Assembly (NCBI GenBank): GCA_030628225.1
Contig: DAOVRJ010000001.1
Location: 1 to 40,158 of the forward strand
DNA length: 40,158 nt
Direction of reading: 5' to 3'
Origin: Candidatus Zixiibacteriota bacterium
GTDB taxonomy: Bacteria > SM23-81
Shown here piece after piece: positions 1 through 40,158 of the stretch; within the stretch, counting starts at the first letter, position 1; each line of letters begins with the position of its first letter. The position numbers and the translations under genes were made by a program. The notes under the pieces were generated by a model, which was not told the origin of the DNA, ran no database searches, and was given only the letters and a program-made list of their open reading frames with translations.

Positions 1-3
1 CTC

Positions 4-600
4 TCATCCCTTCCCCACCTCACTATCCAGCCGGCGGATCATTCCCAACAACCCCACCAGCGGCAACCCCACCACATTATAAAAACAGCCATCGATCCCG
101 CTGATCAAAAGCGCTCCTCTCCCCTGAATCCCATACGCCCCGGCCTTGTCCAGGGGCTCGCCGGTGGCCACGTACTCGGCGATCTCCTCATCGGCCAGCT
201 CCCGGAAGGTCACCTCGGTGCGTTCCACGTGAGAGATCCAGATATCTCCAGCTACGTCTATGAGCGTCAAGCCGGTATACACCTGGTGAGTTCTGCCGTT
301 GAGCTTTCTGAGCATCGCGGCGGCCTCCCGTTTGCCGGCAGGTTTTCCCAGAATTTCCCCGTCCAGTACCACCACGGTGTCCGCACCCAGAACCACACCG
401 GAGGAGAGTCTTTGGGCCACATCCCGAGCCTTGCGACGGGACAGCTCCACCACGTGGTCCTCGGGATCCACCGGGGCATCCACATCCTCGCTGACCCCGC
501 TGACCATCCGGCGGAAAGGAATGCCGGCCAGGTCCAGCAAATCCGCCCTTCTGGGAGATGCCGAGGCCAGTATCAGCTTGTCCTCTCGAGTCCAGCTCAT
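4..600 (-). CDS. maf: Maf-family nucleoside triphosphate pyrophosphatase
   Basis: A 198-residue protein of the Maf/HAM1-like fold, which hydrolyses non-canonical or excess NTPs (dTTP/UTP in the YhdE type) to monophosphate and pyrophosphate in the cytoplasm. The N-terminal signature SASPRR is at residues 13-18, the GADTVV segment with its catalytic-site Asp at 72-77, and the late GIQGRGA and [13 protein letters not shown] segments are also typical. Length is normal for the family. Its ATG overlaps the stop of dtd in an ATGA arrangement, so the two are probably translationally coupled. The SASPRR/GADTVV combination fits the dTTP/UTP type better than the m7GTP type, but substrate is inferred from family only. 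Confidence 0.95.
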
Positions 601-1046
601 CGTTCCCTCTCCGATTCAAGGATCAGAGTTACCGGGCCATCGTTGTGGATATTCACGGACATGCGGGCTCCGAAACGACCCGTCTCCACCCTCAGTCCGC
701 TTTGCCGCAGAATGGCCACGAAATGCTCATACAGGGGCTCGGCCTTATCGGGTGGCGCCGCTTCAGTAAAGCTGGGCCGGCGTCCCTTGCGGCAATCCCC
801 GTAAAGGGTAAACTGGGAGATGGCCAGGATCTCCCCACCCACCTCCAGGACGGAGCGGTTCATCTTGCCCTGCTCATCCTCGAAGATGCGCAGGTGGAGA
901 CATTTTTCGGCCAGATAGCGGGCCTGGGACTCTGTATCATCGTGTCCGATGCCCACTAAGAGTACCAATCCCAGGCCGATCCGGCCGATGGATTGACCAT
1001 CAACTGTGACCTCTGCTTCGCTGACCCGTTGTAGGACGATTTTCAT
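597..1046 (-). CDS. dtd: D-aminoacyl-tRNA deacylase
   Basis: A 149-residue DTD-fold protein that hydrolyses D-aminoacyl-tRNA (and Gly-tRNA-Ala) to recycle the tRNA. It has the family N-terminus [17 protein letters not shown], the active-site segment [17 protein letters not shown] near residues 96-112, and the Gly-cisPro segment NDGPVTLIL near the C-terminus that enforces chirality. Length is standard. A GGGGGAG ribosome-binding site precedes the ATG. It forms a two-gene unit with maf. Upstream is a 292-bp gap made largely of short tandem repeats, so its promoter, if separate from the upstream genes, would lie in or next to that repeat block; I see no clear one. Confidence 0.97.
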
Positions 1047-1093
1047 GAATCATCTCCCCCTGAGTGGTCTCACAGGAAGCTCGTCTGCCGAGG

Positions 1094-1308
1094 TTCGAGA
1101 TTCGAGATTCGTTGAAAGAAAAACCGATGCTGGATTCTGGATGCTGGATCCTGGATTAAAGTCGAGAAGAACGGGATTCGGGATCCGGGATTCGTAAAGG
1201 CAAAGTTCAACTGCTTTTTCCATTTTGCATTTTTCACTTTGCACTTTTCATTTTGCATTTCACTTTTTGCATACTGCCTCCTGCCGACTGCTTACTGCTT
1301 ACTGGTTT
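1094..1308. repeat. Mosaic of degenerate 7-bp tandem repeats
   Basis: The 292-bp gap between dtd and the UbiA gene holds no gene but several blocks of 7-nt tandem repeats of different sequence. On the plus strand these are TTCGAGA units (1094-1110), CTGGATN units (1130-1157, four copies), and GGGATNC units (1173-1193, three copies). Then comes an unbroken run of 14 heptads (1211-1308) that drifts from TTGCATT/TTTCACT-like units to CTGCTTA-like units without losing the 7-nt phase. A shorter 6-nt pattern (ATTGCC/ATTGCT) follows at about 1311-1330. Heptameric short tandem repeats are known in cyanobacteria (STRR), but a chain of distinct families like this is unusual. Function is unknown. Confidence 0.85.
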
Positions 1309-1338
1309 TCTATTGCCATTGCTATTGCCTATTTATTT

Positions 1339-2178
1339 TCAAACCCAAACCCCGGCCAAAATCGCCGCCAGTCCCACCCACATATCCACTTTGAGTAATA
1401 GGCTCAACCGCCCCAAATGGTCAGGACTGGAATTCCGCTGGGAAGAGAAAATCACGTACAGCAGGGGAAAATCCACACCGAACACCACGATGATCAGATA
1501 GGCCAGCGAGTAGTGGCCGACGAGATGAGGTATCGGTGTGGCTGCAATCAATATACTGAAGGCCAGACCAGCCCATCGGAGGGCGGCGGGCACACCCACC
1601 ACCGCCGGCAGGGTCCGGGCCCCGGCTGCTCGATCGCCCACCTCATCCTGGGCATCCTTGAGGATCTCCCGTCCCAGATGGAAGAGAAAAGCGAAGCACG
1701 CCGGAACCAGGGCCGGGCCTGGTCTGCCTGTGGCGATCCCTCCATAGAGGAAAGCCAGGCCAGCGGCCAGAGCCACTGCCAGGTTGCCCCACAGAGGCAT
1801 CCTCTTCAGCCAGGCGCTGTAAGCCACCAGCAGAAGGACCACCAGGATGGCGATCAGCAACCCCCAGAGGCCAAGAGCGGGGCTGATGGCCACGCCCAGC
1901 ACCATGAGCATCACTGAAAAAGCGGTCGCCTGGGACCTGGTTAGCCGACCGGAGGGCAGGGGCCTGCCGGGCTTGTTGACCCGGTCTATCTGCACATCGA
2001 AAACATCGTTAATGGCGTTTGCCCCGCCGGTGATCAGCCCGGCCACCAAACAGGCAAGAAGGACCGGCAAGTCCGGGCGCAGCAAACCAGAGGCCAGAGC
2101 CCCCACCAGCACGGAGCCGGCGGCGATGACCACGTTCAGCGGCCTGCTTAATTGCAGGTAGGCAATCACTCGTCGCAT
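1339..2178 (-). CDS. UbiA-family prenyltransferase (archaeal DGGGP-synthase-like)
   Basis: A 279-residue integral membrane prenyltransferase with about eight or nine hydrophobic segments. The first Asp-rich motif is NDVFDVQIDRVNKPGRPLPS near residues 57-76, binding the prenyl diphosphate through Mg2+. The second is REILKDAQDEVGD near residues 170-182. This motif spelling resembles geranylgeranylglycerol-phosphate geranylgeranyltransferases (the archaeal ether-lipid enzyme) more than ubiquinone or menaquinone (MenA) enzymes, but those and a protohaem/chlorophyll role cannot be excluded. It follows the Omp85-like gene by 21 bp and may end that operon. Related enzymes are reported in FCB-group bacteria with potential for archaeal-type lipids; that this one makes such lipids is inference. 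Confidence 0.85.
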   Translation of the reverse strand: MRRVIAYLQLSRPLNVVIAAGSVLVGALASGLLRPDLPVLLACLVAGLITGGANAINDVFDVQIDRVNKPGRPLPSGRLTRSQATAFSVMLMVLGVAISPALGLWGLLIAILVVLLLVAYSAWLKRMPLWGNLAVALAAGLAFLYGGIATGRPGPALVPACFAFLFHLGREILKDAQDEVGDRAAGARTLPAVVGVPAALRWAGLAFSILIAATPIPHLVGHYSLAYLIIVVFGVDFPLLYVIFSSQRNSSPDHLGRLSLLLKVDMWVGLAAILAGVWV

Positions 2179-2199
2179 GAGGATACATCCTCCAGGGGC

Positions 2200-3984
2200 T
2201 TAAAACTCGTTGATCACCCCAAAATGCACCTTGCCATCGGCCAGACCATCCCCCTCACCCAACCCGTAGTCCACTCCGACGATGCCCAGCCGGGACTCTA
2301 AGCGCAACCCCACCCCATAGCCTATCTTCTCTCCGCTGACCTCCTGAACAACCTCTGTCAGGGGATCTATCTTCCGATAAAAATAGTGGCCCGCGTCCAG
2401 GAATAAAAAGCTCCACGAGCGGCGTCCCAGGAGGAAGCGATACTCCAGGTTGGCCCAGATAATCCGCGAGCCATGAAACTGCTCCTCCCGATAGCCGCGC
2501 AGCGTCCGGGCCCCACCCAGCTTGAACTGCTCGTTTAAGGGTACCACAACCTCATCGCTGTAAATCTCCCCCAGATGAAGGTTAACCGCCACCACCTGAT
2601 GCCGGAAAACCCTCACGTACTGCTCCAGCTCACCGGTGAACTCCGTGCTCTCCACCCGACTCCGGGCAGGCTGATATGTCTCGGTGGCCTGGTTCTTCTT
2701 AAAACGCTGGCGAATCATCGTCTGATATCGGCCGCCTCTCCGGGGGGCCAGAAGGTCATCCCGAATATCCAGCTCCAGCCAGACACCCGCCAGGTAGGAT
2801 CGGCTGCCGGGCAGATCCTGACCACCCTTTATATCGGGTATCACCCTCTGCCAGTCGAACATCACACCCCCTATAACGTGCTCCCCGATGGCGGAGTGGG
2901 CTTGAATTCCCAGATCCGTTTGGGCATATGAAGAATCCTGGTTGACCTGCTGGATGTAGCCACCCAGGGTCAGCGGCAGACCCAGAAGCCATGGTTCCTG
3001 ATAGGCGAAGCGCAGTTTTGAGGAAAGAGGATCGCACCGGCTCCAGGCGGCCTCCACTCTCCGGCCCGTGCCCATGAGGTTGCGAAAGGAGAGGTCCAAA
3101 AGACCAGTGAAGTATCCGTCCCGTTGCTCTGTGGCCGGCTGGTAGCCCAGCACTCCGTCGATGGTGTTGGTGCGGCCCTCCACCACCGGAACCACCAGCA
3201 CCGCCAGATCGGAGCGATCACCCGGCAGAACCTGAATTTCTCCCACCTCCCCAAAGAAACCCAGGCGCTGCAACCTTCTATGCCCCTGTTCTATGGCCCG
3301 TTGATTGTACAGGTCACCCTCATCTATGCCCAGCTCCCGGCAGATGACGGAGCTTTTAGTGATGGTGTTGCCCTCCGGCACCACCGACTGCACCCGGACC
3401 CGAGCACCTTCCTGGATGGTTAATCCAAAATCCAGGCGATCCTCCGCGGTCAACCGGAACTGAGTCACCTGGATCTGGCAGTAGGGATGGCCGTTGTTCT
3501 CGTAGACTGTCAACAGCCTCTGCACATCGGCCTCCAGAACATCGCCGCGGAAGACCTGTCCAGAGCGCAGGTCCATCTGCTCCTCTATGGTTTCCCGCCT
3601 GAGCCATCCCTTGCCCTGTATCTCCACCTGGCCTATACGCACCAGGGGACCTTCGTTAATAAGCAGAGTCAAATCCACTTGGGAAGAATCCTGGTTGAAA
3701 CTAAGCTTCGGCGGGAAGATATGCGCCCGAAGATAGCCCTCATCCCGGTACCAGCTGAGCAGACTTTGGATATCTCCCTCCAGGATGGCATCGTCCAAAG
3801 GCCGGCCCTCCCGGGTGACCATCATCTTCAAAATGGTCCGCGTCGAGGCGGCCTTGTGGCCCTGAATGTCCATCTTATGCAGCAGAGCTTGATCCTCTCC
3901 GGCGGCGCCGGACCACCAGCCCAACTGAAGGGAAAGCAAGATGAGCAAAAATGCCCTTCTGGCGATATCCACCATTTGTTCCAT
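2200..3984 (-). CDS. BamA/TamA-family (Omp85) outer-membrane protein
   Basis: A 594-residue protein with an N-terminal signal peptide (hydrophobic stretch at about 11-25), then roughly three POTRA domains (about 33-270) and a C-terminal 16-strand-type surface-antigen barrel (about 280-594) ending in the aromatic residue Phe typical of outer-membrane barrels. The barrel carries the conserved GGARTLRGY segment, matching the inward-folding RGF/RGY loop of Omp85 proteins. Size is close to TamA and shorter than BamA (usually five POTRA domains), so this is probably an accessory assembly or translocation factor. Only 10 bp separate it from the giant barrel gene upstream, which may be its substrate or partner (inference). 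Confidence 0.9.
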   Translation of the reverse strand: MEQMVDIARRAFLLILLSLQLGWWSGAAGEDQALLHKMDIQGHKAASTRTILKMMVTREGRPLDDAILEGDIQSLLSWYRDEGYLRAHIFPPKLSFNQDSSQVDLTLLINEGPLVRIGQVEIQGKGWLRRETIEEQMDLRSGQVFRGDVLEADVQRLLTVYENNGHPYCQIQVTQFRLTAEDRLDFGLTIQEGARVRVQSVVPEGNTITKSSVICRELGIDEGDLYNQRAIEQGHRRLQRLGFFGEVGEIQVLPGDRSDLAVLVVPVVEGRTNTIDGVLGYQPATEQRDGYFTGLLDLSFRNLMGTGRRVEAAWSRCDPLSSKLRFAYQEPWLLGLPLTLGGYIQQVNQDSSYAQTDLGIQAHSAIGEHVIGGVMFDWQRVIPDIKGGQDLPGSRSYLAGVWLELDIRDDLLAPRRGGRYQTMIRQRFKKNQATETYQPARSRVESTEFTGELEQYVRVFRHQVVAVNLHLGEIYSDEVVVPLNEQFKLGGARTLRGYREEQFHGSRIIWANLEYRFLLGRRSWSFLFLDAGHYFYRKIDPLTEVVQEVSGEKIGYGVGLRLESRLGIVGVDYGLGEGDGLADGKVHFGVINEF

Positions 3985-3994
3985 AACCTCTCGG

Positions 3995-6900
3995 TTAGAA
4001 AAAAGCTCTCATCTCGGCCCTGCCCGTATGGCGGGTGGGCCGTCCTGGCTGGGAACGCAGGGAATAGCTTGTCGTGGCGGAGATGTACTGATTAAGCCGA
4101 TAGTCCACGCTGAGGCTGTAGCGGTAATTGCTGCCCACACTGTTGCCCTGGGCCATCTCCCACGAAATGGCCGTCCCCTCGGGCTCTGCGGTCACATAGG
4201 CCCAGCCGAAATCACTCCTCAGCTTGCCCTTGACCAGAAAAGAATAGGAAACCCTGGGCGACAGGGAGATCATCCGCGATCTAGTTTGGCCAACAGCATC
4301 CTGATCTCCCCTGAATTCGGTCTTCAGAGAAAGCTCCAGGCTGCGTTCCGGGTAAAAAGTTCCCTCCACAGAAAGATCATCGGCCCGGATTCTGCTCTTG
4401 GGGACATCCTCCAGCTTGCGGAATCTGTTCTCATGTTCATACTCCAGCCGCAGCATCGGCCGGTTCCCCGGGGCCAGGTCTATCCGGATGGACCTTTTGA
4501 TCCTGAGATTTTCCTCGCCTCCGGAAATATACTGATTGTTCTCCTGGTCTGCGCTCTGATAACGGAGACGCACCCCCACATCCCTCCGCTGGGGAAAAAG
4601 AAAAAAGTCCTGCCGGAAAAAAATCTCTCCGCGGAGGGTAGTATCATCCCGCTGGAATTTATCCAGCCGCAGCAGATAAATAGCCATCTTATCCTGCTCA
4701 GTGGTCTTCTCGCCGATCTTTACGAATGTGTCGCTGGACAGATTGCGCATGAAATCCAGAACTCCGCCGCTCCGCTCAGCAACAGCCCGATGGGGCGTCA
4801 GGCGCAGACGCAGACCGACTGTTAGATCGGTAACCGGGATGGAATCGCCTACCGTCTCCGTGCGGAAAACCCAGTTCCCGTCAGGATCGGGAATATACTC
4901 CCCGTCCTCCAGGATATAGTCCCCCTTCCCCTCTCCAACATCCACGGGGATCCTCTGCTTCCTGCTGTCCTGGGTGTTGCTGACCTGGTAATCAACCTGA
5001 GTCTGTACCGCTCCTTTCAGAGGTGCGTAGTTGAGCTTAGTGTAGATGAGATCCACCTTGCTGTTGGCACCTTCCATCTCCTGAAACTGTAGGGTGCGCC
5101 TGGTGTGCTCCGCCGTGAAGGACAGGGATCGCCAGTTCCCAACGGCCAACCGGTTTTTTTGTGTGCGGCCGAGACTTTTTTTCAGCCATTTGCCATTATA
5201 GGCGTGATCCTGGCGATAGGTCAGCTGTGTTGAGATTGAGAGGGCTCCCAAACCCACCGTGGAGAGACCACCGCGAAATTGATCGTATCGCTTCCCGGAA
5301 GTCAAACGGCCAACTCCTGTCAGGTCCAATTCTTTCAATTCCCTTGATTCGCCCTCCCAGGAAAACAAAGGCTTGAGCCGCCAGAGGGTATGATCTGTCG
5401 TCAGTCCCCGTCGAATCCAGCGAGTGCGCTGGCCCGATGAGGATTCAAACCAAGGATACTTCCTTTCGCTTTCGATCAACTCGTAATGAACCGCCAGGTG
5501 GGGCAGACGACGAGGAGTGACCTCCGAGCTCAACCGCCTGCGAGTGGAGGAAAACAGGGATCCCCTGCTGAGCTGACCATATTCTGCGGACACTTTCGCG
5601 GTCGAAAAGGGTCGGTAAGTTCCAGAAATCTCCCTGACTTCCTCGGGATCTGGCTTCCTCTCCCGATCCAGATCCCAGCGACGATCATGTTCTACCTCCT
5701 CGCTGCGGCCCGGGGGACGAAAACGCTCATCTGTTGAGCGATACTCGCCCATCAAATCCAGGTGACCAAACCCGCGGGAACCCAACCTGATAGACTGGTT
5801 GATAAGCCTCCCCTCAAGGGCGATGCCGCGGCCCACGTTGTCGTCATCGCTTTTTCCAGACAGGGTATTGTCGTCTCTTAGGCTGATGCCCAACTCGGCT
5901 TTCAACCGTAGAGTGGAAGATGAAATAAGCTCTGCTTGAAAGTCAACCATGGACTGTTTGCTGGGCAGGGGCAGGTATATCCGGGGAAGGTAGCGCCGGT
6001 CACCATCACCCATGTAGACGTAGTAGTAGCGGTTGTCCTGCAGGCTGAACTGGCGAACGTATTCTCCGTTTCCCGATCCCACATCGCTGAATGCCACATT
6101 ATAGATGCCGATGGAGTCCGGCCCTACATACACGAAATAGGTAGAATCCACCCAAACATAGTCCCCCCTTCCTCCCGCGCTGGTGTCCACCAGAACCCAG
6201 CCGTTCCTCCAGGCCGCTTGGGAATCGTCTCCCGCCCCCTCCAGGATGGCCCGATCCTCCCTGGACAGGGCCACGTCGATGGGGTTATCGCCGTCGTCCG
6301 ATTCGCGAATGTACATCGTATGCAGTTTGAGCTTATCATCAAGCAAAGCAGTCCCACCATACCCTCCGTAGAAGCTGCGCTTGTACTTCTGACCGGAGTA
6401 CTCGTAGTCCACCACTATCCGGGAGTCGGCGGTGATCAGATGATGCATGCTGAAAGTGATCTCTCCGCTGCCATACTCGATGACGTAATCGTTGTTTTGC
6501 CCCCGGGTTACCCGTTCGCCACCCACCCACACCCGTTCCGTGCCGGCCAGCACGATGATGTCTGTCCCGCCCTGATCATCCGTCAGCTGATAGGGACCCT
6601 GTTTACCCTCTATTCCGGAAAAGCTCATGCTTCGAAAATATCCCCTGGAAACCGCTCCCGCCAGGGTAGCATGAATTCCCGGGAACTTGACAGCACCCTT
6701 GGCCCCCTGCAGCTTGCGATTAAACTGCCCGAACTCTCCCTGCAGATATGCGATCTCGAAGTCACCCAGGGTGGCCGTGGCGTTTCTGCTGCTGATCTCC
6801 ACCAGTACTTTGTCGATCTCCTCCAGCGTTTGGGTGTCTCCCTCCGGCTGCAGGGGACTGCTTTGATCGGACAGCAGGGCCACAACTTCCACATCGGTCG

Positions 6901-7453
6901 AGACCTTGCCGGAGATATTTACCTGCAGGGATTGTTCTAGAGAGAGGTCGCGATCTGAGCCCAGAGAGATGGCGAAGGTTTTACTTCCGCCCACTCTCAG
7001 GGCTGATGGAATGCTGGTCTTCGGAGGGGTTGTGGTTACAGCGGGGGCGGACGAGGTGAGAACCTGTGCCTCGCCCGGCTCACCTGTCTTTTGCCGATGA
7101 AAGTACTGCTTCTTCAGCAAAAAGGGCAATTTCTCATACTGTACGCGGATAAGAGAGGTTAATGATGGAGGGACAGTAAAAGTGATCAGACCCAGGTCAT
7201 AATCTATCCGGTAATCCAGAAGTTGAGTTAACGGTCGCTCATCTACCCAGACTCGCTCCCGATGGAGCAGAAGAAATTGGTCAGGAAGTTTAAAGGGGCC
7301 AGTCGTTCCATCTGTCTCTAGGAGAACGGTCCTGTGAAAAAGGGAATAGTACTGTTCCCCGGCGGGCTGTCCGGCACAGGAATCAACCTGGAGAAAAATA
7401 GCCCAAACCAGCAACAGGCAAGAAAACAGGTGGCCAACTGTCCTCGTGCTCAT
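3995..7453 (-). CDS. Large predicted outer-membrane beta-barrel protein, function unknown
   Basis: A 1152-residue protein with a signal peptide (about 1-27, cleavage near DSCAG). I do not recognise a named family. Two copies of a strand-pair motif are visible: RVWVDERPLTQLLDYRIDYD near residues 66-85, and TERVWVGGERVTRG followed by DYVIEYGSGEITF near 305-334. This pattern (a 'defined name, bracketed Y-x-I-D/E-Y, G-x-I-T-F' unit) also occurs in SprA-type type IX translocon proteins and in other FCB surface proteins. The second half is rich in alternating polar and hydrophobic segments and ends in AEMRAFF, consistent with a large barrel. It sits between the NHL lipoprotein and the Omp85-like gene with short gaps, so all three are likely co-transcribed. 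Confidence 0.7.
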   Translation of the reverse strand: MSTRTVGHLFSCLLLVWAIFLQVDSCAGQPAGEQYYSLFHRTVLLETDGTTGPFKLPDQFLLLHRERVWVDERPLTQLLDYRIDYDLGLITFTVPPSLTSLIRVQYEKLPFLLKKQYFHRQKTGEPGEAQVLTSSAPAVTTTPPKTSIPSALRVGGSKTFAISLGSDRDLSLEQSLQVNISGKVSTDVEVVALLSDQSSPLQPEGDTQTLEEIDKVLVEISSRNATATLGDFEIAYLQGEFGQFNRKLQGAKGAVKFPGIHATLAGAVSRGYFRSMSFSGIEGKQGPYQLTDDQGGTDIIVLAGTERVWVGGERVTRGQNNDYVIEYGSGEITFSMHHLITADSRIVVDYEYSGQKYKRSFYGGYGGTALLDDKLKLHTMYIRESDDGDNPIDVALSREDRAILEGAGDDSQAAWRNGWVLVDTSAGGRGDYVWVDSTYFVYVGPDSIGIYNVAFSDVGSGNGEYVRQFSLQDNRYYYVYMGDGDRRYLPRIYLPLPSKQSMVDFQAELISSSTLRLKAELGISLRDDNTLSGKSDDDNVGRGIALEGRLINQSIRLGSRGFGHLDLMGEYRSTDERFRPPGRSEEVEHDRRWDLDRERKPDPEEVREISGTYRPFSTAKVSAEYGQLSRGSLFSSTRRRLSSEVTPRRLPHLAVHYELIESERKYPWFESSSGQRTRWIRRGLTTDHTLWRLKPLFSWEGESRELKELDLTGVGRLTSGKRYDQFRGGLSTVGLGALSISTQLTYRQDHAYNGKWLKKSLGRTQKNRLAVGNWRSLSFTAEHTRRTLQFQEMEGANSKVDLIYTKLNYAPLKGAVQTQVDYQVSNTQDSRKQRIPVDVGEGKGDYILEDGEYIPDPDGNWVFRTETVGDSIPVTDLTVGLRLRLTPHRAVAERSGGVLDFMRNLSSDTFVKIGEKTTEQDKMAIYLLRLDKFQRDDTTLRGEIFFRQDFFLFPQRRDVGVRLRYQSADQENNQYISGGEENLRIKRSIRIDLAPGNRPMLRLEYEHENRFRKLEDVPKSRIRADDLSVEGTFYPERSLELSLKTEFRGDQDAVGQTRSRMISLSPRVSYSFLVKGKLRSDFGWAYVTAEPEGTAISWEMAQGNSVGSNYRYSLSVDYRLNQYISATTSYSLRSQPGRPTRHTGRAEMRAFF

Positions 7454-7498
7454 GCCCCCCCCAGCCTCTGAAGGTTCTTCCTCCCATCCCCTCAGCCC

Positions 7499-8515
7499 TC
7501 ACAGGCCTTCTGTTTCGGCTCGGCGCACGATCTGGAAGATCTGAACTCGCCCGTTCCCGGAGTCCAAGACGCAGAGCAAATCCGTGCCCGAGACGGCCAG
7601 GTCTATCGGCGAATGAAAGGATCCGTAGCCCGTGCCGGCGGCGCCCAGGCTGAAGAGCAATTCGCCCTGGGAGCTGAAGACGCAGATGCGATCATGGCCG
7701 GTATCGGCAACATAGAGATAGCCCTGGCCATCGGTTGCCACACCCTTCGGTCCCTTGAGCAACCCCTGACCTATGCTGCCCAGAAAACTGCCGAAGGCAT
7801 CGTAACGAGCGATGCGGTCATTTCCTGTGTCGGCAACGAAGACGGCGCTCCCGCGGCCGATTGTCAGACCCGCTGGTGTTCTTAGACGATCCGCAGCAGA
7901 GGTAAATCCTCCGAAGGAGCGTTCCAGCTCTCCGAAAGAGGTCAGTATCAACACCTGCTCGTTCTCCTCATCGCTGACATACAGCTCTCCTGTGGGAGCC
8001 ATCTCGATGTCCCGCAGGAATCCGAAAGCCAACGGCTCTTCCTCCTCCGTGGATGGTGGGATGCTGGACAGAAAGTTCAGATAGCGGTCAAAACGCTGCA
8101 CGCGCCGATTTTGAGAATCCACAACATAGATGTTTAACCCCTCCCGAGCAGACAGGCCCGTGGGCCGATTGAACCGTCCCTCACCCCATCCGAATCCCCC
8201 GATCTCCTCGATGAGGCGGCCGGCGGAATCGAATTTCTGCACCCGGTGATTCCCCGTGTCGGCCACATAGATATTCCCCTCTGGATCGACGGAGATACCC
8301 TGGGGATTCAGGAATTGGCCAGGACCGCTCCCGGGACTGCCGAAGGTCCGCTGAAACTTCAGCGCCCGGGGTGGAACGGAATGACCCGGCGCCCACCAGG
8401 AGGACCCGCTCTTTGTTCCGCTCGCCGAACAGGCCAGATATGAGCCAACGGCTAAAATCAACGCCGATGAAATCCAAATTGGAAAGTTCTGTCTGTGAAA
8501 TAGATCACTGAACAT
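7499..8515 (-). CDS. NHL-repeat six-bladed propeller, probable lipoprotein
   Basis: A 338-residue protein built of about six NHL repeats. The recurring blade signatures are YVADTGNHRVQKFD, YVVDSQNRRVQRFD, YVSDEENEQVLI, FVADTGNDRIARYD, YVADTGHDRICVF and CVLDSGNGRVQIF. The reading frame extends 33 codons further upstream to a GTG, but the ATG at 8515 is preferred: it follows a GGAGAG site and begins a signal sequence with a lipobox-like YLAC (Cys29). NHL propellers usually bind protein or peptidoglycan/sugar partners; no catalytic residues are apparent. It probably sits in the periplasm or at the outer membrane and belongs to the same transcription unit as the surface proteins around it. Confidence 0.85.
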   Translation of the reverse strand: MFSDLFHRQNFPIWISSALILAVGSYLACSASGTKSGSSWWAPGHSVPPRALKFQRTFGSPGSGPGQFLNPQGISVDPEGNIYVADTGNHRVQKFDSAGRLIEEIGGFGWGEGRFNRPTGLSAREGLNIYVVDSQNRRVQRFDRYLNFLSSIPPSTEEEEPLAFGFLRDIEMAPTGELYVSDEENEQVLILTSFGELERSFGGFTSAADRLRTPAGLTIGRGSAVFVADTGNDRIARYDAFGSFLGSIGQGLLKGPKGVATDGQGYLYVADTGHDRICVFSSQGELLFSLGAAGTGYGSFHSPIDLAVSGTDLLCVLDSGNGRVQIFQIVRRAETEGL

Positions 8516-8648
8516 GGCCTTTGCTCTCCGGAGAAATGTGTGGAGACAGCCAGCACGTCCAAGAGGTATTTGGGACCAGGAAAGGAGGGAACTTGGATGG
8601 CAGGAAAACGGCACAAGGCTAATGGGGGGTGCAAATCTACCGCTCGGC

Positions 8649-9422
8649 CTAAAAGCTCCTCTTCAGACCGATGACCACCATCGAGGAGCCGGGTGCCGGT
8701 CGCACACAGAGGGAGAGCTGGACCGGTGAGGGCCGGGAGGCGTGCTCTTTGTTGTATGCCCTGGCTGTCCTGGCGGCGTCCACGGCGCTCACCAGATGGT
8801 TGAGCAGAATGACCCCGGTCACGATGATCGCGTTGTGTTCCGCGTTGATGCTGGTCCGATAGATGGAGTCAAATTCCCTTTGCGAGCTGTCGCTGTCCCA
8901 CTCCCAGAAATCGCTCCCCGAATAGAGCTGGGCCTCCTCCCGGTAATTTATGAGCTGTCGGCTGTTATACTCCTCCATGCTGGTAAAGATACTCACGTCC
9001 TCAAAGTACTCCTTGGATTTGCCCCGGATATCGACGCCGGCGTGCGTCGCCGCATAGAGCTGGTAGTCTTCCTCTTTCCAATCGCTATAGAGGTGCAATC
9101 CCAGAAATCCAGCTAAAATAGCCAGCTCCGTTCCTAAAAAGATCCGTCCGCGACCCGGTGCCTTGGTGTAAAACTGCCCGGTGCCGGGTATCAGAAGAGA
9201 GAGAATAAAGGCTTTCGGCGCCGATCTGGACTCTGCAGATGTCAGGATAATTTCCCCGGTTTTCGCGGCCACGGGGCCCATTGCCCGGTCACTCCCCTGA
9301 GCTACCATGGATAGATCCATGAGCGTCACGATGGAGTGACTCCTGGCTTGAATGGGCAAGAATGTGATCAGCAAGCTGGCTGCCAACCCGGCGACCCACA
9401 AAAGGCCTGTATGCGCCTTCAT
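8649..9422 (-). CDS. DUF5683-type membrane/envelope protein (copy A)
   Basis: A 257-residue protein starting with a signal sequence (about 7-27). It has a DUF5683-like core: a LLIPGTGQFYTKAPGRG turn followed by a hydrophobic helix (GTELAILAGFLGLHLY), a charged central section, and a late hydrophobic segment with NHLVSAVDAARTARAYN. It ends in LKRSF, a C-terminal Phe as in outer-membrane proteins. The frame is open 36 codons upstream of this start, but the chosen ATG has a strong GGGGGAGG site, while the extension is low-complexity and overlaps the upstream gene. Function of the family is unknown. It is paralogous to the protein at 12495-13418; the pair flanks the metallopeptidase-barrel gene. 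Confidence 0.8.
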   Translation of the reverse strand: MKAHTGLLWVAGLAASLLITFLPIQARSHSIVTLMDLSMVAQGSDRAMGPVAAKTGEIILTSAESRSAPKAFILSLLIPGTGQFYTKAPGRGRIFLGTELAILAGFLGLHLYSDWKEEDYQLYAATHAGVDIRGKSKEYFEDVSIFTSMEEYNSRQLINYREEAQLYSGSDFWEWDSDSSQREFDSIYRTSINAEHNAIIVTGVILLNHLVSAVDAARTARAYNKEHASRPSPVQLSLCVRPAPGSSMVVIGLKRSF

Positions 9423-9435
9423 CTGGCCCTCCCCC

Positions 9436-12400
9436 TTATCCGTCCGAGCTAATAAAGGTAAACAAGAGATTGAAATAGACCCGCCACCCCCCCTTCTCTG
9501 CCGGGCGGTTTTCGATGGCCGGAATATCATCTAACCCATAGGCGGCTGCAAGGCTGAGCTTTGTAGGAAAGGCGTAGAAGGAAAAACAATCCAATCTGAA
9601 CTCTGCCCCAACATTTTTCTTGATATCGTCGAAGTTGACACCATCGTCATTCCAGGCCTTGCCGGCGCCGTAGAAGATGGACCCGCACAGCTTGTCAAAA
9701 TAGACCTGGAAAAACTGCTTGCTGATGTCCATCCAGATGGGAAAGCGATAAGTCACATTCCCCAAAGCTATCCGCCGGCCCTCGATGCTATAGAAGGAGT
9801 AACCCCTGAGACCCTCCTGACTGCCCAGTTGAAAGTAAAAGAAGTCGTCCACGGCCTCGTCGATCACCCCACCCTTGAGGTGCAGGATCAGAGAATGCCG
9901 TCCCCAGGGAAGAGCCCGGTATTCTTTCCAGTCCAGCCGAAACTGGTCGTAGTAGTTCTTGTAGTAAGCGGTGACGTAACCGTATTCCGTTAACTTCCCC
10001 TCGTTTGGATTGATCAGTTTGTTGAACATGCGATCGTAGCGAAGATGTATCTCCCGCCCACCCCGGGGGTTGATCTCGGCATCCCGGGCCCGGGAGATGG
10101 ATTTATAGTCCCAGCGCAGGGATATATCGTGGCCGCGAAAGTAGGTCCAGCTATCTTTGCCCAAAAGCCATCCTTCCGGATAGTGTCCTGGTACCGGCTC
10201 CCGGGTCCAGGCCTCCAGATAGACATCGTACTTACTGAAGATGTAAGCCAGGGTAAGCTCTTTCTGGTAGGTGATGGACATGGGGTCACTCCAAGCATAC
10301 CGGATCCCCAGGTCAAATTCCGTCAGATCATACCGCGTTTCCAAACCAACCAGGGTTTTATGGCCATCGATCCGGTCATATACCTGATCATCGACATGTT
10401 TGCGCAGCCGAAAGGCCTCGAAGAACAGAGTGGGGGCGAACATCCGGTTCTCGTACTGGGCATAGAAATCGAAGTCCCCATCTTTGGCCACCACGGCCGT
10501 GGCGAAAGCAGACTGCTTGCTCAATAGCTCCTGTGAAGCTAAATATAAGCCCCCCTTGAATTTGTTGTCGTCAATAACGAAACGGGGCAGGAAAAAGGTC
10601 TTGTTGAAAATGGACTTGTAGGGCCGGGACTCAAAATGGGGCGCAGCCTCCCGGTGACCTGGATTATCGCCCAGGCCGGCAATGGACGGAATATCCGCAG
10701 GCTTCCCCAGGGTCTCATCCATAGGCAACAGGAAGATCTGGTACCCATCCGAGGTGTATCCGGAATAGACCACCGTCTTCCCGTCCGGGGAAAGGGAGGG
10801 GTTGAAGGCCCCACCCACCACATTAGTCACCTGGGTCAGGCTTCCCTCGTCCAGCCTGTATACATAAAGATTGAATATTCCTCCCCGGTCCGAGGAAAAA
10901 CAAACGGTCCGACCGTCGGGGGACCAACAGGGATCGCGATCATCCTCCAGTCCCCGGATCAAGGAACAACCGCCCGTGCCATCGGTGTTGACCAGGGTCA
11001 CGTCCCGGGTCCGCTCGCGAAACGTGCTCACCAGGATCTTATCACCGCCCGATGACCAGCGGGGGCCATAATACTGGGTGCCATCCTGGTTATCCGTCAG
11101 AGTTCGAACCAGCTTCCCATCGGGATCCAGCAGGGCCAGATTGCGGGTACCGTCGCCATTGAGGACCACCAGTATAGACTGGCCATCAGGAGACCAGCGA
11201 GGATCAGTGGCCCGCAGTTCATGGGTCAGCCGCTTCTCTTTTTCGGTCTTCAGATCGTAGAGATAGATATCGTTCACATGAGAGCCGTATTTGTTAGGCT
11301 TCACCCTCTTGGCATAGACCAGCTTTTCCCCGTCCGGAGACCAGGATGCCGCCGAGCGGAGCCCTCCGGCCACCTGTTCTGCCTCCTGGGTCTCCATGTC
11401 CATCACGTAGAGGCTCATGATCTGGTAATCGCTGCCCTTGTTGGACAGATAGGCCAGCTTTGTCCCATCCGGCGACCAGGCGGGATGGATGTTCATCCAG
11501 CCCTCCTGGATTATCTTCCTGCCTTCCACCAGGTCTTTCTCCACCATCCTCTGCTGGTCCTGATACTCGTCCAGCATGTGTTCATGCCATTCGCGGTAAA
11601 GCTGTTTTTCCGATCTTCCAGTGACCTTCTTTATGGCCGAACCGAAGTTATACCGCCATGGGCTCCTCATAGCCCGACACAGGTCTTTCAGGCTCTTGGG
11701 CCCATATTTCTCGGCGATGTACCGGGTCAGGGAAAATCCCTGGTTGTAAACCATCTCGTTGCCCAGCCCGATCTTTCCAAATCCGCCCATCTCGTCGCAA
11801 CTTAGCAGCTTGTCGCCCAGGACACCCATGCGCAGCAGCATGTCCCGGTGGGTGTCCCAGGACTCATGATCGAGGGAAGGGGCCTGGTACTGGGCCAGCC
11901 CTTCGGCAAACCACAGGGGAACCACCGTCCCGGGCAGGGGATAAGATATGATCACGTTGGGGTACCCGCTGATTACATCGGGCCTCTTCTCCTTCTCATA
12001 GCCGATGTACTGCAGGTAGAAGGATGGCAGCCACTGGGGAAACTTGCGGGCCAGCTGCAGGGAGACCATGTGAGTGAACTCGTGGGTGATGACGTTGCGC
12101 AGCCAGTGGTGCATGCCCCGCAGCTCCCAGTCCATCTGGGTGGCCCAGATGGCGATCTTGTTCTCATAGTAGTAGGCCATTCCATTGGCATAGTCGTCGG
12201 TATCGTAGATGATCAGGTCCACCACCTGGGGTAGCGGATAGTCATAGAGAGAGGTGATCGGATCATATATCTCCTCGGCGATCTGTGCCGCCAACTGGGC
12301 GGTACGCTCGGCACCCTGGTGGTAGTGAATCCGGAAGTGCTCCCTCTCAATGGTGCGCCATTCCAGCTCCGGATGGTTATAGGCCCAAGCTTGGCCCACC

Positions 12401-12453
12401 GCGATCAAGAGGATGGCCAGACAGATCATGATATGTGAGATCCGAACGTGCAT
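9436..12453 (-). CDS. Gluzincin-type metallopeptidase fused to WD40-like propeller and outer-membrane barrel
   Basis: A 1005-residue protein with three parts. After a signal peptide (about 1-24) comes a peptidase_MA-like zinc protease domain with HEFTH at residues 124-128 and a likely third ligand in WFAEGLAQY at 181-189. Six PD40/TolB-like repeats (WSPDGTKLAY, WSPDGEKLVY, WSPDGQSILV, WSSGGDKILV, WSPDGRTVCF, LSPDGKTVVY) fill roughly residues 320-610. The C-terminal third resembles an Omp85-type barrel, with QEGLRGYSFYSIEGRRIALG near its end. The start at 12453 is chosen for its GGGGA site and signal peptide; a TTG extension of 15 codons is possible. A surface-exposed or periplasmic protease anchored by its own barrel is the likely picture. 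Confidence 0.85.
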   Translation of the reverse strand: MHVRISHIMICLAILLIAVGQAWAYNHPELEWRTIEREHFRIHYHQGAERTAQLAAQIAEEIYDPITSLYDYPLPQVVDLIIYDTDDYANGMAYYYENKIAIWATQMDWELRGMHHWLRNVITHEFTHMVSLQLARKFPQWLPSFYLQYIGYEKEKRPDVISGYPNVIISYPLPGTVVPLWFAEGLAQYQAPSLDHESWDTHRDMLLRMGVLGDKLLSCDEMGGFGKIGLGNEMVYNQGFSLTRYIAEKYGPKSLKDLCRAMRSPWRYNFGSAIKKVTGRSEKQLYREWHEHMLDEYQDQQRMVEKDLVEGRKIIQEGWMNIHPAWSPDGTKLAYLSNKGSDYQIMSLYVMDMETQEAEQVAGGLRSAASWSPDGEKLVYAKRVKPNKYGSHVNDIYLYDLKTEKEKRLTHELRATDPRWSPDGQSILVVLNGDGTRNLALLDPDGKLVRTLTDNQDGTQYYGPRWSSGGDKILVSTFRERTRDVTLVNTDGTGGCSLIRGLEDDRDPCWSPDGRTVCFSSDRGGIFNLYVYRLDEGSLTQVTNVVGGAFNPSLSPDGKTVVYSGYTSDGYQIFLLPMDETLGKPADIPSIAGLGDNPGHREAAPHFESRPYKSIFNKTFFLPRFVIDDNKFKGGLYLASQELLSKQSAFATAVVAKDGDFDFYAQYENRMFAPTLFFEAFRLRKHVDDQVYDRIDGHKTLVGLETRYDLTEFDLGIRYAWSDPMSITYQKELTLAYIFSKYDVYLEAWTREPVPGHYPEGWLLGKDSWTYFRGHDISLRWDYKSISRARDAEINPRGGREIHLRYDRMFNKLINPNEGKLTEYGYVTAYYKNYYDQFRLDWKEYRALPWGRHSLILHLKGGVIDEAVDDFFYFQLGSQEGLRGYSFYSIEGRRIALGNVTYRFPIWMDISKQFFQVYFDKLCGSIFYGAGKAWNDDGVNFDDIKKNVGAEFRLDCFSFYAFPTKLSLAAAYGLDDIPAIENRPAEKGGWRVYFNLLFTFISSDG

Positions 12454-12494
12454 ATTGGTCCCCGTAGCCACTAAGGCAGCCAAAAAGCGAATGT

Positions 12495-13418
12495 TCAAAA
12501 TCTCTTGGTTAAGGTGATCTTGGGGATAGCCTTTCCGGCGTAGATATCCATCCCCATGCGCAGCTCAGGATAACCGGCTTCCTCCAGGGATCGCCGGTTA
12601 AAGGCCTTGGCGGCTAAAGCGGCATCCAGGGCGCTGATCACGTGGTTGAACAGGCTGGCGCTGATCCCCCAGGTGGCTCGCTTGAGCAGGTCGTTGGCGT
12701 CGCCGCGCAGGTTAGCATATCTGTCTCGATTCACAGTGGCCGTGGCGTCGCCCCCGCGGCAGATGTCCCGAGTGGTCTGATCGAATGTATAGCCCAAAAG
12801 GGAATCATTGGGGGCGAAATCGCCGGGAAGGTAATCCTGCGGGTTGCCGACCCAACCAAAGGAGAACTGGTCGTATTTGCCGATCATCTCGTAGTAATCG
12901 CCGTCCTTCTGAGCAGGCAGGTGGTGGGTGAACATCTTATCGAAATCGGGATCGTTGTCCCCCTTACGGGCGTCGTACCAGTCCTCCCAGTCGCGATACC
13001 AATCAAGATAAGCATCTTCGGACCACTCGACGTCGGCGAAATCCATGTACTCGTCCTCCTTGTCCTTGCCGGAGCTGTGCTGGGTAAAATACCATGCCCA
13101 GGAAGCCGTCTCTACAGCCAAGAAACCTATGGCCCTCTTCTCAGCCCCAACGTAGAGCTCTCCCATACCGGGAATGATCGCCGAAAACAGCAGGGCCTTG
13201 CCCGGGGACTTCAATCCCGGCGTGCCGGCGGGAATTCCCTCCACGAAAACCGGCTGCTGACCAACTTTCTGGGCCACCTCCCCCACCGACGGCTGTGCTC
13301 TTAGAAAATGCTCGCCGATCACACCAACCCCAGGACCGACGTCGGCCAGCGCTGTGCTGCCCAAGGCCAGCATCGTGCAGACAAGAACCAGAGACCGGAA
13401 AACGGACGTGCCTTTCAT
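12495..13418 (-). CDS. DUF5683-type membrane/envelope protein (copy B)
   Basis: A 307-residue protein with a signal peptide (MKGTSVFRSLVLVCTMLALG then cleavage near ALA), a DUF5683-like turn-plus-helix (FSAIIPGMGELYVGAEKRA followed by a hydrophobic helix), a long acidic, Trp- and Tyr-rich insert (DWYRDWEDWYDARKGDND), and a late helix with NHVISALDAALAAKAFN that aligns with NHLVSAVDAARTARAYN of copy A. It ends in TLTKRF. The ATG at 13418 has a near-perfect AAAGGAGG site; the longer open frame upstream overlaps the M6-like gene and is rejected. Function unknown. Copies A and B bracket the metallopeptidase-barrel gene, which suggests they act with it. Confidence 0.8.
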   Translation of the reverse strand: MKGTSVFRSLVLVCTMLALGSTALADVGPGVGVIGEHFLRAQPSVGEVAQKVGQQPVFVEGIPAGTPGLKSPGKALLFSAIIPGMGELYVGAEKRAIGFLAVETASWAWYFTQHSSGKDKEDEYMDFADVEWSEDAYLDWYRDWEDWYDARKGDNDPDFDKMFTHHLPAQKDGDYYEMIGKYDQFSFGWVGNPQDYLPGDFAPNDSLLGYTFDQTTRDICRGGDATATVNRDRYANLRGDANDLLKRATWGISASLFNHVISALDAALAAKAFNRRSLEEAGYPELRMGMDIYAGKAIPKITLTKRF

Positions 13419-13446
13419 CGCCCCCTCCTTTGAGAGATGTGCCTGG

Positions 13447-16400
13447 TTATTTGACCACCGCAATTTTGCAAAAAACCGTTTCTTGATACCCTCCTCCCCG
13501 AGCCTCCACCCGGCATAGGTAAACCCCGCTAACCACATCGGACAGATCCCAGACCACCTCGTTCTCCGTGTGGGCGAACCCTGTGCCGGGCAGATCGGCC
13601 ACCAGATCGCCGGACAGATCATAGATGCGAATGTCGACCTCGGCCTCCTGACCGAGCCGATACCGTATCGTGGTGCTCTGTCCTTCAGTGGGATTGGGAT
13701 AGTTGTACACCGAGGCCGCGGGCATCAGCTCCCCGGCCTGGGGAGGCGAGGGAAGTTCGCAGATGGGGAAACCCCCCGTGTGTCTGAAATCGTGCCCCCA
13801 GGTGGGCCAGGGGAGCTGAGCAGAGTCGGGCTCTGCCGCCAGGTCCCACACATACATCCACCCGGCCTCATCTCCGGCCAGGATCTCGATGTCCCCATCG
13901 CCGTCGATGTCGGCCAGGGTCGGCGAGGAGTTGACCGCCCCGGCACAGGCCAGGGGCCAGCCCTGCAGTGGATCCCCGAATCTGTCGTGGGCCACCAAAA
14001 GGCCCGCAGGAGTGCCCACCACGATGTCCACCTGCCCATCCCCATCCACATCACCCAGGATGGGCGAGGATTTCATGGTACCAGTATCCTTCAAAGGAAT
14101 GGGAAAGTTCGACACCGGCGAGACGTTGTAGTTCCAGGCCCAGATCTCATCGGTTCCGACAACCACTACCTCCAGATAGCCATCGCCGTCGATGTCTCCC
14201 AGGACTGGCGAACTACTCAAGGGACCTTCTATCTGCACTGGCCAACCGGTGGTCAGATGTCTATACAAATCCCAGACATAAATCTGCCCCCCGGCACAAG
14301 TGGCAATAATCTCCACAATTTGATCATCCCGATCTAAGTCTCCCCAAACCAATCCCATAATCTCTGCTGGAGTTTGAATAACACGAGGTTCTATAGAACC
14401 TTCCCCCAAGGGACAGAACGTAAACACTTGACCGTTAGCCGTTCCGGCGATTACTCTATAAACGAAAGGCCATGAAGCACCGTCGGCAACAGTCAGTGCC
14501 GTAATAGTACTTTCTCCCAGGTTAACCCGCCAGGTGATTTTATCCTCCTCGCCGGGAGCCAATTCGTATACCCAGCCGTTGGCAGTCCCCACCACAATCC
14601 TCGTCCCGCAAAAAACGCCGGGTACTCTAATCAACAAAGCGGCACTAGAAATAGGACTCTCCACGTTAAAAGGAAACCCATCAAGCTCTTCTCCGTCGTG
14701 ATTCCAGCAGTGGACATCTCCGCTCACGGCGCCCAGAACGATTTCCTGATCACCATCCTCATCCAGGTCGCCCAGGGCAGCAGAACCCGCGATGGAATCC
14801 GCCAACTGGACGAACAGAGCCGAGCTGTCCGCTCCGGGCAGAAACGGCGTTCCGTCATGATTCCACACAAAGACCCGGCCATCAGGAGTATTCATCACGA
14901 TCTCCATGTCCCCATCGCCATCCAGATCACCCACCAGGGGCGGATTTTCGGCCAGGGAAACCGCCATCGAATCGGGCCAGCCGGGCTGGTACGTGTCGAT
15001 GGACACGTCGCAGGTCATGGTCGCCCCCGAGGGGCCTATCCCAGTCACGAAAATGTGGCTGTCGGCCCCGCTGTAGCTGTTGGAGTTTGGGTTCGAGGTA
15101 GGCGTGAAGGCCGTGTTGTTGCCCTGGTAGAAGGCATCCTCGGGCATGCCATAGGTGACATAGCCCCCGTAGAGGATGTGGCCGATGTCCTGAAAACCGT
15201 CGGCCTCCTCCAGATCCACCCCCCGGTGGTAGGGGTCGGCGTTGACGGTATTGCTCTCGTAGTTCTCCCGGATGACCTTCTCGTCCACGTGCCAGATGAG
15301 CAGACCCGATCCGGGGATGCCCCAGTCGTACTCGTCCACCTCCAACAGGACCCCACCCTCGATCTGGGCCACGATGCTGTCCCCCCAGGCGTCTCGCTGA
15401 CGGTTCTCGATCAGGAAATACTCGTCGGCATTGATGGGCACTTTCAGCACGGTGGTGTTGGAGCCCCTCACCACCAGGGCATCAATGGCCACCTCCAGGC
15501 TGTCCCGCACCAACACGGGCCTCTCCCAGCCTAAAAAGATCCGCGACCAGGCGCAGGGCACCGCGGGGATCAGGCCCAGCTCGTTGCCGGAGCCCTGGTC
15601 CATCAGGCCCCAGGACCCGATGCCCGAGGAGCCATCCGCGCTGTTGTACAGATTGGGCAGCCCCAACCGATGTCCGAACAGCAGGGCCATCAACCCGGTG
15701 AGGCCGAACTCGACATCCCGCTGGTTGAGGGTCTCCGGCATCCACAGGCCCTCCTGGACAAGATAGGTTCCTCCGTTCACCGGCACTCCCTGAGCATACT
15801 GGGAGCCCAGGGACTGGCTCAGCCATTCCAGGTCCATGTAGGCCGAGGGAATATCGTTTGGCGTCTCGTCGTAAGAGAAAGCGATGTCCGCCCCCACTCC
15901 GGCGTGAAAGATGACCAGGGCATCGAACTGAGAGAAATCGATGGTGCCGGCGGCATCCGCCGTCTCCAAAGCATCCCGGAAGAACTCCGCCAGCCGCCGG
16001 TCGTTCTCCGACTCGGTGAGATTGGGGCTGTAGTAGGCCATCTCGTTGGGCAGAGTGTAGGCCGCATCATTCTCCTGCGGATAGACCTCGCAGGAGAAAT
16101 CCAACAACCCCCGGGAGACGTTCAGATAGTATCTGTGCAGGGCCTCCATCTGTCGTTGAAAATATATCCTGTCATGAGGCGGCGGGTTTATGACCTCGTC
16201 GGAGCTGGCGGAAAGGTCAAACTTGCCCGTGCCGGTTGTGGTGGAGGTGGTATCTGGGAGAAAGTCAACCCGGATGGCCAGAACGGCCTGGGGAAACTCC
16301 TCCGCAGAAACGGTCAGCCCGGCGGCCGGATCGCCCTGCACCAGATCGGCCCGATGGAAACCTTCTCTGCCGCAACGAAGAACCATACCGACATGATCGC

Positions 16401-16488
16401 TCTCGGCCCCCGCCGGGAGAGCGATAAAACAGAGGGCCGAAACTGTGGCCAGACCGGCAATAGAAACGGCAATTCTTCTGATCTTCAT
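13447..16488 (-). CDS. M6-like (immune inhibitor A-type) domain protein with degraded zinc motif, FG-GAP repeats and C-terminal sorting-type domain
   Basis: A 1013-residue secreted protein. After a signal peptide comes an M6-type peptidase domain (about 30-500) with LGLPNLYN and GIGSWGLMDQGSGN, which normally follow the zinc motif HExxH. Here the aligned residues read LLFGH (269-273), so the first His and the catalytic Glu are both Leu and the domain is probably inactive. Next are many FG-GAP/VCBS units of the GDLDGDGDMEIV type (about 500-930), an adhesive propeller-like stretch. The last 85 residues (YNYPNPTEGQ, VDIRIYDLSGDLV, SGVYLCRVEA, KIAVVK) match a type A type IX sorting domain or FlgD-like Ig fold. 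The next three upstream genes are porV-like, porV-like and porU-like, so this is a candidate cargo. Confidence 0.85.
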   Translation of the reverse strand: MKIRRIAVSIAGLATVSALCFIALPAGAESDHVGMVLRCGREGFHRADLVQGDPAAGLTVSAEEFPQAVLAIRVDFLPDTTSTTTGTGKFDLSASSDEVINPPPHDRIYFQRQMEALHRYYLNVSRGLLDFSCEVYPQENDAAYTLPNEMAYYSPNLTESENDRRLAEFFRDALETADAAGTIDFSQFDALVIFHAGVGADIAFSYDETPNDIPSAYMDLEWLSQSLGSQYAQGVPVNGGTYLVQEGLWMPETLNQRDVEFGLTGLMALLFGHRLGLPNLYNSADGSSGIGSWGLMDQGSGNELGLIPAVPCAWSRIFLGWERPVLVRDSLEVAIDALVVRGSNTTVLKVPINADEYFLIENRQRDAWGDSIVAQIEGGVLLEVDEYDWGIPGSGLLIWHVDEKVIRENYESNTVNADPYHRGVDLEEADGFQDIGHILYGGYVTYGMPEDAFYQGNNTAFTPTSNPNSNSYSGADSHIFVTGIGPSGATMTCDVSIDTYQPGWPDSMAVSLAENPPLVGDLDGDGDMEIVMNTPDGRVFVWNHDGTPFLPGADSSALFVQLADSIAGSAALGDLDEDGDQEIVLGAVSGDVHCWNHDGEELDGFPFNVESPISSAALLIRVPGVFCGTRIVVGTANGWVYELAPGEEDKITWRVNLGESTITALTVADGASWPFVYRVIAGTANGQVFTFCPLGEGSIEPRVIQTPAEIMGLVWGDLDRDDQIVEIIATCAGGQIYVWDLYRHLTTGWPVQIEGPLSSSPVLGDIDGDGYLEVVVVGTDEIWAWNYNVSPVSNFPIPLKDTGTMKSSPILGDVDGDGQVDIVVGTPAGLLVAHDRFGDPLQGWPLACAGAVNSSPTLADIDGDGDIEILAGDEAGWMYVWDLAAEPDSAQLPWPTWGHDFRHTGGFPICELPSPPQAGELMPAASVYNYPNPTEGQSTTIRYRLGQEAEVDIRIYDLSGDLVADLPGTGFAHTENEVVWDLSDVVSGVYLCRVEARGGGYQETVFCKIAVVK

Positions 16489-16524
16489 CGACTGCTCTCG
16501 CCTCCGCTTATGGATCATGAACCG

Positions 16525-17490
16525 TTAAAATCTGGCCGTCAGGGAAAAACGCATGGTATCGGCCAGCGGGTGCCCTTCCTGTGCCGTGATGTATCCGAAA
16601 TCGAAGCGAAAAAAATCGTACTGCAGACCAGCACCGAAGGTGGCCGTCTTCACCTGCCCATATTTGTCATAGATGTAACCGGCTCTCAGGGCCAGTAACT
16701 GGGCATACCAATACTCGGATCCGAAATTCGCCCACCATTCTCCTCCCACCAGTCCGATATTCAGCTCGCCACTCAGCAGAAAATCGTTGTACTGAGTGTC
16801 AAAAAGCTGATAGGCGGTCCCTATCTTCAAGTTCCGTGGTAAGGAGCTGGATTGGTTGGCATCTACGTACATGATGTCCGGCCCGATGTTCTGTAACAAT
16901 GCACCGGCACTCAGTCGGGGAATCAAGTCCCGGGAGAGGATTCCCACATCGGCGGCGTAGCTCATGGCCCGGCCATCTCCCTTCTCCACATTCTGGCCCG
17001 GGCCCAGATCGCTGTAAATGACCTTCAGGTTTACCCCCGCGGCGACACTTTCGGACAGCAGCGCCCCCAGAGAACCGCAGATGGCCAGCTCGTAGCTATG
17101 GTGCCAGCCCAGGATTTCCGGGCCATATTCTGAAGTGTAGGGCATATTTCCGTAGGAGAAGTAGATGATATGTCCCCCAAAAGTTCCCACTCCCTTCCAG
17201 GCAGCTGACCAGCAGACGAAATTATAGTACATGTCGGAGGTGAATTCTGGAAACCATTTAGTGTGCATGAAGGTTACTTCAGTGCCTCGTTGAAAGCCCA
17301 GGCCGGCGGGGTTCCAATAGGAGGCGGTGGCATCGTCGGCCACGGCCACAAAAGACTCCCCCATTCCACTGGCTCTGGCCCCGGGCGCGATCATCAGAAA
17401 CAGCACCCCGGACTGGCTAACGGCGAAACATGTGGCAGCGGGCAGGATGCTCACCAAAATGATGCCGCCGAGCAACAGGCTCCTTTTCAT
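16525..17490 (-). CDS. PorV/PorQ-family outer-membrane protein (copy 2)
   Basis: A 321-residue FadL-like beta-barrel of the PorV/PorQ (UPF0164-like) family. It has a signal peptide and the family's conserved N-terminal block APGARASGMGESFVAVADDA followed by TASYWNPAGL, then repeated short barrel strands, and ends in SLTARF. PorV is the outer-membrane shuttle that delivers type IX cargo to the PorU sortase in Bacteroidota. It is the same length as copy 1 at 17523-18488 and clearly homologous along its whole length (for example GPGQNVEKGDG and RAGYIYD in both), so the two arose by tandem duplication. The gap between them is 32 bp. Which copy does what cannot be told from sequence. Confidence 0.88.
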   Translation of the reverse strand: MKRSLLLGGIILVSILPAATCFAVSQSGVLFLMIAPGARASGMGESFVAVADDATASYWNPAGLGFQRGTEVTFMHTKWFPEFTSDMYYNFVCWSAAWKGVGTFGGHIIYFSYGNMPYTSEYGPEILGWHHSYELAICGSLGALLSESVAAGVNLKVIYSDLGPGQNVEKGDGRAMSYAADVGILSRDLIPRLSAGALLQNIGPDIMYVDANQSSSLPRNLKIGTAYQLFDTQYNDFLLSGELNIGLVGGEWWANFGSEYWYAQLLALRAGYIYDKYGQVKTATFGAGLQYDFFRFDFGYITAQEGHPLADTMRFSLTARF

Positions 17491-17522
17491 CCTTCACCCT
17501 TCCGCTGTGTGAGTCTTTCCTT

Positions 17523-18488
17523 TTAGAACTTCACCGACAGAGAGAAACGCATGGTGTCGGCCAGAGGATGTCCTTCCTTCTCCGGGATGTACCCGAAATC
17601 AAAACGGTATCGATTGTACTGCAGACCCGCCCCGAAAGTGGGCGTTTTGATCTCCCCGTAATCGTCGTAGATGTACCCTGCTCTCAGAGCCAGAATCGTC
17701 GAGTACCAGTACTCGATGCCAGCATTGCCGCGAAACTCCTCCTCCACCAAACTGCTGTTCAACTCGACGGTGGCAAGCAGGTTGTTGTACTCAGATTCTA
17801 TGATCTTATAGGAGACACCCAGTTTCAGGTTTCTGGGCAGTGGACTGGATTGCTCGGCGTCGATGTACATAATGCTCGGCCCCAGGTTCTGTACCATGCC
17901 TCCAATTTTCAATTTGGGCCAGGGACCCTTGTACAGGACACCTACATCCACGGCGTAGCTCATGGCTTTGCCATCGCCCTTTTCCACATTTTGGCCTGGA
18001 CCCAGGTTGCTGTAAATGCCCTTCATGTTCACTCCCACGCAGAGCTCCTCGGACACATTGGTTCCATAGGAAAGACAGCCGGCGATCTCGTAGCTCTCGA
18101 AGAGGTATTGCACCTCCGGGCCGAACTCAGTTGTATAGGGGATCTTGCCGTAGGTCAGGTAAAGGATGTGTCCTCCAATACCTCCCCAACCATCAACATA
18201 ATGGGTGTAGCTCAAGAAATCATAGTACATGTCATCGGCGAATTGTGGAAACCACTTGCTATGCATAAAAGCCAGCTCTTTTCCCCTCATAAAACCGAGG
18301 CCGGCTGGATTCCAATAGGAGGCGGTAGCATCGTCGGCAACGGCCACAAAGGCTTCTCCCATTCCGCTGGCTCTAGCCCCTGGCGCGATCATCAGAAAAA
18401 GCACTCCCGCCCGGCTCACAGCAAAGCTGGAGGAGGCGGTCACCAGTACCATAAGAAGAGTGATGCCCAGAAGCAGAAATTTCCTCAT
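17523..18488 (-). CDS. PorV/PorQ-family outer-membrane protein (copy 1)
   Basis: A 321-residue paralogue of the downstream copy, with the same signal peptide layout, the APGARASGMGEAFVAVADDA block followed by TASYWNPAGLGF, GPGQNVEKGDGKAMSYAVDVG, and a C-terminal SLSVKF typical of a barrel. It follows the porU-like gene; the 101-bp gap has a GGAGG site just before the ATG and an AT-rich stretch around a TTTGCAAA palindrome that might hold a weak internal promoter, but I cannot call one. The PorU-PorV adjacency supports a type IX-like sorting function; the rest of the type IX apparatus is not in the window. Confidence 0.88.
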   Translation of the reverse strand: MRKFLLLGITLLMVLVTASSSFAVSRAGVLFLMIAPGARASGMGEAFVAVADDATASYWNPAGLGFMRGKELAFMHSKWFPQFADDMYYDFLSYTHYVDGWGGIGGHILYLTYGKIPYTTEFGPEVQYLFESYEIAGCLSYGTNVSEELCVGVNMKGIYSNLGPGQNVEKGDGKAMSYAVDVGVLYKGPWPKLKIGGMVQNLGPSIMYIDAEQSSPLPRNLKLGVSYKIIESEYNNLLATVELNSSLVEEEFRGNAGIEYWYSTILALRAGYIYDDYGEIKTPTFGAGLQYNRYRFDFGYIPEKEGHPLADTMRFSLSVKF

Positions 18489-18589
18489 TTTTCTATCCTC
18501 CGGTGAGGGTGAACGACCACTGAATATCCTATTTGCAAATTAACAAGGTAAAGTTCATCATCCTGCCTTGAGGCTCTGGGAAGCTCCAT

Positions 18590-21500
18590 TCAGCGCATAA
18601 CCACCACCTTTCCGTAAGCTTCGGTTCGCTTTCCTTCAACGCGAGCAATGATCTTATATAGATAGACACCGTTGGCCACGCGATCCCCATCCTGGTCCTC
18701 TCCTTCCCAGGGTTGGCTCTCGTTGTAGCCAGGAGCTATTTCCCCCTGTTCCAAAGTACGGATGAGCCTGCCGGCCACGGTGTAGATCCTGATGGTCACT
18801 CTGGCCGGACAGCTGAGCTGGTAAGTGAACCGGGTGTTCTCCGACTGAGGGTTGAAGGGATTTGGACAGTTCAGCACATTGCGCAGGAACAGCTCTCCCT
18901 CTTCCATAACCTCAAAATCCAGGGTGACCGTAGAGAAGTTGTTGAAGTTGTCCCACGCCTTCATGGTCAATGTATGCAATCCAACGCTTAACCCCTCCAG
19001 GGTATAGTTCAGCATACCCCGCTGGTAACTTCCCAGGTCGTAGTTAAACCTGTCGGTCACGTTGACACGCTGGGCATCCTCATCGACAGTCAGAACGATC
19101 CAGTGTCCCACCTCTCCGGTGATGTTGATGCCGTTCTCATCCTCCAGGTAAGCGACGATTGTAGAATTGGACGGCACAAAATCTCCGGGGGCGAACTGTT
19201 GACCGGCGATGCTCAGTTCTATTGCCGGGCCGATAGTATCTACCACCGCCGAGGCAGTGCCTTGAACCGGCAACGAATCCAGATAGGCCAAACCATCTCT
19301 GCTCTGGTCGTTGAGGTACGCGCTAATCCGGGCCATGCGCCCCCCGTAGCTGATGTCCTTGGGCACCACGAAGGTGGCCTCAAAATTGCCCTCCTCCACC
19401 AGGCAGGATCCTCGAAAAAGGGTGGCGCCGGGCAAAAGATAGTATATCTTGGACCCAACCTTGGTTGTGTACGTGGTGGCCCGGGCGGAATCAAAAACCC
19501 GCAAAGAGACGCTCCCCTGAAAAGTTGTATCCGGAACGCCCCGAGAAAAAACCTGCCCCTGAACAGTAACCCGATCCAGGGCCTTCAGAGTATCCCGGGA
19601 CATGCTGGTGATGTGGCTCTCCAGCTCCGGGCTTCCCAGCCTCATGCACGGGTCGCCAAAAAGAGCGTACTTCTGGTCGTTGCTGTACGAATTGGGTCGG
19701 CTGAGCTTGGCCCCGAACAGTCCCTCCCCCAGGGTGAGATCTTCGTTGCCTAAGACCAAGCGCAGAAACTCCTTATTCAGCTCGGCATTGGGGGTGGCAT
19801 AACAATACCTGGTGGCCCCTATGGTGGCCACGGCACCACTGTCCTTGACCCTGAGCAGCTCCTCAGACATGGATTCGTTGAGCGTGTGGTCGAACCTGCC
19901 CACATCGCAGGAGGCGGAGTAGACCAGGGGCAGACTCTGCCCATTGGTCAGCCTGGGGATATCATTGGAGCCTCGAAAAGCATCCTCATGAGCCCAGACG
20001 TCGAAGTTCCCATGTCCAATCCAATTGACCACCAGCATCCCCTCGTTGAATCCATCGATGACCGCCTGCTGTGCCTCCGGCTTCTTGTTGGACCAGTCCA
20101 TGGGGTATTCCGTCAGGTAGACCTTATGCTGGTCATAGGAGGGGGAAATGAAATTCCGGGCCAGGTCTTCGCTATCCCGGGTGTGAAAGAGCTCGTTGCC
20201 CTCGCCGTTAGCGGCAGTCTCGTCATCGGAGACGATCATCACCCGGCTGCGCCAGGGTCCGAAGAAGGGATCTAACACATAATCGGTTATTTTACCCACC
20301 ACCACACCGGCCTCCTCCTCGGAGCGCACCGGCAGACGCCCGATCATCATATCTGCCAGATAATCTCCGTCCAGGCGTACAAACCAGTCATCGGTGCACA
20401 AATCTCCCATCTCATAGGGAGGAATTAAGTTAGACCCTCCGGCACCGGAGTTATTCTTGTAATCGAAGTTTCCATCTCCAAAGAGCAAAATGTATGCCGG
20501 GGGAACCACTTGCCTCTGATTATAGGCAAACCACAGATAATCCCGTATGGCCGTGGGATCAACCAGCCCCCAGGCGAACCGGTCGTACACATCCTCGATG
20601 GTGGCCACCACAACGCGCATTCCCTCCTGGCGGTGCAAATTCACCAGAGGCTCCAAGCTTTCCTGAAACGCACGGGGTGTTACCACGATCAGATCGGCAC
20701 TCACCTCCCGCAGATTCGCCGGGATTCGCCTTTCCACGGAAAGGGGGGACACATATGCCTGCGGCGTGGCCGCATAATAGCGCCTCGGCTCCGCAACGGA
20801 CAGGTTTTCCTGAAAACGGAGAGTGTAGTGATCCTCCTGGAAGAACACCGAACCATCGGTGATCCGCACGGGCATATACGGATCGCTTACATCGAGCAAG
20901 AGAATCTGGGCCTCGGAGAAACCCGCCAGATCGTACTGTATGGTCCCCGAGGTGTCCGGGCTGGAGAAGTACAGCTGGTCCTCCACAACCTGATATCCCC
21001 GCCAGTACTCGATCTCGAACCAGTCGAACAAAATATGATCCCACTCGGACTCGACCCGGGGAAGCACGATTGTAAGGGTGTTCTCCCCCTCCCGCAATCC
21101 CTCGGTCTCTCCGTCGGCGACGATTGCCACGGCACCATACCAGAGTCGCTCGATGGTCGGATAAGGGCTGCCGTTCAGATAAAAATAGACATGATGGGGT
21201 ATGGATGAAGGTATCGATCCGGAGGACTTGTAGTAGATGCCCTTGACCCGCACCTTGAGCTGGCAGGATTCGTCTGCTACCCCCTCCAGGGTCACGCGGT
21301 GCTCCTCGGTCTCAGCCCCATGCCCCGTCATGCTGTCCCAGTACCAGGTGAGTCCTGAATAGCTCGGGTTCAGGTAATCGCGCTCCTGATGCGCAGTGGT
21401 CCTGAACCGCTCTGCCTGAATGTATGTGGTCGACTGCGCAGCTCCCGGTCGGATTTCCATCCTCCTGCCCGGCTCCCCCCCATAAGTCAGCCAGTAAACA

Positions 21501-22555
21501 TTGAGGTCCGTATAGGGGTTGGCATATTCGCTGTACCCCCCTTCAGACATCTCCTCCCATCCGGAGAGATCGGTGGCGTAGAAAAGAATCTCGTCCTCCG
21601 GGTCCAGACGACCGTCATCCTGACCGGAGATGGAGATGGGGATCTCCACCATGGTTGGCGGATTCCCCACCTGACGGGGCAGAATTTTGCATCCTATATT
21701 GTAGATTTTGATAGTCGCGGGATCCACCATCGCCAGGTCTAATCCGGCCTGGTTTAGTTCAGTGGATGTCAGCCGACAGATCCCCTCCAGCCGCAGGGAG
21801 ATCTTGAACCAGTCGTCCGATGAGGAAAAGGGGTCATCGCCCCGGATGATTCCTCTGGCAGAGGATCGGGGGCGCGTGCGCCAATTTCGGGCCTGTTCAT
21901 AGTTCAACAGGCTGAACCGGTAAACTCTCTCAAACAGATCTTCGCCGCTTTCATCTTCAACTTCCGGCAATGATGGGCTGAATTGTACCTGAACGACGAT
22001 GCGGCGGTGAATCCGGACCGTCCTGGTCACGGGATTAAACTGCACCGGATAAAGAACCAGCGGAATGACCCGTTGATGTCTCAAAAAGGCCGCCTGCTGG
22101 GCAACACAAATCTCTGCCGGGAAAAAGGCGTCTGCTTGGTACACCTTCCCGTCAGGCTGATAGACGGTCTCGTAAAATGAAGCATCCTCGCCCTTTCCGC
22201 GGAAGGCTCGAGGGCCCGGAGCCAGGAAAACGTCCTGCCGCTCTTCGAACTCATCCTCCAGAATGGAGAAGGACACCACTGCCTGGGGTGGAAACCCGAT
22301 GTTCACGGCCTGCATAGGCAGCATGGGAATACCTTCCCGGACGGCCATGTCGCAGCCCGGCAGGCTAAGTAGCTGAAAAATATCCTCTCCGCCCTCTCCG
22401 GGCAGATTCACCACCGAGGCCTCTGCGGCCAGGAACTCTAAAACCAGGCCATCTCGGCCTGAACTCATCAGGCGAACCGAGCTCAGCTCCTCGCCACTGA
22501 GAGGCATCGCTGCCAGCAAAACCACAACGGTCGCTAAAAACGCCAGATCCCTCAA
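18590..22555 (-). CDS. PorU-like C25 (gingipain-family) peptidase/sortase
   Basis: A 1321-residue secreted protein. A long N-terminal beta-rich region precedes a C25 peptidase domain (about 615-985) with both catalytic segments intact: NWIGHGNFDVWAHE (catalytic His848) and VYSASCDVGRFDH (nucleophile Cys883). PorU-type spellings such as GHGN-VWAHE and SC-GRFD distinguish it from classical gingipains. The C-terminus (NCPNPFNPQSENTRF, VTIRIYTVAGRLIRTL, NGVYLYKI, GKVVVMR) is a type IX/FlgD-like sorting domain. In Bacteroidota PorU cleaves cargo sorting domains and attaches cargo to lipopolysaccharide. No ATG is available at the right place: the TTG at 22555 with AAGG seven bases ahead gives a clean signal peptide, and the frame stays open to a TTG at 22642. 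A strong promoter lies upstream. Confidence 0.88.
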   Translation of the reverse strand: MRDLAFLATVVVLLAAMPLSGEELSSVRLMSSGRDGLVLEFLAAEASVVNLPGEGGEDIFQLLSLPGCDMAVREGIPMLPMQAVNIGFPPQAVVSFSILEDEFEERQDVFLAPGPRAFRGKGEDASFYETVYQPDGKVYQADAFFPAEICVAQQAAFLRHQRVIPLVLYPVQFNPVTRTVRIHRRIVVQVQFSPSLPEVEDESGEDLFERVYRFSLLNYEQARNWRTRPRSSARGIIRGDDPFSSSDDWFKISLRLEGICRLTSTELNQAGLDLAMVDPATIKIYNIGCKILPRQVGNPPTMVEIPISISGQDDGRLDPEDEILFYATDLSGWEEMSEGGYSEYANPYTDLNVYWLTYGGEPGRRMEIRPGAAQSTTYIQAERFRTTAHQERDYLNPSYSGLTWYWDSMTGHGAETEEHRVTLEGVADESCQLKVRVKGIYYKSSGSIPSSIPHHVYFYLNGSPYPTIERLWYGAVAIVADGETEGLREGENTLTIVLPRVESEWDHILFDWFEIEYWRGYQVVEDQLYFSSPDTSGTIQYDLAGFSEAQILLLDVSDPYMPVRITDGSVFFQEDHYTLRFQENLSVAEPRRYYAATPQAYVSPLSVERRIPANLREVSADLIVVTPRAFQESLEPLVNLHRQEGMRVVVATIEDVYDRFAWGLVDPTAIRDYLWFAYNQRQVVPPAYILLFGDGNFDYKNNSGAGGSNLIPPYEMGDLCTDDWFVRLDGDYLADMMIGRLPVRSEEEAGVVVGKITDYVLDPFFGPWRSRVMIVSDDETAANGEGNELFHTRDSEDLARNFISPSYDQHKVYLTEYPMDWSNKKPEAQQAVIDGFNEGMLVVNWIGHGNFDVWAHEDAFRGSNDIPRLTNGQSLPLVYSASCDVGRFDHTLNESMSEELLRVKDSGAVATIGATRYCYATPNAELNKEFLRLVLGNEDLTLGEGLFGAKLSRPNSYSNDQKYALFGDPCMRLGSPELESHITSMSRDTLKALDRVTVQGQVFSRGVPDTTFQGSVSLRVFDSARATTYTTKVGSKIYYLLPGATLFRGSCLVEEGNFEATFVVPKDISYGGRMARISAYLNDQSRDGLAYLDSLPVQGTASAVVDTIGPAIELSIAGQQFAPGDFVPSNSTIVAYLEDENGINITGEVGHWIVLTVDEDAQRVNVTDRFNYDLGSYQRGMLNYTLEGLSVGLHTLTMKAWDNFNNFSTVTLDFEVMEEGELFLRNVLNCPNPFNPQSENTRFTYQLSCPARVTIRIYTVAGRLIRTLEQGEIAPGYNESQPWEGEDQDGDRVANGVYLYKIIARVEGKRTEAYGKVVVMR

Positions 22556-22660
22556 ATTCTCAGCCTTCGCTTTCACAATAAAAAAACCGAGCGACAGGGA
22601 CACCCACACCCCCTTTGTCAACCCGGCACGTTGATCGATCAAAAAAGAAGAATGGATTGC

Positions 22661-22808
22661 TCGCTAAAGGGTTTTCGGCCCTTCTTAATCATAAAAGTCT
22701 TCTGCGCTGTCTGCGCATATCCACCGGGTACCGAGGAAAATCCTGGCCGCGGTGTTGCCCGTTCTTTTCAATCGAACCCATTGGCATCAATAAAGAACCC
22801 TTTAGCGA
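22661..22808. repeat. 148-bp element bounded by a 13-bp perfect inverted repeat, in the leader of the porU-like gene
   Basis: TCGCTAAAGGGTT (22661-22673) is the exact reverse complement of AACCCTTTAGCGA (22796-22808). In the minus-strand transcript the arms would close a stem of 13 bp plus two more pairs (one G-U) around about 122 nt. Inside are smaller hairpins: TGCGC-AGACA-GCGCA, AGGA-TTT-TCCT and CACCG/CGGTG. The element lies between the strong promoter at 22873-22901 and the porU-like coding start. It could be a structured leader RNA or a small inverted-repeat mobile element; I see no target-site duplication and it matches no riboswitch class I know. Confidence 0.6.
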
Positions 22809-22823
22809 ACCGCTCTCGTTGAA

Positions 22824-22834
22824 TTAACCTCCTT
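22824..22834 (-). promoter_or_regulatory. Strong Shine-Dalgarno sequence with no canonical start codon
   Basis: On the minus strand AAGGAGGTTAA occurs just downstream of the predicted transcription start and directly before the inverted-repeat element, but no ATG, GTG or TTG follows within the usual distance. The nearest in-phase option is an ATT opening a roughly 18-codon frame to a TGA at 22768. It may serve a leader peptide, a stand-by site, or be a relic of a lost start. Confidence 0.45.
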
Positions 22835-22872
22835 CAATAAAGAAAACCCTCCAGTCAGAACTATCGTTTATC

Positions 22873-22901
22873 AAAATAGACATTCCCGGCTGTTTTGTCA
22901 A
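22873..22901 (-). promoter_or_regulatory. Sigma70-type promoter upstream of the porU-like gene
   Basis: On the minus strand a consensus -35 TTGACA (22896-22901) is followed by exactly 17 bp and a -10 TATTTT (22873-22878). It lies downstream of the DUF1844 stop, so it would drive the porU-like gene and the surface-protein genes after it, with a leader of about 310 nt. The gap between the two genes (22556-22966) otherwise holds the inverted-repeat element and the orphan Shine-Dalgarno site. Confidence 0.75.
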
Positions 22902-22966
22902 GGTTTTTTAAGCTTATGATTCGGCAATACATCTACTGCAAAGACTCACGAGAACTTCTGGGAGGT

Positions 22967-23377
22967 CTACGACTGGCTTTTTTTCTTTTTTCTTGGTTTG
23001 GTTTTCTGGTTACTTTTTGATGTCTTCGGCCTTGCGTCCGTCTCCTTGGCCTGGGGTTTGACTTTCTGTTCGGCCTCCTTTTCCTCCTTCTCCTCTTCTT
23101 CCACCACCTTCATCTCATCCACGTAGTTCATTCGCAATTCGAACAAAACTCGCTCAACAAGCTTCTTCTCTCTCTCGTTGAGATTGCCCCTGGTTTTTTG
23201 TTCAAGCATGGACACGATGTCGATGGAGTGCTTGGCCTGGACCATGTCCTTCTCCACCTTATTGGTCAAAGGGTTCACGATCTTGCCCATCTGCTGCATG
23301 GCGGTTGCCTGAAATGTAAAAACCAGCTGCGTAAAGTAGGCCTCGTTGATCTCCTCCTGTGAGTATTTCTCAGCCAT
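22967..23377 (-). CDS. DUF1844-family protein
   Basis: A 136-residue cytoplasmic protein of the DUF1844 family, function unknown. The conserved core contains FTQLVFTFQATAMQQMGKI, a helical middle with IDIVSMLEQKTRGNLNE, and the closing LFELRMNYVDEM. After about residue 90 it carries a highly charged Glu/Lys tail ending in a poly-Lys cluster (RKKKKSQS), which looks disordered. The start is the second of two adjacent ATG codons, chosen for spacing from AAGGAGG; the frame runs 17 codons further upstream but the added residues are not family-like. It is followed by the porU-like promoter region and preceded by the flavoprotein remnant. Confidence 0.85.
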   Translation of the reverse strand: MAEKYSQEEINEAYFTQLVFTFQATAMQQMGKIVNPLTNKVEKDMVQAKHSIDIVSMLEQKTRGNLNEREKKLVERVLFELRMNYVDEMKVVEEEEKEEKEAEQKVKPQAKETDARPKTSKSNQKTKPRKKKKSQS

Positions 23378-23424
23378 CATGTTCCTCCTTACTATGTCCT
23401 CTATCTTCAGCCAGTGCAGTCCTT

Positions 23425-23574
23425 TCAAGACTCACTGCGTTCCTGAGGATCTGCACACAGCTTACCTCGGGGAAACACCTCTTTCTCCAGTACAAGGACA
23501 GAAAATCCCCTGCCAGACAGCTCATATTCCACAGTGCTGCCCGCAGGACCGGCTCCGGCGACGATGACATCATA
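23425..23574 (-). pseudogene. N-terminal remnant of a geranylgeranyl-reductase-like FAD-dependent oxidoreductase
   Basis: Read on the minus strand, the gap between the DUF366 and DUF1844 genes encodes YDVIVAGAGPAGSTVEYELS, then GRGFSVLVLEKEVFPRGKLC, then a short tail and a TGA at 23425-23427. The first part is a textbook Rossmann FAD-binding motif (GxGxxG-like GAGPAG), and FPRGKLC matches the segment FPRxKxCGG of geranylgeranyl reductase and related flavoproteins. Only about 49 of the usual 380-plus residues remain, there is no in-frame ATG, and DUF1844 sequence follows. It is therefore best read as a decayed gene fragment. Such enzymes saturate isoprenoid chains, including those of archaeal-type lipids. 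Confidence 0.75.
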
Positions 23575-23594
23575 CCCTATGGTCTCTCTCTTCC

Positions 23595-23622
23595 GGGGGT
23601 AGAACCTGTCCCCTTGTGACCC
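23595..23622. repeat. REP-like GGGGACAGGTTCT motif
   Basis: On the minus strand the sequence GGGTCACAAGGGGACAGGTTCT followed by ACCCCC sits just upstream of the flavoprotein remnant, where its start codon should be. Motifs of the GGGGACAGGTTCT kind recur near REP-associated transposases in many bacteria, from general knowledge; only one copy is seen here, so repeat status is inferred. Confidence 0.35.
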
Positions 23623-23638
23623 ACGTCCAAAGCTGGGA

Positions 23639-24175
23639 TTAGCCCCTTTGCCGACGAGTGCCTTCTATCTCAAAAACGTATTGATCCACGACCACCTGAG
23701 CCAGCTCCAGAGCATCGATGCCCCCATCCTCCAGGCCCCAGAGCTTGGATTCGGGATCGCCTCCCTGGATATTCACTCCCGTGTAAATCACGACTGAGGA
23801 AGTGGTTAACACACTTGTGGAAACAGTGATCTGGGTCGATTCATGAAAAAGCTCTTCATCCCACCGCTGAACAAAATCCCCCTTGAGACGATGATCCAAC
23901 TTATCCTTCAGCACACAGAGAAGCAGACGTTGCTGGAGACGGAGCTTCTCCAGATCATCGTGCAGGTGCTCCACCACCAGGTGGAGCATTCTCCTTTTCC
24001 GAAAGATCTGGCAAGCTGAGGGAAAGGTCACAGTCCCAGATTCAGGATCAAAAGGCCCCACGAAGGCCACGATGCTCTCGCCATCCAGAGCAAAGCTCTC
24101 TCGAGCCCAACCACTATCAAGCTGGTGACCGTCGAACTCCAACTGTTCAGGTACCAAGTGCTTTTTTAATCTCAT
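23639..24175 (-). CDS. DUF366-family protein
   Basis: A 178-residue protein matching the DUF366 family, whose role is unknown. Visible family features are LEFDGHQLDSGWARESFALD at the N-terminus, SIVAFVGPFD (about 34-43), MLHLVVEHLHDDLEKLRLQQ (about 63-82) followed by RLLLCVLKDKL, and VSTSVLTTSSVVIYTGVNIQ in the C-terminal third. The ATG at 24175 has a GAGGGTG site and matches where family members begin. A further ATG at 24232 overlaps the recG stop as ATGA, which would add 19 unrelated residues; coupling to recG through that overlap cannot be excluded. Confidence 0.85.
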   Translation of the reverse strand: MRLKKHLVPEQLEFDGHQLDSGWARESFALDGESIVAFVGPFDPESGTVTFPSACQIFRKRRMLHLVVEHLHDDLEKLRLQQRLLLCVLKDKLDHRLKGDFVQRWDEELFHESTQITVSTSVLTTSSVVIYTGVNIQGGDPESKLWGLEDGGIDALELAQVVVDQYVFEIEGTRRQRG

Positions 24176-24228
24176 ATAACACCCTCGGAAAAGTGTTCTC
24201 TTTTCGCAACAGCCAGGCAGAAGGCTGC

Positions 24229-26358
24229 TCATCCCACATCAGCCAGCTCCATTTTACTCCGGTACCGCTTCTGCAAGGTACATCTCACCCGAGTTTGCTC
24301 TGAACCACGCAGCTGGGGGTCTTTTTCCACCATATCGAAAGCCTCCTGCCGGGCCACTCTGAGAAGATCGGCGTCCCCGATGATATCGGCCACCTTCAGC
24401 TCCGGGAGACCGTGTTGCCTGGTTCCGAATATCTCTCCGGGACCTCTCATGCTCAAATCCACCTCGGCGATCCGGAAACCATCGTTGGTATCGCAGAGGG
24501 AGCGCAATCTCAACCTGGCCTCCTCGGAGAGGGGATAGCTGGCCAGGAGTATACAGTAGGCCTGATGCTTTCCCCGCCCCACTCTCCCACGAAGCTGATG
24601 AAGCTGCGAGAGCCCATACCGCTCGGCATGTTCGACGAACATAACCGAGGCGTTGGACACATCCATTCCCACCTCCACAACGGTGGTACTCACCAGCAGG
24701 TCAATCTGGTGCTGGGAAAAGGCCCGCATCACCTTCTCTTTTTGCGCACTGGGCATCCGCCCGTGAAGCAGGGCCACACGCCATTGAGGGAACACCTCTT
24801 CGGTCAAGCGCTGAGCCATCTCCTTGGCCGCCTTCAAATCCAGCTTCTCTGACTGCTCCACCAGGGGACAGATCACATACACCTGCCTTCCCTGGTGCAT
24901 CTGCTCATCCAGGAACCGGTAGATCTCCTCTCGTTTACGCTCATCGCACCACCGGGTCTTGACCGGCATTCGCCCCGGCGGCAGCTGGTCCAGAACGGAA
25001 ACATCCAGGTCCCCGTAAAGGGTCATGGCCAGACTGCGCGGAATGGGCGTAGCGGTCATGACCAGCACATCGGGACAAACACCCTTGCGGCGCAGAGCGG
25101 CCCGTTGTACCACGCCGAAGCGGTGCTGCTCATCGATCACCACCAGCCCCAGACGGTCGAAGTTCACTTTCTCCTGAATCAAGGCGTGTGTGCCGATGAC
25201 CACCTGTGCCTGGCCGTTCTCTATGAAGAGCATGGCCTTCTCGCGGGGTAACTTCTTCATTCCACCCACAAGCAGGGTCACCTGAACGCCCAGCTTGTTT
25301 AACAGGTTTTGAAGGGTGAGGTAGTGCTGCTCGGCCAGAATCTCCGTGGGAGCCATCAGCGTTGCCTGATACCCATTCTCCACGGCAATGAGCATGGTGA
25401 TCAAAGCCACCACGGTCTTACCCGAGCCCACATCGCCCTGTAAAAGGCGGTTCATCTGCCTTTTGCTTTTCATATCGGCCCGGATCTCGTGGAGCACCCT
25501 CTTCTGGGCAGGGGTAAGCTGGAAGGACAATTCCTCCAACAGCCGGCTTATGAGGCTGTTGGCCTTCTGGAAAACGATACCATCGGCCCTCTGGCGGCGT
25601 CGACTCCGGCGCAGAGCCAGGGAGAGCTCCAGATAAAAAAGCTCCTCGAAGGCCATCCTGCGACGTGCTTCCTTTGCCGCTGCTATATTATCGGGAAAAT
25701 GCACATTCTGGAAGGCCTCCCAGCGAGCCATCAGCCCATTTCTCTCCAAGATAGCGGATGATATGGTCTCCGGAATATCAGAACCCAGACGGTCCAGCGC
25801 CGGTTTGATGATACGCCTTAACCCCCGGCTACCCAACCGGGCCCGTTTCAGGTCAGCCGTGGAGGGATAGAGCGGCACCACCCGTCCTGTGTGAATGAGC
25901 TCGTGGTCGCTCCCGGAGAGAACCTCGAACTCCGGATGGGTCATGGTTTTGCCGCGGTAGAAAGTCACCGGTCCGCTGACCACCACCGTGTCACCCACAT
26001 GAAAGACTTTAGGCAAGTACTCCAGACCATGAAACCATATACAGTTGAGAAAACCAGACTCGTCCGAGAGGATGACCACAAAACGCGGCGTTTTGCCCTT
26101 TTGGAATCCGAAGGTCTCTACTTTTCCCACCACCGTAGCCTGGTCATTGGATTTAAGCTTGGCGATGGGCGTCACCGAACTGCGGTCCAAATACCGCCGG
26201 GGAATGTAGCTCAGCAAATCCTCCACCGTCTCCACACCCACAGCTTTCAACAAAGCAGCTCGCCGGGGCCCAACACCCTTGAGATACTGAACCGCGGTTC
26301 CCAAGTGCAGACCACCCCTGGCAGAGTCGCCCCGGGACAGGGAGAGTCGTTCGGCCAT
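24229..26358 (-). CDS. recG: ATP-dependent DNA helicase RecG
   Basis: A 709-residue RecG. It reverses stalled replication forks and branch-migrates Holliday junctions. Order of parts: a helix-hairpin-helix-like start (VGPRRAALLKAVGVETVEDL), the OB-fold wedge domain (about 60-160), helicase motif I GDVGSGKT (about 308-315), motif Ia APTEILAEQH, motif II DEQH (about 409-412), TATPIPRSLAM motif III, and the C-terminal helicase block with TTVVEVGMDVSNA and QLRGRVGRGKHQAYC. Length is normal. The start is the ATG four codons inside the longest frame because GGAGG sits five bases before it. It is divergent from rpmB and has its own promoter at 26397-26425. Confidence 0.97.
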   Translation of the reverse strand: MAERLSLSRGDSARGGLHLGTAVQYLKGVGPRRAALLKAVGVETVEDLLSYIPRRYLDRSSVTPIAKLKSNDQATVVGKVETFGFQKGKTPRFVVILSDESGFLNCIWFHGLEYLPKVFHVGDTVVVSGPVTFYRGKTMTHPEFEVLSGSDHELIHTGRVVPLYPSTADLKRARLGSRGLRRIIKPALDRLGSDIPETISSAILERNGLMARWEAFQNVHFPDNIAAAKEARRRMAFEELFYLELSLALRRSRRRQRADGIVFQKANSLISRLLEELSFQLTPAQKRVLHEIRADMKSKRQMNRLLQGDVGSGKTVVALITMLIAVENGYQATLMAPTEILAEQHYLTLQNLLNKLGVQVTLLVGGMKKLPREKAMLFIENGQAQVVIGTHALIQEKVNFDRLGLVVIDEQHRFGVVQRAALRRKGVCPDVLVMTATPIPRSLAMTLYGDLDVSVLDQLPPGRMPVKTRWCDERKREEIYRFLDEQMHQGRQVYVICPLVEQSEKLDLKAAKEMAQRLTEEVFPQWRVALLHGRMPSAQKEKVMRAFSQHQIDLLVSTTVVEVGMDVSNASVMFVEHAERYGLSQLHQLRGRVGRGKHQAYCILLASYPLSEEARLRLRSLCDTNDGFRIAEVDLSMRGPGEIFGTRQHGLPELKVADIIGDADLLRVARQEAFDMVEKDPQLRGSEQTRVRCTLQKRYRSKMELADVG

Positions 26359-26396
26359 ACATACCTCCATGGGGTCTTGGGTTGTACAGCTTCATA

Positions 26397-26425
26397 AGTT
26401 TACAACTTTTTGACCAAATGGTCAA
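26397..26425 (-). promoter_or_regulatory. Sigma70-type promoter for recG
   Basis: On the minus strand TTGACC (26420-26425) is followed by 17 bp and TAAACT (26397-26402), giving a leader of about 30 nt to the recG start. The -35 box is one arm of the palindrome at 26410-26425. Confidence 0.65.
26410..26425. promoter_or_regulatory. Palindrome overlapping the recG -35 box, possible operator
   Basis: TTGACCAAATGGTCAA is an inverted repeat with 7-bp arms and a 2-bp centre. It covers the recG -35 element and lies about 60 bp upstream of the rpmB promoter, so a dimeric regulator bound here could control recG. A second imperfect pair, GTTGTA and TACAAC, flanks the -10 region. No cognate regulator is identifiable. 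Confidence 0.4.
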
Positions 26426-26483
26426 GCCCTTTTCTGGTCCCTTACGGAAAAATTCCTTGCCATTCTCCTCCAAATTTAGTATG

Positions 26484-26511
26484 TTGAAAGCGTCAAGACA
26501 ATGCTGATATT
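26484..26511 (+). promoter_or_regulatory. Probable promoter for rpmB
   Basis: TTGAAA (26484-26489) and GATATT (26506-26511) are spaced by 16 bp on the plus strand, placing transcription start about 45-50 nt ahead of the rpmB ATG. The -10 box is a four-of-six match. Confidence 0.5.
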
Positions 26512-26565
26512 TAGGGATTGTGCTTAATTTTAAAAGGGATTATTGAGCAAAAACAGGAGGCACTT

Positions 26566-26763
26566 ATGGCCAGACGATGTGAAATATGCGGAAAAGGCCC
26601 CATCACCGGGAGCAACGTCAGTCATGCTCACAATGTTACCAAAAGACGGTGGATGCCGAACTTGCAGCGCGTCCGAGTGGTCATCGACGGAAAGCCCAAG
26701 AAAATCAATGTCTGCACTACCTGCCTGCGATCGGATCGAGTCCAGAGGATGATCAAGAAGTAG
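26566..26763 (+). CDS. rpmB: 50S ribosomal protein L28 (zinc-binding form)
   Basis: A 65-residue L28 (bL28), a large-subunit ribosomal protein, and the only plus-strand gene in the window. It begins MARRCEICGKGPITGSNVSH and ends CLRSDRVQRMIKK. Four cysteines in two CxxC pairs (5, 8 and 50, 53) make this the zinc-ribbon form of L28. AGGAGG lies five bases before the ATG; the open frame extends 16 codons upstream but that part is the leader. It is monocistronic, between its own promoter and a strong terminator. Confidence 0.98.
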   Translation: MARRCEICGKGPITGSNVSHAHNVTKRRWMPNLQRVRVVIDGKPKKINVCTTCLRSDRVQRMIKK

Positions 26764-26791
26764 ATCGCTTGCGCGTGATTCAGAGATATAC

Positions 26792-26819
26792 AAAAGGGAT
26801 GCCTGGGCATCCCTTTTTT
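26792..26819. terminator. Bidirectional intrinsic terminator
   Basis: AAAAGGGATGC and GCATCCCTTTT form an 11-bp stem around a CTGG loop, with a T run after it on the plus strand (serving rpmB) and a T-rich run on the minus strand (serving the radical SAM gene, whose stop is about 30 bp away). It lies exactly between the two convergent genes. Confidence 0.92.
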
Positions 26820-26848
26820 GCTCTGTCCTGATCTATCCAAAAAGCAAT

Positions 26849-28504
26849 TCAGCCAGCCGCCTTTTCTGCCCGCAGATATTCGTCTCGCAATTTCGTTTTG
26901 GACACGCCATGATCGATGATCTCCCAGGGCAGGATTTCTCCGAAAGCTCGCTCGCGGTGCACGAAGAAGTTCCGCTCTACCCCCACCTTACGCCAGGCCT
27001 GCGGCCAGCTTAAGCCCTCCACCTGATGGTGCCAGATCACCATACCAACACGACGGTCGCCCATGGCCAGCACTCCCTGCCACAGAGACCGGCGTGGGCT
27101 CTCCCCAGTAAAGCTCACCCCTTTCATGGCACGCAGGCCCCGAGCCAGGAAAAGCATCTTCTGACGTAACACCAATTTCCTTTTCATCTGGGCCCATTGA
27201 AAGGGCGTGGCCGCCTTGGGCACGAAGGCGCTTGCGCTGACGGTGATCTTTCGCAGGCCGGGTACCTGCCGCACCCTTCTCACCAAACCCAAAACGGCCA
27301 CAACATCCTCCGCTTTTTCTCCTGGAAGACCCACCACAAAGTAGAGCTTCAATCGGGGAATTCCCGCCTCAGCGACCATGGCTGCCGTTCGCAGCACATC
27401 CTCTTCGGTCACCGTCTTGTTGATGACCCGGCGCATCCGCTCCGAGCCCACCTCAGGCGCAATGGTGATGGTCTTCATGCCCAGCTCGGCCAGTTTGTTT
27501 ACCAGAGAAGGGGTGAGCCGATCGGCTCGCAGGGAGGAAATTCCCAGACCATCGCTGGAAGAGGCCATCAGAAGACACAGCTCTGGCAAACCGGGCAAAT
27601 CGGCCACCGCGGAGCCCACCAGACCTATGCGCCCACCCCGCTTTTGTGCCCTCTTAATCAGCAAGCTCAACGAGTCCACGGACCGATGGCGTAGGGGGCG
27701 ATAGATGGACCCCATGGCGCAGAAACGACAGCCGTAGGCGCAACCGCGCTGGACTTCGATGAGACACATGTTTTTAAAATGGCTCAGCGGCGTGATGATG
27801 GGCGAGATGGTTTGACAGACATCAAGATCGTCAACCCACTGTCTTTTGACCCTCTGCGGAGCTGGACTTCGATGCCGAATGGCCTTGATGGGACCTTCCG
27901 GAAAATAGCTCACCTGGTAGAAGCGGGGAACATAAATCCCCGTGACCCGCGCACAGGCCTCCAGGATCTCCTCTCTGGAACCGGCAACCTTCATGATCTT
28001 CATCAGGGAAGGGAGAAGATCCTCGCCTTCGCCGACGACGAACAAATCCGCAAAGGGAGCCAGGGGCTCGGGGTTCAGGAAAGCGCACGGCCCTCCCACA
28101 ATGACGATGGGATCTCCCTGCTTTCTCTGAGAAGCCAACAATGGAATGTGGGCTTGATGCAAAATCTGCAGAAGATTGAGGTAGTCCAATTCAAAGGGCA
28201 CGGAGAAAGCTACCACCGGGAATTGTCGCAGGGGACGACCGGACTCCAGTGTGCCTGACCCTCCCGTCTCCCAGAGAAAGGTCCGCTCGCACCGCACACC
28301 CTCCAGACCATTGAGAAGATCGTAGACCACCTGAAATCCCAGGTTGGACATACCTACAGCGTAACGGTTGGGAAATCCCAGAGCAACCTCTATCCCAACT
28401 GGTCCTTTAGGCCGGTGCCTGCCCCGTTCTTGATCCAGGTACCAGTTCCTCTCTGCGTTCCAGCTTTTCCCGAACCCCCGCCGACCAGCTTTACCAGACT
28501 TCAC
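26849..28504 (-). CDS. B12-binding-type radical SAM protein (TIGR03960-like)
   Basis: A 551-residue radical SAM enzyme. The N-terminal part (about 35-240) looks like a cobalamin-binding-type domain with ALGFPNRYAVGMSNLGFQVV and VGGPCAFLNPEPLAPFADL followed by a GEGED motif. The core has the iron-sulfur motif CAYGCRFC with Cys255, Cys259 and Cys262. TIAPEVGSERMRRVINK later in the barrel is typical of the YgiQ/TIGR03960-like group. The substrate is not known. Translation probably starts at a GTG five bases past the ftsZ stop, with GAGGAAAT inside the end of ftsZ as ribosome-binding site, so it is the last gene of the dcw run before the terminator. Confidence 0.85.
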   Translation of the reverse strand: MKSGKAGRRGFGKSWNAERNWYLDQERGRHRPKGPVGIEVALGFPNRYAVGMSNLGFQVVYDLLNGLEGVRCERTFLWETGGSGTLESGRPLRQFPVVAFSVPFELDYLNLLQILHQAHIPLLASQRKQGDPIVIVGGPCAFLNPEPLAPFADLFVVGEGEDLLPSLMKIMKVAGSREEILEACARVTGIYVPRFYQVSYFPEGPIKAIRHRSPAPQRVKRQWVDDLDVCQTISPIITPLSHFKNMCLIEVQRGCAYGCRFCAMGSIYRPLRHRSVDSLSLLIKRAQKRGGRIGLVGSAVADLPGLPELCLLMASSSDGLGISSLRADRLTPSLVNKLAELGMKTITIAPEVGSERMRRVINKTVTEEDVLRTAAMVAEAGIPRLKLYFVVGLPGEKAEDVVAVLGLVRRVRQVPGLRKITVSASAFVPKAATPFQWAQMKRKLVLRQKMLFLARGLRAMKGVSFTGESPRRSLWQGVLAMGDRRVGMVIWHHQVEGLSWPQAWRKVGVERNFFVHRERAFGEILPWEIIDHGVSKTKLRDEYLRAEKAAG

Positions 28505-28509
28505 ATCAG

Positions 28510-29652
28510 CTATTTCCTCAGAAAGGTGGGAATGGACAGATCACTTTGATTCACGGGGATAGGCTCCATCCTATCCTGAGGTATAAGGGATTGCTCCCTT
28601 CTTAAAAATGCTGGTCGATCCAGGCGGGAGCGCGTTGTTGGGTTCAGAAAATCGACCACCCTGGCCGCGGGCCGCCTGGTCGTGAAGTCGGTGCTCTGGT
28701 TAAGACCGGTGGCGATCACCGTGACGCGGACCTCTCCTTCGCTCCGCTCGTCGATAACCGCTCCGAAGATAACGTTCGCGTCGGGACCAGCGGCCTCGTA
28801 GATCACCGAGACGGCCTCATTTACTTCAAACAGGGATAGATCCTTGCCGCCGGTGATGTTCACCAACAACCCCTGGGCTCCGGCGATGGAGACCTCTTCT
28901 AAAAGCGGGCTGGAGATGGCCGCCTGGGCAGCCTCTCTTGCCCTGATCTCGCCGCTGGCAGATCCGGTTCCCATAAGGGCATCTTCCATCTCAGACATGA
29001 TGGTTTTTACGTCGGCAAAATCCAGGTTGATCAAACCAGGTATGGTGATCAGATCCGAGATTCCCCTGGTAGCATGCAGCAAAACCTCATCGGCCATGCG
29101 GAAAGCATCCAGGAGGGGCGTTGTCTTCTCCACGATGCTCAGCAGTCGTTGGTTGGGAATAACGATGAGCGTGTCCACACGTTCCTTTAACTGCCGAAGA
29201 CCTTCATCAGCCTGGGCCATGCGTTTGCGCCCCTCGAACTCGAAGGGTTTGGTGACAATTGCTACAGTGAGGGCTCCTTGTTCCTTGGCGATCTCGGCGA
29301 TGATCGGCGATGCGCCGGTCCCGGTCCCCCCACCCATTCCGGCGGTGATGAACACCATGTCCGCACCCGCCAGGGCTGAAATCATCAGCTCTCGGTCCTC
29401 TTCCATGGCTCGCTGGCCGATCTCTGGGTTGGCACCAGCACCCAAACCCTGGGTGATCTTGCTGCCGATCTGCACCTTCTGCTGGGCCAGGCTTCTCTCC
29501 AAAGCCTGGGAGTCGGTGTTGCTGGCTATAAAACCGACGCCCGTCAAATTGGCGGAGATCATCCTGTCGATGGCGTTTCCTCCGGCTCCGCCCACGCCGA
29601 CGACCTTCATGCTTGCCCCGCGGCCGAATTCTTGGTCCAACTCGAATGTCAT
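28510..29652 (-). CDS. ftsZ: Cell division GTPase FtsZ
   Basis: A 380-residue tubulin homologue that polymerises into the cytokinetic Z ring. The N-terminal [15 protein letters not shown], the GTP-binding G-box GGGTGTG (107-113) and the T7 synergy loop [11 protein letters not shown] (209-219, with the catalytic Asp residues) are all present. A variable linker of about 50 residues leads to the conserved C-terminal peptide [10 protein letters not shown], which binds FtsA and other partners. AAGGAGGG precedes the ATG. It is the last division gene of the dcw cluster and is directly followed by the radical SAM gene. Confidence 0.99.
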
Positions 29653-29694
29653 GTTTCCCTCCTTGTAAAAAGAGAACGGTTAATAAGCTGTCTC

Positions 29695-30930
29695 TCAGAA
29701 AAATTCTCCGAACCACCTCTTCATCCGGTCAAAGATCCTCTCGAACATATTATTCTCGGTCAATCTCCCCAGCCCATTATTCTCCGAACCCTGAAAAGCA
29801 TAAAGAACCAGGCCGACCCCGGTGGCATGTATGGGGTTCTGCGCCAGATCCACCAAACCACCGAACCCCTGGGGAATACCTAATTTCACCGGCATGTCAA
29901 AAACCTGCTCGGCCAGCTCGGTCGCACCCGGCATCAGGGAAGCCCCTCCGGTGACGACCACTCCCGCCGCCAACAGATCGCTATAATCGGTTCGGCGCAA
30001 CTCCCTGAGGGAAAGGCTGAACAGCTCCTCCATCCGTGGCTGGATGATAGAGGTCAATAACGACCTGGGAACCTGTCGTTCCTGGCGGCCACCGATCCCC
30101 GGCACGGTGATCATCTCGTCCTCCTCGATCATAGAAGCCAGGGCACACCCTTTCTCCACCTTGATTTTCTCCGCCTGCGATATGGAGGTCCGCAGCCCAA
30201 TGGCGATGTCTCCGGTAACGCTGTTGCCTCCCAGACCGATAACAGCCGTATGACGAATGCTTCCCTCGAAGAAGACGGCGATGTCCGCCGTGCCGCCTCC
30301 TATGTCCAGAAGCATGACCCCCAACTCCTTCTCTTCCGGAGATAAAACCGAGTAGCTGGAGGCCAGTGGTTCCAGAACGAGATCTCTCACGTTCAGGCCA
30401 GATTTTTGGATGCTCTTGTAGATATTTTGAGCCGACGTTACCGCACCGGTGACGATGTGGACCTCGGCCTCTAAGCGCACACCGGCCATGCCTACAGGAT
30501 CCTTGATGCCCGGCTGATCGTCCACGATATACTCCTGGGGCAGAATATGGATAATCTCACGATCCATGGGTATGGCCACCGCCTTGGCAGCGTCCACCAC
30601 CCGACCCACATCGCTCTTGGAGATCTCCCTGTTGGCTCCCGACACAGCGATAACGCCCCGGCTGTTAATGCTTCTGATGTGGTCGCCGGCAATGCCCGCC
30701 AACACAGAGCGCACCTCTATCCCGGCCATCAACTCTGCCTCCGCCACCGCCTTGGAGATGGACCTCACCGTTTTCTCCAGGTTCACCACTACCCCCCGTC
30801 TCAGACCTTCCGAGACACTTGTGCCCACGCCCACTATCTTCGGTTCCTGCTCATCGGAAACCTCAGCGATAACCGCCCCAATCTTAGTGGTCCCGATGTC
30901 CAATCCAACAACTACATTGTTGCTCCCCAT
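29695..30930 (-). CDS. ftsA: Cell division protein FtsA
   Basis: A 411-residue actin-like ATPase that tethers FtsZ to the membrane. Actin-fold phosphate loops VGLDIGTTKIGAVIAE (8-23) and LLDIGGGTADIAVF, and the 1C (SHS2) domain region around residues 85-165, are recognisable, together with GVVVTGGASLMPGATELAEQ near the C-terminus. The last residues (MFERIFDRMKRWFGEFF) form an amphipathic membrane-targeting helix. It stands 42 bp ahead of ftsZ, with GGGAGGTG before its ATG. Confidence 0.98.
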   Translation of the reverse strand: MGSNNVVVGLDIGTTKIGAVIAEVSDEQEPKIVGVGTSVSEGLRRGVVVNLEKTVRSISKAVAEAELMAGIEVRSVLAGIAGDHIRSINSRGVIAVSGANREISKSDVGRVVDAAKAVAIPMDREIIHILPQEYIVDDQPGIKDPVGMAGVRLEAEVHIVTGAVTSAQNIYKSIQKSGLNVRDLVLEPLASSYSVLSPEEKELGVMLLDIGGGTADIAVFFEGSIRHTAVIGLGGNSVTGDIAIGLRTSISQAEKIKVEKGCALASMIEEDEMITVPGIGGRQERQVPRSLLTSIIQPRMEELFSLSLRELRRTDYSDLLAAGVVVTGGASLMPGATELAEQVFDMPVKLGIPQGFGGLVDLAQNPIHATGVGLVLYAFQGSENNGLGRLTENNMFERIFDRMKRWFGEFF

Positions 30931-30958
30931 ACATCACACCTCCCTTTAGATCCAGCCC

Positions 30959-31753
30959 TCAGCTGGCTGGCTGGCAGATGAGCTGATCTTTAAACCTTAG
31001 GTCCAGACTTTTCGCCGATATTCCTCTGGCAGCCAGGTCTCCCAAAACGACCCACAGCCGCCGAAGCTTGGCATGAAGATCGCCGGAGCCCAACCTCACC
31101 TGTACCCCGTCAGGGATCAGATAAAGCAGAGGATCCTCTGGCCGGGCTACATTGATCTCGGAGATCTTGTCCAATAAAGAAGGGGCCGCCTGCAAAAGTA
31201 CCTGTCTGATCTGCAAACCTTTCCGAATGCCCAGATGCTCGAAACCCGCGCCGGGCTGAACCTGGGGAAAGATACCGGTCAGCACGGGAATGTCCTCCAG
31301 ACCCTCTTCCTGGTCCATGGGGATCACCATGCCCTCTTCGTCCAGGCCATAGAATCTGTCCGCACTAATCAGCATTACCGGTTCCCGCTCATGAATGGTG
31401 ATGATGATTTTGGAGGGAAGTTGACGACGAATAGTGACCTCCCGGATTCTGGGGTCCTGCTGCATGGCCCTCTTGATGGCCTCCAGATCCACGGCAAATA
31501 TGTTGGTGCCTGTTTCCACGGGCACCAACTTCAGGGCCAGCTGTGAGGGGACCATCCGATTGCCCCCTACGTCGACGGTCGAGAGCTGGAAAAGAGGAGC
31601 TGTTCTCGTCCAGGCAGTCAGACCGGCAGCTCCGATGAAAATGCTCAGCCCCAGCAGGGTGACCAAAAAAACCCTCTTACTTCTGTGCTGCCGGCAACGG
31701 GCCTTTTTTGGGCCAGCCGATAGCCCCCTTTTGATTCGACCCATAACCGTCAT
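30959..31753 (-). CDS. ftsQ: Cell division protein FtsQ/DivIB
   Basis: A 264-residue single-pass division protein. A basic cytoplasmic start (GPKKARCRQHRSKR) is followed by one transmembrane helix at about 29-50, then the POTRA domain (FQLSTVDVGGNRMVPSQLA and PRIREVTIRRQLPSKIIITI followed by EREPV) and the FtsQ beta domain. It links the FtsBL complex to late division proteins. The start overlaps the murB stop by an ATGA; a second ATG three codons in has better spacing from GGGGAGG and may be the real one. No ddl lies between murB and ftsQ. Confidence 0.95.
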   Translation of the reverse strand: MTVMGRIKRGLSAGPKKARCRQHRSKRVFLVTLLGLSIFIGAAGLTAWTRTAPLFQLSTVDVGGNRMVPSQLALKLVPVETGTNIFAVDLEAIKRAMQQDPRIREVTIRRQLPSKIIITIHEREPVMLISADRFYGLDEEGMVIPMDQEEGLEDIPVLTGIFPQVQPGAGFEHLGIRKGLQIRQVLLQAAPSLLDKISEINVARPEDPLLYLIPDGVQVRLGSGDLHAKLRRLWVVLGDLAARGISAKSLDLRFKDQLICQPAS

Positions 31754-32646
31754 TCCTCCCCAATCACGAGTATTTCCATCTGCAACTCAACCTCAAATTG
31801 GTCCTCGACTCTTCTGCGGACCTTCTCGATAAGCTGTTTCACATCCGCGGCAGTGGCCCCACCGATATTGATGATGAAGTTGGCGTGTTCGGCAGAAACC
31901 TGCGCCCCATTCACTTGCATGCCCTTACATCCCGATTCCTCGATGAGCTTTCCAGCGGCAGTCCCGGGCGGATTCTTGAAGATGCATCCGGCGCTCCTCT
32001 GACCGGCAGGCTGATGACTGCGCCGTCGGCGAAATTTCTCCATGCGCTTCTGGATAATCTGGCTGGGCTGGGAAGTTAAAGCTAGCTTGACCTCCGTAAT
32101 TATCAGGTCCCCGGGCAGATGGACCGAGCGATATTGAAAATGTAACTGGGGTGACTGCAGAGTAACGGCCTGGCCGGAGAGATCATATCCGCTGACAGCC
32201 CGTACAAACTGGCCAATAGATCTATCCCAGGCCCCGGCGTTGACCCTGATGCCTCCCCCCACCGATCCGGGGATGCCAGCCATGAACTCCAACCCTGCCC
32301 ACTCCCAGCGCCGGCAGTGGTCTAAAAGCTCCGTCACCGATACCCCTGCTCCCACCACCACACCACCGGACCACTCCTCCAATCGACAGCAGCACTTGCT
32401 CAGATCCAGGACCACCCCCCGGACCCCCCCATCTTCCACCAGGAGATTAGTCCCCCGTCCAATGACCATCAGGGGCAGCCCATGGGTCCTGGCCAGGTTG
32501 AGAACGGCCACCATCTCCTGTTCCGTTTTTGGCCGGACGAAAAAATCCGCCGGACCACCGATAGCGAAGGAGGTGTGACGATTCAAGGGTTCATCTACGA
32601 GGATTTCTCCCTTTACCAAACGCAAGAGCTCGCTTTGAAACTCCAT
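31750..32646 (-). CDS. murB: UDP-N-acetylenolpyruvoylglucosamine reductase
   Basis: A 298-residue MurB, the flavoprotein that reduces UDP-GlcNAc-enolpyruvate to UDP-MurNAc with NADPH. FAD-binding blocks NRHTSFAIGGPADFFV, IGRGTNLLVEDGGV and FMAGIPGSVGGGIRVNAGAW are present. The catalytic segment reads SAGCIFKNP, with Cys where E. coli MurB has Ser, a substitution common in type II MurB enzymes. The ATG at 32646 is preceded by GGAGG; a GTG five codons earlier overlaps the murC stop. It is a short enzyme that lacks the extra C-terminal domain of the E. coli (type I) form. Confidence 0.97.
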   Translation of the reverse strand: MEFQSELLRLVKGEILVDEPLNRHTSFAIGGPADFFVRPKTEQEMVAVLNLARTHGLPLMVIGRGTNLLVEDGGVRGVVLDLSKCCCRLEEWSGGVVVGAGVSVTELLDHCRRWEWAGLEFMAGIPGSVGGGIRVNAGAWDRSIGQFVRAVSGYDLSGQAVTLQSPQLHFQYRSVHLPGDLIITEVKLALTSQPSQIIQKRMEKFRRRRSHQPAGQRSAGCIFKNPPGTAAGKLIEESGCKGMQVNGAQVSAEHANFIINIGGATAADVKQLIEKVRRRVEDQFEVELQMEILVIGEE

Positions 32647-32657
32647 TTTCCCTCCGG

Positions 32658-34034
32658 TCACTTCCTCTTTTTAAGCAGCTTAATGAGCTCTTCCCCTATC
32701 CTGTGCACATCTCCGGCACCCAGGGTGATGACCAGATCGCCCGGCAGAACCTGAGCGGCCAAATACGTGGCCACTTTCCTCTTATCCTGGATGTAGACCA
32801 CCTTGCGATGTCCATATTCCCTGGCTGCCTGAGCTACCAGCTCACCGCTGATACCGGCGATGGGCTTCTCGCGGGCGGGGTAGACATCGGTAACCAACAA
32901 TATGTCTGACTGAAAAAAGGATTTGCCGAAATCCCCGCAGAAATCCCTGGTCCTGCTGTAGAGATGTGGCTGAAAGACCGCTATGGTCCGCCGGCCCAGT
33001 CCGTTTTTAGCCGCCTGGAGAGTTGCCTGGATCTCCGTGGGGTGATGAGCATAATCATCCACCACCATCACATCATCAACCTCTCCTTTGACCTCGAACC
33101 GCCTGTAAACACCGGTAAAGCTCTCCAGAGCCTTCTTGACAGTGCTGAAACTTAAACCCAGCTCCAATCCAACAGCGGCGGCTGCCAAGCTGTTCTTAAC
33201 ATTGTGAACTCCGGGGGCCTTCACTCTCAGCCGACCTAGTTTCTTCCCGCGGACGACCAGATCAAAAACGCTGGTCAAACCCCGGAAAGCCAGGTTTGTT
33301 GCCCTGATATCGACCTGAGCAGATAGCCCATAGGTAATCAGTGGCTGTTGTATGTGGGGAACGATGCTCTGAAGGCTTTGCTCATCGAGACAGAGGATAA
33401 CTGTCCCGTAAAAGGGCACCTTGTTCACGAACTCAATAAAAGCGCCTTTGATATCATCCAGATTGGTGTAGCAGTCTAAATGCTCGGCCTCCAGGGTGGT
33501 CACCACGGCGATCGTGGGAACCAACCGGAGAAAGGAGCGATCGAACTCGTCGGCCTCGGCAACCAGATATTGCCCTTTGCCCAGTTTTGCGCTCGCCCGC
33601 AGGCTCTTCACTTTTCCGCCCACAATGATTGTGGGGTCCAATCCACCTTCGGTTAAGACCAGACCCACCATAGAGGTGGTGGTAGTCTTGCCGTGGGTTC
33701 CGGCGATGCCGATGCCGTATTTCATGCGCATAAGCTCGCCAAGCATCTCGGCCCGACGTATGACCGGGATCTTTAACCTGCGAGCCTCCATTACCTCGGG
33801 ATTGTCCGGATTCACCGCCGAAGAGATGACCACCACGTCGGCATCGCCCACCTGAGAAGCTCTATGTCCTTTGGACACGATGGCCCCCAGTTTCATTAAC
33901 CTTCGGGTCACCTCACTGAGTTGAAGATCCGAGCCGGTGATCTGAAATCCCAGGTTCAGGAGCACCTCGGCGATACCGCTCATCCCGATGCCCCCAATAC
34001 CCACAAAATGAAGTTTTCTGACCTTGCCGAACAT
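32658..34034 (-). CDS. murC: UDP-N-acetylmuramate--L-alanine ligase
   Basis: A 458-residue Mur ligase that adds the first L-Ala to UDP-MurNAc. The N-terminal Rossmann block is LHFVGIGGIGMSGIAEVLLN, the ATP loop is GTHGKTTTTSMVG (about 113-125), and YAHHPTEIQATL is the typical C-terminal domain segment. Length is normal. It sits between murG and murB with overlaps or minimal gaps (2 bp after the murG stop). Confidence 0.98.
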   Translation of the reverse strand: MFGKVRKLHFVGIGGIGMSGIAEVLLNLGFQITGSDLQLSEVTRRLMKLGAIVSKGHRASQVGDADVVVISSAVNPDNPEVMEARRLKIPVIRRAEMLGELMRMKYGIGIAGTHGKTTTTSMVGLVLTEGGLDPTIIVGGKVKSLRASAKLGKGQYLVAEADEFDRSFLRLVPTIAVVTTLEAEHLDCYTNLDDIKGAFIEFVNKVPFYGTVILCLDEQSLQSIVPHIQQPLITYGLSAQVDIRATNLAFRGLTSVFDLVVRGKKLGRLRVKAPGVHNVKNSLAAAAVGLELGLSFSTVKKALESFTGVYRRFEVKGEVDDVMVVDDYAHHPTEIQATLQAAKNGLGRRTIAVFQPHLYSRTRDFCGDFGKSFFQSDILLVTDVYPAREKPIAGISGELVAQAAREYGHRKVVYIQDKRKVATYLAAQVLPGDLVITLGAGDVHRIGEELIKLLKKRK

Positions 34035-34035
34035 C

Positions 34036-35130
34036 TCATCTCTCCCCGGCTAGCTCTCGAATGGCCTGGACCACGGTCGCCGCGGCCTGGGGCCGGCCCA
34101 ATAGCTTGCTTTTCTCGGCCATCTGTCGAAGACAACGATCGTCGCCCAGCAGACAAAGCAGAACGGAGATGAGCTTGTCCCCTCTCAACTCGCCATTCAA
34201 TACCATCTCTGCGGCCCCGGCTTTCACCAGAGCTTGAGCATTGATCCGCTGGTGATCGGCGGCAGCAAAGGGGTAGGGCACGAAGATGGCTGGCAGACCA
34301 CAAAGGGCGATCTCCGCCACCGTGGTCGCCCCGGCCCGGCAGACCACTACATCGGCAGCCCCGTAGGCCGAGCTCATGTCCCGGATGAAATCGACCACCA
34401 CCGTCCCGGGCCCGCGCTCCGCAAACTGCTGTCGAATCTGGGCCAGATCCCCCTTCCCCGTCTGCCATATAACCTGAATATTCTCAGCCTTCAATCGGTC
34501 AAACCCTCGGGCCACGGCCATATTAATGCTGTGTGCTCCCTGACTTCCTCCCATCACCAGAACCGTTTTCCGGCGGGGGTCAAGGGCAAATGCCTCAGCA
34601 GCACATCTCCGTTCGGCCCGATCCAGCTCTGTGCGCAGCGGGTTTCCGCTCATCCTCAGATGGTTCTTCTTCCGAAAATACCTTCGGGATTGCGGAAAGC
34701 TCAGGTGCACCTGGTCAACCCGAGGGCTCAAGATCCTGGTGGTAATCCCCGGAAAGCTGTTCTGCTCCTGAATCAGGGTGGGGATACCCATGAGGGAGGC
34801 CAGAAAAACGACCGGTCCGCTCACGTAGCCACCGGTTCCCACCACCACTTTGGGTCGAAATCGGCGGAGAATCATAAAAGAGCGCCAAAGACCCAGAAAA
34901 AGAAACCAGGGAAAGGCGATGGTCTGCCAATGGAATCTCCTGCTCCACCCCCGGACGGACACGGAGGCAAAGTCAAAACCCTCTTGCGGGACAATCTGTT
35001 TTTCCAGCCCGCGGTCACCCCCCAAAAAGAGCACCTTGGCCTCAGACACCTGCCGCCAGAGCTCCTCAGCGATGGCCAGGGCCGGGAAAAGATGCCCCCC
35101 CGTTCCTCCCCCGGCGATCAGCACGCGCAT
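34036..35130 (-). CDS. murG: Undecaprenyldiphospho-muramoylpentapeptide beta-N-acetylglucosaminyltransferase
   Basis: A 364-residue GT28 glycosyltransferase that adds GlcNAc to lipid I to make lipid II at the inner face of the membrane. The first glycine-rich loop is IAGGGTGGHLFPALAIAEEL at the N-terminus, and GGSQGAHSIN and YGAADVVVCRAGATTVAEI are the other signature segments. The ATG at 35130 is preferred over the 48-codon-longer frame because GGAGGGG precedes it and homologues begin here. It overlaps the end of ftsW by 13 bp. Confidence 0.97.
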   Translation of the reverse strand: MRVLIAGGGTGGHLFPALAIAEELWRQVSEAKVLFLGGDRGLEKQIVPQEGFDFASVSVRGWSRRFHWQTIAFPWFLFLGLWRSFMILRRFRPKVVVGTGGYVSGPVVFLASLMGIPTLIQEQNSFPGITTRILSPRVDQVHLSFPQSRRYFRKKNHLRMSGNPLRTELDRAERRCAAEAFALDPRRKTVLVMGGSQGAHSINMAVARGFDRLKAENIQVIWQTGKGDLAQIRQQFAERGPGTVVVDFIRDMSSAYGAADVVVCRAGATTVAEIALCGLPAIFVPYPFAAADHQRINAQALVKAGAAEMVLNGELRGDKLISVLLCLLGDDRCLRQMAEKSKLLGRPQAAATVVQAIRELAGER

Positions 35131-36266
35131 GGTCCCCTCCTTTTTTTCCAGGAGGCTTTCCCGGCTAGTCGCCGTCGGGAGATATTCAGCAAAATGCCCA
35201 TCCCGATGAGATTGAACAACAGAGAAGAACCGCCATAGCTGATGAAGGGGAGAGTCAAACCGGTTGTAGGACACAATCTGGTAACCACGGCCACGTTGAC
35301 CGCCATATTCAGAAAGATCATCGCCGTGATACCCGTTCCCATAAGAAAGCCGAATCGGTCGGCAGCGCCACGGGCCGCTCTCAGGCCGCGCCAGGCCACC
35401 AATAGGAAAAGAGCCAAAATGACCACGACTCCGACGAACCCCAGCTCTTCTCCCAATATGGAGAAAACGAAATCGGTGTGCGGCTCCGGTAAAAAGAGCA
35501 GTTTCTGACGACTATTTCCCAGCCCAACGCCAAAAATTCCGCCGCTGCCCAGGCTGATCAGGGACTGTTCGATCTGGTAGCCAGCCCCGATGGGATCCAG
35601 TTCGGAATCCAAAAATGATAGCACTCTCAAACGGCAATAGGGCACGCAGAAAATCATCGTGGCCGCCCCCAATAGGGTCAGAAACCCCATTTTCAGCAGG
35701 TGAATCCATCTCACCCCGGCCACCGCAAACATGCTAAAAACCAGCATTCCGACGACCAGAGCTGTGCCTAAATCCGGCTGCAGAGCAATCAGGACAAGGC
35801 TGAGGCCGATGACGCAGACCGTGGGCAGAAGACCCTCTTTGAAATCCCCAATTTGACCCTCTTTTCGGGTCATCTGCCTGGCGATGTAAAAGACCAGCAC
35901 CAGTTTAACCATCTCCGAGGGCTGAAAACGCACAAAGGCCAGGTTTAGACTACGGGAGAGACCTTTAGCGGATCCGCCCCAGCCCACTCTGGGCAACAGA
36001 ACCAGGGAAAGGAGGAAGATGGAGACCAACATCCCCAGGCCGGCCAGCTTCTGCCAGCGGTGGTAGTCGATCCTCATGGCCACCAGCATGGCCAGCAGGC
36101 CCAGGAGGGCCCGCAGCACGTGCCTTTTCAGGAAGAAGCTGCTGGTCTGATAGCGCAGCTGGGCCACGGCCACGCTGGAGCTGTACACCATGATGATGCC
36201 CACCCCAACCAAAAGCACTATGGCCACAAACAAAATCCGATCCGGCCTGTCTTTTCCGTCCACCAC
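35118..36266 (-). CDS. ftsW: SEDS-family peptidoglycan glycosyltransferase FtsW
   Basis: A 382-residue membrane protein with about ten transmembrane helices, the septal glycan polymerase of the SEDS family. MVYSSSVAVAQ in the first helix, FVRFQPSEMVKLVLVFYIAR, the LRVLSFLDSELDPIGAGYQI loop, SLGSGGIFGVGLGNSRQK, and TDFVFSILGEELGF are diagnostic. The last helix segment has TGLTLPFISYGGSSLLFNL. Translation begins at one of two adjacent GTG codons behind CGGAGG, 9 bp past the murD stop. Confidence 0.96.
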   Translation of the reverse strand: MVDGKDRPDRILFVAIVLLVGVGIIMVYSSSVAVAQLRYQTSSFFLKRHVLRALLGLLAMLVAMRIDYHRWQKLAGLGMLVSIFLLSLVLLPRVGWGGSAKGLSRSLNLAFVRFQPSEMVKLVLVFYIARQMTRKEGQIGDFKEGLLPTVCVIGLSLVLIALQPDLGTALVVGMLVFSMFAVAGVRWIHLLKMGFLTLLGAATMIFCVPYCRLRVLSFLDSELDPIGAGYQIEQSLISLGSGGIFGVGLGNSRQKLLFLPEPHTDFVFSILGEELGFVGVVVILALFLLVAWRGLRAARGAADRFGFLMGTGITAMIFLNMAVNVAVVTRLCPTTGLTLPFISYGGSSLLFNLIGMGILLNISRRRLAGKASWKKRRGPCAC

Positions 36267-36275
36267 GACCTCCGC

Positions 36276-37655
36276 TCAAGATGGAAGTGAACCGGACTTC
36301 TCCCGACCCAGGCGCCCAACGATCTCCTTAAAAACCCGTCCCCGATGCTCGAAATCCCGAAACATATCGAAACTGGCACAGGCCGGAGAGAGCAACACAC
36401 AATCGCCAGGAACCGCTTTAGCCCGAGCTACACTCACGGCCTCTTCCAGATCCTTCACTAAAATGGTCTCGGTCACATCGCTCCAGACGGCGCGCATTTT
36501 CTCCCGGGCTTCGCCCAACAGCAAAAGGAGCCGCACCCGCTGGCCTATTAAAGTTCGCAACCCTTCGAAATCCCCCTTCTTATCCCGGCCACCGGCGATG
36601 AGCAAAATGGGCTCAGCGAAGGTCATCAGCCCCTGTCTGACAGCGTCCACATTGGTACCCTTTGAGTCGTTGATGTACTTCACGCCGTCCAACATGCGCA
36701 CCAGTTCCAGCCTGTGCTCAACGCCTTTGAAATCAGCTAGCTCAGCGGCGCACACGGAGAGATCAACACCCATGATCTGGACCGCGGCCACCGCAGCCAG
36801 GCTATTGGACAGATTATGAGGACCTGGAATGCCCAATTCTTTGACCTCCAGAACTACCTTCTGAGTATCTGTGAGCTGGGAGATGATCTGTCCCTCTCTG
36901 ACGAAGACACCGCCTTTCACCTCTCCCCGAATGCTGTACAGCACGACCCGGCCTGGCGACTTTTCCGCCAGGGCAACTGCTCCCGGGTCGTCCCTGTTTA
37001 GGATGGCTATATCCGTGGCCTGCTGGTTTATCAACAGACGCGCCTTGGTCCGCGCGTAAGCCTCCATGCTACCATACCTGTCCAGATGGTCGGGCGTGAT
37101 ATTCAGAACAATCCCCACCCGGGGCCGAAAGGTCTCGATCCGCTCAAGCTGAAAACTGCTCACCTCCACAACAATCACGCCATCTCTTGGAACGCTCCTC
37201 ACCGAGGCGGACAGGGGAAAACCGATATTGCCGGCCACCTGATATTGCCAGCCAGCTCTCTCGAAAATTCTGCCAATGAGCGTGGTGGTTGTAGTCTTCC
37301 CGTTGGATCCGGTGATCGCCACCAGAGGAACCCTGGCCCACCAGGAGGCCACTTCCAGCTCTCCGTACACGGGAATATCGGCCTCTTGCGCCCTGGCCAA
37401 GATGGGCACATCTCTGGGAATGCCCGGGCTGACCACCACAAAATCGGCTCCCGCCAGAGCTCGCTCCGAGTGCCCCCCGGCCTCTATCTCCACGCCCAGA
37501 CCTCGAAGATCTCGCACCTCTTCATTCAGGGTTTCCATGGGTTTCAGGTCGCTGCCGAAGACCCGGGCTCCTTCCTGGTGCAGAAGCCGGGCCACGGCCA
37601 GGCCACTGCGTGCCAGGCCGAGCACAAGGACCTTTTTTCCAGCCACTGAGCGCAT
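36276..37655 (-). CDS. murD: UDP-N-acetylmuramoyl-L-alanine--D-glutamate ligase
   Basis: A 459-residue Mur ligase adding D-Glu to UDP-MurNAc-L-Ala. The N-terminal KVLVLGLARSGLAVARLLHQ loop, the ATP motif ITGSNGKTTTTTLIGR (about 115-130), YINDSKGTNVDAVRQGL and the C-terminal LLSPACASFDMFRDFEHRG followed by F-K are all diagnostic of MurD. Length is standard. It follows mraY by 9 bp. Confidence 0.98.
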   Translation of the reverse strand: MRSVAGKKVLVLGLARSGLAVARLLHQEGARVFGSDLKPMETLNEEVRDLRGLGVEIEAGGHSERALAGADFVVVSPGIPRDVPILARAQEADIPVYGELEVASWWARVPLVAITGSNGKTTTTTLIGRIFERAGWQYQVAGNIGFPLSASVRSVPRDGVIVVEVSSFQLERIETFRPRVGIVLNITPDHLDRYGSMEAYARTKARLLINQQATDIAILNRDDPGAVALAEKSPGRVVLYSIRGEVKGGVFVREGQIISQLTDTQKVVLEVKELGIPGPHNLSNSLAAVAAVQIMGVDLSVCAAELADFKGVEHRLELVRMLDGVKYINDSKGTNVDAVRQGLMTFAEPILLIAGGRDKKGDFEGLRTLIGQRVRLLLLLGEAREKMRAVWSDVTETILVKDLEEAVSVARAKAVPGDCVLLSPACASFDMFRDFEHRGRVFKEIVGRLGREKSGSLPS

Positions 37656-37664
37656 TTCAGACCT

Positions 37665-38753
37665 CTAGCGAATCTTGAAGGTGCTCAAGCTCAACAGGGC
37701 CAGTATGGCGGCTACGATCCAAAAACGCACTACCACCTGTGACTCGGGCCATCCTTTCAGTTCGAAGTGATGGTGCAGAGGAGCCATACGAAAAACCCGC
37801 TTGCCGCCGCGGAGCTTAAAGGAGGTGATCTGAATGATCACCGAAAGAGCCTCAGCGGCGAACACACCACCTACGATGAGCAGCTGAATTTCCTTCTTGA
37901 GAAGAATGGCCGCCGCGCTGAGGGCCCCACCCAAAGCCAGGGAACCGGTATCTCCCATAAAAACCTTGGCGGGATGAGCGTTGAACCACAGAAAACCCAG
38001 GGAGGCTCCGACGATGGCCGCTAAAAACACGGTCAGCTCACCGCTGCCCTCCAGGTACATGATGTTCAGATAGCTGCTGAAGTCCACCCGCCCTGAAACG
38101 TAGCTCATCCCGGCAAAGGCCATGGCACAGGTGGCTACGATACCGATGGCCAGACCATCCAGGCCATCGGTTAGGTTAATGGCGTTGCTGGTTCCCGTGG
38201 TCACTAAAACCACAAAAGGGATGTAGAAAATCCCGAAATCGAGGACCCAATTCTTGAGAAAAGGAATGCTGGTCTGGGTATGAAACTGGGCGGACAGTGG
38301 CCAGATATACAGGATGCTCCCCAGAATCAGGCCAAAGGTCACCTGGCCGATGAGCTTTCGGCGGGCCACCAGACCTTTGGGCAGATGTTTCACCGCTTTC
38401 AGGTAGTCGTCGATAAAACCGATGGTTCCCATCCAGACGGTGGAGAACAGGATCAGCTGAATGTACCTGTTGGTCAGATCGGCCCACAGCAGGGTGGGCA
38501 AAACGACGGCCAACAGGATGATCAGCCCGCCCATGGTGGGAGTTCCCTCTTTAACCAGATGGGTCTGGGGACCATCCGACCTGATTCTCTCCTTAATGTG
38601 CAGTTTGTGCAGGCGCCTGATGATGAAAGGCCCGATGATGAAGCTGACCAACAGGGCTGTCAGGGTGGCATAGGCCGCGCGAAAAGTGATGTACCGAAAG
38701 AGATTAAACGCCGAAACGACGTCGCTCAGTGGGCTGAGAAGGTAATAGAGCAT
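37665..38753 (-). CDS. mraY: Phospho-N-acetylmuramoyl-pentapeptide-transferase
   Basis: A 362-residue ten-helix transferase that makes lipid I from UDP-MurNAc-pentapeptide and undecaprenyl phosphate. The Mg2+-binding DDYLK, NLTDGLDGLAIG and GDTGSLALGGAL motifs and the HHH motif in MAPLHHHFELKGWPE are intact. PTMGGLIILLAV lies near the N-terminus. The ATG is 6 bp past the murF stop with AAGG upstream. Confidence 0.98.
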   Translation of the reverse strand: MLYYLLSPLSDVVSAFNLFRYITFRAAYATLTALLVSFIIGPFIIRRLHKLHIKERIRSDGPQTHLVKEGTPTMGGLIILLAVVLPTLLWADLTNRYIQLILFSTVWMGTIGFIDDYLKAVKHLPKGLVARRKLIGQVTFGLILGSILYIWPLSAQFHTQTSIPFLKNWVLDFGIFYIPFVVLVTTGTSNAINLTDGLDGLAIGIVATCAMAFAGMSYVSGRVDFSSYLNIMYLEGSGELTVFLAAIVGASLGFLWFNAHPAKVFMGDTGSLALGGALSAAAILLKKEIQLLIVGGVFAAEALSVIIQITSFKLRGGKRVFRMAPLHHHFELKGWPESQVVVRFWIVAAILALLSLSTFKIR

Positions 38754-38759
38754 TAGATC

Positions 38760-40158
38760 TTAGCCTTTTTGAAGTGATGAAGAGAGGGCAGGTATGATCT
38801 CCTCCAGACGCACCGCCCGCGAGGCTTTTAGCAGCACCAAATCTCCCTTTTTGAGCATTTTTTTCAGACATTCTGCCGCCTGCCCCGGATCTGCACAACG
38901 GATAACCTTTCCGGCCTCATAGCCATCTTGAATGGCACCTTGCGCAATCCCCTCGGCCAGCTCACCCACGGTGATCAGCCTCTCGATGCCGGATTTGGCC
39001 ACCCAACACCCCAACTCCCGATGGGCCTGAGACTCCTGGTGGCCCAGCTCCAACATGTCTCCCAAGACGGCGATCTTGCGGGCATCCGTCTCCAGGCCGG
39101 CCAGAACTTCGATGGCAGCTCTCATAGAGGCTGGATTAGCATTGTAAGCGTCGTTGAGAATTACCGCTCCACCGACCCTAACCAGCTCCATACGCATGGG
39201 ACTGGGGGAAAAACTTCGCAGGGCCTCCCCGATCTGGTCGACGGACAGCCCCAGCTTCAGCCCCACAGCAATGGCCGCCAGAGCGTTGTAGACGTTGTGC
39301 CGGCCCCAGGTGGGTATCTGGAACTCCCCCACCCCATCAACCTGAAAGCTGGTCCGCAGCCCATCAAGGAGGTGAAAAACCGTGACCCGGTAGTCCGCTC
39401 CCTCCCCCATCCCGAAGGTCACCACCCGGGAGGACGGAATCACCCTTTGCGCCATCAACCGCTCATCGTCGGCGTTGAGAAAAACCAGTCCCTCGGGGAG
39501 CAGCATCTCCAGAAGCTCGAACTTGGCCTTGGTAATTTCCGGCAAGCTCCTCAGCTGCTGCAGGTGGGCCGGTCCAATGTTCGTGATCAGGCCGTACCGG
39601 GGGAGACTGATCTCCGCAGAGCGATAAATCTCGCCTGGTCCGCTCATGCCCATCTCCACCACGGCCATCTGATCCTTTGCGGAAAGCCGAAACAGGGTCA
39701 GGGGAACACCGATGTGATTGTTGAAGTTCCCCTCGGTTTTCATAGTTGGAAATCCCGTAGAGAGGACGGCGGCCACCATGTCTTTGGTGGTGGTCTTGCC
39801 GTTGGTACCGGTGATTCCGATGACGGTCACAGACATCTTTCCCCGGTAGTATCCGGCCAGATCCTGGAGGGCCCTGAGGGGATCGGCAACCACAATCAGG
39901 GGCGCAGGAAATCTCTCTCCGGGAACAAGACCTGCCGTCCACTGCCGGGAGACCACCGCCAGGGCAGCTTTGTTCTCCAAGGCCTGGGCCACGAATTCAT
40001 GGCCGTCGAACCGCTCTCCGCGGAGGGCGAAAAAGGCTTCTCCCCGGTTAACGCACCGGGAGTCGGTGGAAATACCCTCTATCCTGAGATGATCCAGGTC
40101 GGGCTCATCCGTTGTCGGGAAAACGCGGCCGCCGGTGGCCGCGATGATCTCCCTGATA
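38760..40158 (-). CDS. murF: UDP-N-acetylmuramoyl-tripeptide--D-alanyl-D-alanine ligase (5' end outside the window)
   Basis: Partial gene running off the right edge; 465 residues are visible, probably missing only about the first ten. Translating beyond the first internal ATG (39992) to the window end gives IEGISTDSRCVNRGEAFFAL and ERFDGHEFVAQAL, the classic N-terminal Mur-ligase domain, so 39992 is not the start. The ATP loop is ITGTNGKTTTKDMVA, followed by NFNNHIGVPLTL and the C-terminal ILNDAYNANPASMRAAIEVL block. It adds D-Ala-D-Ala to complete the pentapeptide. murE and mraW/ftsL-side genes are expected further upstream, outside the window. Confidence 0.97.
   Translation of the reverse strand, partial: IREIIAATGGRVFPTTDEPDLDHLRIEGISTDSRCVNRGEAFFALRGERFDGHEFVAQALENKAALAVVSRQWTAGLVPGERFPAPLIVVADPLRALQDLAGYYRGKMSVTVIGITGTNGKTTTKDMVAAVLSTGFPTMKTEGNFNNHIGVPLTLFRLSAKDQMAVVEMGMSGPGEIYRSAEISLPRYGLITNIGPAHLQQLRSLPEITKAKFELLEMLLPEGLVFLNADDERLMAQRVIPSSRVVTFGMGEGADYRVTVFHLLDGLRTSFQVDGVGEFQIPTWGRHNVYNALAAIAVGLKLGLSVDQIGEALRSFSPSPMRMELVRVGGAVILNDAYNANPASMRAAIEVLAGLETDARKIAVLGDMLELGHQESQAHRELGCWVAKSGIERLITVGELAEGIAQGAIQDGYEAGKVIRCADPGQAAECLKKMLKKGDLVLLKASRAVRLEEIIPALSSSLQKG

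Follow-up and report, generated by a model that had tools for sequence, protein, structure and literature searches.

The 7-bp repeats between ubiA and dtd form a mosaic of non-coding intergenic DNA that consists of two adjoining dispersed repeat modules. This arrangement probably arose by dispersal of blocks between gene gaps, combined with expansion and contraction by whole heptads and point mutation of individual units. The mosaic lies in a window of 40,158 nucleotides (the whole stretch of DNA that was analyzed), which is contig C166 of a 2.34-Mb genome that is 92% complete in 306 contigs.

The heptad mosaic in the ubiA-dtd gap

The intergenic gap between ubiA and dtd spans 292 bp (1047-1338), as defined by ORF-based gene calls, and holds the entire mosaic. 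Among named database entries, the UbiA protein was most similar (47-48% identity) to proteins of a bin assigned to candidate division KSB1 and of two other bacteria. Family labels refer to the gene (minus) strand, on which the units read TCTCGAA (C), TCCAGNA (E), TCCCGAA (D), TGAAAAA/TGCAAAA (A), and GCAGTAA (B). The features of the region are as follows.

4-600: maf, the next gene after dtd
597-1046, minus strand: dtd, D-Tyr-tRNA deacylase (PF02580, E 1.8e-62), downstream of the mosaic
1087-1171, minus strand: Block 1, a dispersed module of C array (TTCGAGA), A-rich linker, and E array (CTGGATN), with copies elsewhere in the genome
1089-1112, minus strand: C array of TTCGAGA units (TCTCGA[A/G/T] on the gene strand); TRF 1089-1111
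1112-1125, no strand assigned: linker TTGAAAGAAAAACC joining C to E, found with the same neighbors in L101, L202, L064, and L201
1126-1156, minus strand: E array of CTGGATN units (ATCCAGN on the gene strand); TRF 1126-1156 and phase of the GGAT cores
1172-1301, minus strand: Block 2, a dispersed module of D array, linker, A array, and B array, with copies elsewhere in the genome
1172-1194, minus strand: D array of GGGATNC units; TRF 1172-1194
1193-1214, minus strand: conserved linker CGTAAAGGCAAAGTTCAACTGC, with D or C on one side and A on the other; 13 genome copies
1216-1272, minus strand: A array of TTGCATT/TTTCACT units in 14-bp alternation; TRF 1212-1272, periods 7 and 14
1274-1305, minus strand: B array of CTGCNNN/CTGCTTA units; TRF 1268-1304, A-B junction also in L191 and L102
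1339-2178, minus strand: ubiA, UbiA-family prenyltransferase (PF01040, E 3.1e-43), upstream of the mosaic

Across the gap, identity at lag 7 was 0.51, compared to 0.26 ± 0.026 (maximum, 0.35) in 2000 dinucleotide shuffles (z 9.6). Both parts of the gap were significant by themselves, with values of 0.45 against 0.25 ± 0.04 in shuffles for 1047-1210 (z 5.3) and 0.71 against 0.33 ± 0.05 for 1211-1308 (z 7.8), and the top lag-7 stretches of the window all fell within this gap. TRF independently recovered the five period-7 arrays. The mosaic of different 7-bp repeats that the first-pass annotation had described from the letters of the window is thus real, and two tests set beforehand came out in its favor: the period-7 autocorrelation exceeded that of shuffled sequence, and many other heptad arrays were found in the same genome.

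The gap contains heptad arrays from five families that mostly share one phase. As the first-pass annotation had observed, the GGAT cores of the CTGGATN and GGGATNC arrays are spaced by multiples of seven; all seven cores, from 1132 to 1188, occupy the same residue modulo 7. Its count of 14 uninterrupted heptads at 1211-1308 was generous. The first of these heptads, CTGCTTT (1211-1217), is mostly the end of the non-repeat linker, the eighth, TCACTTT, contains 2-nt shifts that offset each other when aligned with another copy, and CTGGTTT, the last, is weak. The 5′-most family begins at about 1089, not at 1094.

Gene-strand RNA of the mosaic was predicted to fold no better than shuffled sequences (z +0.70), the opposite strand gave a weak folding signal (z -1.77), and an Rfam search of the gap returned nothing close to threshold. 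Given the shuffle-level folding on the gene strand and the lack of a near-threshold Rfam match, we rejected an RNA structure or a known RNA family as the identity of this element.

Block copies and the genome-wide heptad repertoire

We compared the two blocks with the rest of the genome by pattern searches, which covered whole genomes with one genome per species, and by alignment. Block 1 aligned with L101 9876-9960 at 85% identity over 86 positions, linker included, and partial copies were found in L202, L064, L201, and L205. Block 2 aligned with L102 4961-4830, on another contig, at 90% identity over 132 columns; with an affine alignment, the identity was about 95% over 120 positions and the two copies were one exact 7-bp deletion apart. 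Further copies of Block 2 were detected in L092 (94% over 97), L090 (92% over 99), and L191 (94% over 94), the last spanning the A-B junction. Because array matches alone are confounded by periodicity, the common descent of these copies rests on the linkers and junctions. The non-repeat linker between A and C or D (CGTAAAAGCAGAGTTCAACTGC and variants) occurred in 13 copies genome-wide at ≤3 mismatches, and at the same threshold was found neither with a reversed-pattern control nor in three relatives. In each of the 12 copies whose flanks were read, the linker is bordered by A and, at its opposite end, by C or D.

Dispersed copies differ in copy number by whole units. Among gap lengths in alignments of all pairs of 12 copies, there were peaks at 7 (12 gaps) and 14 (6 gaps), compared to 3 gaps each at 6 and 8 and none at 13 or 15; gaps of 1-2 nt were also common. 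Likewise, junction distances that share a residue lie exactly 7 or 14 nt apart (12/19/26, 46/53, and 18/25). Taken together, the alignments show modules, linkers, order, and polarity that recur in other gaps, in copies that differ by whole heptads.

The same comparison bears on the proposal that heptad phase is kept across family changes. In the window, where the arrays are largely in one phase, A passes into B in register at a copied junction, which L102 and L191 also possess. Elsewhere, other junctions of the same families break phase, and strict phase keeping as a rule was therefore rejected: B-to-A distances had residue 5 modulo 7 in 6 of 9 cases and residues 0, 3, and 6 in the others, and D-to-C distances had residues 0, 3, and 4. 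A gradual change is seen at L106 4005-4116, where CTCGAAT drifts to ATCCAGT with one to several changes per unit and no phase slip. Phase is commonly inherited and survives gain and loss of whole units, yet is not strictly kept. In the window it would mostly have been inherited with copied junctions and whole-unit gain or loss, and not by 7-nt templating.

For a census of repeat periods we used about 461 kb, comprising the window and 60 contigs that were taken by number and not selected for arrays. Ninety arrays were found at lag 7, compared to 0-4 at lags 4-6, 8, 10, 11, and 13 and 7-19 at lags 9, 12, 15, and 18, so period 7 predominates among the repeats of the genome. Arrays were mostly intergenic, as 78 of the 90 lay outside ORFs of at least 250 amino acids, although these ORFs make up 80% of the sample. 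Many arrays in this 306-contig assembly lie near contig ends. Array statistics, drawn from ~721 kb of the genome (partly array-selected) and 633 kb of a genome from a sister genus of the same family (G001, which has longer contigs), revealed about ten consensus heptad families recurring in dozens of gaps. The C family had 191 matches in the genome and 47 in G001; in two genomes from the same phylum there were almost none. The A family had 242 and 10 matches in the genome and G001, respectively. Adjacent arrays have a fixed order and polarity, with A+ to C+ found 13 times and the reverse order once, A+ to D+ in a ratio of 4:0, and B+ to A+ in a ratio of 3:0. The orientation of arrays relative to flanking co-directional genes was mixed, although the gene calls used for this were crude.

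Other elements of the genome carry inverted heptad arrays. The A+/A- elements have inverted arms of the A family, a loop of about 50 bp, and conserved flanks (GCCATTCTGGAAATGGCGCATTG ... GGGGGCCACATCAGAGGGTATACAGG); this palindromic element is present at L063 5557-5680, L053 3517-3640, L079 22-145, and L187 1989-2112 and in L188, L189, L190, and L192. Another inverted element, with GGAACTC/TCCGNNC heptad arms, was seen at L031 3539-3647, L073 8196-8298, and L104 2638-2740. The latter two have in common a conserved 43-bp loop (TGAAAAGCAAAAACAATAATATCTGGGATGGAGTG...), part of which is found in L031. Telomere-like (TTAGGGG)n heptad arrays also occur, sometimes as inverted pairs (L074 4342-4405 and the gap at L051 2087-3866).

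In G001, the orthologous ubiA-dtd gap contains, from dtd towards ubiA, C, E, unrelated DNA, and B; neither D, the linker, nor A is present. At the place of Block 2, this gap has a dispersed repeat of its own (GATTCCCGC...GCGGGAATGACA; L154 9856-10264). The two genomes share 13 gaps that measure 80 bp or more in each; arrays were present in both at 2 of these gaps, only here at 2, only in G001 at 1, and in neither at 8, which are small numbers. A further gap, which exists in G001 alone, also carries an array. The L051 gap, compared at 2087-3494 with L270 of G001, measures 372 bp here with an inverted pair of TTAGGGG arrays, and 139 bp in G001, where it is 233 bp shorter and array-free.

Origin and maintenance of the arrays

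Comparison of the copies led us to the reading of block dispersal with whole-unit change, whose agents we infer. Modules would move between gaps in blocks of about 80-160 bp, with ectopic recombination, gene conversion, or passive mobilization as candidate routes. Within them, replication slippage or unequal exchange may add or remove whole 7-bp units of the arrays, and units may mutate and re-amplify in register to give rise to new families. Since mutated units would be re-amplified in register, neighboring units could drift between families without loss of phase. The suggestion in the first-pass annotation that heptad arrays had repeatedly been captured at one site comes close to these data, as the gap consists of two adjoining copies of dispersed blocks.

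Against this reading, we did not identify a mobilizing enzyme for the modules, and neither target-site duplications nor terminal inverted repeats were seen for Blocks 1 and 2. The genome encodes four Y1_Tnp proteins, one of which approaches the REP-associated type (79 bits, with the cut-off at 80), and we linked none of the four to the modules of the window. Two Y1 transposases are found at L208 561-1331 and L088 1360-1949, one near the REP-associated (RAYT) type and the other with two flanking palindromes of the GCGTCGCCTC-TCCT-GAGGCGACG type that are REP-like in look. At L207 1203-1965, an IS200/IS605-family transposase gene with GC-rich hairpin borders lies inside an A+/A- element. Because the same element occurs empty, without the transposase, at L103 2503-2689 (95.7% over 187 bp), the IS200 copy does not explain the spread, and we rejected it as mobilizer and consider it a passenger.

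The main rival to dispersal with whole-unit change is a binding function, because the units have fixed and free positions, with variation confined to set places (TCCAG[N]A and TG[A/C]AAA[A/G/T]), which also weighs against our preferred explanation. The arrays would be selected platforms on which a protein or RNA, for example a cold-shock-type or nucleoid protein, contacts 7-nt units one by one; such a contact would fix the period and the rigid positions and tolerate change at the free position. Families C, E, and B have identical rigid and identical free positions in the two genera, between which the proteins of shared genes show a median identity of 66%, and the polarity grammar of the arrays also fits this reading. 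According to passages in PMC4679880 that cite earlier literature, cold-shock protein can bind one heptamer per protein. Adjacent units in families C and K are more alike than shuffled units, which favors our preferred explanation; neighbors in family A are only slightly so and those in family E no more so. Variation in E and A hardly decays with distance, a pattern that plain local slippage would not predict and that counts against our preferred explanation. However, arrays come and go at orthologous gaps, their orientation to flanking genes is mixed (crude gene calls), heptad words of unrelated contigs match those of this genome no better than chance, and no protein was identified, so that we regard the binding platform as rather unlikely. 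The fixed and free positions common to the two genera hint, in a way that can be tested, at a binding partner or at biased turnover of the repeats. In a broader version, which seems doubtful to us, the period of every array, regardless of its letters, is set by some general activity or binding protein of bacteria that has a 7-nt footprint and fixes five or six of the seven positions; if true, this would explain why genomes with no relation to each other, and at least one phage contig, have unrelated words that repeat at exactly seven.

The remaining explanations fare less well. Copying of a 7-nt template, by a telomerase-like or other reverse transcription that adds heptads and switches template, would account for many unrelated words with a single period and for the telomere-repeat likeness of the TTAGGGG-type arrays. 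Such a process, one of those put forward in the first-pass annotation, is largely refuted and highly improbable: no PF00078 (RVT_1) match, which a retron or DGR would also require, was found in the 92% complete genome, non-heptad linkers are conserved, blocks are copied whole at 90-95% identity, and 1-2 nt indels and phase breaks exist. Slippage acting independently in each gap, with no spread between gaps, draws on the over-representation of period 7 among long simple repeats of many bacteria, for which polymerase slippage was proposed in earlier work that PMC4679880 and PMC4692102 cite. We consider it very unlikely, and for the window it is refuted by the shared linkers, since a dozen gaps share linkers, junctions, and order; it may hold for linker-free arrays. 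Finally, the fragmented assembly with its many arrays near contig ends could point to an assembly or binning artefact, yet the array of the window is flanked by syntenic genes and sits 1 kb into a 40-kb contig, and similar arrays, with a related mosaic between ubiA and dtd, are also found in the sister genome with its longer contigs. The chance of such an artefact is negligible. Dispersal of blocks with whole-unit gain and loss is thus the explanation that we retain. The case separates three questions that are often run together: the spread of the arrays, which move as blocks including linkers; their changes in length, which come in whole units; and the reason for a period of seven, which does not depend on sequence.

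Comparison with known heptameric repeats

Heptamers outnumber every other class of long simple repeats in many genomes (PMC4679880, PMC4692102), and passages in both papers cite them as noted since 2007 to be the commonest long simple repeats in many bacteria. Neither paper demonstrates a mechanism for the number seven. Heptameric repeats have been reported in Microcystis, Xanthomonas, Nostoc, and Beggiatoaceae. Different heptamers occur together in Microcystis and in some Bacteroidetes, and the homologous gap of a relative can be free of repeats (PMC4679880 and PMC4692102); for Xanthomonas, inverted pairs are described (PMC4692102).

IMG/VR contigs selected by three CTGGATN units often carried other heptad families too. 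With the selecting motif masked, the largest counts were 66 arrays for lag 7 and 51 for lag 14, and no other lag gave more than 18. A vocabulary shared between these contigs and the genome was rejected, as matches amounted to 2% against 1% for permuted words when exact and 11% against 17% at ≤1 mismatch. One of the contigs, L217 (IMGVR_UViG_3300049215_000811), has a phage capsid gene (PF25209) and several heptad families, inverted pairs included. Three others (L233, L245, and L256) each contain nine or ten arrays, differing in their words, in a span of about 8-12 kb; the two or three ORFs tested per contig had no Pfam match.

An ordered, linker-joined, dispersed heptad mosaic was not found in the open-access literature searched, which does not prove its absence. 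The genome is a favorable case for the study of heptad repeats, having hundreds of arrays (by extrapolation) in about ten families that can be aligned via conserved linkers, and a sister genus whose ubiA-dtd gap holds a related mosaic adds to its value.

Several known systems resemble parts of what we observed. BIME/REP and MITE-like repeats are likewise dispersed, non-coding, composite, and often palindromic elements of gene gaps, to which the A+/A- inverted elements are similar; however, the inverted elements of this genome have arms made of heptad arrays and lack a REP core, neither a linked transposase nor a target duplication was shown for them, and no palindromic REP core was found in the window mosaic, in which folding stayed at the z values given above. 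The Xanthomonas and Nostoc repeats GGGNATC and GGGGA(C/T)T are likewise G-rich intergenic heptads that occasionally form inverted pairs and vary in length among relatives (PMC4692102), whereas family D (GGGATNC) forms runs of about three units and is one of many families. A further likeness is to the STRR of heterocystous cyanobacteria and the TAACTGA repeats of Beggiatoaceae, Microcystis, and Bacteroidetes, which are likewise short, mostly intergenic 7-bp direct repeats with variant units, in several families per genome that are sometimes mixed in one gap and missing from the gap of a relative (PMC4679880; PMC4692102). The arrays described here share with them 7-bp tandem units, a mostly intergenic location, recurrent families, and whole-unit changes between dispersed copies. 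Heptameric repeats of mixed families are therefore a known kind; what we did not find described in the papers searched is a mosaic as modular, ordered, and dispersed as that of this KSB1-like lineage, in which, compared to STRR-like repeats, about ten families are arranged in linker-joined, ordered, oriented, and dispersed blocks.
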